The notes under the pieces are model-generated. The model saw only the letters and a program-made list of their open reading frames with translations, searched no databases and had not been told where the DNA came from. Below, piece by piece: positions 1 through 36,319 of a stretch of DNA of 36,319 nucleotides; positions within the stretch are counted from its first letter, which is position 1, and the number at the start of each line of letters is the position of its first letter. The DNA is from Chthonomonadaceae bacterium (GTDB lineage Bacteria; Armatimonadota; Chthonomonadetes; Chthonomonadales; Chthonomonadaceae), in contig JANXSG010000068.1 of NCBI GenBank assembly GCA_025352825.1, positions 1 through 36,319 on the forward strand, in the 5' to 3' direction. Position numbers and translations under genes: made by a program.

Positions 1-239
1 ACCGTCTGCACAACCGCGCCAGGAGGAACCCCATAATCCTCCCATGTCTTCAGATTACTAGTCTTCGCCTGCTCAATCGTACCGGACATCGAAACCGTTG
101 TCGATGTAAATCCTACACACCCATTCGCGGGCGATCCGTCCGAGCCATTCCATGCAAACGCGATATTCCCCGTCAGTCCGGCATCACTGAAACCCTGCGC
201 ATCACTCGGGAAATTATTAACAACCGAAACATTCGGCAT
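1..239 (-). CDS. Partial virion protein, N-terminal 79 residues
   Basis: The minus-strand frame opens with ATG at 239 (MPNVSVVNNF) and runs off the window without a stop. The visible part looks like a beta-sandwich, with short hydrophobic strands and a segment reading TWEDYGVPPGAVVQT. That segment resembles small phage structural proteins encoded between the tail terminator and the tail tube. It lies 16 bases after the tail-terminator gene in the same direction, so it belongs to the head-tail/tail operon. The function is not known. Joining position 1 directly to position 36,319 puts this frame one base out of the frame that leads into the tail-tube gene, so the C-terminus cannot be reconstructed here. 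Confidence 0.6.
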   Translation of the reverse strand, partial: MPNVSVVNNFPSDAQGFSDAGLTGNIAFAWNGSDGSPANGCVGFTSTTVSMSGTIEQAKTSNLKTWEDYGVPPGAVVQT

Positions 240-255
240 GGCATATGACTATCCG

Positions 256-735
256 TTAGTAAGTGAAAATCTTATAAAGGCCGCCCAGATGGTTGTATCG
301 AATGTTGTCTTGCACATCTACATATTTAATCGCTGACTGCCTGGTGATCCCGCCGATCGTCACGCCATCGACCAAAACCGGCGTCATCAATGTGCGCTGA
401 ACCAAAGCATCCATTCTCGCTTCCATCGCTTCGATATCGGAATACGATCCACCCTTCCCAATGATCTTCACCTGAAAAAGCGAATTCTGAAGGATCCTCG
501 CGCCCGCATTCCCCAAACTATCTGTCGAAGACTGATCATTCCAAATCACATAAGGAAACGCCGCCGCCTGGGGAGCTATATCCGCATACGCCCATCGATC
601 AGCCCTCGCGCCCGGAGCAGAAACCTGCGGAATCTGATTAAGAGCCCAGGCAGCTGCCGCCAGCGTAATCAAAGTAGCATCACCATTGAACAGCGAATAA
701 AAATAGTGGTCGATCCCCAGCAGCGTATTAGCCAC
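256..735 (-). CDS. Tail completion / tail terminator protein (DUF3168-like)
   Basis: This 159-residue protein has the size and pattern of DUF3168-type tail terminators. It has an N-terminal helix with an Ala-rich stretch (TLITLAAAAWALNQIP), then central strands (FPYVIWNDQS, LFQVKIIGKGG), a helix (DIEAMEARMDALVQ) and a C-terminal beta region. Such proteins cap the growing tail tube and join it to the head. Its position fits: after the gp10-like connector and just before the tail-tube gene in the circular order. The start is the ATG at 735, 18 bases downstream of the preceding stop. The family call rests on length, pattern and synteny, not on a signature motif. Confidence 0.7.
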   Translation of the reverse strand: MANTLLGIDHYFYSLFNGDATLITLAAAAWALNQIPQVSAPGARADRWAYADIAPQAAAFPYVIWNDQSSTDSLGNAGARILQNSLFQVKIIGKGGSYSDIEAMEARMDALVQRTLMTPVLVDGVTIGGITRQSAIKYVDVQDNIRYNHLGGLYKIFTY

Positions 736-753
736 ATCTCACCCTTCCCACGT

Positions 754-1107
754 CTACTTCTTCACTGCTGCCATGATCGCAGCGCCAAGAGCCTTCTCGA
801 ATGGCTTTCGAGCCAGCTCCACCGCGGGCGTCAGAAACGGTTTTGCTGCCATCTTAACAGTGCCATATTCCACATAAGCGCCATACGTCGCACCAACATT
901 AACCTCCGCATGCAGGTCGCTCGAAACATGGCTGATATCCATTTGGATGCTGTTCTTCAAATTGCCAGTATCGACCGGAACGACTGCTTTCGCATTCGTT
1001 TCTATATCTGCAGCCGTCTTCGCCACAATCGCAGCCACCAATGTCCGTACCCGTCCAGCCAATCCAGGTATCATATTATTGCGAATCTCTATTGTCAAAT
1101 TCGGCAT
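754..1107 (-). CDS. HK97 gp10-like head-tail connector protein
   Basis: This 117-residue protein matches the HK97 gp10 family of connector/tail-completion proteins. The diagnostic features are VPVDTGNLKNSI (the VDTGxLxxS motif) at about residues 43-54, then GATYGAYVEYGT (the YAxYVEfGT motif), then KPFLTPAVE. These motifs define small neck proteins of siphoviruses. The gene sits between the probable head-closure gene (1117-1503) and the tail terminator (256-735), which is the standard order. No odd features were seen. Confidence 0.9.
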   Translation of the reverse strand: MPNLTIEIRNNMIPGLAGRVRTLVAAIVAKTAADIETNAKAVVPVDTGNLKNSIQMDISHVSSDLHAEVNVGATYGAYVEYGTVKMAAKPFLTPAVELARKPFEKALGAAIMAAVKK

Positions 1108-1116
1108 CGTAAACCC

Positions 1117-1503
1117 CTACGTGATAACTTCACATTGAACATCTCTCAAAATGCACTCTGTTGGGTTTCCTGAATCCATCACTTTATAAGTCATGAACCC
1201 AACCAGCAGCAAATCTGCAGGCCGAACATCGGCATTGTAAGGCATCATCAAAGAATATCTCGTCACGGTCTGAACCGCACCACTTGCCGACTGCTTGACA
1301 ATCCCTGCTGACATCACCTCTAGAGGTGCACGCTTTACGAGTGGCATCACTCTGCAGGCGTAACTTGCTACAAATATAGGCTTGTCGAGCCCACCACCCT
1401 GGAGATCGTCCGTTCCAGATCCTCCGCGCCATACTGCTGCCACGTCAGGGAGACTCGCGTAAGCATCTTGCTGCATAGAAGCCAGTTCATCAACATCTAG
1501 CAT
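1117..1503 (-). CDS. Head closure / head-tail joining protein
   Basis: A 128-residue protein with a beta-rich C-terminus, including DLLLVGFMTYKVMDSGNPTE, which resembles the last strands of SPP1 gp16-like stopper proteins. N-terminally it has a short helix (LDVDELASMQQDAYASL) and then AVWRGGSGTDD. By position, between the adaptor (1623-2210) and the gp10-like protein, it is expected to be the stopper that seals the packaged head. The start ATG at 1503 overlaps the end of the small upstream frame 1490-1612. The assignment is mostly by synteny. Confidence 0.65.
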   Translation of the reverse strand: MLDVDELASMQQDAYASLPDVAAVWRGGSGTDDLQGGGLDKPIFVASYACRVMPLVKRAPLEVMSAGIVKQSASGAVQTVTRYSLMMPYNADVRPADLLLVGFMTYKVMDSGNPTECILRDVQCEVIT

Positions 1504-1612
1504 TTCGTCGCTTTCTCAAGCTCACTAACGCGCCTGTAAAGTTCCGCACAGCGGCAAACACGACCCCGATCATAATCATGGAATTATAAAAACCTGCTAA
1601 ATCGAGTTTCAC
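1490..1612 (-). CDS. Putative 40-aa peptide between connector genes
   Basis: A possible short gene starting at GTG 1612 with GAGAGG six bases upstream and ending at TGA 1490, overlapping the next start. The peptide (MKLDLAGFYN..., ending LRKRRNARC) has a hydrophobic middle (SMIMIGVVFAAV) followed by basic residues, so it could be a small membrane or amphipathic peptide. A second frame over the same bases encodes AELYRRVSELEKATKC before a TAG at 1497, which looks like coiled coil but has no start codon. Only one of the two, or neither, may be real. Confidence 0.35.
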   Translation of the reverse strand: MKLDLAGFYNSMIMIGVVFAAVRNFTGALVSLRKRRNARC

Positions 1613-1622
1613 GAGTAGCCTC

Positions 1623-2210
1623 TCACTTCACTTCGAAATCCGCGAGTGCTCTCGCAGCAAAACCGGTGTTTACTAAATCGTTCCGGATCTGCCTCGCCAC
1701 CATTGGTTTTGCCTTGGCCGAATAACTCAATGCCAAGTCCGTCAAGCTCTTTATCCTCTGGCTCCTGGCGTACTGAATGCCCTGAGCTTGGAAGTCGTAA
1801 CCCAATTTCAATTGCGCTGCCCAGTCCATCAGGAGGTCATGCGCCGACATGTTGATATCGTAAGTCTTGCCGAGCACCCATACGACTCCGTTGGAGATCC
1901 CAACTGTAAAAGTCCAATGCCCTGTCTGCGTGTCGGAGCTGTCCGGCGACAGAATATTATAAGTAGCGTCGAGCAGCTGGGTATCGTCTTCCCAATCTGC
2001 CTCTTTCGAGAAAAAATCAGTCCAGACGCGCTTACCGCCTGGCTGAATGGTGGGCTGCGTATCGAGGCGATCGTATCGCGTCCAGACCTGATATACGTCG
2101 AGATTCTGCTGAATTTCAGTGTCGGTGAAATGCTGAGCAGTCCCAGAAGGATCACCAATCATTCGCCTGGATCGGGCGATTAGAGCCGCCATGGAGGGAC
2201 GCAGCGCCAT
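1623..2210 (-). CDS. Head-tail connector (adaptor) protein
   Basis: A 195-residue protein following the coat and decoration genes in the usual slot for the adaptor that docks under the portal. It begins with a helix (RPSMAALIARSRRMIGD) followed by FTDTEIQQNLDVYQVW, the helical start typical of connector proteins that describe the packaged DNA end. It ends with helices rich in Ala and Lys (LTDLALSYSAKAKPMVARQI). The start ATG at 2210 lies 8 bases after the preceding stop. Assignment is by helix pattern and order; no catalytic motif is expected. Confidence 0.65.
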   Translation of the reverse strand: MALRPSMAALIARSRRMIGDPSGTAQHFTDTEIQQNLDVYQVWTRYDRLDTQPTIQPGGKRVWTDFFSKEADWEDDTQLLDATYNILSPDSSDTQTGHWTFTVGISNGVVWVLGKTYDINMSAHDLLMDWAAQLKLGYDFQAQGIQYARSQRIKSLTDLALSYSAKAKPMVARQIRNDLVNTGFAARALADFEVK

Positions 2211-2217
2211 TATTTAC

Positions 2218-2568
2218 CTAGCTTCCCTCTGCTGGAGGAGTTTCCTCAGTTTGAGTATCTACAATAGGATCGACAGGTGCCTGCGCAGCCGCCAATGCCT
2301 CTGCTTGTGCCTTGGCTTCTGCATCGGCGTATGCAACTTCCGCGGCCTGGTGTTCCGCCAGTGCCTTCTGTGCGTCCTTCACTGCCTGATTAGCTGCAGC
2401 CTGGTTAGCTTTTGCCTGATCAAGTGCAGCCTGGTGGTCAATAACATTCATAGCGTCGTAAGCTTCCCGAGTGAGCGTGAAACCCGACTGCATCAATCTA
2501 TCCCACTCCTCTGATCCCGGTTCTGCATAGAAACCGTTACCATCCGGCCTCATCAATAAAACTGACAT
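2218..2568 (-). CDS. Ala/Gln-rich coiled-coil virion-operon protein, unknown function
   Basis: A 116-residue protein with a short folded N-terminus (MSVLLMRPDGNGFYAEPGSE, EWDRLMQSGFTLTREAYDAM). A long Ala-rich helix follows (residues about 45-95, with repeated KANQAAANQAVKDAQKALAE), ending in an acidic, Pro-rich tail (VDTQTEETPPAEGS). The pattern suggests an elongated coiled coil. It lies between the decoration-like protein and the adaptor in the head operon. I do not recognise the family; a head accessory role is inferred only from location. Confidence 0.75.
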   Translation of the reverse strand: MSVLLMRPDGNGFYAEPGSEEWDRLMQSGFTLTREAYDAMNVIDHQAALDQAKANQAAANQAVKDAQKALAEHQAAEVAYADAEAKAQAEALAAAQAPVDPIVDTQTEETPPAEGS

Positions 2569-2625
2569 ATTCTGTGCCCCCGTTTAGAAACGGCGCCGGC
2601 CACTAAGGAACGGCGCCAATAGTGA

Positions 2626-2991
2626 CTAGCTGGACCCCTTCGCTAATTGCAGCGCTTCGATGGTGCCTGTCATTGATGCCGCAATGTCGATATTGATTGA
2701 ACCATCGGTCTGTTCATACCGTGCGCTCTCAATAGGGACGTACGCCACCGAAGACGCTGGAATAGAGAGAGCCAGGTCTCCAATTCCCTGCCGCGCAGCC
2801 CCGGGGTACACACCTGCTTTCAGCGTCACTATCTTGATACCTGCGAACGTGTTGTTAATTCTCAGGAGGAGACGCCTGGTAAATCCTCCTGCTGCGACAT
2901 TGTGACTATTAACAGCATCAATCGTGGTCGGCGCCGCTGCTACCTGGTTATTTGCCAATGCTTGGGTTATCGGAATATTTGTTCTTGCCAT
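2626..2991 (-). CDS. Head decoration-like / minor capsid protein
   Basis: A 121-residue beta-rich protein of a type commonly encoded right after phage coat genes. It begins MARTNIPITQALANNQVAAA, with RRLLLRINNTFAGIKIVTLKAG in the middle, then GDLALSIPASSVAYVPIESARYEQTDGSINID. The central GxYPGAARQGIGDL and ESARxxQxDGS patterns are familiar from small capsid-surface proteins, so a decoration or cementing role is likely. Followed by the coiled-coil protein 2218-2568. No biochemical motif can be shown. Confidence 0.65.
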   Translation of the reverse strand: MARTNIPITQALANNQVAAAPTTIDAVNSHNVAAGGFTRRLLLRINNTFAGIKIVTLKAGVYPGAARQGIGDLALSIPASSVAYVPIESARYEQTDGSINIDIAASMTGTIEALQLAKGSS

Positions 2992-3058
2992 TTGGCGTAA
3001 TCCTCAGGAGGACGACTGCAGCGCCGTCCTCCGAATAAAAAGCAGTGATAGACCCGAA

Positions 3059-3919
3059 CTACGACCGGGTAACAGTTACGACAGCAAGCGCTTGCGGACG
3101 AACCACTTTAGCGCCGTAAAGGTTTAGACCTTTGAGAGCATCTGCAAATCGTTGTGGCGGTCGGTATCCTTCGACCTTATTGACCTGCTCAGCGAGCGTG
3201 ATCGCCATTGGATGCCCGCACATAATACGGTACTGTCCTGTTGACGCACTGCCGTTGAAAGACACGTTATTCGAGTTCATGATGTTAAACCCAGCTGCTC
3301 GGTAGATCTGTCCATTCAGCAGCGCGTCTTTAGCAACGCCGACCATAAAGGATGTGGTGAATCGTGCGTCCTGCAGCATATAGCCCTCGAACCACGGTGG
3401 CACTACAGCCCAACGGCCATCCATTGGGACATCGTTCTGATCTAGCAGCACTTTCGCGTTGACGAGCATGGGGTAGATGTCGGTAGCGACCGCGATTGTC
3501 TTAGGAGATCCATCTGTGCCGTAGAAGTTTCCGGCAGCCGTATCAGTGTAGAGTCCAGCAATATACTGATCCTGTGCCATCGCGAGAGCGTACCCTGCTT
3601 CATAGGTTGCCTCAGCCATTGCCTTGGGATTTCCCTGAATTGCGTCGATGTCGTCGATCTGGAAGTTGAAACCTTTCTGCTTCTCAATCACGAGTGACGA
3701 CTGGTTATCAGAGAGTCCCTGTGCCGCTGCCATGTCGGTGTCTTTGACGTAGTCGAACACGGTGACTGGCCCAATGGCGGTAATACGAACGGTATCGCCC
3801 TTCTGGCGAATTTCACCCTCGTAATCACGATTACAGAGCTGGGAAAAGATAGTTGAACGATGGAGGTTTCGCAGGATTTCCGACCCCCAAACCTCAGGAA
3901 CAAAGTTATTAAGCGACAT
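3059..3919 (-). CDS. Major capsid protein, P22-coat-like
   Basis: A 286-residue protein with the sequence character of the P22-type coat group. It opens SLNNFVPEVWGSEILRNLHR, has GDTVRITAIGPVTVFDYVKDTD, then a segment (FNFQIDDIDAIQGNPKAMAE) typical of the long helix, and ends GLNLYGAKVVRPQALAVVTV. It polymerises into the icosahedral shell. It follows the scaffold gene (3963-4586) by 43 bases, the standard pair. The length is typical for small coat proteins of this group. The start ATG at 3919 is preceded by purine-rich sequence. The call is firm from termini and context. Confidence 0.9.
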   Translation of the reverse strand: MSLNNFVPEVWGSEILRNLHRSTIFSQLCNRDYEGEIRQKGDTVRITAIGPVTVFDYVKDTDMAAAQGLSDNQSSLVIEKQKGFNFQIDDIDAIQGNPKAMAEATYEAGYALAMAQDQYIAGLYTDTAAGNFYGTDGSPKTIAVATDIYPMLVNAKVLLDQNDVPMDGRWAVVPPWFEGYMLQDARFTTSFMVGVAKDALLNGQIYRAAGFNIMNSNNVSFNGSASTGQYRIMCGHPMAITLAEQVNKVEGYRPPQRFADALKGLNLYGAKVVRPQALAVVTVTRS

Positions 3920-3962
3920 GTCTGTTTAGCCTTCTGGTTAGTACCAATGAGAGGCCGAACAG

Positions 3963-4586
3963 CTACTTCTTGGCGGAAAGCACTTTCATGACTTCATCGC
4001 GTCTAGCAGCTATCTCAGCCTGAGACATGAGCTTGACCTGTTCAAATGTTAAACCTCCGCCGCCTGAATTTTCACGCCCTGGGTTCCCCACTGCCCCGCC
4101 GCCAGCGCCTACCAGATAGGGCTTGCGCTTCGCGAGGTCGGTCAGTAATTCCACGATATTCGTGGGCTTATCGCCGTCGTAGATAATGGCGTCCTTCTTC
4201 AGCAGATCGTATGCCGCTTCTTCGTCGACAATCCCGAGTGCGCGTGCCTGACGCTCTACTTCGGACTGGACTCGGACGGCTTTTAGTTCTGTTTCGGTTG
4301 CGGTGGCTCGTGCAGTTGCGTCGAGAGCATCCTTTTTCAGCTTCTCCTGCTCGGATAGCTGAGCGTCTTCAAGTACCTTCAGCTTGTCTTTCAGCTGCTG
4401 ATTCTCAACACGCCTGGCTGCTGCTTCGCTGCGCACATTCGCAAGATCTCGCTCTATTTCCGCTGTGGTACGTGCTCCTGGAGGTGCCTGACCTGGGATC
4501 TCGCCCCCCGCTGCGGGCGGAGGAGTTGTTTGCGGCGCCTGTCCGCTGTTACCTTTTGGGTCCTGCCCGTTGCCTTCTTCTGGCAT
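3963..4586 (-). CDS. Capsid scaffolding protein
   Basis: A 207-residue hydrophilic protein. A Pro/Gly-rich N-terminus (GQAPQTTPPPAAGGEIPGQ) is followed by a long charged coiled coil (residues about 42-105, ERDLANVRSEAAARR... KLKVLEDAQLSEQEKLKK). Then comes an ALGIVDEEAAYDLLKKD segment, a Gly-rich linker (GAGGGAVGNPGRE) and a basic helical tail ending MKVLSAKK. This domain order is typical of internal scaffolds that direct coat assembly and bind coat through the C-terminal helix. It immediately precedes the coat gene. Upstream of the start lie two terminator-like hairpins rather than a visible promoter. Confidence 0.88.
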   Translation of the reverse strand: MPEEGNGQDPKGNSGQAPQTTPPPAAGGEIPGQAPPGARTTAEIERDLANVRSEAAARRVENQQLKDKLKVLEDAQLSEQEKLKKDALDATARATATETELKAVRVQSEVERQARALGIVDEEAAYDLLKKDAIIYDGDKPTNIVELLTDLAKRKPYLVGAGGGAVGNPGRENSGGGGLTFEQVKLMSQAEIAARRDEVMKVLSAKK

Positions 4587-4606
4587 TCTTTAAAATCTCC
4601 ACAGGC

Positions 4607-4643
4607 AATAAAAAACGCCTGCTCATCGATGTGATGGGAGGCG
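4607..4643 (-). terminator. Terminator-like hairpin B upstream of scaffold gene
   Basis: Read on the minus strand, CGCCT (4643-4639) pairs with AGGCG (4620-4616) around an 18-base loop that contains ATCGAT. Six T residues follow (4615-4610). The short stem makes it weaker than hairpin A, but stem plus T tract is the classic layout. It ends only about 20 bases before the scaffold start. Confidence 0.5.
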
Positions 4644-4652
4644 CTCCAAACA

Positions 4653-4692
4653 ACAAAACGCCTCCCTCGGTTTTGTGTCCAAGGGAGGCGTT
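4653..4692 (-). terminator. Intrinsic terminator A after the tRNA unit
   Basis: A perfect 11-bp stem: AACGCCTCCCT at 4657-4667 and AGGGAGGCGTT at 4682-4692, with a 14-base loop. On the minus strand it is followed by a T-rich tract (TTTTGTTGTTT). It would end transcripts coming from the tRNA promoter. It also lies in the path of any late transcript running from the MuF-type gene into scaffold and coat. Confidence 0.65.
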
Positions 4693-4740
4693 AATGCCTG
4701 TGGGGACGATGGTATTCGCGCTAACTGGATTTCAAGTTCA

Positions 4741-4754
4741 GATTTCGCGAAATC
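4741..4754. repeat. 14-bp perfect palindrome
   Basis: GATTTCGCGAAATC is self-complementary over 14 bases, in the untranslated stretch between the tRNA and terminator A. It could be a protein-binding site. No partner copy was noticed elsewhere. Confidence 0.4.
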
Positions 4755-4813
4755 GGTATAAAATTTGGTCTTACATGCCTAAATCAAAAGTGATGAGTCT
4801 TTTTTTTAGTGAA

Positions 4814-4888
4814 GAGCGGGCATCGGATTCGAACCGACTATTTCGAGTTTATGAGGCTCGCGTAGTAATCCATTTCTACTCGCCCACT
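4814..4888 (-). tRNA. tRNA with anticodon CAT (Met or Ile2 type)
   Basis: The minus strand folds as a full cloverleaf. The acceptor is AGTGGGC (4888-4882) with GCCCGCT (4821-4815). The D arm is GTAG/CTAC around a loop containing GG. The anticodon arm is CGAGC-CTCATAA-ACTCG, giving anticodon CAT with T33, and its last pair is C-A. The T arm is GTCGG-TTCGAAT-CCGAT. CCA is not encoded. The sequence cannot tell elongator Met from lysidine-modified Ile. It has its own promoter just upstream and is flanked by complementary 9-base segments (4810-4818 and 4893-4901). Confidence 0.9.
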
Positions 4889-4904
4889 AAATCGCTCTTC
4901 ATTG

Positions 4905-4933
4905 AGTATACACACGTCTTAGAATATTGTCAA
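4905..4933 (-). promoter_or_regulatory. Consensus sigma-70 promoter for the tRNA
   Basis: On the minus strand a perfect -35 TTGACA (4933-4928) is followed by a 17-base spacer and a -10 TATACT (4910-4905). Transcription would start about 7 bases later, near 4898, ten bases upstream of the mature tRNA 5' end. Both hexamers are identical to those of the early promoter at 17,474-17,502. Confidence 0.8.
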
Positions 4934-4987
4934 GTCCACCATTTACAAACTATTTTTAAAAAACTACATCTTTTTTTATAAAACCCC

Positions 4988-5016
4988 TTGCATTATTATA
5001 AAAGGTGGAGTATAAT
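4988..5016 (+). promoter_or_regulatory. Consensus sigma-70 promoter of the plus-strand moron
   Basis: TTGCAT (4988-4993), a 17-base spacer, and TATAAT (5011-5016), about 40 bases before the start codon at 5059. It points opposite to the surrounding late operon, so these genes can be expressed independently of the lytic cycle. Confidence 0.8.
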
Positions 5017-5058
5017 TAGAATGTAAGAACAAACAACAACGAAACGGAAACAGAGACA

Positions 5059-5454
5059 ATGGACACTGTTATTGAAATCACAAACAACGAAAACGAGAAA
5101 GAAACACTCGATTTTTCAGACTTCTCCAACTTCCATGACGAAACTTGTGCAATTTTCACATCATGCGAAACGCCTAGTCGTAGGCCGGATTTTATATCTG
5201 AAAGCGGATCGGAATATTGGGATAATGGAGATAGTGTGATCCGTCGTGCAAATCACTGGGGTAAGGATATAGCATCGTGCAGGTGGGAATTAGACGATAG
5301 ACTTGTTGGAAGTCGTCAGAGAGTATGCGTTAAACGAATAGCGCAAATGTCAACAGGGTATTGCCCCTACTCGGAATTTCATACAAATGCTTATTGGTTT
5401 TTCGAAACACGGAGACCAATATTAGATGCCTATTATTTGGCATGTTCAAACTGA
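5059..5454 (+). CDS. Moron protein 1, unknown function
   Basis: A 131-residue soluble protein with no signal peptide or membrane segment. The N-terminus is acidic and Asn/Glu-rich (EITNNENEKETLDFSDF). The core reads SGSEYWDNGDSVIRRANHWGKDIASCRWEL: an aromatic-rich block (SxYW, then VIRxxNHWG, then ASCxW) that I recall from small uncharacterised proteins of mobile elements, without a known activity. It contains several Cys and Trp residues. It is the first gene behind a strong plus-strand promoter and is AT-rich compared with the head genes on both sides, which suggests recent acquisition. Anti-phage or host-modifying roles are possible but not shown. Confidence 0.75.
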   Translation: MDTVIEITNNENEKETLDFSDFSNFHDETCAIFTSCETPSRRPDFISESGSEYWDNGDSVIRRANHWGKDIASCRWELDDRLVGSRQRVCVKRIAQMSTGYCPYSEFHTNAYWFFETRRPILDAYYLACSN

Positions 5455-5466
5455 AAGGGAATCATC

Positions 5467-5772
5467 ATGCTTTCATCATTCGTTAAAAATATTGGTCAGT
5501 TCCATCCTTGCGTAGCATACGTTGCGAAAGTAACAAATTTTACCGCATATGATGGTGTGGGAGTAGTTATTCTTTCCCCTAACATGGATTCTTTTGAATA
5601 TACTCAAAATACTCCTGATGGTTGGCAAGCCGATGATGAACATACTTATCCATTACCAGCAGAAATGGACGCAGCATTCCCAGGAAAACTACATGCAATA
5701 ATTTCCTGCGGTGAGATTGTCATTGACCATGGAACTTCCGCATCAGCATATCTTAATTTAACGAGAGGCTAA
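5467..5772 (+). CDS. Moron protein 2, unknown function
   Basis: A 101-residue protein beginning MLSSFVKNIGQFHPCVAYVA, starting 12 bases after moron 1 with AAAGGGAA upstream. It has beta-strand-like stretches (GVGVVILSPNMDSFEY, LHAIISCGEIVIDHG) and an acidic middle (GWQADDEHTYPLPAEMDAAF). No motif is recognised. Its tight spacing with 5059-5454 and with 5776-6003 suggests one plus-strand operon, and its AT-rich composition matches gene 1. Confidence 0.7.
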   Translation: MLSSFVKNIGQFHPCVAYVAKVTNFTAYDGVGVVILSPNMDSFEYTQNTPDGWQADDEHTYPLPAEMDAAFPGKLHAIISCGEIVIDHGTSASAYLNLTRG

Positions 5773-5775
5773 CAA

Positions 5776-6003
5776 TTGACTGAAACCAAACCAAGAAAAC
5801 GCGCCCCAGGCGGCGGTAGGAAATCCCTGCCGCCTAGCGAAAAGAAACGTCGCATCGAACTGCATGTAAATCCATCTGTTGCAGCTTATCTCGAAGCAGA
5901 GGATCAACCTAAAGGATTGGAACGATCTCGAATAGCAAGGCGAAGGAAACAAGAGGCAGCCGAACTTCTCAGGCAGGCCAAAATGGAATCGAAGTTCATT
6001 TGA
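5776..6003 (+). CDS. Small basic protein, possible ribbon-helix-helix DNA binder
   Basis: Starts at TTG 5776 with GAGAGG seven bases upstream. The 75-residue product is very basic, with N-terminal KPRKRAPGGGRKSLPPSEKKRR. It then has RIELHVNPSVAAYLEAED, which resembles the strand-helix start of RHH (CopG/Arc-like) proteins, and a basic helix ending AKMESKFI. Its start (TTGACTGAA) and both termini resemble those of 21287-21478, so the two may be distant paralogues. It may regulate the moron. The RHH fold is an inference. Confidence 0.65.
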   Translation: MTETKPRKRAPGGGRKSLPPSEKKRRIELHVNPSVAAYLEAEDQPKGLERSRIARRRKQEAAELLRQAKMESKFI

Positions 6004-6112
6004 AACATTACGCTGGTGAAGCCAGCCCCTTATAAGATTGTGGTAAAATATTCGCATGAACTGGAAACCACACATTAGATTCACAGTACCCCGCACTCAT
6101 AGGGAGTTCGAA

Positions 6113-6295
6113 TTGGAAAATCAAAAATACAACGGGCATATTGAAGTCAAACTTACTGAGGATCAATTGAAACACCTTCAGGGTATATTCAAGCCTTTAA
6201 CAGGTTTTACTGAATGGCCTCTTTTAAAGACTTCGCATACATCGACCGTCCCCACTTCGCCGACTGCTTCTCACCAACAAAGTCCCTTAGAGTAA
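6113..6295 (+). CDS. Putative small protein at the end of the moron
   Basis: The open frame begins at ATG 6056, but TTG 6113 has a better ribosome-binding site (AGGGAG, six bases upstream) and starts MENQKYNGHIEVKLTEDQLK. Only the first 30 or so residues look protein-like. The last 29 codons lie antisense to the 3' end of the MuF-type gene and read as Ser/Thr/Pro-rich filler. It may be a truncated gene, the boundary of the insertion, or not expressed. Confidence 0.4.
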   Translation: MENQKYNGHIEVKLTEDQLKHLQGIFKPLTGFTEWPLLKTSHTSTVPTSPTASHQQSPLE

Positions 6296-7238
6296 CCTCG
6301 CCAGTTCTATAAGCCGACGCAGCGGCCTTACCTAAAATCCGCTCCTGCATGGAAACACTCTGCTTCGCAAACCACTCTTCGCCAGGCTGGATATCGGCAC
6401 GTGTTTCCTCCACACCATCAATACCCAGATCCTTCCAGCTTTTCGTCTCCGGAGCACATGAACATCTGCAATTTATATGGCTGTCCATCTGTTCGCTCAA
6501 CTCATGAAACGTGCCATTCATCGCAATGCACATCGGGCAAGTCCGCCCGCTCAGATCCGCAATCCAAACCCAGCCGGCAATCACATCCGAATTCGCCCTG
6601 TAACTCTCGATGCTGGAATCCCGATAAACCCGCATCACCTCCGTGCGGCTGATCGTCAATGCCCTCGTAAGATTGCCGCCCATCTCATGCCGCATCGCCC
6701 GCGCCATCCCTGCCGGATTCTGCCCCATCGCCACACCATTGAGCAAAATCTTTTTAATCGACGCGCTGCCGTCCCGCCCGAACTGCTCCAGCAGACTCCG
6801 CAGCGGCTTCCCATCGCCCAGGTTGCCAACCATATGTTCAAAAGCCCCGACTGGCAAATGGCTGAAGCTCGCGCCAACTCCAGAACGGTTCGAATCTATA
6901 CTCAACAAAGTCAACTGTTGAGCGTGATGCCTGGCCGCCTCCACCGCCTCGCGCTGCTGAACCGTAATCGTGCCCTCAGCATAATTTGCGAATACATTCA
7001 GCCGCTCTTCCGTCTGCTTCTGTAATGTCTGCAGCCTGCCTTCCTGAAATAACCAGGCCGGCGAAACCACTTCACCATTCTTCCGTGCTGTCTCCATTTT
7101 GGTGGTGACCGCATCCAGATCAGCACGGATACGCTGCCAGACATCTCCATATACACGCACCATCTCTGTAGCTGCTCTTCTTTCCTTAGCAAGCAGCTCA
7201 GCGCGAAACAACTCGGCCATATCATGAAGTAACGCCAC
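6207..7238 (-). CDS. MuF-type head morphogenesis protein (SPP1 gp7-like)
   Basis: A 343-residue minor head protein. The C-terminal half carries the MuF signature: SRTEVMRVYRDSSIESYR, then GWVWIADLSGRTCPMCIAMNG, then a Cys-rich loop HINCRCSCAP. The N-terminal half is helical (ELFRAELLAKERRAATEMVR). MuF proteins bind the portal, are packaged in small copy number, and may assist DNA release. It lies directly downstream of portal and the HExxH protein. The last codons overlap, antisense, with the end of the plus-strand frame 6113-6295. Confidence 0.9.
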   Translation of the reverse strand: MALLHDMAELFRAELLAKERRAATEMVRVYGDVWQRIRADLDAVTTKMETARKNGEVVSPAWLFQEGRLQTLQKQTEERLNVFANYAEGTITVQQREAVEAARHHAQQLTLLSIDSNRSGVGASFSHLPVGAFEHMVGNLGDGKPLRSLLEQFGRDGSASIKKILLNGVAMGQNPAGMARAMRHEMGGNLTRALTISRTEVMRVYRDSSIESYRANSDVIAGWVWIADLSGRTCPMCIAMNGTFHELSEQMDSHINCRCSCAPETKSWKDLGIDGVEETRADIQPGEEWFAKQSVSMQERILGKAAASAYRTGEVTLRDFVGEKQSAKWGRSMYAKSLKEAIQ

Positions 7239-7241
7239 AAC

Positions 7242-7541
7242 TCAGCTCTCCGTTTCGATCAGAAATTTCACCAGCGGCAGATTGTCCCTCAAAACACAAA
7301 GCAAACCTGAAGCAATGGCATGAACCTGCTCCTCAGTCATCTTTGTTGACATTGCATAATCTATAGAATGAAGAATTTCATGCAGCAAAGTATCCCGAGT
7401 CTGATCAGGGCACATATCCTCATTTAATGTGATTACACCCTTAATATGATCACATCTGCCAAGATATTCAGTGCCTAATGCTGTTTCCGCAAAAGTCTTA
7501 ATGTCCAGGCGCTTTCCAAATACCTTCACTTCATTGATCAC
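7242..7541 (-). CDS. Small HExxH metalloprotease-like protein in the head operon
   Basis: A 99-residue protein with a central zincin motif: TLLHEILHSIDYAM, the HExxH at residues 54-58, followed by an acidic helix (KMTEEQVHAIASGLLCVLRDN). HExxH supplies two zinc ligands and the catalytic Glu in zincins. The third ligand is not certain here; Asp61 or a downstream Glu is possible. Similar small proteins occur in tailed-phage late operons but their role is not established. It overlaps the portal stop by one base (7541), so translation is probably coupled. Peptidase activity is inferred from the motif only. Confidence 0.75.
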   Translation of the reverse strand: MINEVKVFGKRLDIKTFAETALGTEYLGRCDHIKGVITLNEDMCPDQTRDTLLHEILHSIDYAMSTKMTEEQVHAIASGLLCVLRDNLPLVKFLIETES

Positions 7542-8992
7542 TAGTCGCTCCCGCTTTGATTATTATTCCCCTGCTGCCCTGGCTGATTGCTGCCGCCACC
7601 ATCCAAACCGCCCTTATCGAACTTATCCATCAAATCCGCGCCAAACTCAGCCTCGGTCTGACGCTCTTTTGCCTTCTTGGCCGCCTCAATCCGCGCATCG
7701 TAACCCATTTCAGTAATGAGTGTATCTTTGCTGACCCCTAGTGTCTCGAGGATCACAGCTGCCTGCGCTTCTTCCAGCACATTCTGAGGGATGGTATCGG
7801 CCCAGCCGATCTTGATCTTCAGCCCCTCTGCGAATCCACCCAGCACAAGCAGGAACGAGTTCAGTCTCTTCAGCATGTCGCCGTAGATGAGCCGTTTCTT
7901 GCCAGTCTTCTTCGCGATCGGGCGATGCAGGATGTCGAGAGCGGTGCCAGACAAGGCACCGATGCTTTCGAGATTCCCTAGCGCGATTCCAGGGATGCTG
8001 ACCATTTCATAGAACGCCTCTTTGAGCTTATCTGCGTGCAGGATGCTGCTGCCAAGATCAGATACCATTTCGAGGTTTGCAAGTTTTGCCAACGGGTTGG
8101 GAAAAATCAAAGTAGAATCTACCGATACATCCAGGTCGCGCTCTTGAAAACCCGTACCCCACGTTTTGGGATGCGCATGATGTTTCAATATTCGGTTCGT
8201 ATTTGATTTAGTGAAATTGATAGCTGAATTGACCTCGACAACATCTTCCTCAAGATCCGACCGCCCCCAGAACTCATTAGGCATAGGAAGGTTTTGGCAC
8301 TGGAAGATCGGGCCGGTCCGGAACGGCCAGTTCTCAATCCCGATGAGCTGCCATGTCGTGGTATTCCCGATGGACTTCTCATCCTTGATCGACCAGTAGC
8401 CGTTCCCCTGATCTTGCTGAATAGTCGTGCGCCGCGTCATAGCCTGGCCGCTGTCAGGATCGACCGCGTTCCATTCAATCACGTAACACAAAACTTTATT
8501 GTAATCGTCCTGATCAGTAACAACACGCACACACTGAGGATCAACCAATGTCATGCGAGGATACGGTTCAAGAACATTCTTCGATCGATGCACGCGGATA
8601 TAGGAATGCCCGCACACGCCGCCGTTAATCCCCAGCATCATCAGCAGCGTCATCTTGTTGTTCGCTTCCCACATGGCTTCGAGCCAGACCTGTTCGGGCG
8701 GCTCCGGCTCAAACTCGCCGCTGTCGTCATCGTCGTCTGCTATCTGCTTGGCGGTAAGCGCTGGTTTCCCAAAGTCAACCTCGAAGTCAATATTCTCACC
8801 AAACAGAAACGATACACCGATATCGACCGTGTTGCCGCAGTAATTCAGGCGACAGTTATCATCTGTCTGCCCTGATTTGACCTTCAGCGGCTTATCGAGC
8901 TTACCAGTGTACGCCTTCCATCGCTGCTGAATTTCTGATTTCCGCAGCTGATCGCCTGAATTAGCATAATTGAGAACTGTCTGAGCTATCAT
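7541..8992 (-). CDS. Portal protein (SPP1 gp6-like)
   Basis: A 483-residue protein with the sequence pattern of SPP1/HK97-superfamily portals. The N-terminus has YANSGDQLRKSEIQQRWKAY and DDNCRLNYCGNTVDIGVSFLFGE. The middle has GVCGHSYIRVHR and DPQCVRVVTDQDD. There is a TSKS-like block (VNSAINFTKSNTNRILKHHA), then SIPGIALGNLESIGALSGTAL, the crown-stem helix region, and a Gly/Asn/Gln-rich C-terminal tail. It forms the dodecameric ring through which DNA enters. It starts 3 bases after the terminase stop, so the two are likely co-translated. Confidence 0.9.
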   Translation of the reverse strand: MIAQTVLNYANSGDQLRKSEIQQRWKAYTGKLDKPLKVKSGQTDDNCRLNYCGNTVDIGVSFLFGENIDFEVDFGKPALTAKQIADDDDDSGEFEPEPPEQVWLEAMWEANNKMTLLMMLGINGGVCGHSYIRVHRSKNVLEPYPRMTLVDPQCVRVVTDQDDYNKVLCYVIEWNAVDPDSGQAMTRRTTIQQDQGNGYWSIKDEKSIGNTTTWQLIGIENWPFRTGPIFQCQNLPMPNEFWGRSDLEEDVVEVNSAINFTKSNTNRILKHHAHPKTWGTGFQERDLDVSVDSTLIFPNPLAKLANLEMVSDLGSSILHADKLKEAFYEMVSIPGIALGNLESIGALSGTALDILHRPIAKKTGKKRLIYGDMLKRLNSFLLVLGGFAEGLKIKIGWADTIPQNVLEEAQAAVILETLGVSKDTLITEMGYDARIEAAKKAKERQTEAEFGADLMDKFDKGGLDGGGSNQPGQQGNNNQSGSD

Positions 8993-8995
8993 TGT

Positions 8996-10297
8996 TTACC
9001 CCCAAATACTGCGGCCTTCTCGAGTTACCCCATCCATAAAGGTCGAACAGACATATCTCATCGCATCAAGCCTGTGAAAATGTCGTTTATTATCGATTTC
9101 CTCAAGTGCCTGGCCAGACGGATCGAGCTTGCGTCGATATGTTCCAAGCTCATCCTGCAGCCCCTTCAAATCGTCGAACACAAATAGTCTGTTCTGCTTG
9201 AACAGGCTATAAGGCCGGTCGATACCGCCCTCCACATCGGCGATATATGGCTGAATGATATTGGCGCCAGCAGCTGCCCAGTCCATGCGCTGCTGAGTTT
9301 CCGAGGGAGCGCCGCCGATCCACAACACAACATTCTCGCCTTTCGATGCTGCAATATGAGTGTCGACGTGTTCCTGTGTCGACTTGCCACCTTCAAGAGA
9401 TTCCCGATAGATGATATATCGTCCACGTTCCTGGTCTTCTGCTACTGTCAACACTGCTGTGTTGACAGCGCCGAAGTCGACTCCGATATAGCGAGGCCAA
9501 TGTGCAGGAATTGCAAATCTCGGTATCTTATGGATATCATCGTCGAAACAGTCGTAAATCAATCCTGCCGGCTTCGCAAACATCCCATCATAAAACATGA
9601 GAAAACGGTGTAACGGCATCGTTGCTTTTGCACGGTTATATTCGGCTTTTGAGAAATTCGGATTGAAATAACTAGGAAACTGAATCACTTGGAAGTCAGT
9701 GTCACCATTCACCCATCTATCGTAAACCTGCTGCTTGATCCATCCTAAATTATAAGGCGTCGTTGATGCTAGCACTCGTCCGCGGCTTAAAGACAATCGT
9801 CTTAGGACTGCCTCCCAACTCTCCAGCGTGAAATTGTCCTGGCCGCATTCATCCAGCCAGGCAGCTTTCGCAGTGAGCGATTCCAGTCCGCCGCCACTGC
9901 TCGCGGATCGTAGAACGATCCTACCCCACATATTATCGTCTGCACGCTTCGCCCAGAATTTACCGGTCGAAGGATCCTGCAGTTCAAGAATGCGGTCACC
10001 TGTCCAGTATCGCGCTGTCTTGAGAGTATGCTCGAACAGCTCACGCAGCGCGGGCAGCATCTTCAGCTTGAAGAGGTCGTAACTGGCGGTTGCCGCTATA
10101 TAATCGTTGAGCTCGCCCGACCGCGCAGTATTCTGGATCTCACGCCACAACCAGATCGGCCCGTAACTCGTCTTGCCAGATTGAGTTCCGGCGACAACAA
10201 ACACAAACCGCCGCGTCGATCTCCACGCCTTCGCCTGCCCTGGGTGGAGATGAAACTTGAGCTTCCCATTCTCGACAGTATAAAGCTCACTCGCCAT
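8996..10297 (-). CDS. terL: Terminase large subunit
   Basis: A 433-residue packaging motor. The ATPase half carries Walker A GTQSGKT (residues 37-43), an adenine-binding Gln region near HPGQAKAW (17-25), Walker B AAWLDE (145-150) and a coupling motif STTP (178-181). The nuclease half begins YIGVDFGAVNTAVL, with the first metal-binding Asp at 274, and continues through an acidic segment to HRLDAMRY near the C-terminus. It cuts concatemers and pumps DNA into the prohead. It overlaps the preceding small gene (10287-10553) by 11 bases. Confidence 0.95.
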   Translation of the reverse strand: MASELYTVENGKLKFHLHPGQAKAWRSTRRFVFVVAGTQSGKTSYGPIWLWREIQNTARSGELNDYIAATASYDLFKLKMLPALRELFEHTLKTARYWTGDRILELQDPSTGKFWAKRADDNMWGRIVLRSASSGGGLESLTAKAAWLDECGQDNFTLESWEAVLRRLSLSRGRVLASTTPYNLGWIKQQVYDRWVNGDTDFQVIQFPSYFNPNFSKAEYNRAKATMPLHRFLMFYDGMFAKPAGLIYDCFDDDIHKIPRFAIPAHWPRYIGVDFGAVNTAVLTVAEDQERGRYIIYRESLEGGKSTQEHVDTHIAASKGENVVLWIGGAPSETQQRMDWAAAGANIIQPYIADVEGGIDRPYSLFKQNRLFVFDDLKGLQDELGTYRRKLDPSGQALEEIDNKRHFHRLDAMRYVCSTFMDGVTREGRSIWG

Positions 10298-10553
10298 CTA
10301 CCATGGCTTCGTAAGTAGCCTCGAAAATGTCCGGTTTACATGGGTAATGCTCTCCCTGAACACCAGTAATAGTCCAGTCGCCTTCTGATACAAACAAATC
10401 GCCTTCTAAAGTTGAAATCCAATACTTACCAACTCTTTGCGGTTCGTTATCTGGGGCTGGAGTGCTGAAGTTGACATTAAGATGTGTTTCTGGATTAGAA
10501 GCACTGAACTGTACAGCATCAATTACGATTGGTTTCTTTCGAAACTTAGACAT
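10287..10553 (-). CDS. Conserved small phage protein between terminase genes
   Basis: An 88-residue protein of a widespread phage family with the pattern KFRKKPIVIDAVQF at the N-terminus and TLEGDLFVSEGDWTITGV...GEHYPCKPDIFEATYE at the C-terminus. It is often found in phage genomes but has no established function. The fold is probably a small beta-rich domain. It sits between terS and terL and overlaps terL by 11 bases, suggesting coupled translation. Not itself a terminase. Confidence 0.75.
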   Translation of the reverse strand: MSKFRKKPIVIDAVQFSASNPETHLNVNFSTPAPDNEPQRVGKYWISTLEGDLFVSEGDWTITGVQGEHYPCKPDIFEATYEAMVDGE

Positions 10554-10555
10554 AT

Positions 10556-10927
10556 CTACTCCTCTTCCTCGTCGGGCAGCTCGACAATCACCTCAGTAAT
10601 CTTAATCGGGCCCCCACCGGTTCCGCTTATCTCCACTTCTTGAGTATCGCCCCATTCCGCTCTTCTTCGTCGTTTAAGCCATGACTCGGCAGCTCTCCAC
10701 TCACCATTTACTGCAGCATTCATCAATAGAGCAGCCATCCTGCATTCTGCTTCCGCCTCCGCGCGCGTAACAGCCCGACAAAACAAGACATTACTCTTCA
10801 TCCATCTAGCAAATGTTTTAGAATCAATCTCCACGGCCTCAGCTGCTGCAGTACGAGTCGATCCAGTTTGCAGACGATCACATATTGCTTTGCTTATTTG
10901 CTCATTATATTTGCTAGGTCGTGCCAT
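10556..10927 (-). CDS. terS: Terminase small subunit
   Basis: A 123-residue protein with an N-terminal helix-turn-helix typical of small terminases: MARPSKYNEQISKAICDRLQTGSTRTAAAEAV, then SKTFARWMKSN. An oligomerising helical middle follows (RAEAEAECRMAALLMNAAVNGEWRAAESWLKRRRR) and an acidic C-terminal tail (VELPDEEEE). It recognises the packaging site and recruits TerL. The ATG overlaps the upstream stop (TAATG) and no close Shine-Dalgarno is visible, so it is probably translated by coupling from 10927-11145. The long inverted repeat just upstream could be its recognition site. Confidence 0.9.
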   Translation of the reverse strand: MARPSKYNEQISKAICDRLQTGSTRTAAAEAVEIDSKTFARWMKSNVLFCRAVTRAEAEAECRMAALLMNAAVNGEWRAAESWLKRRRRAEWGDTQEVEISGTGGGPIKITEVIVELPDEEEE

Positions 10928-11145
10928 TAGTTTTTCGCATGCAGATCTCCACTGCGTTTTTTAAGTGGTGAAAGTGGTGAAGAAGGGATAATAGCCAATG
11001 TAATTTCACCCCCAATCAAACTAAAACGCAGTGGAGATCTGCAGCCGTGGCAAGGCGCCAGGCGAAGTGAAACCGCCTCACCTGCATCAAGAGCCATTAA
11101 AAACCTCCCGCACTTCGGGCAGCGAATATCTTTAGAGGATTCCAC
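10927..11145 (-). CDS. Com-like zinc-ribbon protein
   Basis: Chosen start is GTG 11145, which has AGGAG eight bases upstream; an in-frame TTG at 11169 lies in the terminator T tract. The 72-residue product has a zinc ribbon IRCPKCGRFLM...PCHGC (Cys 9, 12, 32, 35), similar in layout to Mu Com, an RNA-binding translational activator. The C-terminal third is encoded by a 21-bp inverted repeat and its loop, giving SPLRFSL and KKRSGDLH. It is the first gene after a terminator and the last before terS. Regulation of terS is possible but not shown. Confidence 0.65.
   Translation of the reverse strand: MESSKDIRCPKCGRFLMALDAGEAVSLRLAPCHGCRSPLRFSLIGGEITLAIIPSSPLSPLKKRSGDLHAKN
10940..11043. repeat. Perfect 21-bp inverted repeat with 62-base loop, ahead of terS
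   Basis: The arms are 10940-10960 (beginning TGCAGATCTCCACTG) and 11023-11043 (ending CAGTGGAGATCTGCA), complementary over all 21 bases. It lies inside the Com-like coding region and ends 13 bases before the terS start. It could be an mRNA hairpin controlling terS, or a terminase recognition (pac/cos) element. Confidence 0.8.
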
Positions 11146-11159
11146 GATAACAACTCCTG

Positions 11160-11209
11160 GAACAAACAAAAACGCCCAAGAACGGTAAATAATGCCCGTT
11201 CGTGGGCGT
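11160..11209 (-). terminator. Intrinsic terminator between early and packaging genes
   Basis: Stem arms at 11172-11185 and 11196-11209 pair over 13 of 14 positions. On the minus strand the stem is followed by TTTTTGTTTGTT. It separates the early operon, ending at 11272, from the packaging operon, whose first start codon is at 11145. Late genes would need antitermination or a promoter I did not find. Confidence 0.75.
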
Positions 11210-11271
11210 AAGCAATATAAAAATGTCTGTCAATCCAATTATAGCACACCTCAAATAATTCAGCAATTAGT
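11210..11271. other. Short untranslated spacer
   Basis: Between the terminator and the 35-aa membrane peptide. It is AT-rich and shows no convincing promoter hexamers or repeat. Confidence 0.5.
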
Positions 11272-11379
11272 TCAATCTTTACTTACAGAATTGGCCGCCC
11301 CTTTCACCAGATACCAAAACAAACAATGAATATTCAACGCCACCAAAACCGCCACAACAATCGACCGAAAGTCATTCAT
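11272..11379 (-). CDS. 35-aa single-span membrane peptide
   Basis: A short gene starting at ATG 11379 and ending TGA 11272. The start overlaps the stop of 11376-12008 as ATGA, with AAGGAG five bases upstream, a strong signal for coupled translation. The product begins [19 protein letters not shown] and continues [16 protein letters not shown]: a single hydrophobic helix (about residues 6-26) with a short basic tail. It could be a small regulatory or inhibitory membrane peptide. No family is recognised. It is the last gene before the terminator. Confidence 0.65.
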
Positions 11380-12008
11380 TTAAACTCCTTCGGGAATTCA
11401 TCCCACGTGCGGCCGTCCAGCATCCTGCCTGCTGCCTTTTTACCAATTCTGGCATATGCAATCCCCTCTCCGGGACCTCGCCAGCATCGTGAATGGTCGC
11501 AATAATGCCCCAATCCTTCGGATCGCTTTTTATCTTCTTGTGGGAAATATGCACCCCATTGCTTAAATAAGAATGGAACTCCAGCAGCAACACAATCATC
11601 CCTCATCCTCCGAAACCAATCGGGATGTGACGGACGTGCGTTCGACCCACTTTCTCCACCAGCGTCACGCATTTCTTTTACCAGCACTTCCATATCCTTA
11701 TTTGCTTCTATGCTGTCATGTTCACGTGACCATCGACGTATGTCGATATCCCTGGCGCGAGCATTAAATAGCTCTGTATCTATCCCGCATAATGCGCAAA
11801 CGCCCTTATCCCTACCCCCAACACAATGCCTCATGTACCCAGGCCTCGACCGCAGCTGAAACTCATGACTACAGTCGTCATTACAAAATGTACGCCTTCC
11901 CCGCGGGACCTCTTTTGAACACCATCGGCAGCAAGCCCGGCCATTCGGCCCCCGCGGCAAATCTCTCGCGGGCATTGCGGACGTATTCTTAAATCGCTCA
12001 GTACTCAT
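11376..12008 (-). CDS. Chimeric protein: HNH-type zinc N-terminus fused to Gp37/Gp68 (DUF5131) C-terminus
   Basis: Start chosen at ATG 12008, with GGGG six bases upstream. Residues 24-80 have the Cys-rich opening of phage HNH nucleases: [17 protein letters not shown], then [11 protein letters not shown]. The catalytic DHxxP...NLxxLC...H core that should follow is absent. From about residue 125 it instead matches the C-terminal end of the phage Gp37/Gp68 family (DUF5131): [31 protein letters not shown], then [18 protein letters not shown]. The radical-SAM-like CxxxCxxC part is missing. It looks like a deletion fusion of two genes, each lacking its active part. Confidence 0.75.
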
Positions 12009-12213
12009 TTCTAACCCCAATGCAGACTAGTTTCCCATCGACAGCTTCGAAGTTAGGAACTCCATCTAGCGTATACTCGTTTTTAGTGCCGTTATCGTAG
12101 TAGTCGGTAAAGGTGCATTTCTTGGCATAACTATCGTAGAAAAGCGTCCGATGCACGATGTGCGGCTCCTGTTCGGCAGCACGATCAAATGCGATAACAA
12201 GTTGATTACTCAT
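11998..12213 (-). CDS. Small unknown early protein
   Basis: A 71-residue protein ([20 protein letters not shown]...) with a probable beta-rich C-terminus ([31 protein letters not shown]). The start overlaps the stop of the replication gene as ATGA (12213-12210), and its end overlaps the next gene, so it is part of a tightly packed operon. No family is recognised and no motif was found. Confidence 0.7.
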
Positions 12214-13211
12214 ACCGACTGACCAACCTTCCCGATCTTGTTTTTCAACGCCAAAAACTCCGCGGGGGGTGGTACAGAACTCGCTTGCTGCTTCTCCATG
12301 AGTTTCTGTGCCTCCGCAGATGTTAATCCACCAGGCGACGCCTTTGCCTTAGCTTTTTTATCTTCAGCCGTCGCCTTCAATTCGTCTTCCTGGAGAAATC
12401 GAATCGCATTGTTGATCCAAAGCTGTGTAACTTCCTTCCATCCTCGCAACTCAGATTTATTCCTGCCAGTACGCCAAAGCACTTTCGCATGGTGGTAATA
12501 AAATTTTGTGCCCTCAGACCTCCAGCCATCGCCATGACGCCGCACAAACCAATTCTCAACATCCTCCAGCGTCGGCGGGAATCTCTCTGTGCGCTCATCC
12601 AAAATATGTTCAATCTCAGCGCCACTAACTCCGTCATGAACCATTTCGCCGGCTTCAGCAATATGGTCGGTATCGGGACTGCATCCAGCGCTCTGCGCAA
12701 AAGAAGAGGCGGAGGAGGCGGGAGCGTCAGGCGGCAGCGTCACGCGCATCCTACCTCCTACCTCCTCCTTCCTAACTTCCTGATTCCTACTTCCTAACTT
12801 CCTACTTCCTAACCCATGTTGCTCAGTGAGTGGCTCACTGAATGATTCATTGAGTTCCTCATTGAGTGGCTCATACAACTCCGGAGGAGGGATCCGTGAG
12901 GGAGTTGGGCGGTTCACCACCTGGTGTTTCGCGAACGCCACCACTTGATAATGCCGCGTACCATTCACATCATACAGAACAATCCGGCCGGCCTCAGATA
13001 GCTGCAGAATGCACCGCTCCACATCCTCACGCTGGATATTGTCATCCAGCGGAAACGCAAAACCAACAATCTCCTTGCTGATGCACCTATTCCGGCCCTC
13101 ATCATCAGCAAAATTCCACATCGCAATATAAAGTAGACGCGTCATCAAATCCAGTGAGCAAATCACAGGATCACTCCAAAACTCAGGCTTAATATATCGC
13201 ATCCTCGGCAT
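12210..13211 (-). CDS. Replication initiator / replisome organiser-like protein
   Basis: Start chosen at ATG 13211 (MPRMRYIKPEFWSDPVICSL), with GGAG seven bases upstream. The longer frame from 13,274 has a poor start. The 333-residue protein opens with a winged-helix-like domain (YIKPEFWSDP, RLLYIAMWNFADDEGR, REDVERCILQLSEAGRI) typical of phage replication organisers of the lambda O/DnaD-like group. A low-complexity linker follows, encoded by 12-bp iterons and a purine-rich tract. The C-terminal part (LEDVENWFVRRHGDGW, FYYHHAKVLWRTGRNKSELR, GWKEVTQLWINNA) resembles modules that recruit host helicase. The internal repeats suggest the origin lies within the gene. Confidence 0.75.
   Translation of the reverse strand: MPRMRYIKPEFWSDPVICSLDLMTRLLYIAMWNFADDEGRNRCISKEIVGFAFPLDDNIQREDVERCILQLSEAGRIVLYDVNGTRHYQVVAFAKHQVVNRPTPSRIPPPELYEPLNEELNESFSEPLTEQHGLGSRKLGSRNQEVRKEEVGGRMRVTLPPDAPASSASSFAQSAGCSPDTDHIAEAGEMVHDGVSGAEIEHILDERTERFPPTLEDVENWFVRRHGDGWRSEGTKFYYHHAKVLWRTGRNKSELRGWKEVTQLWINNAIRFLQEDELKATAEDKKAKAKASPGGLTSAEAQKLMEKQQASSVPPPAEFLALKNKIGKVGQSV
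12747..12814. repeat. Polypyrimidine/polypurine repeat tract in replication gene
   Basis: About 68 bases made almost only of short CTAACTTC/CTACTTC-type units (CTTCCTAACTTCCTACTTCC and similar) on the plus strand, giving a purine-only coding strand. Next to the iterons at 12,823-12,870, it could form an easily melted or unusual DNA structure at an origin. Confidence 0.6.
12823..12870. repeat. Four tandem 12-bp iterons, probable replication origin
   Basis: Four consecutive 12-mers: TCAGTGAGTGGC, TCACTGAATGAT, TCATTGAGTTCC and TCATTGAGTGGC, consensus TCAnTGAnTnnn. They encode tetrapeptides EPLN, EELN, ESFS and EPLT in the initiator. Iterons within the initiator gene beside a biased tract are the arrangement of the lambdoid origin. 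Confidence 0.6.
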
Positions 13212-13215
13212 ACTT

Positions 13216-14175
13216 TTACTCCGCAAACCCAGTGCTGTAATCAGGAGTCGGCTCAATCGGGAGCTCGATCTCACCGCGATAAAGCAATTCTATCACTTTC
13301 TCGATCAGCATATTAGGCGGCATCATAAATCTTCCGCTGATTGAGCTTAACCGCTCATAAACTGGCTTACTGACGGTAATCACATCACAAACCCCAGCCA
13401 GTTCCTCCCTGTATTGCCGCAGCTCAGAAATTGCCTCATGCGGATTTAACCGCTGTTCAAGTAACCATTTTGCTTCTTTGCCAGTGATTCGATATGGAAT
13501 ATTCAGTATGTCAGTTGGAAGTAAGCGACGGTCTTTTATCAGCGATTCACCAGTATTAAGATAATGGTCAACAACTTCATTCTTGGAATGTTCAATCATA
13601 TCCGTGCTGGCGGCCTCGACTGGAGCATCATCCTCCTCAATAACGTCCGATCTGAAGAAATTATCAACGCTCTCTATAGCAGCCGCCATTTTGCGCTTAG
13701 CGTTCGCAATGCGCTCATTTTCCTTGTGGAAGGCACGTTCTTCATTCTTCCGATGTCGATCTTCTTTAGTGAGTTTTGCAGCAGCAGCTTCAACATGTTT
13801 AGCCGTGACTTTCCCCTCTGGCGCCGACTCCACCGCCTCTTTCCAAACCCCCTGGCGCTCATCAGCCGGGACCGTAGTGAGAGCCCTTACCTGTGCCTCA
13901 TTTTCAGGGACAATGTCGCCAATTGGCGACATTAGCTCACCAATCTTGAATGCATTTATCATCCTATAGGCATAAGCTTTACTGATCTCCCAGCGATCAT
14001 TCAGATATGCCTCAAAGGTCGAAAACTCAGCGCGATAGAGCTTCTGCGAACTAATCGTCAAAAGCGCGCTTCCCACCTCCAGAAACGCCATCCTGCCCTC
14101 AGCGATAGTATTCTCGCACTCAAGCAGCGTCTTAGTTTCTTCCTCGCTCAAATCCAAAGCCATCTGATAAGCCAT
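13216..14175 (-). CDS. DUF3102/ParB-like helical protein
   Basis: Start chosen at ATG 14175, which overlaps the nuclease stop as TAATG. The 319-residue product begins MAYQMALDLSEEETKTLLEC. It contains EGRMAFLEVGSALLTISSQK, then STFEAYLNDRWEISKAYAYRMINAFK, a pattern of phage and plasmid proteins related to DUF3102 with a helix-turn-helix-like end. The middle is a charged coiled coil (AAAKLTKEDRHRKNEERAFH). The C-terminal third has RITGKEAKWLLEQRLNPHEA and IEKVIELLYRGEIELPIEP. It lies between nuclease and initiator, so a role in replication or regulation is likely; the exact function is not known. Confidence 0.65.
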   Translation of the reverse strand: MAYQMALDLSEEETKTLLECENTIAEGRMAFLEVGSALLTISSQKLYRAEFSTFEAYLNDRWEISKAYAYRMINAFKIGELMSPIGDIVPENEAQVRALTTVPADERQGVWKEAVESAPEGKVTAKHVEAAAAKLTKEDRHRKNEERAFHKENERIANAKRKMAAAIESVDNFFRSDVIEEDDAPVEAASTDMIEHSKNEVVDHYLNTGESLIKDRRLLPTDILNIPYRITGKEAKWLLEQRLNPHEAISELRQYREELAGVCDVITVSKPVYERLSSISGRFMMPPNMLIEKVIELLYRGEIELPIEPTPDYSTGFAE

Positions 14176-14606
14176 TATCCAGGGTTCTCCTTGCAAAACA
14201 ACTTCAACTTGTCCCAGCTATCTTCAAAATCTTTAATTGCTTCCTGAGCATCTTCCAGACTATGAACAACAAAGCTGCCGCCAGCATCGAAAAAGGTCTT
14301 TTGTGCCACGCTCAGTCTGCCGGTCCCAGGGCGCTTAACCTCGAGGAGTAATGCCATACCTCGCGGCCAAGTCCGATACCGAATAGAGAGATCAGGGTAA
14401 CCAACCGAATTCACTTTCCTTTGGCTCTGGAAATACTGCCCGATCTCACTCACTTCATATCCTTTATGCCGTAGCCACATAACTATAAGCAGTTGCAGCT
14501 CGGCTTCATTGGCAAGTGAGAACCTGAGTTTAACACCTGGTTTCGGTGAAGGTTTATCAATATTTCCTCTCAAAGCATTCGCCTGTTTTTCAGTGACACT
14601 AAGCAT
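14175..14606 (-). CDS. VRR-NUC family nuclease
   Basis: Start chosen at ATG 14606, with GGAG five bases upstream; the open frame extends to 14,753 but through a terminator. The 143-residue protein is a compact VRR-NUC (PD-(D/E)xK) nuclease: EAELQLLIVMWLRHKGY, VGYPDLSIR (Asp72), LLLEVKRPGTGRLS (Glu89 and Lys91), then AQKTFFDAGGSFVVHSLEDA (Gln102). These enzymes cut branched or flap DNA in replication and recombination. It is next to the replication genes and overlaps the next start by one base. Confidence 0.85.
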   Translation of the reverse strand: MLSVTEKQANALRGNIDKPSPKPGVKLRFSLANEAELQLLIVMWLRHKGYEVSEIGQYFQSQRKVNSVGYPDLSIRYRTWPRGMALLLEVKRPGTGRLSVAQKTFFDAGGSFVVHSLEDAQEAIKDFEDSWDKLKLFCKENPG

Positions 14607-14615
14607 CAAATCTCC

Positions 14616-14656
14616 AAAAAGTCCCCCGGCTGGAAAGGAGATCAAGCAACCGGGGG
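14616..14656 (-). terminator. Intrinsic terminator or attenuator before the nuclease gene
   Basis: CCGGGGG (14650-14656) pairs with CCCCCGG (14623-14629), and on the minus strand TTTTT follows (14620-14616). It lies 10 bases before the nuclease start and could limit or time its expression. Upstream, at about 14,735-14,750, a smaller GGGGAG/CTCCCC hairpin is also visible. No gene is supported between 14,657 and 14,775. Confidence 0.65.
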
Positions 14657-14775
14657 CAAAGGGTAACTCAGGCGAAACGCTCTGTAGGACGTCCCGCTTC
14701 CAACGCTCAATAAGCGCTCGAAGCGAAAGGGGAGAGGATAACTCCCCAATCACTATCTATTCCAGATATTAATGT

Positions 14776-14877
14776 TTAGCCAGAGCCTTCACCTTCGCCT
14801 TCACCATCGCCCGAGCCATTGCCATCGCCATTGCCAGAGCCGGAGCCTTCACCTTCGTCATCAACTAATATATCCAT
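14776..14877 (-). CDS. 33-aa acidic Gly/Asp/Glu/Ser repeat peptide
   Basis: A tiny gene from ATG 14877 to TAA 14776. After MDILVDDEGEGSG the product is made almost only of G-[DENS] dipeptides (GNGDGNGSGDGEGEG). It is strongly acidic and probably unfolded. An AGG is five bases before the start, a weak ribosome-binding site. Gly/Asp-rich small proteins occur in the early regions of some phages with no known role. The precise alternating pattern and intact start and stop favour coding. Confidence 0.5.
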   Translation of the reverse strand: MDILVDDEGEGSGSGNGDGNGSGDGEGEGEGSG

Positions 14878-14908
14878 TTAGACCTGATATTGATCACAGT
14901 GGTAGGCA

Positions 14909-15346
14909 TTAGTGGCTCAGCCTCCAAATAATCGCTCCCCATGCCAACGCTACAAACAACGCAATCAAACCAAACACCTTTGCTCGCTCAAACCGGCTAT
15001 TGTCCTCACTGTAAAATCGAGCGCTCCCAGTCGATGCATCCCTCCGCCGCTTCCAATCCCGGACCATCTTTCGTGCCTCGATCATCCGAACAGTATTTTC
15101 ACAATGTGCCAGTTCCGGATTTTCAGCAGCAATAATGTCCGCTTCCCGCATCCTCTTCCAATAAGCATCATGCAAACGCCGCAAAACCTCCACTGTCTGA
15201 TCCCTATTCGCGCCAAATAAAGCCTCCCAATTCTCCTCCCGCTTCTGAGCTTTACGCTCATCACCCAAAACGCGCAAAGCAGAAACATGATTGCGCTCAG
15301 AGTAACTATCCCGAAACTCTTTAACTCGCGGATCTGAAGTCCTCAT
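14909..15346 (-). CDS. C-terminally membrane-anchored unknown early protein
   Basis: A 145-residue, highly charged helical protein (KEFRDSYSERNHVSALRVLG, DAYWKRMREADIIAAENPE, MIEARKMVRDWKRRRDAS) with one hydrophobic C-terminal helix (VFGLIALFVALAWGAIIW, residues about 124-141). This is the layout of a tail-anchored membrane protein with its domain in the cytoplasm. Its start overlaps the previous stop by four bases. No family is recognised. Confidence 0.7.
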   Translation of the reverse strand: MRTSDPRVKEFRDSYSERNHVSALRVLGDERKAQKREENWEALFGANRDQTVEVLRRLHDAYWKRMREADIIAAENPELAHCENTVRMIEARKMVRDWKRRRDASTGSARFYSEDNSRFERAKVFGLIALFVALAWGAIIWRLSH

Positions 15347-15549
15347 TCAACCACCTCCGCGTCTTCAATAATTTTCTCATCTAAAATCTTGAATGACTGC
15401 TCCCTGATATAAACCTCATCATTGAAATTATTAGGCATGAGTGAAGTTCTCGCCGCTTCGGCCATTTGAATCGGAGTATATAAATATTCATTCTTCTCGA
15501 TAGTAACTTCAGCCACCAAGTGGAAATCTACAGTAAAAATCTTCTTCAT
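15343..15549 (-). CDS. Small unknown early protein
   Basis: A 68-residue acidic protein (MKKIFTVDFHLVAEVTIEKN...ILDEKIIEDAEVVE). It starts at ATG 15549, directly after the stop of the recombination-like gene, and overlaps the next start by 4 bases. The first 20 residues look like two beta strands. No motif is recognised. Confidence 0.7.
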   Translation of the reverse strand: MKKIFTVDFHLVAEVTIEKNEYLYTPIQMAEAARTSLMPNNFNDEVYIREQSFKILDEKIIEDAEVVE

Positions 15550-16416
15550 CTAATTAGCTCCCTTCGCCGACAACGACATCAACTGATTCTTTGCAAACTC
15601 CTGCGTCCAGCTCTCCATATCAGCAGGAGGCGTTTCACCCCGTTTCGCATAAACCTGCCGCAACGAATTCAAAACACCTGGCATCGCCGCCCTCGTATCA
15701 GTCTCACCAGTGGGTTTCTCAGCACGCACTTCCTCAACTGGTTTCGCTGTCTGCTTCGCTGCCTGCGGCTCCTGCTTCAAAGTTGAATCCTCTGCATGAT
15801 CCTCCAAATCCTGAGTGTAAAACTCACTCGCGGAAGTCGCATTCAGAGTCGCGCCAACATAAGCCCGCTTCTCACACATCTTCAAAACCGTGTTCACTTG
15901 ATCGTGAATATCGGGCGAAGGAACTCGCCAAACTTTATACTCACCAGTTTTACCGCTCTTGACCGTCTCGACACCGCGCGTCTTATCCTCAAGCGTCACC
16001 TGGTTAGGATATAAATATCGATATCTGTACTTCTTTTCAAACGAATTGCAATTTGCAATACAACTCCCCATCACTTCGCCGTTCCGGTATAGATCGCACC
16101 GGATCGTAAAAGAAAAGAACGGCTCCCCATCATGATCCGCGCCAGACCAATCCTTGATCTCCTCAACGATGGTAAATATTGGGTGAAGTCCAAAAAACCG
16201 ACTTAATTTCTGAGCGCCTGGCTGGAACAAACAATCAGTATTGGTTCCCGGGATCTTGCCGTAGTCCACATCGCGCTTGAGGATCTTGCTTATAAACTGA
16301 ACCATCACCTCGTATTGAGCAACAGCCTGCTCAATACTTTGAACCGGCATCAAACCTTGGTTCTGCTGCGATATCACCATCGCGCCATCCTGGGGTATAA
16401 TCAATTCGTTACTCAA
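15550..16416 (-). CDS. Early-region conserved protein, possible recombination function
   Basis: Start chosen at TTG 16416, with AAGGAG nine bases upstream; the frame is open to 16,437. The 288-residue protein has the block VQFISKILKRDVDYGKIPGT followed by CLFQPGAQKLSRFFGL, a signature of a phage early-protein family (RDVDYGxIPGT...KPGAEKL) often encoded near recombination and nuclease genes. The core continues with FTIRCDLYRNGEVMGSCIAN and a conserved C-terminal helix after a Lys/Glu-rich linker. A single-strand annealing or DNA-binding role is plausible but unproven. A 13-bp hairpin directly precedes its ribosome-binding site. Confidence 0.65.
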   Translation of the reverse strand: MSNELIIPQDGAMVISQQNQGLMPVQSIEQAVAQYEVMVQFISKILKRDVDYGKIPGTNTDCLFQPGAQKLSRFFGLHPIFTIVEEIKDWSGADHDGEPFFSFTIRCDLYRNGEVMGSCIANCNSFEKKYRYRYLYPNQVTLEDKTRGVETVKSGKTGEYKVWRVPSPDIHDQVNTVLKMCEKRAYVGATLNATSASEFYTQDLEDHAEDSTLKQEPQAAKQTAKPVEEVRAEKPTGETDTRAAMPGVLNSLRQVYAKRGETPPADMESWTQEFAKNQLMSLSAKGAN

Positions 16417-16431
16417 TTGAAATGTCTCCTT

Positions 16432-16464
16432 TCTCAAGCGCCTATTTGCCGTAGGCGCTTGAGA
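16432..16464 (-). promoter_or_regulatory. 13-bp perfect hairpin at a translation start
   Basis: TCTCAAGCGCCTA (16432-16444) and its exact complement (16452-16464) surround a 7-base loop. No T tract follows. On the minus strand the stem ends right at the AAGGAG of 15550-16416, so it may control translation or mRNA processing there. Confidence 0.55.
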
Positions 16465-16492
16465 GCATTTAAGGGTTTCGCGTTCCCGTGTC

Positions 16493-16675
16493 TCAAGCCG
16501 GCCGCTTCAAAAAAGTCTCGACCGGACATCTGTAAATATCTGCAAGCCTGAGCGCGTTTCTGTAAAACGTGCCATGTAATTCATAAAATCGCACCCTGTT
16601 AGGATCACGATGCATCTTCTTCGCTATTTGCTCCAAAGTCAGCCCAGATTTAATTCGAGCCTCTTCAGCAGTCAT
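16493..16675 (-). CDS. Small XRE-type helix-turn-helix protein
   Basis: A 60-residue protein that is almost only an HTH: TAEEARIKSGLTLEQIAKKM, then HRDPNRVRFYELHGTFYRNA, then LRLADIYRCPVETFLKRPA. The LTxEQIAKKxxxxxxxVxxxE pattern and the C-terminal ADIYxCPVExFL match XRE-family proteins lacking an effector domain. Its start overlaps the upstream stop (ATGA). It could be a second early regulator (Cro- or CII-like). Confidence 0.75.
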   Translation of the reverse strand: MTAEEARIKSGLTLEQIAKKMHRDPNRVRFYELHGTFYRNALRLADIYRCPVETFLKRPA

Positions 16676-16869
16676 ATCGAAGCGCCCTCTTTAAACTCCC
16701 GCCCATGGTCAGTCAGATCCGGAATCGCGTCGCAAGCTTCCCGAACCGCTATGCACTCATTACAAATTCCTTCGGCATTTTCGGTCAATTCACTGCAGCC
16801 CGGCTGCATGCAAACATATCGATACGCATCCGAAATATCCTTCATATCGGATTCAGTAATCTCACTCAT
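16672..16869 (-). CDS. Small Cys-containing early protein
   Basis: A 65-residue acidic protein with possible zinc-binding cysteines: YVCMQPGCSEL and GICNEC, four Cys in a CxxxxC...CxxC layout. The rest is helical and acidic. The start is ATG 16869, with the 41-aa gene stop overlapping it. A small zinc-finger role is possible but unproven. Confidence 0.7.
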   Translation of the reverse strand: MSEITESDMKDISDAYRYVCMQPGCSELTENAEGICNECIAVREACDAIPDLTDHGREFKEGASI

Positions 16870-16991
16870 GCCGCTTCCTCCAGCTCCTCGCAGTATTTCC
16901 GAATATCCAACTTAGTAGCGATATTTGCCAGTTGTACAGTATTGCGAGTACTCCGCGTCCAGCCTACAATAGAAGTGTCAAATCTGCTCAT
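16866..16991 (-). CDS. 41-aa early peptide
   Basis: Starts at ATG 16991, overlapping the previous stop as ATGA, with GAGG seven bases upstream, and ends TGA 16866, again overlapping the next start as ATGA. The peptide begins MSRFDTSIVGWTRSTRNTVQ and ends RKYCEELEEAA. Both junctions are perfect stop/start overlaps, which argues strongly that it is translated. Function unknown. Confidence 0.7.
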   Translation of the reverse strand: MSRFDTSIVGWTRSTRNTVQLANIATKLDIRKYCEELEEAA

Positions 16992-17284
16992 CGCCGCACC
17001 TCACGAGCTTCACGCTGATCGCGCTGATCGCGCTGGGCAAACAAAGGATCGTCAAAACAACCAAATATCGTAGTAACCTCTGTACCGATATGCCTCTGCC
17101 CGAACTCATCCCGGAACAATCCTTTCTCGGCATACAGATCCGGAACCCATAAACGATGCTGAGCACGACATAAACTCTCAGGCAGCCGCGAATGATCGAA
17201 CGCGCTCTTAATCACCACGCCGGCCATTAGCCCGACCAAAAGCCCCGCCAGCGGCACCATAATTAATCGTGTTGAAACCTTCAT
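16988..17284 (-). CDS. Single-span membrane protein, early region
   Basis: A 98-residue protein. A hydrophobic helix near the N-terminus (LIMVPLAGLLVGLMAGVVI, residues about 7-25) is followed by a soluble part with a Cys in ESLCRAQHRLWVPDLY, the segment FRDEFGQRHIGTEV, and a Gln/Asp/Arg-rich end (AQRDQRDQREAREVRR) encoded by short direct repeats. Probably anchored in the inner membrane; orientation not known. Start and stop overlap both neighbours by four bases. Confidence 0.7.
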   Translation of the reverse strand: MKVSTRLIMVPLAGLLVGLMAGVVIKSAFDHSRLPESLCRAQHRLWVPDLYAEKGLFRDEFGQRHIGTEVTTIFGCFDDPLFAQRDQRDQREAREVRR

Positions 17285-17442
17285 GCCGCCATTGCCTCAC
17301 ATTCCCAACAGGGAAAGCCTTCCTTTTCGGTAAGTTCCTGTTCAGCCGTAATCTCACCCCGCTCCAAAACCTCATCAATGGAATCGATTTCCAGATCAAT
17401 CGGGTCCATATCCGGCAAAGGCTCAAAACATTTAATAGTCAT
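17281..17442 (-). CDS. First early gene, 53-aa acidic protein
   Basis: The open frame reaches 17,502, but that start would sit inside the promoter and operators. ATG 17442 has GGAGG eight bases upstream and is used here. The product is acidic (MTIKCFEPLPDMDPIDLEID... ending CWECEAMAA), with a CWEC near the C-terminus. As the first gene after the repressible early promoter it may be an early regulator or host-takeover peptide. No family is recognised. Confidence 0.65.
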   Translation of the reverse strand: MTIKCFEPLPDMDPIDLEIDSIDEVLERGEITAEQELTEKEGFPCWECEAMAA

Positions 17443-17454
17443 CTTAACTGCCTC

Positions 17455-17523
17455 CAACTTAGTTGATACCGTTAGTATATCAACTAAGTTGAACAATGTC
17501 AAGCATTATTTTAACTTAGTTTA
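17455..17523. promoter_or_regulatory. Operator array with CAACTWAGTTG palindromes
   Basis: Three palindromic sites: CAACTTAGTTG at 17455-17465, CAACTAAGTTG at 17481-17491, and a degenerate TTAACTTAGTTTAA at about 17511-17524. A fourth identical site is at 17802-17812 in the promoter of the divergent HTH gene. Same-sequence sites at both promoters indicate a single repressor. Confidence 0.8.
17474..17502 (-). promoter_or_regulatory. Major early (lytic) promoter, consensus sigma-70
   Basis: On the minus strand TTGACA (17502-17497), a 17-base spacer and TATACT (17479-17474). One operator fills the spacer, one lies just downstream of the start point and one lies upstream. The geometry predicts tight repression in the lysogen. 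Confidence 0.85.
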
Positions 17524-17781
17524 ACATTTCTGTAAATTTTTTTTACGCACATTAAAAGCGCCTTCGGGAGCGAAAGAATAAAGCTTATCAATTTCGATCT
17601 TGCATAGCTTAGCCCATACATATAGGTCGTCAGACTTAATCCCACTATAACCACTCTCAATATTTGAGATTTGTGTCTTAGTGAGGTTGAGAACTGATCC
17701 CATATCTTGCTGGGTTAAACCGGCCTTCTTGCGTGCTTCACGAAGTTTATTGGGGTCAATCTGTGGCTTTGTAGTATCCAT
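17521..17781 (-). CDS. Cro-like XRE regulator
   Basis: Start chosen at ATG 17781; the frame extends five codons to a TTG, but the promoter predicts transcription starting at this ATG. The 86-residue product is one XRE helix-turn-helix: LREARKKAGLTQQDMGSVLN, LTKTQISNIESGYSGIK, then DDLYVWAKLCKIEIDKLYSF, with a short basic tail. It has no peptidase or dimerisation domain. It lies upstream of the early promoter and faces the XRE gene 17898-18317, so it fits the Cro position. It could instead be the repressor; orientation alone does not settle this. Confidence 0.8.
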   Translation of the reverse strand: MDTTKPQIDPNKLREARKKAGLTQQDMGSVLNLTKTQISNIESGYSGIKSDDLYVWAKLCKIEIDKLYSFAPEGAFNVRKKNLQKC

Positions 17782-17787
17782 ATTTAC

Positions 17788-17816
17788 ATTGTACAACCGT
17801 TCAACTAAGTTGTCAA
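17788..17816 (-). promoter_or_regulatory. Promoter of the Cro-like gene, leaderless
   Basis: TTGACA (17816-17811), a 17-base spacer, TACAAT (17793-17788), then GTAAAT and ATG at 17781. The start point predicted 7 bases after the -10 is the A of the ATG, so the mRNA would be leaderless. The operator 17802-17812 overlaps the -35 and spacer. Confidence 0.75.
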
Positions 17817-17833
17817 TATCAAAGTAAAAATAC

Positions 17834-17876
17834 TTGCAATTTATTTGAAATTCATATAGTACAATATAGTTGTACT
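17834..17876 (+). promoter_or_regulatory. Promoter/operator region of the lysogeny operon
   Basis: A 19-bp palindrome AGTACAA-TATAG-TTGTACT (17858-17876) lies upstream of 17898-18317, with weak promoter elements (TTGCAA at 17834, TATAGT at 17855, 15-base spacing). A matching half, TTGTACAA, overlaps the -10 of the opposite promoter (17790-17797). This suggests a second regulator acting on both promoters. Confidence 0.6.
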
Positions 17877-17897
17877 TCTTAGATCGGGGAATATTGT

Positions 17898-18317
17898 GTG
17901 AGCACTTTCGGCGAATGGTTGTATTATCAGAGGACTGTGGTGAATAAGATCACGCAACAACGCCTAGCTGATTTGAGTGATTTATCTAAATCGTATGTTT
18001 CTCAATTGGAAAATGATCGAGTTCATTCAGGCTCAGGAGGTAAAATACGACCGACCGAAGAGACAGTCGCTATGTTGGCAGAAGCATTGAATGCTGATGA
18101 GAATGAAGGACGTCTTGCGGCAGGATATGCACCAAAGCAACCCATTAATATCCAAGAAGAGAAATCAGAATATGACCCTCTTCAAATCCCGATTCTCCAC
18201 GAAAAAAATAAAGGCGTCCTTGAAACATCCATAGATATCAATCTTGAAGTACGTGATTTGCTGAATGAACTCAATCGCAAAATGGATAAATTACTCAAAA
18301 AGAGCGAGGAGAGGTAA
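17898..18317 (+). CDS. XRE-family repressor-like regulator (lysogeny side)
   Basis: Starts at GTG 17898 with GGGGA seven bases upstream. The 139-residue protein has an N-terminal HTH: FGEWLYYQRTVVNKITQQRL, ADLSDLSKSYVSQLENDRVH. A SGSGGKIRPTEETVAMLAEAL stretch then completes the domain, followed by NADENEGRLAAGY typical of XRE repressors. The C-terminal third is a coiled coil (EVRDLLNELNRKMDKLLKKS) that could dimerise it. No S24 autocleavage domain is present, so SOS induction by RecA cleavage is not expected. It begins the plus-strand lysogeny operon. Confidence 0.85.
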   Translation: MSTFGEWLYYQRTVVNKITQQRLADLSDLSKSYVSQLENDRVHSGSGGKIRPTEETVAMLAEALNADENEGRLAAGYAPKQPINIQEEKSEYDPLQIPILHEKNKGVLETSIDINLEVRDLLNELNRKMDKLLKKSEER

Positions 18318-18955
18318 TGAAGAAATGTCATTTCTGTGCTGAGGAAATCCAGGACGAAGCAATTAAATGCAGATTTTGCGGTGAGATGTTAGATAATATT
18401 ACTCAGGAAATTCCAGTATCAAAGGATTTAACACCTGAAGCTAATGCGTTGATTGCTCAGATCAAATCGCCAAAAGACAATTCAGGTGATACCGGCAAGG
18501 TTCTGGCCAGCTGTATATATCTTTTTCTTGCAGTCTTCGTCGGATTTATAATTTATGTTGGATCAAGTCCCAAATCAGAAAATTCTACTTCTACATCTGA
18601 GGAACAAGCAAATACAATACCTTCTGATCCAATTTCAATAGCAAATGATCTTGCAACCCAACTAGCAGCTGAAAAAGCGAAAGTTGTTGTAAAGGATGAC
18701 TACACATGGAGATGGGATGGTGATTACGATTACATCCGAGGCAATGTGAAAAACAACAGCAGCCATACGGTAAGTTACTGGAAAGTCAGTGCGCATTATT
18801 TAAACCGTGCAAGAGAGATCATCGATACAGGTTATACAAACGCTTTGGAAACACTTCCTCCAGGTGCAACTAAGAGATTTGAAATAATGCATAGTCGGTT
18901 AAAAGATGCAAAAACAGTAACTGCCGCTATCGAAGAAGTGCAATTCTCAGATTGA
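18317..18955 (+). CDS. Zinc-ribbon membrane protein with FxLYD-like domain
   Basis: A 212-residue protein overlapping the repressor stop as TAATG, so made with it in the lysogen. Residues 4-21 form a zinc ribbon (KCHFCAEEIQ, KCRFCGE). A membrane helix covers about 62-82 (VLASCIYLFLAVFVGFIIYV). After a Ser/Thr linker, the C-terminal domain (RGNVKNNSSHTVSYWKVSAH, then GYTNALETLPPGATKRFEI) matches the FxLYD group of beta-sandwich domains. The layout is cytoplasmic zinc ribbon, one span and an extracytoplasmic domain. Being expressed from the prophage it may act in superinfection exclusion or host modification, but this is inference. Confidence 0.8.
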   Translation: MKKCHFCAEEIQDEAIKCRFCGEMLDNITQEIPVSKDLTPEANALIAQIKSPKDNSGDTGKVLASCIYLFLAVFVGFIIYVGSSPKSENSTSTSEEQANTIPSDPISIANDLATQLAAEKAKVVVKDDYTWRWDGDYDYIRGNVKNNSSHTVSYWKVSAHYLNRAREIIDTGYTNALETLPPGATKRFEIMHSRLKDAKTVTAAIEEVQFSD

Positions 18956-18973
18956 TTAATTGAAGGAAACCAA

Positions 18974-19183
18974 ATGAAAAAACTGCTGATCCTCGCTGCA
19001 TTGCTGTTCATCACGCCCCAGCTCTCGAACGCTGCCACCTGCTATGGCGCTGATAATTGTCGAGCCTGCAAGAACTGTAATTATTGTAAAAATTGTAACA
19101 GTGGTGGGAAGAAATGCGGGGTTTATAACCGGATTTACGGCACGCCGAAGAAGGCGAAACATCCGGAACATTCGAAGAAGTAG
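18974..19183 (+). CDS. Secreted Cys-rich small protein
   Basis: A 69-residue protein with a clear signal peptide (MKKLLILAALLFITPQLSNA, likely cut after residue 20), followed by seven Cys in a dense array (residues 23, 29, 32, 35, 38, 41, 48; NCRACKNCNYCKNCNSG) and a Lys/Gly-rich tail. Regular CxxC spacing suggests metal binding or a disulfide knot in the periplasm. Similar small Cys-array proteins occur in bacterial genomes without known function. GAAGGAAA precedes the start by 6 bases. Likely part of the lysogeny operon. Confidence 0.75.
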   Translation: MKKLLILAALLFITPQLSNAATCYGADNCRACKNCNYCKNCNSGGKKCGVYNRIYGTPKKAKHPEHSKK

Positions 19184-19231
19184 CTTGGCGACTGTGGGAG
19201 TATGGAATTCTGCTTGCTGATTAGGGAAGAA

Positions 19232-19292
19232 ATAGAGCAACCTCTCCAACCCGGGTTGCTACAACAGCCCGAATCAGCAAAAGTTGCTCTAT
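19232..19292. repeat. Nested inverted repeats between small lysogeny genes
   Basis: ATAGAGCAAC (19232-19241) pairs with GTTGCTCTAT (19283-19292). Inside is the 12-bp palindrome CAACCCGGGTTG (19248-19259). There is no T tract on the plus strand. It could be a structured RNA or a regulator site. Confidence 0.5.
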
Positions 19293-19319
19293 AGTGACTT
19301 TAGCAGAAGGGAGGGCGAG

Positions 19320-19466
19320 ATGCCTGACACATACTATCGTTTCTGCTGGAAATGCATAAGCTGGTACAAATGCTTCTATCTGATTCATGCTGATCGACAG
19401 ACCATTTGTATGCGCTGCGGCAGTCTGGAAACTACGGTTTCTATTCAGTGGAAATACGTCGCTTAG
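19320..19466 (+). CDS. 48-aa zinc-finger-like protein
   Basis: Start chosen at ATG 19320, preceded by GGGAGGGCGAG, a strong ribosome-binding site. The frame from 19,284 has none. The peptide reads MPDTYYRFCWKCISWYKCFY and then TICMRCGSLETTVSIQWKYV. The cysteines (CWKC...CMRC) form a probable zinc ribbon. Function unknown. Confidence 0.65.
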   Translation: MPDTYYRFCWKCISWYKCFYLIHADRQTICMRCGSLETTVSIQWKYVA

Positions 19467-19730
19467 CACAGGATAGTTCCATTTGTCCTGTGAGGAGAGA
19501 GTACCCACTCTCTCTCCTACAATGGAATTATCGGCATGCTATTGCAATCAAGATAGCATAATTCATGCCAAATCTCCAAATTATGATTTTGTTTCAACGA
19601 CTATGTTGATAATTCTGGGCGCCCAGGATTAATAGGATACTGGAATGGCAAATAATTCAGGAATATGAGTATATGTAGAAATTTGGTGGTCTATTAGTGT
19701 AGTACACCACTTCGCTGGAGAAAGAAATCG
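19467..19730. other. Non-coding stretch with three inverted repeats
   Basis: No coding frame is supported. Structures seen: an imperfect hairpin 19477-19527 with outer arms TTCCATT/AATGGAA and an inner GAGAGAGT/ACTCTCTC stem; ATGCTAT/ATAGCAT at 19536-19542 and 19553-19559; and the 12-bp palindrome CTGGGCGCCCAG at 19615-19626. It may hold a small RNA or binding sites. The remaining sequence, to 19,730, is AT-rich. Confidence 0.5.
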
Positions 19731-19952
19731 ATGTCTCAACCCTTAATCGCAGTTCACGACGCAGCTCTCTCGCTAGGCACCACAGCTGCACAATATGGTT
19801 ATTGGAATGTCCTCGTCAGTAACACACCCAAATTAACCCTCAAGCCCGATCTCATCTATCGTATGACACAGGTCGATCATCCCGAGCCTACCCGCGAACC
19901 CGATCCTGATTTCATGGCTGATGTCGATTTAGGCTACACAGAGCCAGCCTGA
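19731..19952 (+). CDS. Small unknown protein next to attP
   Basis: A 73-residue acidic, Pro-containing protein (MSQPLIAVHDAALSLGTTAA...DHPEPTREPDPDFMADVDLG). Starts at ATG 19731 with GGAGAAAG about 10 bases upstream. It lies immediately left of the attP arm sites, a position where an excisionase could be found, but it is not basic and has no clear DNA-binding helix. Function unknown. Confidence 0.65.
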   Translation: MSQPLIAVHDAALSLGTTAAQYGYWNVLVSNTPKLTLKPDLIYRMTQVDHPEPTREPDPDFMADVDLGYTEPA

Positions 19953-20083
19953 AAGCGCTAGAGAACTTCCTTGTATATTTTAAGAGGCGAAAATTAGAGA
20001 ACTTCCTTACAGAAAAAATGAATAATTTGGAGACACACTTTAAGATCAAAATATAATATAATGATCTCGAAGTTCTTAACATC

Positions 20084-20126
20084 CTTGCCAAGGAAGAAGT
20101 CGCGAGTTCGAATCTCGTTTCCCGCT
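20084..20126 (+). other. attP: attP core, 3' half of tRNA-Gly(GCC)
   Basis: The core reads as a tRNA from the anticodon loop TTGCCAA (20085-20091, anticodon GCC) through the T arm GCGAG-TTCGAAT-CTCGT to the acceptor strand TTCCCGC and T at 20126. This is close to the 3' half of bacterial tRNA-Gly(GCC), as known from E. coli. Integration would rebuild the host tRNA gene. Encoded CCA does not follow; identity ends at the discriminator base or shortly after. Confidence 0.85.
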
Positions 20127-20130
20127 TAAA

Positions 20131-20161
20131 TTGAGATCAAAATTTGCCGTTTTGATCTCAA
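20131..20161. repeat. 12-bp perfect hairpin between attP core and integrase
   Basis: TTGAGATCAAAA (20131-20142) and TTTTGATCTCAA (20150-20161) with loop TTTGCCG. It could be a terminator for read-through from the host tRNA after integration, or a recombination protein site. It lacks a plus-strand T tract. Confidence 0.5.
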
Positions 20162-20185
20162 AATCTTCCAAATTTCGCGTTTCCT

Positions 20186-21238
20186 GTGTCTCCAAATTTA
20201 TCTAAATTGGAGACGAAATTGCGTATTAGAGAACTTCCTTCCAGCAAATCCAAAACATCCTCTAGAGAACTTCCTTTCAAGCCGAAGACTCCTGCCGATC
20301 AAATAAATGCCTCAGAGTTGAAGCGCTTCGCGGCAGGCTGGATACTCGATTGCGAAATCCGCCATCACTCAAACGAAACCATCAAAAACCGTAAATTAGT
20401 GCTCGAAAAATTATGGTGGCATTGTGAACAATCTAACATCAATACTGTAGATCGCGACACAGTACGCAACTTCCTCGCATATGCGGCCAGCTGCCCGACC
20501 GGAGGCCGCTGGGGCAACCCTCGCAATCATCGCAAAGTCTCAAACGGCACCATCGCCAGCTACCACCGAATCCTGCGCGCCTTCGTGAACTGGATCTCCC
20601 ACGAACGTAAATCCCCTCTCACCATTATGGAAAATATTGCTGCGCCAATCGACCGGCCTGATGAAATCACCCCCTTCACACGCGATCAAGTCAAAGCGCT
20701 ACTCCATGCAACTAAAACATCAGACTACCCTCAGCGCGATCTCATCATCGTGCAACTTCTCTTCGACACTGGTATGAGGGCTTCAGAACTCTGCTCGATC
20801 AAAACTTCAGATGTCGATATCGCGGGAAGATGTTTCTCAGTAGTGGGCAAAGGCAACAAAAAAAGAACCATCAACTATGGCACTCAATGTGCCGGCGCCA
20901 TGTGGAAATACCTCGAAACGCAGCATCAAGAACCACATGGCTATCTCTTCAACTCCGAGCGCGGAATGACAATCGGGAATCCATTCACACGCTCAGGCCT
21001 CGGCGATCTCATCGTGCGCTTGGCTAAGAAAGCAGGGCTAGAAAACGTACGCGCCAGCCCCCATACATTCAGGCATACATTCGCTGTCGAGTACCTAAAA
21101 AATGGCGGCGATCAATTCAGCTTAATGCAGATACTCGGCCACACAGATAGCAAGATGACGGCGCGATATGTCCATATGGCAAAAGCAGATGCCGCTGCCC
21201 AGCATCGCCGCTTCAGCCCCGCTGATAACCTAAAATAA
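20186..21238 (+). CDS. int: Tyrosine-recombinase integrase
   Basis: A 350-residue integrase from GTG 20186; TTG 20219, with GGAG six bases upstream, is an alternative start. The N-terminus is basic and contains two RELP elements encoded by arm-type sites. A core-binding domain runs about 40-155 (AGWILDCEIRHHSNETIKNR). The catalytic domain has Arg198 (DTGMRASELC), a Lys region (GKGNKKR, 222-227), HTFRH (His293, Arg296), LGHT (His319) and Tyr328 (MTARYVHMA). All catalytic residues are present. It acts on attP beside it. Confidence 0.95.
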   Translation: MSPNLSKLETKLRIRELPSSKSKTSSRELPFKPKTPADQINASELKRFAAGWILDCEIRHHSNETIKNRKLVLEKLWWHCEQSNINTVDRDTVRNFLAYAASCPTGGRWGNPRNHRKVSNGTIASYHRILRAFVNWISHERKSPLTIMENIAAPIDRPDEITPFTRDQVKALLHATKTSDYPQRDLIIVQLLFDTGMRASELCSIKTSDVDIAGRCFSVVGKGNKKRTINYGTQCAGAMWKYLETQHQEPHGYLFNSERGMTIGNPFTRSGLGDLIVRLAKKAGLENVRASPHTFRHTFAVEYLKNGGDQFSLMQILGHTDSKMTARYVHMAKADAAAQHRRFSPADNLK

Positions 21239-21286
21239 TCATCCAAAACTATTTTCATATATTTTCAAAAACTGTGAGGATTAAAA

Positions 21287-21478
21287 TTGACTGAAAAAAA
21301 ACGAACACGCGGCCGACCACCTGTGAACGATGAACATCGTAAGAAGTTGCGATGTATATTCCTCACAGATTATCTGTGGGGTTTCTGCACAAATAAAGGC
21401 GATGAAAATCGCCTTCCAACGTCTCGGTTCGTTGAGCAGCTTATCCAAAAAGCGGAGATCGAATCGAGAATATTCTAA
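21287..21478 (+). CDS. Small basic protein, possible DNA binder
   Basis: A 63-residue protein from TTG 21287, with GAGGA upstream. It begins MTEKKRTRGRPPVNDEHRKK (an AT-hook-like RGRP) and ends TSRFVEQLIQKAEIESRIF. Its start sequence (TTGACTGAA) and both ends resemble 5776-6003. It follows the integrase, so an excisionase or regulator role is possible. The stop codon lies in the first arm of the terminator hairpin. Confidence 0.65.
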   Translation: MTEKKRTRGRPPVNDEHRKKLRCIFLTDYLWGFCTNKGDENRLPTSRFVEQLIQKAEIESRIF

Positions 21479-21521
21479 CTAAATGAACCATCCGGAAAAT
21501 CCGGATGGTTCATTTAGTTAG
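21475..21521. terminator. Bidirectional terminator, 22-bp perfect stem
   Basis: Arms 21475-21496 (core GAACCATCCGGA) and 21500-21521 pair without mismatch around a 3-base AAA loop. The outer part of the stem is A/T-rich (CTAACTAAAT), so each strand ends with a U-rich ATTTAGTTAG. It separates the converging integrase and endolysin transcripts. Confidence 0.75.
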
Positions 21522-21554
21522 ATAAGGAATCCTTAACCAATAACAATAACATCA

Positions 21555-22034
21555 TTATAATGGTGGTGTACTTAGCCCTAACTCCTTCAGATAATCATGC
21601 CCCTTCCGACGCCAATCTTTAATCACTAAATGATTTGCTTGTACGTGAGGACTGTCAGGAAATGAATGCCATCTTCCTCCTACATCCAGACCTTGCAGCG
21701 CCGCACAGTGGAAATAAATCTCCCACAAGCCCGCATCTCCGTCCCAATGCGGAATATTTAGTCGGTCATACCATACGCAATCAGCAGCGATCCCGAATCC
21801 GTGATAACCCGGTATAGGCGTATTGGTTACGATATTTCCAGCTTCAGTTCTGCCTTGATCGTATAATGCCTCCTGCCGGGCTTGAGATCTATACCCCTCA
21901 AATAACTTCAATTCTTTGAAACCAATATTATCGAATTTACCCGTGCATTCGCGGTTCGCTTCTCGTAATGCTGTTTCAACCATAGCTGCAAATTCTGGCA
22001 AAAGATGTAAAATATTACCGTCTTGTATTTCCAT
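21555..22034 (-). CDS. Endolysin, M15-family L-alanyl-D-glutamate-type peptidase
   Basis: A 159-residue VanY/M15 zinc peptidase. FEGYRSQARQEALYDQGRTE (residues 45-64) is the typical substrate-side motif. Zinc ligands are His78 and Asp85 in YHGFGIAADC, with His130 in PDSPHVQ; the catalytic Glu is probably in LWEIYFHC. It lacks a signal peptide, so it needs a holin. It cuts peptidoglycan stem peptides. The gene is directly downstream of the putative holin. Confidence 0.9.
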   Translation of the reverse strand: MEIQDGNILHLLPEFAAMVETALREANRECTGKFDNIGFKELKLFEGYRSQARQEALYDQGRTEAGNIVTNTPIPGYHGFGIAADCVWYDRLNIPHWDGDAGLWEIYFHCAALQGLDVGGRWHSFPDSPHVQANHLVIKDWRRKGHDYLKELGLSTPPL

Positions 22035-22217
22035 CTAACTTCCTTTCGTTGGATCCTGAATGAAAGCCAGAAACGCAATCATAGCCGCTCCAATACCCGT
22101 GCGAGATGCCGCCATGGCGTTCCCGCCTATGAAAAAAATATGTGCAACTGGCGTCAGAAATGCCGCCAAGCATATTACTATACATTTACTCCAGTGCAAA
22201 TCATGAAGTTTAATCAA
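22035..22217 (-). CDS. Putative holin
   Basis: Start chosen at TTG 22217, overlapping the upstream TGA (TTGA), with GGGAGG seven bases upstream. The 60-residue product has two hydrophobic segments, KCIVICLAAFLTPVAHIFFI and TGIGAAMIAFLAFI, separated by a short polar turn, and ends QDPTKGS. Two spans plus position directly before the endolysin fit a class II-like holin. Starting at 22,259 would add an unlikely N-terminal extension. Confidence 0.65.
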   Translation of the reverse strand: MIKLHDLHWSKCIVICLAAFLTPVAHIFFIGGNAMAASRTGIGAAMIAFLAFIQDPTKGS

Positions 22218-22687
22218 GGCAAGTCCCTCCCAAAAATGCTCTTCCAGCACGCAATCCAATCAGTTGCAATGCAGTGCTGGGCTGCCGTCAGTTCAATCTC
22301 GCCACTGCAAACCTCACGATGAAGTCTATTCTCCAACGCATCCTTGATGTGCGCGTTCCACGGTGAAGTCTTATAACTCTGCGGCCACAAATTCTTGATG
22401 TCGTTGGATCCGCCCAGCTCGAGCGAAATCAAATGATCGACCTCGTAATCGCCAGATTTATGATTTGCAATCCCATACTCCCGGTAAACCGCATTCTTCA
22501 CCTTGCCAGGAACATGCCGGACCCGCTTTGAGTAGCCCTTGACGCAGATATCCGACCTCAAAACCGACAATACTGCCCCGGGCGTAAGAGCAGAATCTGG
22601 CAAAACGGGAAGCGACGGCGGCTGCGCTCCGGACGTCAGAATCACCACCAGCATTGCGAGCACGCCAATCAAATAAGATAGCTTCAC
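22214..22687 (-). CDS. Secreted HNH-like protein in lysis region
   Basis: A 157-residue protein with a signal peptide (MKLSYLIGVLAMLVVILTSG). The core has ICVKGYSKRVRHVPGKVKNA, then YREYGIANHKSGDYEVDHLISLELGGSNDIKNLWPQ. The YEVDHLIxLELGGxNDxxNLWP motif is that of an HNH-related family often exported by bacteria. C-terminal Cys residues could form disulfides. Activity as a periplasmic nuclease is plausible. It overlaps the holin start and may act on host DNA or the envelope during lysis; this is not proven. Confidence 0.75.
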   Translation of the reverse strand: MKLSYLIGVLAMLVVILTSGAQPPSLPVLPDSALTPGAVLSVLRSDICVKGYSKRVRHVPGKVKNAVYREYGIANHKSGDYEVDHLISLELGGSNDIKNLWPQSYKTSPWNAHIKDALENRLHREVCSGEIELTAAQHCIATDWIACWKSIFGRDLP

Positions 22688-22911
22688 TATTTTGCCCTCG
22701 GGGTAAGTGCTCCAGCAATCTTACCTTCGACATAGAGCGATTTGACCCGTTCCACCGCCAGCCATTCATCTTGGCTAACCGGAATCCCGCCTGAAGTAAA
22801 ATCGGCAGTGGCGGCGCAGCACATCGCTCGATCGGCCGCGGGCGTCGCATTCGCCCGATCAATGGCCGACCGCGGAATCACCTTCACCAATAAATCAGAA
22901 ATCCAGCTCAT
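22687..22911 (-). CDS. Small unknown protein in lysis region
   Basis: A 74-residue protein (MSWISDLLVKVIPRSAIDRA... ending GALTPRAK) with a short hydrophobic N-terminus and helical Ala-rich middle containing two adjacent Cys (RAMCCAATAD). Its stop overlaps the start of the secreted HNH-like gene by one base. The first part (SWISDLLVKVIPR) resembles the opening of small lysis-cassette proteins, but no family is recognised. Confidence 0.6.
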   Translation of the reverse strand: MSWISDLLVKVIPRSAIDRANATPAADRAMCCAATADFTSGGIPVSQDEWLAVERVKSLYVEGKIAGALTPRAK

Positions 22912-22923
22912 TTCAAACCTCCT

Positions 22924-23268
22924 CTATTGCCATTCGGCAATAACAGTCACTCGCACGTTCGGCTTCACAACTCGGGCAATTCCATCGCTGCCCGTCACCG
23001 AAATCACAAACGCCAGCTCGTAATCGCCAGGGATCAACGCCAATGCCGAGGAATCGAGGTTGTACCATGCCCGCGGCGCCGCAGCTGCTCCAACATCATT
23101 TGCAGTGACATTCACGCCATTCACCCCGCTCACAATAGCGTTCGATGAATCGCGCAGTGTACATGTCGGCGTCCCATTTATCGTAAGAGTCGCGACTCCT
23201 GTCACAGAATCGCTTCCATAAATTGGAGTCTTCTCGCCCTGCTTAATAACCGTCGAACCATCTGGCAT
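22924..23268 (-). CDS. Ig-like/BppU-type beta-sandwich virion protein
   Basis: A 114-residue beta-rich protein. It contains GVATLTINGTPTCTLRDSSN, a central linker, and IPGDYELAFVISVTGSDGIAR, then KPNVRVTVIAEW: the strand pattern of Ig-like or baseplate-upper (BppU) N-terminal domains. Probably part of the tail-tip or fibre apparatus. Function inferred from pattern and position in the fibre cluster. Confidence 0.65.
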   Translation of the reverse strand: MPDGSTVIKQGEKTPIYGSDSVTGVATLTINGTPTCTLRDSSNAIVSGVNGVNVTANDVGAAAAPRAWYNLDSSALALIPGDYELAFVISVTGSDGIARVVKPNVRVTVIAEWQ

Positions 23269-23306
23269 AATCCACCTCTAAATCAGTCTAAAACGTCCAA
23301 TCAGCC

Positions 23307-23708
23307 CTATGTGTACTGGCACTTCCAAGTGATCTGGATGCTGTCACCATTAGCCAGGTTCACAACGTTGAAAGTCGCGCTCATATACATATTGCCGGTA
23401 GTAACAGCATCGAACAGACCTGCCTCGTCTACCGCCCTTGCACCTGTCGCTGTCGTGGTCTGGATACACTGCGCGGTATCGTTTGTAACTGATGTAGTCA
23501 CTGTGGTGAAGGGATTTGTGCTCACACGCGTCTCAACCTCACTCGATAAAGCCGCATCGCCCGCAACCGCAGTCCTGGCCGCGCCAGTCGCACCAACGCC
23601 TATCCCCTGGAAGTTCGGGGTAATCTGCGCCGGTGTCGCTCCAATCATCCTCTTGGCAGTTATCGCCTTACCTATCGAGGTCAGTACTGTTGCTACTCCA
23701 AAAGCCAT
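23307..23708 (-). CDS. Fibre-associated structural protein, unknown
   Basis: A 133-residue Thr/Ala-rich protein (MAFGVATVLTSIGKAITAKR; GIGVGATGAARTAVAGDAAL; ARAVDEAGLFDAVTTGNMYM; SATFNVVNLANGDSIQITWK). The IGVGxTGxxxxAxxxDxxLxxE and DEAGLFDAxxxGxMxxxxxF patterns are widespread in small phage tail-region proteins of unknown role. Its stop overlaps nothing upstream, and its start abuts 23708-23941. Confidence 0.65.
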   Translation of the reverse strand: MAFGVATVLTSIGKAITAKRMIGATPAQITPNFQGIGVGATGAARTAVAGDAALSSEVETRVSTNPFTTVTTSVTNDTAQCIQTTTATGARAVDEAGLFDAVTTGNMYMSATFNVVNLANGDSIQITWKCQYT

Positions 23709-23941
23709 TATTTGCCCCCTAACCAGAACTTAGAACGCGGACGGAAAAACTGCTTAAACCTGAACAACAGCATCTTCCATCGCGATTCATGATAATAAGC
23801 AATCGTGCCAAGATCGTCAGTTCGTTTCGGAGTTGGGCAAACTTCTCCCCAATGGGATAATGGATCTCCGCATCCGCATCGGATCACAAGAGCCTCTGCA
23901 CTCGCCTGCCGCACACCGCCAACTGCCCTGAGTTCACTCAT
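23708..23941 (-). CDS. Small unknown tail-region protein
   Basis: A 77-residue protein with a Cys cluster (VIRCGCGDPLSHWGEVCPTP) and a basic, aromatic C-terminus (RWKMLLFRFKQFFRPRSKFW). It overlaps the end of the repeat fibre gene by four bases. No family recognised; the Cys group could bind a metal. Confidence 0.6.
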   Translation of the reverse strand: MSELRAVGGVRQASAEALVIRCGCGDPLSHWGEVCPTPKRTDDLGTIAYYHESRWKMLLFRFKQFFRPRSKFWLGGK

Positions 23942-25389
23942 CCTCTTCCTCCCCCGCGAATATTGCTATCACCACCGCCACCATCGCGATCGTTCCGATT
24001 GCCATTGCGATTAGAACTGTCTCCGCGACCTGCATTAGTATCTCCCCTGAAACCCAATCGGTTCATCACATCCGCAAAACCCTTACCAATCGCAATAATC
24101 AATCCGCCCGCCACCGCAGTCATTTTCACTGCTGCAGCGCTCACGACGTTTGTGCAGCTCGCCAGAGTGGTCTTTGAAACAGTCTTAATATTCCCAACAG
24201 TATTCGAGCATGAAGCAGCCAATGATTTCCGCGCCACCTTTATATTGCTGGCCAAATTGCCTCCGGAAGAGGAAAGGCTTTTCAACGTCGATCTCAAAAT
24301 AGTAACACTATTTCCGCAAGTCGCTGTCAGCGCAAGCGTCTTCACTTTCAGTATTGCGATCAATGCAGTTACGCCAATACTCGCTGCCGCCAATGTCTTG
24401 TTCACGAGCTTAATGATGCTCGCAACCGCAGCGGATGACGCCGACTTCTTAACCTGAGCCTGCATCACTTTTGAGGAATTATTTCCAGAATTTCCGCTTT
24501 TTACCGCCTGAGCTTGAGTTATTTTGCTCGAACTATTTGAACTGTTCGCGCTGCGTATTACCTGGGCTTGCAAAATCTTCGACGCCGAATTCCCCGCTGA
24601 AGCGCTGAGCGTCGCAGTAAATAGAGTTCCCCCCGATGGAATGCTAAATGTACGGTCTCGGTTTTTTCCTGGCCACCACCACAACCGCGCCGGATCCACA
24701 TCGAGAAGCTCAGCAAGCCTCTGCGGCCGGGGCCGGCCCCACATCGCCGCTGAATAGATCGTTCCCAAAAATGGATTGGCAATACTCCCCGATAAATACC
24801 ATCCATTTGAAAATGTAGGAGTGGCAGGCACCGCATCCCCAGTTCCATTCGTCAACAAGACTCCATTACGATATACACCCAGCCACGCGCCGGAAGGTCC
24901 TGGTCGAACCACACCCATAAACGTCTGAACCGTTGTATCGTATGCCTCCGCGCTTATGAATCGCACAGAAGAAGCGCCACTGCATCTCGCCAATATTTTC
25001 GCCGAGCCATTAAATCCGATATCAATTCCGTTTGTCGAACTAACCCCAGAATTCCCCATCATCGCCATTGTAGAAGTTGTGTTGACCGGTTTCGCCTGCA
25101 CAAACATCGTATACGCGGTCGACATCTCAAATGCTCGCTGCCGTCCAAAATCGATGTATGGCGTACCACCTGAAAAGTTGACTCCGCCTCCGATTCGCAC
25201 GACTCCGCTTCCACTCGCCGCGCCCCTCTGCCCTTTCACCGCTCCCAGGCTGTAAGCCATGCCGCCGCCACCTGTGGATATTCTTCCTAGGTTCGCATGC
25301 CAAGCAAATAAAGGCTTTCCCCATTCGGAACAAAACGCTGGATCCAGTATCGCATAAGGAGGAATAATCGCCGGTCTCTGAGTCGGCAT
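23938..25389 (-). CDS. LamG-like fibre / receptor-binding candidate with 18-residue repeats
   Basis: A 483-residue protein. Residues about 85-240 look like a concanavalin/LamG-like sandwich (FEMSTAYTMFVQAKPVNTTS; GVYRNGVLLTNGTGDAVPAT; YLSGSIANPFLGTIYSAAMW; DPARLWWWPGK). From 271 to 417 eight units of 18 residues (one of 21) follow a pattern like K-I-x-x-A-x-x-x-K-S-x-x-S-x-x-N-x-S. The C-terminus is a disordered Gly/Arg/Asp/Asn tail (RDGGGGDSNIRGGGRG). This layout fits a long fibre with a binding head. Attachment to host surface is an inference. Confidence 0.75.
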   Translation of the reverse strand: MPTQRPAIIPPYAILDPAFCSEWGKPLFAWHANLGRISTGGGGMAYSLGAVKGQRGAASGSGVVRIGGGVNFSGGTPYIDFGRQRAFEMSTAYTMFVQAKPVNTTSTMAMMGNSGVSSTNGIDIGFNGSAKILARCSGASSVRFISAEAYDTTVQTFMGVVRPGPSGAWLGVYRNGVLLTNGTGDAVPATPTFSNGWYLSGSIANPFLGTIYSAAMWGRPRPQRLAELLDVDPARLWWWPGKNRDRTFSIPSGGTLFTATLSASAGNSASKILQAQVIRSANSSNSSSKITQAQAVKSGNSGNNSSKVMQAQVKKSASSAAVASIIKLVNKTLAAASIGVTALIAILKVKTLALTATCGNSVTILRSTLKSLSSSGGNLASNIKVARKSLAASCSNTVGNIKTVSKTTLASCTNVVSAAAVKMTAVAGGLIIAIGKGFADVMNRLGFRGDTNAGRGDSSNRNGNRNDRDGGGGDSNIRGGGRG

Positions 25390-25402
25390 CTAACACCCCA
25401 GT

Positions 25403-25891
25403 CTACAAGAATGTATCAGTCACTGGCTCATACTTCACATAGAAGTTCCCGCCGGTGGTATCGGTTGTCTGATCCGTTCCATTCCAGAAAAGTAAGCTCC
25501 ATGCCTCGCCAGGGTTGTAAAGCAGAAACGTAAAATAGTAATCCGTGGCTGTGGCATTTATCACAGGCATAGCGCAAACTAGTTCACATTGATCTCGCAG
25601 CGTAGAAGTCGATACCGCAGCATCGGTTGTTCCGAAGTTGGCATCCACATGAGAGGAGCCGTCTCCCCTGACTAGATAAAACTCATATGTCTTGCCCGCG
25701 GTGGGTGCCACCGCTCCAGACCGCAGATGCGCACGGCATAATATTGTATCATCATTCTTGCCGGCCGTCGCCTGGGACGCATCGTTTTGGTTCACCTGTG
25801 TCGAGTAACGTCCTGCTCCTGCTCCGATTGAGTTCATCGTGAGCGTGAGAGTGCCTTGCGATTCATACTTCTGCCTTCTCGATGTTGCCAT
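25403..25891 (-). CDS. Tail-tip/fibre structural protein
   Basis: A 162-residue protein rich in beta strands (GTLTLTMNSIGAGAGRYSTQ; KTYEFYLVRGDGSSHVDANF; DYYFTFLLYNPGEAWSLLFW; NFYVKYEPV). The pattern fits a virion beta-sandwich, with no catalytic motif. It lies among the fibre genes, 11 bases upstream of the repeat fibre gene's start. Family not recognised. Confidence 0.65.
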   Translation of the reverse strand: MATSRRQKYESQGTLTLTMNSIGAGAGRYSTQVNQNDASQATAGKNDDTILCRAHLRSGAVAPTAGKTYEFYLVRGDGSSHVDANFGTTDAAVSTSTLRDQCELVCAMPVINATATDYYFTFLLYNPGEAWSLLFWNGTDQTTDTTGGNFYVKYEPVTDTFL

Positions 25892-25923
25892 CTGTCCCCC
25901 CCATTCCCCTCATGGAATTCGCC

Positions 25924-26376
25924 CTATTGCCCGCTCTTGTATGCCCTGATCACATCATCCACATTTGTGATTACAAATCCCACTCCAAACAAAAGCTCAG
26001 CCGGACTCTGCAACCGTGTAGCAAGCGCTGTCAGGTTAGCGTTAGTGAAAGGTGCAGCTGATGATGGCCAGAGAATGTTGATCCATGCCTGGACGTCTGA
26101 ATCGCCGACATCTACATTTCCAGAAGTCGCATATATGCCCACCTGCTGAAGCTGTGTGGTAGTCAATGTTTGCAATTCGGTCGGTTTGATCTCTGCCTTG
26201 AATGCTGCACTATCTATAGCCTCATGCTGAATGGAAGGCAGTTTTGAAGTCGGAGTATTCAGCAGATTCATGACACCGTCCCAGTTGACAGGAGTCGCAT
26301 TGATTAATCCGGAATATCCTATTGAAGATGGATCCGTCTTCAATTCTGTCTGCAATGCCGCATAATTTATAGTCAT
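25924..26376 (-). CDS. Tail-region protein, unknown
   Basis: A 150-residue helical protein (MTINYAALQTELKTDPSSIG; NWDGVMNLLNTPTSKLPSIQ; HEAIDSAAFKAEIKPTELQT; PAELLFGVGFVITNVDDVIR). It starts at ATG 26376, sharing a base with the stop of the 51-aa gene. The LKTDPxxxGYxxxxxxxxxxxxxLLN pattern recurs in phage tail-region proteins without a known role. Confidence 0.7.
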   Translation of the reverse strand: MTINYAALQTELKTDPSSIGYSGLINATPVNWDGVMNLLNTPTSKLPSIQHEAIDSAAFKAEIKPTELQTLTTTQLQQVGIYATSGNVDVGDSDVQAWINILWPSSAAPFTNANLTALATRLQSPAELLFGVGFVITNVDDVIRAYKSGQ

Positions 26377-26531
26377 TAATATGTTCTCCGGATAAGGTCA
26401 TCAAGCTTTTTATTCAAGATATCTACCTTTTTATTGGTGTCTGTAATGTGGTTTACGACCGATAATATAGCCGTTACAATGGCCTTCGTATCGGTAGAAA
26501 CAGGTATCGGTTCTGGTAAAAGATTGCTCAA
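26376..26531 (-). CDS. 51-aa tail-region peptide
   Basis: A short gene from TTG 26531, with AGGAGG 10 bases upstream that overlaps the previous stop codon. It ends at TAA 26376-26378, overlapping the next ATG (TAATG). The peptide begins MSNLLPEPIPVSTDTKAIVT and ends with a coiled-coil-like stretch (HITDTNKKVDILNKKLDDLI). Both junctions are typical of real overlapping phage genes. Function unknown. Confidence 0.65.
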   Translation of the reverse strand: MSNLLPEPIPVSTDTKAIVTAILSVVNHITDTNKKVDILNKKLDDLIRRTY

Positions 26532-26545
26532 ATTATTAATGCCTC

Positions 26546-26914
26546 CTAACCTTTATTATTTTTTTCAACGTCACTCAAACGTCGATATAGTTCTGATTTT
26601 TCGTTTGCCCATTGCTGTTTCTCCAGTTGCAAAGATACATTCAACTGTAGAATTTTGTGATATTCCTGTTGCAATGTCCTCATCTGTTCCTGCAATCCTT
26701 TATAGTCATCTTTCAATTCATTAAAACGAGTCTTAATGGTATCAATTTCGCTTTGTCGAAGCTCCGCAGCTGATTTCCATCCCTCTGCGTTGCTTTTATT
26801 GATCTCAACAATACCTTTGCGCTGCGAGTATAATAGAAACGTCACTGCGCTAATCATAATCCCAATCGCGAGTACAGCATTCCAAAAATTAAATATATCG
26901 AATCTCAATGTCAT
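26546..26914 (-). CDS. Membrane-anchored coiled-coil protein
   Basis: A 122-residue protein with one N-terminal membrane helix (FWNAVLAIGIMISAVTFLLY, residues about 10-29) and a long coiled coil (about 40-118, SAAELRQSEIDTIKTRFNEL; LQEQMRTLQQEYHKILQLNV; EKSELYRRLSDVEKNN). The shape resembles an inner-membrane spanin, but a spanin partner and lipoprotein are not seen. It lies in the tail-fibre cluster. Another possible role is in the late membrane or holin stage. Confidence 0.7.
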   Translation of the reverse strand: MTLRFDIFNFWNAVLAIGIMISAVTFLLYSQRKGIVEINKSNAEGWKSAAELRQSEIDTIKTRFNELKDDYKGLQEQMRTLQQEYHKILQLNVSLQLEKQQWANEKSELYRRLSDVEKNNKG

Positions 26915-26973
26915 AATTCCCCTCTCATAACAGGAGTCACAATGTCGTTGAATTTTGATGATTGATTATCATC

Positions 26974-27630
26974 TTAGACATCCGCGCCGTAACGCACAAC
27001 GTTAGTCCCATCACAATATAAAGGTGCTCGTTTCGTCTGGGCAACTATTATGCCTGTACCTGATGTAGTCTTGAAAGTAATTGTGAAAGCGCCAGTCGTA
27101 TTGTTATAAATAATGAAATCTTGAACTATTGGATTGATCGTCACATTGATGTTTCCAGTGAGTAATCCTGTAAACTCCAATATCTTATTTGAGGCCTCGG
27201 CATCGGTTAACGTCACATTCGAGCCTCCGGCAACGCTCTTTGGCAGTCGCGAGACACCTGCTCTTGTGCCTGCATTCGCTGCAGCGCCAGTCCAGATCGG
27301 GGTCAGCACATTGTAACAGCAGACAACACCGCCAAATCCCGAATTCTGCACCGTCACTGCCTGGCCACCAGTTGACATATTGATTACCCATGTGATCTTG
27401 AGCAGCGGAGTAGGAATAATCACAGTCGCGGCAGTCGTCAGCGCGCCTGTCAACACAATCAGCCCAGCCTTACACTGAGATTCCGTGAGTGTCTGGCTGC
27501 CATTAACAATACCAATGCTAATAAATCCAGAAAAATTATCTATATCCGTCAGAGCCTGATTTACAGTAATCTCTTTGCTTGACTGAGCTGCCTGAAGCGG
27601 TGTTAAATCTAAGTTTGGCGTGTTTGGCAT
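26974..27630 (-). CDS. Tail fibre-like protein
   Basis: A 218-residue protein. The N-terminus (NTPNLDLTPLQAAQSSKEIT; VNQALTDIDNFSGFISIGIV) is typical of short phage fibre/tail proteins that begin with a trimerisable helix. A Thr/Gly-rich beta-repeat part follows (LIVLTGALTTAATVIIPTPL; KILEFTGLLTGNINVTINPI; FKTTSGTGIIVAQTKRAPLY). Its start overlaps the hub gene stop at 27630, so the two are likely co-translated. Confidence 0.65.
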   Translation of the reverse strand: MPNTPNLDLTPLQAAQSSKEITVNQALTDIDNFSGFISIGIVNGSQTLTESQCKAGLIVLTGALTTAATVIIPTPLLKITWVINMSTGGQAVTVQNSGFGGVVCCYNVLTPIWTGAAANAGTRAGVSRLPKSVAGGSNVTLTDAEASNKILEFTGLLTGNINVTINPIVQDFIIYNNTTGAFTITFKTTSGTGIIVAQTKRAPLYCDGTNVVRYGADV

Positions 27631-29909
27631 TAGACTGATCCCTGCTGGACGTACCCACGCCCTACGGTTGCATTGTTCTGGTAAATCCGATAATAAACAG
27701 GGTTCTGAATTACTCCGAAATCAGTCACCTGGTTTGCTGCTGAATAGATCTGAGTTGGACTGGCTACAGCCAGGAAGCTACGCTTCAAAACAGTGTAAGT
27801 CGAGTTCCAAATCTCGACATCGTAACTCTCAGGAGTATCGACCAACGTCGCATCCACCAGATCAGCCCATGCCCCACCAGATCGCGTTCTTCGAACCCAT
27901 GTAATCGTCAGGTTGTTGCTGCCGTCTCTGGCGCCCTTAACATTGCAAGGACTGTATGGCTTGTACTCAGCCCCTGAAATAGTAATGTTTGTATCGACAC
28001 CACTCAGATTGTTGTAATTGGTGTTCGCCGGCACAATATAAGCAGTAAGCGATTTGTTCAATGTAGTTCCGGCGCCATAGAAATAATCCAGATTGACCCT
28101 CAGCATTGAAGCGGCGCTGAGCAATACAAATTTATCTCCAATCGCGTGAGCAATCGCTCCCACCGATGTACCGCGTCTGGCTCTTAGTAAATTGCTGAGC
28201 CTGAACTTCAGTGTCGGCAGATCGATTACCGTCACTGTCTGGAATTGCACAACTTCCGAACCAATTAAACATGCATTGGCGCCATTCACCAGGTCAGCTA
28301 ATGAGCAGCTCGAAAGCAGTCCGCGCGTAATCTGAACATCTACCGTGTTCGTTGTGTCAACCATACTTGTATCTGCATTGGCCGCCAGCGAAGTAAGCGC
28401 CGTCCCCATGCTGGAAAAACTAGTGATGCGGCCAACATATTGCGCACTCGGCACCCCCACATCCCCACACCACACATCCGCCCCACCCCATCCATAATCA
28501 CCCGATGCCGCACAGTAAACTCCAAGATAGGCCTCGTCTGCATCTGCCAGTCCATTCCCATGCCACGCATAAGCTGTGAGTACTCCAGTGCCAGTCAATG
28601 GCGCTGCAGTGGATCCTCCATTTGTATTTCCACCGGTAACAAACTGCGTCAAAACGTTTAAATCATCCTGAACCAGCGATAATTTTATCTCACCAAATAG
28701 TGGTATTCCCATTGACGTGATTCGAAATCGAATATTCCCAATAGGAGTCGGAACAGTGATGATATCGCCCGGCGCGAGATATATATATTTTGTTCCCAGT
28801 TTGATACTAGCTTTTGTGCGCTCGGTCCACTGCGTATATAATATCCTTTCACCAATTTGCCGGGCGGTGGTAAAATCCATAGCCATTGGCAGCGAAATAG
28901 TCATAGCATCTTGCTGATTCTGTTTTGTATAGCGAGTCGATCCTTGGTTAGCTTGCTGATAATTCATGTTCGTGCTGGTGTCGTAATAACTGACATCGAC
29001 ACGAGCGCTAAGTTCCATGTCTTGCTGCCGGTCAATCTCAATCAGATTTACATCCGAAGAAGTGCCGTTACTCCATATCTGCGCTCCAAGGTCTCCTGGC
29101 GGAATTGTCACCACCGAAGCTCCTCCGCGCTTCATATAAACTACCTTGCCATCTACTTCTACGAGGTCACTCGCAAAAGCCTGTAGCATAGGGGTTAGAA
29201 CATCTTTCGCGCCCTGGCGACTCGGTATCAAATAGCCCGTAACAGTTTCGGTTGCAGCACTGAAATCATAATCTCCTACCAGCAACCCCGCCCGTCCCGC
29301 GATATCCGTAAGTATCGCACCGGTCGTTATGTTTGCAGTGATGATTTCTACCGAAATATTGGGGATCCTATTCCCATATCCCTCAAGATTAAAATCTGTA
29401 AAAACAATATATGCCTGCCCCCGATAAGCTGGCACCACACCGATAATCCCTGTCATGGTGGGATCAGCGCCCTGAACCTCGGTTCCAAGATAAACCACAA
29501 TCGAGGCAGCTGTCTTCGGCGTCTTGCTGTCATCATAGATCAGTTGATCTTCTGCCCATATCCGGTTGACTTTCGTGATTGGGCCTTGACACAAATTCAT
29601 TGCGAATGAACAGGTATAGTAGCTTGTATTTGTCGACTGGCCTTTACCAGATGAAGATGAGCTGGACTGCTGTTTAAGCGCACCACCCCAGATAATATTT
29701 CCGCCAAGCCGCATCGATCCATAAGCAAGCGGTATCATGGTGCCGTATGCAGATCCCGAAATTTTCAAATCTGCGAGTTTGTTGTGCTGACTGTTCGTTT
29801 GTGGGAACAGCATCCCGCCCACCAAACTGCCAACCGAAAATCCCAGCATCGGATCATCGAATACGGAACCTATTCCAGCACCAACAGCGCCTAATAGCAG
29901 TTGCGCCAC
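27630..29909 (-). CDS. Tail tip / baseplate megatron-type protein (RcGTA gp15-like)
   Basis: A 759-residue protein with the N-terminus of the RcGTA gp15/'phage-tail_3' family: LLGAVGAGIGSVFDDPMLGF, then GTMIPLAYGSMRLGGNIIWG and TCSFAMNLCQGPITKVNRIW, DQLIYDD, followed by a long beta-rich body with FTDFNLEGYGNRIPNISVEI, DITVP-type strands and fibronectin-like C-terminal parts (ADEAYLGVYC; TLKFRLSNLLRARRGTSVGA; RRTRSGGAWADLVDATLVDT). These proteins form the tail tip and contact the host. It overlaps the NlpC gene. Confidence 0.85.
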   Translation of the reverse strand: MAQLLLGAVGAGIGSVFDDPMLGFSVGSLVGGMLFPQTNSQHNKLADLKISGSAYGTMIPLAYGSMRLGGNIIWGGALKQQSSSSSSGKGQSTNTSYYTCSFAMNLCQGPITKVNRIWAEDQLIYDDSKTPKTAASIVVYLGTEVQGADPTMTGIIGVVPAYRGQAYIVFTDFNLEGYGNRIPNISVEIITANITTGAILTDIAGRAGLLVGDYDFSAATETVTGYLIPSRQGAKDVLTPMLQAFASDLVEVDGKVVYMKRGGASVVTIPPGDLGAQIWSNGTSSDVNLIEIDRQQDMELSARVDVSYYDTSTNMNYQQANQGSTRYTKQNQQDAMTISLPMAMDFTTARQIGERILYTQWTERTKASIKLGTKYIYLAPGDIITVPTPIGNIRFRITSMGIPLFGEIKLSLVQDDLNVLTQFVTGGNTNGGSTAAPLTGTGVLTAYAWHGNGLADADEAYLGVYCAASGDYGWGGADVWCGDVGVPSAQYVGRITSFSSMGTALTSLAANADTSMVDTTNTVDVQITRGLLSSCSLADLVNGANACLIGSEVVQFQTVTVIDLPTLKFRLSNLLRARRGTSVGAIAHAIGDKFVLLSAASMLRVNLDYFYGAGTTLNKSLTAYIVPANTNYNNLSGVDTNITISGAEYKPYSPCNVKGARDGSNNLTITWVRRTRSGGAWADLVDATLVDTPESYDVEIWNSTYTVLKRSFLAVASPTQIYSAANQVTDFGVIQNPVYYRIYQNNATVGRGYVQQGSV

Positions 29910-30328
29910 TTGCCACGCTCCATAAATTCAGGCTTGAACCGCCACACGCTCGCGATTCGACGTTCCCAAACTTCCGTCAAATCATGCTCGATTACTTTGC
30001 CAGCGCTCGAATTCGCATGAATCATTCCGTCTGAATAAATCGCAACATGCTGGTCAAAACCAAGTAAGTTGAAAAGCATGATATCACCGCGCTCCATCTC
30101 GCAAGGCAAAACCTCGATACATCCCTTTTCGAGCAGCGCCCTGGTGAACCCCGCGGGTGTCGCTGGCGAATAATTTCTATCATCGAAGTCAGTCATTTGG
30201 AGTTCATGCATAATTCCGATCACCAGGCCGCCGCAATCCACGCCTAAACCTTTCTCACGTCCGGTATGGAAAAAAGGAGTCCCGATCCAACTCCTCGCCG
30301 CAGAAACGATATCTTCCCCTGTAAGCAT
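29891..30328 (-). CDS. NlpC/P60 tail peptidase (RcGTA gp14-like)
   Basis: A 145-residue NlpC/P60 domain. Catalytic Cys32 lies in GVDCGGLVIGIMHE, His94 in FDQHVAIYSD and a third polar His104 in MIHANS. The N-terminus (EDIVSAARSWIGTPFFHTGR) matches the usual start. This peptidase is mounted in the tail and cuts peptidoglycan during entry. It lies between the hub (30328-31209) and the gp15-like gene, overlapping both by short stretches. Confidence 0.9.
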   Translation of the reverse strand: MLTGEDIVSAARSWIGTPFFHTGREKGLGVDCGGLVIGIMHELQMTDFDDRNYSPATPAGFTRALLEKGCIEVLPCEMERGDIMLFNLLGFDQHVAIYSDGMIHANSSAGKVIEHDLTEVWERRIASVWRFKPEFMERGKWRNCY

Positions 30329-31209
30329 TAACCGGCGCGTCCTCTCTGCAGCACCTGATCCATTCCGGGAACATGGGGCTCACCGCGGAAATTCAGCTGA
30401 TTAGAAAACTTCGTAATGCATGTCGTAAAAAGCCGGTCACAGCCTGCCTCTATCCTGCAGCTGTCAGCAGCGAGAATTGCGTAAGGGAAATTTTCAGCCA
30501 GCACAACCGTTGTAACTCCGCCCGCAAATGTATGGTTTTTGATCTCTCGCTCCACACCAATATTATTTCCTCCAAGCATCTTTAAAATTCCATAATTGTA
30601 ATAGCCACTCAGCTGTGCAAGCCCGGCTATTGTCAAATTATATGCATCGATCACACTTGCCACAGTCGTGGTGGTCTGGAAGAGTGCCGCATTCAGTGTG
30701 CACCTTGCATCCCCAAACCTGGCGACTCTACATGTTGGCGACGTCAGCTCCCCTATCTTCTGCGACATCCGCTGGGTGAGCGAGCGTATTTCAGCAGAGT
30801 ATTTTTGATTAAAAACCTTCACTTCACCCAGCAATCCGCGTAGTAACACAATCGCACCCATCGTAATATCATTGGGATTCAATAAAAACAGTTCCAACTT
30901 TGAGAGATCGTATTTCCCAGAAACCAGATCCACATCTGCAATTCGATCACTTCTAATAATGCCCACAATATCGAGATTATCTACTCCACTCCCGATCTCT
31001 TGCTGAACAGCTGTTCCTGTCACAGCATTACTTGCTTCATATAAAACTGTGTTAAAAGTGATATCACTTGTCCAGCTCGTGAAACCGAGTATCGTTCCGT
31101 CAGCTTTCGTCAGCTTCACACAAACTGCAAGGTTCACCGCATCATTCGTCAAATATGTTTGAAACGCACCGCTTATCGATCTGCTCAATACATCCTCTGC
31201 TTTCGACAA
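30328..31209 (-). CDS. Tail hub protein, DUF2163/RcGTA gp13-like, with Cys cluster
   Basis: A 293-residue hub protein. LGFTSWTSDITFNTVLYEAS and RGLLGEVKVFNQKYSAEIRS match the DUF2163 family. The C-terminal half has Cys160 and Cys170 (SPTCRVARFGDARCTLN), and Cys251, 257 and 264 (CRIEAGCDRLFTTCITKFSN). In RcGTA gp13 and lambda gpL such a cluster binds [4Fe-4S]. Ends near FRGEPHVPGMDQVLQ, as in relatives. It shares its stop/start with the NlpC gene. Confidence 0.9.
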   Translation of the reverse strand: MSKAEDVLSRSISGAFQTYLTNDAVNLAVCVKLTKADGTILGFTSWTSDITFNTVLYEASNAVTGTAVQQEIGSGVDNLDIVGIIRSDRIADVDLVSGKYDLSKLELFLLNPNDITMGAIVLLRGLLGEVKVFNQKYSAEIRSLTQRMSQKIGELTSPTCRVARFGDARCTLNAALFQTTTTVASVIDAYNLTIAGLAQLSGYYNYGILKMLGGNNIGVEREIKNHTFAGGVTTVVLAENFPYAILAADSCRIEAGCDRLFTTCITKFSNQLNFRGEPHVPGMDQVLQRGRAG

Positions 31210-31210
31210 A

Positions 31211-31810
31211 TTAATATAATAGTTCCACGACAGGAATCGAATTCCAGCTCTGGATAGTTACCGCATCACCTGAATATTTCATGACGTCTGTATCAAACCT
31301 CACAGGTACATCAAACTGGCCACTCCATGTATAAGCTGCTCCGTTCACAGGCGCCACCAACGTCACAATCCCAGTCGTGTAATCAATTGTATAATCAGTC
31401 GTAAGCACCAGCGCGACAGCATTCTTCAGGATTGTTACTGTCCCGCTGACTGGCTTCAAAATCTTACGAGTCTCGGTCACTGAGCTGGTGTATGTCTTCA
31501 CGAGCTGCATAGCCGTTGCCGGATAAGGGTTAGTGAGTGCCTGCCCCGCTACACTATAATCCGTCCAGTCCTTGAACCGGAATCCCCTGGCACGGCCGCC
31601 ACGTGCACGAAAAAAGGCAACTAACGCAGTCATCTGTGCAGGGGTTTTCTGTCCATGTGCCACATCCCACATCAATCGACCCACTCCCCATGTCCCAATT
31701 CGCTGCTCTTGGCCAGAACTAGTTACGATCACGACTGTATTGTAAGTGGGCCCTCCACTCGCACCCTCCGAAACTGCTGTATCCAGTTGCACTTCATCAA
31801 ATGCTGCCAT
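31211..31810 (-). CDS. Distal tail protein, DUF2460/RcGTA gp12-like
   Basis: A 199-residue beta-rich protein with the DUF2460 pattern: FDEVQLDTAVSEGASGGPTY; QEQRIGTWGVGRLMWDVAHG; FFRARGGRARGFRFKDWTDY; then QFDVPVRFDTDVM and SIPVVELLY at the end. It forms the distal ring between tail tube and hub. It sits next to the tape measure, as in RcGTA. Confidence 0.9.
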   Translation of the reverse strand: MAAFDEVQLDTAVSEGASGGPTYNTVVIVTSSGQEQRIGTWGVGRLMWDVAHGQKTPAQMTALVAFFRARGGRARGFRFKDWTDYSVAGQALTNPYPATAMQLVKTYTSSVTETRKILKPVSGTVTILKNAVALVLTTDYTIDYTTGIVTLVAPVNGAAYTWSGQFDVPVRFDTDVMKYSGDAVTIQSWNSIPVVELLY

Positions 31811-31812
31811 AA

Positions 31813-34392
31813 TTATCTATTCCTGGTCTGATGCATCTGAAGTTTCCTGGCCATTTCTGCCCCGATCTGTCCCTGTGACCGATTAAAAGAGTTCACGTCA
31901 GGAGTAGTAATATAGTTGTGGATCGTGATATTTCCAGCTGCACCATTAGGGGTGACTGTCCCACTTGTACCAGGTGTGAATAATTCTGGGCCTCGTTCGC
32001 CGACTAAATAACTGCGGCCACTTAGTGCCGCACCACCGTCAGCCAGAGCGCCATCAAATCCTAGAGTTCCTGATAATGTGCCAGGTGCCATTCCTCCACC
32101 TCCTCCAGTTGCCCCACCTAAACTTCCGAGTAAACCTGTGAACAGCGAGGATATCTTGGATGCAAGATAATCTGAAGCCATTTTATCCAGTGTCTGCTGA
32201 AACCCACCGATCAGATTATTAAAAAATCCTTTAATCCCAGTGTTGTATAGATCACCAAGCACGTTCGTGAAAGTATCCTTGAAGCCAACCGCGGCATCGC
32301 TCATTATATTTCGAATATTCCGCGTAGAATTAAACATTCCAGTCTGAGCTTGTGCACCAAGTTGTGATGCCGCATCAGTAACGCTCCCGAAACAACCCTC
32401 TATGCCAGCCACTGCACCATCACCAATATTCTTGCCGATCTCCTGAAACACGGCGGAAGGTGAATGGATCCCCAAGGTATCCTTGACTGTCGTCACAATT
32501 GATGATGCTAGATGCTTCACAGATTCGACCACTACTCCGACACCATTCTTGATGCCGTTGACCATTCCCATTATCAGCTCTTTTGCCCAATTAAGCGCAA
32601 CTTTTCCCCAGCCTAGGAAAAGGTTTCCAATCCCACGCAATCCACCACTTACAATGTCATAAAGACCGCCGAGTATCATCTTCCCATAGTAGAGAAAATA
32701 ATCCCACGCCTCTTTCCAATGTCCTTGCAGAAGAGAAAGCCCGACCGTAACAACGCCCGCGATCAAGCCCCAGCCGACCTTCACGACGCCAACGAGGATA
32801 TCCCACACGCCTCTAAAAACCCCGACGATGTTGCCCCAAACTCCTGAGAATGTGTTCTGCAGAAATCCCATAGCGCCACTCAAAAACGGCTTAATCCAAT
32901 CGACAAACGCGGCCGTTTTTTCCTGAATACCACCGAAGTCGTTCTTCCAGGCAACCGCTAGACCAGCCAGCGCAGCAACTGTCGCCGCAATCGCCAGCCC
33001 GACTGGCCCTGTCAAAGCGGCACCGACCGCGATTAGCACAGGTCCCAATGTCGTCGCCAGCGTAATAATCGAACCAATCCCAGTCGCCATACTTCCCAGT
33101 ACCAGAAGCAAAGGTCCCACAACTGCGGTAATTCCTGCTAAAATAATGATGCCTTTCTGGACTGGAGCAGGCAAGCTCTCAAACATCTTCACAGCCTTGA
33201 TTCCAAACTCAATTAATGGTTTCAGTGCTGGCAGTAACGTCCGCTCAATCTCAATTCCAAGAGTTATGAGTTCATTTTTTGCACGCTCAATGCCAGCTGT
33301 CAAAGTTGCTTGCTGCTTCGCATATTGCGCAGTTGTTGGAGCTAACTTGCCGCTCATCGCGTCTGCAGCATCCATCAATCTGTCATGGAAATCTTTCGAT
33401 GCAGTTCCTGCTAGAGCCATTGCACCGATTCCACCACGCATCGCAGGAATCAGCTTCATCGCAAGATCTGAAACACCCATTCCCGATCTATGTGCAGCCA
33501 ATGCGATATCATCAAGCACCCCTGACATACCTTTTGCATGAAGCCCGGCAATAGAAAAGTCCCTAACCAGATCAACCCCGGTCGACTTACTTAATTCGTC
33601 AATTATTTGTCTCGCATGAGCGGCTGGTTCTGCAATATGTGCAAGAATATTTCGCACCTGCGTTGCTGCTTCAGCTGCGCTAAAACCATGCTGGGTAAGT
33701 GCTGCCATCGCAGCTGCCGTCTCGTTAATAGAAATACCCAGGTTAGCCGCCATGGCAAAAGCTGGACCTCCGGCCTCCACCAAAGCCTCAAGCGTCATGT
33801 TGCCTTTATTCGCTTCGACATGAAGCATGTTCATCGCTTTAGCCGCTTCAGTAACTGGCATACTGAACTCATGCATCACATTCGCGAGGATTTCTGCCGT
33901 CTTCCCGACATCGCCGCCAGTCGCGTTCGCGCTCTCCATCGCTGCCCGAAGAAGCACAACCGAATCTTTCGCACTGAAGCCGAAGTTCGTAATATGCATG
34001 AACCCTTCGGCCAGCTGAGTGAAACTCGAACCGCTCTCTTTTCCCATCGAAATAACAGCCGTTTTCATCGAATCGATCTCTTTCGATGTCAATGAAGTAT
34101 TGTTCGCCACATGGGAAAGCATCGAATCGAAGTCGGCGCCTGCCTTAATCAAACCGGCCATCGGAAGAGTGAACCCGGCAGTAAGAGCAGTTCCTGCCTG
34201 CATCGCCTGGCCGCCAACCTTCGTCAGCCCGGAACCCAAAGACGCCATTACGCCCACGCCGCCTGCATTTAACTTGCTCGTTATGCCAGACGCGAAGGCT
34301 GTTAATTTGCTCTGAGCGGTCGATAATCCAGCATCCATGGCCGTCATATCAACCCCTAGTTTTGCAATGAGTTCTAATAAAGGTAGCGACAT
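31813..34392 (-). CDS. Tail tape-measure protein
   Basis: An 859-residue protein with the TP901/phage-related tape-measure layout: N-terminal helix (LLELIAKLGVDMTAMDAGLS); SALT-like helical blocks (FTQLAEGFMHITNFGFSAKD); several membrane-like spans in the middle (IILAGITAVVGPLLLVLGSM, IAATVAALAGLAVAW); a Trp-rich repeat zone (SGVWGNIVGVFRGVWDILVG); and a Gly-rich end. It sets tail length, probably about 130 nm for 859 residues at 1.5 angstrom each. It follows the chaperone genes. Confidence 0.93.
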   Translation of the reverse strand: MSLPLLELIAKLGVDMTAMDAGLSTAQSKLTAFASGITSKLNAGGVGVMASLGSGLTKVGGQAMQAGTALTAGFTLPMAGLIKAGADFDSMLSHVANNTSLTSKEIDSMKTAVISMGKESGSSFTQLAEGFMHITNFGFSAKDSVVLLRAAMESANATGGDVGKTAEILANVMHEFSMPVTEAAKAMNMLHVEANKGNMTLEALVEAGGPAFAMAANLGISINETAAAMAALTQHGFSAAEAATQVRNILAHIAEPAAHARQIIDELSKSTGVDLVRDFSIAGLHAKGMSGVLDDIALAAHRSGMGVSDLAMKLIPAMRGGIGAMALAGTASKDFHDRLMDAADAMSGKLAPTTAQYAKQQATLTAGIERAKNELITLGIEIERTLLPALKPLIEFGIKAVKMFESLPAPVQKGIIILAGITAVVGPLLLVLGSMATGIGSIITLATTLGPVLIAVGAALTGPVGLAIAATVAALAGLAVAWKNDFGGIQEKTAAFVDWIKPFLSGAMGFLQNTFSGVWGNIVGVFRGVWDILVGVVKVGWGLIAGVVTVGLSLLQGHWKEAWDYFLYYGKMILGGLYDIVSGGLRGIGNLFLGWGKVALNWAKELIMGMVNGIKNGVGVVVESVKHLASSIVTTVKDTLGIHSPSAVFQEIGKNIGDGAVAGIEGCFGSVTDAASQLGAQAQTGMFNSTRNIRNIMSDAAVGFKDTFTNVLGDLYNTGIKGFFNNLIGGFQQTLDKMASDYLASKISSLFTGLLGSLGGATGGGGGMAPGTLSGTLGFDGALADGGAALSGRSYLVGERGPELFTPGTSGTVTPNGAAGNITIHNYITTPDVNSFNRSQGQIGAEMARKLQMHQTRNR

Positions 34393-34395
34393 CCG

Positions 34396-34617
34396 CTATT
34401 TCCTTTTCCTGTCAGCATCCTTTTGCCGTTCATTCTGCGCCCATATCTCTGCACTCTCAGCACTCAACGCCAGATTCGTCCACGCAATACATCTATCCGT
34501 GAGCTCCCAGGGAGCCACTCCTAGATATCGTGCCGCACGAATCGTGAAATACCACTGTGGACACTCCGATCCACGGCCTACTCCGCGAAGGAACCTCCGG
34601 AGCCTGTGGTCATCGAC
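34396..34617 (-). CDS. C-terminal extension of the tail-assembly chaperone (GT-like), made by -1 frameshift
   Basis: Frameshift product of 34578-34958: after slippage at CCCAAAG (34623-34617) ribosomes read on in the -1 frame. The extra 73 residues run VDDHRLRRFLRGVGRGSECP, then WYFTIRAARYLGVAPWELTD, then LSAESAEIWAQNERQKDADR and stop at 34398-34396, two bases before the tape-measure start. The RAARYLGVxPWEL pattern is typical of siphovirus chaperone extensions. The frame has no convincing start of its own. The full G-T fusion would be 187 residues. Confidence 0.75.
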   Translation of the reverse strand, partial: VDDHRLRRFLRGVGRGSECPQWYFTIRAARYLGVAPWELTDRCIAWTNLALSAESAEIWAQNERQKDADRKRK

Positions 34618-34958
34618 TTTGGGGCGATCAGATTTTCTCCAATCGCTGTCGAAATTGCACTGATAACTGGGATAGGTACGAATCTCATAACTTCCTCGTT
34701 AAGAGGTAATACTTTGCCTGCATCATCGATAAAATCCCACGACTCAATGAGATTTAACACAGAACTTACCAACGATTCTTTCAAATTTCCACTCAGCTGC
34801 GCTTCCTGCAATTTATCGAGAAAATCAGGAGTATATTTCCCAGGCGCATAGGTGATATTCAGCTCATCACCGTCACCCAAATCGATCATTAGCGGAAGCG
34901 TCTTTTCTTTCAGCTTACTCAGTTTTAATCCCACAATTCTTCCTCCATCATGCGTCAT
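34578..34958 (-). CDS. Tail assembly chaperone (G-like)
   Basis: A 126-residue protein (MTHDGGRIVGLKLSKLKEKT; DLGDGDELNITYAPGKYTPD; LKESLVSSVLNLIESWDFID; DDAGKVLPLNEEVMRFVPIP; VISAISTAIGENLIAPKS). Length, position between tail tube and tape measure, and the ESWDFxDDxGxxLPL pattern fit lambda gpG-like chaperones. Near the end it contains the slippery heptamer CCCAAAG at 34623-34617. The unshifted frame ends GGSFAE at 34578. Confidence 0.8.
   Translation of the reverse strand: MTHDGGRIVGLKLSKLKEKTLPLMIDLGDGDELNITYAPGKYTPDFLDKLQEAQLSGNLKESLVSSVLNLIESWDFIDDAGKVLPLNEEVMRFVPIPVISAISTAIGENLIAPKSMTTGSGGSFAE
34617..34623 (-). other. Programmed -1 ribosomal frameshift site
   Basis: On the minus strand the heptamer C-CCA-AAG (XXXYYYZ) is in the 0 frame of the chaperone, twelve codons before its stop. 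The -1 frame continues open for 74 codons to the tape measure. The canonical heptamer plus the open overlapping frame are the hallmark of siphovirus G/GT. Confidence 0.8.
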
Positions 34959-34984
34959 TAATAAATATGAGAATAATAATCGTT

Positions 34985-36259
34985 CTAAAGCGCCGTCAGC
35001 AGGTTGTCTACTTCCACCTTCAGGAAGCCCGCAAAGCCCGGGTCGTAAATCACTGTGCCTGGGTACTCACGGCTCTCAATGCTGTCTTTCTCCGCCCTGT
35101 TGGTATCTTTGATTCTCACCGGCATAGTTATTGAAATCCTGTAAGGGAAGCCAGTCTCCATCGCGGCGCCCTTCATCTCGAACTTCATAAACTGCGTGGT
35201 GCTCGCACGCATGGCCGCCAATATCGTCTGCGACTCCGCGATATGCTCTACAACCAGCTTTGTAGTAGGCATCGCCGGTTTCTCAATCACCTGTGAAAAA
35301 CTGGTGAATGAATCGTCCAGTGTCATAATAGGATCGAACCGATCTGCAACACTGACCTCTGCTTCCAGACATCTTGTCAGCCTCGTCATTGCCGCTGTTG
35401 ATGGGCCGACATACACACTCACTGTAGCAGGATCCACAGGAATACAAGCCAGTTCAGTAATGCTCGCAGTCGTCAGCGAAAACGCCTCGACCAACGCCTG
35501 CCCCAACGAAGCCGCATCGAACAACGCGCCATCCTTATTAAATTTGAAATTCGCCGAGGATATAACGTTATAAGGGATCTGCTGCCCGAAAGTCGCTACA
35601 TTAAAAGCGCCCTTCTCACAGGTGAAAGCAGTGTTGGTGTCCGGCTGGTTATAAAGCGGATTGAAGAACCAACGCCGCGCATTTGTGCTTACAGTCGCTA
35701 CTAGCGAAGCATTTCCAGGAGTGCCCATCGAAGCGAATGTACCGGTCAATGCCAGCGCAGTCGTTCCCAGTAAATGGCAGAAGTATATCTGGAACTGATT
35801 CACAACCGCTGTTGGCTGAACGAACACATTCCCCGGCCCGATTCCAGTCAACAACTCAAGCGCAGCGCCTATTATCGCTGCAGTCGGATTGTAAACAATC
35901 ACAGCGGTCGTCAATGAGTTCCAAGTGAGCGTAAATGTACCGCTCGCCTGCACTCCCAGCGTCAGTAAATAAGTGTTGGCCGGCTTCGCCACCGTCGCGG
36001 TGTTGCACAGCAAAGAACTGAACAGATAAACAGCATCATTATAGGCGAGCACGCCATTCAGCTTGCCCTCTGTATATTCCTTGCCGCGAGTAGTCGTAGT
36101 ATTGACCTTGCTGCCCATCGGCCTGAACTCTTTTATGTCAGCCTTGGGGTCGAAGTCCCATTCCAATCCTAGCAATCTGCGGTTCGCCGCCACCGATGTC
36201 CCGAGGGTCGATTGCACCGCGAACTGTGCACCCTCATAAACTGTTGCCCTCTCTGCCAC
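34985..36259 (-). CDS. Tail tube protein with inserted beta domain
   Basis: A 424-residue protein from GTG 36259, with AGGAGGT six bases upstream. The body (YEGAQFAVQSTLGTSVAANR; LLGLEWDFDPKADIKEFRPM; VNTTTTRGKEYTEGKLNGVL; later PYRISITMPVRIKDT and PGTVIYDPGF) fits long siphovirus tail-tube proteins. Residues about 95-192 look inserted: GTFTLTWNSLTTAVIVYNPT, then AAIIGAALELLTGIGPGNVF, matching a beta repeat domain common on phage surfaces. The frame stays open upstream to the window end, but the strong ribosome-binding site fixes the start. Confidence 0.8.
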   Translation of the reverse strand: MAERATVYEGAQFAVQSTLGTSVAANRRLLGLEWDFDPKADIKEFRPMGSKVNTTTTRGKEYTEGKLNGVLAYNDAVYLFSSLLCNTATVAKPANTYLLTLGVQASGTFTLTWNSLTTAVIVYNPTAAIIGAALELLTGIGPGNVFVQPTAVVNQFQIYFCHLLGTTALALTGTFASMGTPGNASLVATVSTNARRWFFNPLYNQPDTNTAFTCEKGAFNVATFGQQIPYNVISSANFKFNKDGALFDAASLGQALVEAFSLTTASITELACIPVDPATVSVYVGPSTAAMTRLTRCLEAEVSVADRFDPIMTLDDSFTSFSQVIEKPAMPTTKLVVEHIAESQTILAAMRASTTQFMKFEMKGAAMETGFPYRISITMPVRIKDTNRAEKDSIESREYPGTVIYDPGFAGFLKVEVDNLLTAL

Positions 36260-36319
36260 GTGTCCACCTCCTCCGCCAGAACCACCCGTATAGGTGATGA
36301 TATAAGTAATTGAATCAAT
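36260..36319 (-). other. End of the gene preceding the tail tube, cut by the window
   Basis: The minus strand carries the ribosome-binding site of the tail tube (AGGAGGT at 36,266-36,272). All that can be said of the upstream gene is that one frame reads DSITYIITYTGGSGGGGG without a stop. Another frame is in phase with the partial CDS 1-239 if the ends are joined directly. Neither is certain. Confidence 0.4.

What the first reader, a model, noticed from the sequence alone, without database searches (positions are those of the whole stretch)
4988..6295. AT-rich plus-strand moron inside the head operon
Between the MuF-type gene and scaffold there are three or four genes on the opposite strand with a consensus promoter. 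The first two have no recognised family and are AT-rich. Independent promoters plus insertion in a late operon are typical of morons that change the lysogen, including anti-phage functions. This is the best candidate for an undescribed activity here.
Basis: partly seen in the sequence, partly recalled or inferred. Interest (0 to 1): 0.7.

Follow-up and report, generated by a model that had tools for sequence, protein, structure and literature searches.

The report
Phage cargo cassette with ejected-effector-type domain
A virus of bacteria carries a small backward-facing gene cassette among its shell genes; its first gene is a free-standing copy of an undescribed protein domain that other phages attach to proteins likely shot into the host with their DNA, so it probably acts inside the bacterial cell.

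Summary
The island is real. Between the MuF gene (6207-7238, minus) and scaffold gene (3963-4586, minus) lie plus-strand ORFs A (5059-5454), B (5467-5772), C (5776-6003) and a doubtful D (6056-6295). A and B are AT-rich and have relatives elsewhere; C and D do not. The promoter is half as claimed: perfect -10, weak -35.
A contains a small all-beta domain with no match in Pfam, NCBIfam, PADLOC or the PDB (only PHROG 6629, function unknown). I compared 40 copies (30 clusters). In other phages the domain is fused to the C-terminus of a MuF protein and of a portal protein, lies in a 2131-aa polyvalent protein with an ADP-ribosyltransferase domain, or sits free beside terminase/portal or lysogeny genes. 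B has two relatives, both in prophages, in genes oriented opposite to neighbouring phage operons.
Best reading: a moron cassette whose lead gene is a free-standing version of an effector-type domain that related phages put on virion proteins, acting in the cytoplasm (counter-defence or host modulation). Kinship and carriers are shown; expression, activity and target are not. An anti-phage role is possible but untested.

The parts
5059..5454 (+). ORF A, 131 aa: free-standing copy of an undescribed all-beta phage domain (residues about 24-80 are the core)
5128..5295 (+). conserved core of the domain (PDxxSxSGSxYW....VIRxx[ND]HWG...SCxWxL)
   Evidence: own match 5125-5295
5467..5772 (+). ORF B, 101 aa: small accessory family with two relatives in prophages of the same phylum
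5776..6003 (+). ORF C, 75 aa (TTG start), small basic protein; ribbon-helix-helix-like only by eye; no family match
6056..6295 (+). ORF D, 79 aa, doubtful; its last 89 nt are antisense to the MuF gene
4988..5016 (+). promoter-like TTGCAT-17-TATAAT in front of ORF A (perfect -10, weak -35)
   Evidence: read; not listed
4905..4933 (-). promoter-like TTGACA-17-TATACT, 11 of 12, in front of the tRNA gene
4814..4888 (-). tRNA-Met (anticodon CAT), not a copy of a tRNA elsewhere in the held genome
4657..4692 (-). terminator-like hairpin with 14 pairs, between the tRNA gene and scaffold on the late strand
6207..7238 (-). MuF minor head protein, short form (82 aa after the MuF match); flanking gene
3963..4586 (-). 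scaffold protein; flanking gene

Best explanation
The island is a moron cassette (A-B-C, perhaps D, next to a tRNA gene and a terminator) in the head operon of a tailed phage with an integrase. Its lead gene, A, is a free-standing copy of an effector-type domain that other phages attach to proteins placed at the portal and likely ejected with the DNA. Most likely A is made from its own promoter, in the lysogen and/or early in infection, and acts in the cytoplasm by binding a host target, as counter-defence or host modulation. B and C would be co-transcribed helpers, C perhaps a small DNA-binding regulator. Shown: the ORFs, their composition, the kinship of A and B, the carriers of the A domain and the layout. 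Inferred: expression, ejection of the fused forms, cytoplasmic action, and the target, which is unknown.
For: The A core recurs in 40 compared copies, 30 clusters at 70% identity, with R..xxHW in 40 of 40. It is fused to the C-terminus of a MuF protein (L046, PF04233 E 9.9e-15, between SPP1-type portal and scaffold) and of a portal protein (L039, PF04860 E 6.1e-43). It follows a Phage_min_cap2 (MuF2) gene in frame after one TGA, without a usual start codon (L035). It sits in a 2131-aa protein with ART-PolyVal (L100, PF18760 E 2.8e-19). The best named structural match is a 'Minor capsid protein' of 596 aa (E 5.9e-9). Free-standing copies lie beside terminase or portal genes (L025, L045, L093, L098) or lysogeny genes (Porphyromonas prophages; L102). 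B relatives sit in oppositely oriented genes of two other prophages. Papers (passages read): MuF proteins are portal-associated and carry C-terminal effector domains (PMC5576092; PMC11699363); domains of phage polyvalent proteins are thought to be packaged and injected (PMC5512222).
Against: No expression data. No catalytic signature, no solved fold, no target. Most clusters are free-standing and many lie in large phages with no head gene in view. Four clusters lie in Erysipelotrichaceae MAG contigs without obvious phage genes in the stretches I listed (L028, L031, L034), so the domain is not strictly phage-borne. The window copy has A-N where most copies have S-D, so it could have lost activity. 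The -35 element is weak.
Confidence: 0.5

Rival explanations
1. Toxin-immunity reading: the domain is a toxin module of the MuF polymorphic toxin kind; A is an orphan toxin copy and B, 12 nt downstream, its immunity partner.
For: C-terminal position on MuF and portal proteins. Small ORFs directly follow the L046 fusion (63 aa) and the L039 fusion (64 aa). Passages of PMC5576092 describe small ORFs behind MuF toxins as putative immunity genes.
Against: A and B do not co-occur: B found no match in any A-bearing locus fetched, and its relatives stand with other neighbours. No known toxin family matches. The other small ORFs behind fusions are unrelated by eye; they were not compared by program.
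Confidence: 0.15
2. Anti-phage or superinfection-exclusion gene: A/B expressed by the lysogen block other phages.
For: Moron layout. Family members lie in lysogeny modules of Porphyromonas prophages and L102.
Against: No PADLOC match. The domain is also attached to virion and polyvalent proteins and present in large phages, which fits offence better than defence.
Confidence: 0.2
3. Virion accessory: the domain is a structural or portal-proximal part (cement, DNA-end binding), and the window copy is a displaced head gene.
For: Fusions to portal and MuF and the position next to scaffold.
Against: Opposite strand and own promoter-like site in the window; free copies next to integrase or repressor genes; copies in bacterial contigs; an embedded copy in an ART-polyvalent protein.
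Confidence: 0.12
4. Decaying insert: A-D is a foreign fragment that is not expressed.
For: Weak -35, doubtful D, A-N in place of S-D, no close relatives.
Against: A and B frames are intact and longer than shuffles give; C starts 3 nt after the B stop codon.
Confidence: 0.1

Closest known systems
MuF polymorphic toxins (Jamet et al. 2017, PMC5576092, passages read)
   Same: The A domain is the C-terminal extension of a MuF1 protein (L046) and lies in frame behind a MuF2 gene (L035)
   Different: In the window A is a separate gene on the other strand; no known toxin domain; the window MuF protein has no long extension
Polyvalent-protein domains of phages (Iyer et al. 2017, PMC5512222, passages read)
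   Same: The A domain shares a 2131-aa protein with ART-PolyVal (L100) and occurs both alone and embedded
   Different: It matched no Pfam model convincingly; whether the paper's own supplementary inventory holds it could not be checked
PHROG 6629 (function unknown)
   Same: 11 of 13 core sequences match it, best E 1.3e-12
   Different: The window protein itself matches weakly (E 0.0019, residues 53-79 only); no function is given
Prophage morons
   Same: Extra genes of deviant composition with their own promoter-like sequence inside a late operon
   Different: Comes with a tRNA gene and a terminator; lead gene belongs to a family that other phages build into head proteins

Membership tests
Moron (phage accessory gene) | Base composition deviates from the neighbours | tested here: met
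   G+C 39.5-41.2% against 48.6%; third-position G+C 24.5-35.6% against 55-62%
Moron (phage accessory gene) | Own promoter and terminator | tested here: inconclusive
   Perfect -10, 3/6 at -35; no strong plus-strand terminator; the strong terminator is on the late strand
Moron (phage accessory gene) | Absent from the same site in related phages | tested here: inconclusive
   No A-D match and no tRNA in 13 loci with related capsid genes. In L064-L070 the portal-scaffold interval was listed and holds late-strand genes (output cut, so L067/L068 seen in part); these are distant (MCP 46-50%) and do not match the window MuF, so no clean empty site
Moron (phage accessory gene) | Expressed in the lysogen | not testable with these tools
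   needs RNA-seq
MuF polymorphic toxin | Effector domain C-terminal to a MuF domain | tested here: not met
   In the window A is a separate plus-strand gene; met only in relatives L046 and, with a TGA between, L035
MuF polymorphic toxin | Toxic activity neutralised by an adjacent immunity protein | not testable with these tools
   needs expression tests
Phage polyvalent-protein domain | Occurs embedded with other effector domains in large packaged proteins | tested here: met
   For the domain family: L100 with ART-PolyVal. Packaging itself not tested
PHROG 6629 | Profile match over most of the protein | tested here: inconclusive
   E 0.0019 over 27 residues for the window protein; 11 of 13 core sequences match
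Known anti-phage defence systems (PADLOC) | Match to a PADLOC profile | tested here: not met
   0 families for A-D at E<=1
tRNA (4814-4888) | Cloverleaf and Rfam tRNA score above gathering | tested here: met
   ARAGORN Met(CAT); RF00005 30.7 against 29 bits; folding z only -1.34

The most novel reading that the evidence does not exclude
The domain is a new, widespread class of phage-delivered host-takeover or counter-defence module that moves between three delivery modes: fused to portal or MuF proteins, embedded in polyvalent proteins, and as a free moron in prophages. The window's A-B-C cassette is a lysogen-expressed version with its own partners.
Probability: 0.3. Interest if true: 0.75.

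Novelty: new variant of a known kind. Interest (0 to 1): 0.5.

Why it matters
Domains that phages attach to portal and MuF proteins are a rich source of proteins that act in the first minutes of infection. This one is spread over phages of very different hosts and sizes, matched no curated family model here, and exists in minimal free-standing form, which makes its function directly testable by expressing a 131-residue protein.

Tried and rejected
Ribosome modulation factor: the C-terminal half of A gives RMF at E 1.5. Rejected: not significant, and the shared 'CPY' falls in the last strand of the A domain, where relatives read ECPYEEF, ECLYEEF or YCYYEDF; Pfam shows no RMF.

AcrIIA18: best VIA-align row for the L102 model, Z 2.6, 54 residues, rmsd 3.3 (Foldseek E 5.5). 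Rejected as noise: Z is far below 8 and profile or sequence searches do not list it. For the window model the best row is 4m1x, Z 2.2. No PDB match at E<=0.001; this does not prove a new fold.

phrog_6629 in 11 genomes of the phylum and 14 control genomes: nothing. Direct scans with A alone found no relative in viral or genome contigs. A was absent from 60 other genomes, and the A3 profile gave two weak hits, one broken by a stop and one very short, in 290 others, not counted. B in phage and plasmid records: none; B and its two-row profile in viral contigs: none. A in plasmids: none. B hits L076 and L077 (E 0.007-0.008) lie in unrelated large frames and were dropped; so were C hits (L079, L080, L081) and the D hit (L083, inside a large glycosyltransferase-like frame). 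One core sequence had a chance-level Pfam match (SH3-B_UBE2O, E 0.021). Flanking inverted repeats that would mark an inversion: none convincing. tRNA as an integration scar from the host: no copy, only 15-base matches and one 82% match of about 31 bases. Terminal overlap of the contig: none.

Paper searches that found nothing on the domain: 'SDHWG' (1 unrelated paper), 'phrog_6629' (0 papers), (nothing used).

Caveat on counts: conservation of VIRxSDHW is inflated because three scans used that motif. The scan with another motif shows variants VRRLSDHW, VYRMSNHW, VVRGSNHW and VIRQANHW. The 40 copies leave out second fetches of the same contigs (L014-L024, L026, L027, L043, L044, L048, L049, L095, L096) and phage hits H3, H4, H6, H7, which were not fetched.

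Full report
What is there. The window is one 36,319-base contig of a 4.87-Mb draft genome and reads as a tailed phage with integrase, repressor-like genes, terminase, portal, MuF, scaffold and capsid genes (the integrase, repressor and terminase labels are by eye). The late genes run on the minus strand. Between MuF (6207-7238) and scaffold (3963-4586) four ORFs run on the plus strand: A 5059-5454, B 5467-5772, C 5776-6003 and D 6056-6295. A and B are longer than shuffling allows (7 of 500 and 0 of 500) and AT-rich, especially at third positions. D ends inside the MuF gene in antisense and is doubtful. The promoter-like TTGCAT-17-TATAAT has a perfect -10 and a weak -35; the scanner does not list it.

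On the late strand, directly beside the island, are an 11/12 promoter-like site (4933-4905), a tRNA-Met(CAT) gene (4814-4888) and a 14-pair hairpin terminator (4692-4657). The tRNA is not a copy of one elsewhere in the held genome. The two promoter-like sites are divergent, so tRNA and A-B-C could be one inserted block about 1.6 kb long (inference). None of 13 loci with related capsid genes holds this tRNA or A-D. Those relatives are distant and differ in MuF as well, so a clean empty site was not seen.

ORF A. Pfam, NCBIfam and PADLOC give nothing; PHROG 6629 is a weak match. tblastn in phage records finds 8 records, all under 60% identity: Eggerthella phage LE2-3, four Porphyromonas and three Riemerella phages. 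From these an alignment and motif scans were made. In all, 40 copies fall into 30 clusters at 70% identity, and R..xxHW is kept in 40 of 40. AlphaFold2 gives a confident all-beta core: block pLDDT 84-96 over residues 21-80 of the window protein, and 92-97 over residues 11-60 of a relative. PDB searches find nothing. The viral library finds a 699-aa unnamed protein, a 596-aa 'Minor capsid protein' and a Flavobacterium phage protein.

Carriers of the A domain. (i) MuF1 protein with the domain as its C-terminus, between an SPP1-type portal and scaffold (L046). (ii) Portal protein with the domain as its C-terminus (L039). (iii) A MuF2 gene that contains a Hint/intein match, followed in frame, after one TGA, by the domain without an ATG, GTG or TTG in front (L035). 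(iv) A 2131-aa protein with an ART-PolyVal domain (L100). (v) A 1037-aa protein four genes after the portal gene of Eggerthella phage LE2-3, which also has an intein-like stretch. (vi) A gene directly after TerL with an RNase H-like C-terminus (L036). (vii) An 837-aa protein of a 146-kb phage contig, the only other copy with the A-N variant of the window (L094). Free copies lie near terminase or portal genes (L025, L045, L093, L098), near integrase, repressor or recombinase genes (Porphyromonas, Riemerella, L102), and in Erysipelotrichaceae MAG contigs (L028-L034). By this tally 7 of 30 clusters are fused to, or in frame with, another protein. The window, L046, L039, L035, L006, L036, L025, L045, L093 and L098 (10 of 30) lie near head or packaging genes. 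Many flanks are short, so both are lower bounds; several neighbours (L093 TerL and portal, L098 TerL) are named by eye.

ORF B. Its profile finds three members in 291 genomes of the phylum: the window and two others. Both others are in prophages (phage genes named by eye). In G223 B is in a three-gene cassette on the strand opposite to its neighbours, before the terminase. In G176 it lies behind a 151-aa gene, divergent from a lysis and terminase operon. No A relative was found beside them. So A and B look like two exchangeable accessory genes rather than an obligate pair.

Mechanism. Papers (passages read) say that MuF proteins sit with the portal, that their C-terminal extensions include toxins followed by small presumed immunity ORFs (PMC5576092), that a MuF fusion has tested antibacterial activity (PMC11699363), and that phage polyvalent proteins are thought to be packaged and injected (PMC5512222). 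In several phages the A domain occupies the same positions as those effectors. The simplest explanation is that it acts inside the host cell: some phages deliver it with the DNA, while this phage and others express it as a free gene. Binding through the conserved aromatic, R and H surface is inferred. An anti-phage role is possible but nothing found here favours it over counter-defence.

Limits. No expression data, no target, no solved fold, no close relative with and without the island. Conservation counts are biased by the motif scans, as told under Tried and rejected. Host taxonomy was not established.

Noticed in passing
4814-4888 minus and 4657-4692 minus: A tRNA-Met(CAT) gene with its own promoter-like site and a strong terminator inside the head operon, upstream of scaffold; late transcription must pass or restart here.
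   Followed up: partly
L035:2640-2999: In this phage contig a MuF2 gene with an intein-like stretch ends in TGA and the A domain follows in the same frame without a usual start codon: readthrough, recoding or an error.
   Followed up: partly
L036:3802-4545: The A domain is fused to an RNase H-like domain (PF13456, E 9.2e-6) directly after TerL.
   Followed up: no
L050:1166-1540 and 4176-4460: A 244.7-kb phage contig carries two A-domain genes about 3 kb apart.
   Followed up: no
L028-L034: Erysipelotrichaceae MAG contigs carry A-domain genes; the listed neighbours (L028, L031, L034) look chromosomal rather than phage, possibly domesticated copies.
   Followed up: partly
window 26250-27000: A second AT-rich dip (37-38% G+C) inside the late region, around a 122-aa coiled-coil-like ORF (26546-26914 minus).
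   Followed up: no
window ends: No terminal overlap, but gene order looks circularly permuted and a 132-codon minus-strand frame spans the joined ends, so the contig may be a whole phage genome.
   Followed up: partly

Follow-up and report, generated by a model that had tools for sequence, protein, structure and literature searches.

Candidate core-type accessory half-sites that follow the target tRNA in the attP of a probable Armatimonadota phage with an arm-less integrase

The window analysed in this study is the whole of contig C215 (36,319 bp), one of the 298 contigs of a 4.87-Mb assembly. Its genes encode terminase, portal, major head, tape-measure and tail proteins, an endolysin, two HTH regulators and a tyrosine integrase. 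Around the start of the integrase gene (int), four identical 14-mers lie two on each side of half a tRNA gene, and the question raised by this locus is what these 14-mers are and what binds them. In the reading favoured here, to which we give as a whole a probability of about 0.8, the window would contain the attP and the integrase of a temperate phage of Armatimonadota, the arm-less integrase would target tRNA-Gly(GCC), and the four 14-mers would be accessory core-type half-sites bound by the integrase itself.

The host of the phage is very probably an armatimonadote, because the relatives found with the integrase are Armatimonadota genomes, of which the nearest are labelled Chthonomonas/Chthonomonadaceae. 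Given that an intact attP sits mid-contig, the phage was probably sequenced in a non-integrated form. A phage-borne tRNA-Met gene with the anticodon CAT was also identified by ARAGORN at 4814-4888 of the window on the minus strand.

The attP and its target tRNA gene

The four 14-mers noted in the sequence-only reading were confirmed as exact copies of TAGAGAACTTCCTT. They start at 19959, 19995, 20227 and 20263, are all on the + strand and follow one another at spacings of 36, 232 and 36 bp. No further exact copy was found anywhere else in the assembly (4.87 Mb), and a control with the pattern reversed gave 0. The core between them had been described as the 3' half of tRNA-Gly(GCC) at 20084-20126, and it is this half, over a slightly wider identity at 20082-20127. 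The features of the region are as follows:

19959-19972, + strand: putative accessory half-site P (outer), TAGAGAACTTCCTT, offset -128 from the anticodon
19995-20008, + strand: putative accessory half-site P, TAGAGAACTTCCTT, at the conserved position -92
20071-20084, + strand: presumed left core half-site C, placed by its position beside the anticodon loop
20082-20127, + strand: attP/attB identity, tRNA-Gly(GCC) 3' half, from the anticodon stem to just beyond the 3' end
20085-20091, + strand: anticodon loop TTGCCAA, predicted 7-bp crossover (overlap) region, from the sequence and from tRNA-targeting tyrosine integrases (PMC8371274)
20159-20172, + strand: possible degenerate P'1 site (weak), TCAAAATCTTCCAA, near the +76 site of relatives
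20188-20214, + strand: hairpin GTCTCCAAATT/AAATTGGAGAC pairing the int Shine-Dalgarno GGAG, directly before the int start
20227-20240, + strand: putative accessory half-site P', TAGAGAACTTCCTT, at the conserved position +140, 8 nt after the int start codon
20263-20276, + strand: putative accessory half-site P' (outer), TAGAGAACTTCCTT, inside the int ORF, offset +176
20219-21238, + strand: int, tyrosine integrase of 339 aa with core-binding and catalytic domains only, predicted start TTG at 20219

The presumed left core half-site consists of a left half of the phage's own and the first letters of the tRNA identity. Tyrosine integrases that target tRNA genes are established to cross over in the anticodon loop (e.g., PMC8371274). 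P'1 is degenerate in the phage of the window. The TTG at 20219 is taken as the int start because it lies 8 nt before the 20227 copy, in accordance with the 8-nt rule of the relatives that is described below.

Further repeats were observed at this attP. A perfect 14-nt inverted repeat, AATTTGGAGACACA/TGTGTCTCCAAATT, is located at 20024-20037 and 20185-20198, one part on each side of the core. Similarly, GATCAAAAT..GATCTC repeats are found at 20040-20071 and 20131-20162, also on either side of the core, and one of them makes a hairpin just past the tRNA half. Both pairs could be excisionase, bending or terminator elements.

The attP carries the 3' part of a tRNA of the host, which would make the gene complete again upon integration, as is typical of tRNA-targeting attP sites. 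A complete tRNA-Gly(GCC) gene is present in the same assembly at C212:12190-12261, and it is identical to the window over the 46 bp of 20082-20127. Downstream of this gene is the decayed P' arm of a related element, which is 76% identical and has no adjoining integrase; the tRNA gene and the decayed arm together occupy C212:12190-12373 (L006 1474-1657). The decayed arm keeps TTGAGAACTTCCTT, which matches the 14-mer at 13 of 14 positions and lies 99 nt past the tRNA, in the place of the window's 20227 copy. Thus, the target that the sequence-only reading had predicted from the attP is named by a gene in the same assembly, and the 14-mer has been kept while its surroundings decay.

Positions 20 to 33 of the host tRNA-Gly read TAGAGCGCTTCCTT, which the arm site TAGAGAACTTCCTT matches at 12 of 14 positions, a near but not perfect copy. 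The matching part of the tRNA comprises the 3' strand of the D-stem and the 5' strand of the anticodon stem. As the attP holds the 3' half of the tRNA only, this is the half of the target that is absent from attP.

The integrase and the arm sites of its relatives

An N-terminal domain of the integrase had been expected to bind the 14-mers. No N-terminal arm-binding domain was found in this integrase by Pfam or in its AlphaFold model, and the sites of relatives change with the target tRNA. Pfam identified only a SAM-like core-binding domain and a catalytic domain (PF00589, E 3.9e-37). In the AlphaFold model, whose mean pLDDT is 83, a low-confidence coil extends to residue ~28 and is followed directly by the core-binding helices. 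Thus, the gel shift with the 'N-terminal domain' that had been proposed would aim at the wrong part of the protein.

The catalytic residues R187, K211, H282, R285, H308 and Y317 were invariant or nearly so among relatives. The nearest solved structures were those of XerA, Tn1549 Int (aa 82-397, without the N-terminal part), XerH and IntI4, followed at a lower rank by Brujita Int (5vfz). With an R-K-H-R-H-Y catalytic domain and without an arm-binding domain, the integrase has both characters of a simple tyrosine recombinase. Both characters of lambda-type integrases are missing, namely the arm-binding domain and arm sites that differ from the core half-sites, given the 12/14 match between 14-mer and tRNA. 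Simple tyrosine recombinases are a recognised minority in phages; one survey counted 27 phages that have them and 410 that have arm-domain enzymes (PMC8138268).

A scan of viral contigs with the single integrase sequence identified no relative; relatives were found with alignment A1. Their integrases are 28-48% identical, and they come from Armatimonadota, Chloroflexota and viral contigs, in a collection that misses elements located away from tRNA genes and those whose T-arms are weak. Among the published phages of INPHARED, only distant integrases were found, all below 60% identity and the best of them at 25-30%. Most of the Armatimonadota relatives lie immediately 3' of a tRNA gene, including those for Gly, Val, Glu, Pro, Ala, Asp and others, and in integrated relatives an intact tRNA is retained beside int. 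In one genome, two integrases of the same family were located 165 bp apart on opposite strands (G013:C402:6390-8497), one of which (L015) is beside a tRNA-Val gene.

Copies of a half of the relative's own tRNA were found in the P' arms. For instance, the P' arm of L022 contains GCACTTCGTTCAC twice, that of L014 contains AGAGCGCCTCGTT and that of L028 contains CACTTGCTTT twice. The viral contig L125 has three copies of GGACGCCTCC, of which one lies in P and two in P'. When 67 loci were compared, the half of the cognate tRNA scored 9.49 against its own P' arm, as compared with 8.66 after permutation (z 8.0; 0/100000). When the comparison was slid along the tRNA, the excess match was confined to positions 22-35 in the sense and 36-51 in the antisense orientation (z ~9). 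This region is the anticodon stem with its immediate flanks, accompanied by the weaker mirror peaks that are expected from the palindrome of the stem. The 5' part of the D-arm, the T-arm and the acceptor showed no excess match to P' arms in the sliding scan.

Sites anchored on the 7-nt stem numbered 71, as compared with 24.6±4.9 when the tRNAs were permuted, and 48 of the 67 loci have a recognisable site; about one third of the individually called sites are expected by chance. These loci are related by descent, and permutation removes kinship only in part. With one locus per distinct stem sequence, 34 sites were found versus 10.4±3.3. Repeated sampling of one element therefore does not explain the co-variation. 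In the arm-less integrase set (n = 114), the count was 87 sites versus 31.7. Integrases with an arm-binding domain, collected likewise (n = 39, a set used in place of a smaller 17-tRNA set), gave 11 sites versus 9.2 and 10 versus 11.2, with neither side in excess. Co-variation is judged absent from the host flank 5' of the tRNA, where the 7-nt stem anchor gave 13 versus 11.7 (z 0.4); an earlier 10-mer query, a different version from the 7-nt anchor, had given z 3.0 in the host flank. For the pooled left side, in which host flanks and P arms are mixed, z was 3.8, a value to which no weight is given here.

Fixed positions of the arm sites and the int start

In the P arms of 39 attP loci that lack a complete tRNA, a count that leaves out loci too near a contig end, 22 cognate sites were found as compared with 8.8 expected (0/20000). 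They cluster at -92/-91 and -68/-67 from the anticodon. The -92/-91 site, which is that of the 19995 copy in the window, is also present in G007, G042, L125, L147, L148, L153 and L178. In G007 and G042, the far end of a prophage was located (~53.7 kb at a tRNA-Val gene and ~36.8 kb at a tRNA-Glu gene, respectively), and in both the attR has the site at -92. In the P' arms, Armatimonadota and some of the Chloroflexota loci share a site near +140. P' offsets were periodic near 10.7 bp (0/2,000 simulations), more weakly so when each offset was counted once. The copies of the window whose positions are conserved in relatives are thus those at 19995 (-92) and 20227 (+140), and the outer copies (-128 and +176) are additional to the common plan. 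The 36-bp spacing of the two pairs, to which the sequence-only reading had drawn attention, is real in the window, but it is not conserved and is particular to this phage.

An ATG was located exactly 8 nt upstream of the site near +140 in 18 cases, and any other distance was found at most twice. In nearly all of the examined Armatimonadota relatives, a hairpin that pairs the Shine-Dalgarno sequence precedes int, with letters different from those of the window. This arrangement, with one copy exactly 8 nt past the start codon in many relatives and just after the Shine-Dalgarno-pairing hairpin, could suggest a role in RNA, in which the tRNA-like letters of the int mRNA would control int translation, for example by pairing with the 3' half of the tRNA or its precursor. 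However, copies also occur at fixed positions of the P arm, across the core, and in the non-coding P' arm, and their offsets are phased near 10.7 bp. Moreover, GGACGCCTCC of L125 matches the D-stem letters exactly, which pairing with the 3' strand of the anticodon stem would not need. Control at the RNA level is thus considered very unlikely.

Proposed function of the arm copies and comparison with known systems

Because the arm copies co-vary with the tRNA in relatives, they are read here as core-type half-sites. The integrase would recombine attP with the tRNA-Gly(GCC) gene, the crossover most likely taking place in the anticodon loop, and the 14-mers would be copies of the bacterial half-site that attP lacks. 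Its core-binding and catalytic domains would bind both the core and the arm copies. On attP, the arm copies would build a multi-protomer complex, which the bare tRNA attB would not have, and attP could be told from attB without an arm-binding domain. Such a complex could also drive synapsis or direction, as was proposed for DR1/DR2 of attI1 (PMC8946536). The presence of two monomers on each arm, which had been predicted from the paired copies, is possible. In addition, binding to the 20227 copy, 8 nt past the start codon, would let the integrase repress its own gene, and int may be held down in two ways, by this copy and by the Shine-Dalgarno hairpin. The earlier view of the 14-mers as arm sites of the integrase is retained insofar as they are very probably integrase sites, but a classical arm type is not supported, as they are near copies of a tRNA half.

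If the 14-mers were classical lambda-type arm sites, they would be bound by a separate N-terminal domain and be unrelated to the core. Their arrangement as direct repeats that flank the core on either side does resemble that of many phage attP sites. However, neither Pfam nor AlphaFold gave an arm domain, the first ~28 residues being a low-confidence coil, and the sites co-vary with the core half-site of the tRNA, a co-variation that arm-domain integrases do not show. We regard classical arm sites as highly improbable. The 14-mers might also be bound by another protein, such as an excisionase or the phage repressor, and the attP does hold the further symmetric repeats at 20024/20185 and 20040/20131. 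Such a protein, however, would gain nothing by following the anticodon stem from target to target among the relatives, and its involvement appears very improbable indeed. Finally, functionless tRNA fragments left as scars by repeated integration and excision, which the decayed related P' arm beside the host tRNA-Gly might recall, are hardly credible, since the copying is limited to ~14 nt around the anticodon stem to the exclusion of the rest of the tRNA, the positions are fixed at -92, -68 and +140, and a decayed copy with an overall identity of 76% still keeps the 14-mer at 13/14.

Among known systems, the nearest precedent for accessory half-sites of an arm-less integrase is, by analogy, DR1/DR2 of the integron attI1. 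They are bound by IntI1, are reportedly dispensable for attI1 x attI1 recombination but favour attI1 x attC, and are possibly topological filters (PMC8946536). Similar to the window, attI1/IntI1 combines an arm-less tyrosine recombinase with two supplementary, core-like direct-repeat sites beside the core (PMC8946536), a likeness that concerns architecture only. Different from the window phage, integrons insert cassettes at attI rather than recombining with tRNA genes and have two accessory sites, whereas the sites of the phage flank the core on either side and change with the target tRNA. No array of cassettes was noticed in the phage. With lambda-type systems, the window shares integrase sites that flank the attP core, and tRNA genes are common targets of both. 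Lambda-type integrases, however, need the N-terminal arm-binding domain and use arm sites unrelated to the core, and the arm-domain set examined here was without co-variation.

Brujita-type simple integrases of mycobacteriophage are reportedly arm-less and directionless. Similar to the window integrase, which has 5vfz among its structural matches, a likeness of structure only, they are phage integrases without an arm-binding domain (PMC8138268). Different from the window, the Brujita system has a tRNA-like T-arm inside gene 34. KplE1 IntS and other integrases that reportedly control their own gene from within the att region (PMC2951348) resemble the layout proposed for the window in having integrase sites that overlap the int control region.

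The resemblance of tRNA anticodon arms to core sites is an old idea (PMC8371274). Arm sites that copy and follow a half of the target tRNA were not found described in open-licence papers; such sites, changing with the target, lying on both sides of the core and occurring in two phyla, are what appears new relative to that literature. In the usual view, it was the acquisition of an arm-binding domain that gave the integrases of mobile elements regulated and directional integration (PMC8138268). The family of the window integrase appears to reach the layout of arm-domain systems without that domain, by means of target half-site copies in its arms. That it represents a widespread class of arm-less phage integrases, which assemble a regulated complex on attP out of additional attB half-site copies, with consequences for target switching and for the coupling to int, is somewhat better than an even bet. 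If so, switching to a new tRNA would need a concerted change of three to five arm sites and of the core-binding specificity. Target recognition would, in addition, be coupled to int expression through the copy that has its fixed place 8 nt past the start codon. Moreover, the DNA specificity of these integrases would be readable from sequence alone for many tRNA targets in two little-studied phyla, the discrimination of attP from attB by arm-less phage integrases becomes directly testable, and the results could help in choosing small integrases for laboratory use.

The two parts of the accessory sites differ from each other. The inner 7 nt track the tRNA, and the outer half tends to a constant yAGA-C, even where the tRNA differs (e.g., tRNA-Met). 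Outside the stem, the sites showed no clear preference for B over B', and the yAGA-C outer half also resembles general tRNA features. The difference between the two parts suggests a recognition site with a fixed outer and a variable inner part.
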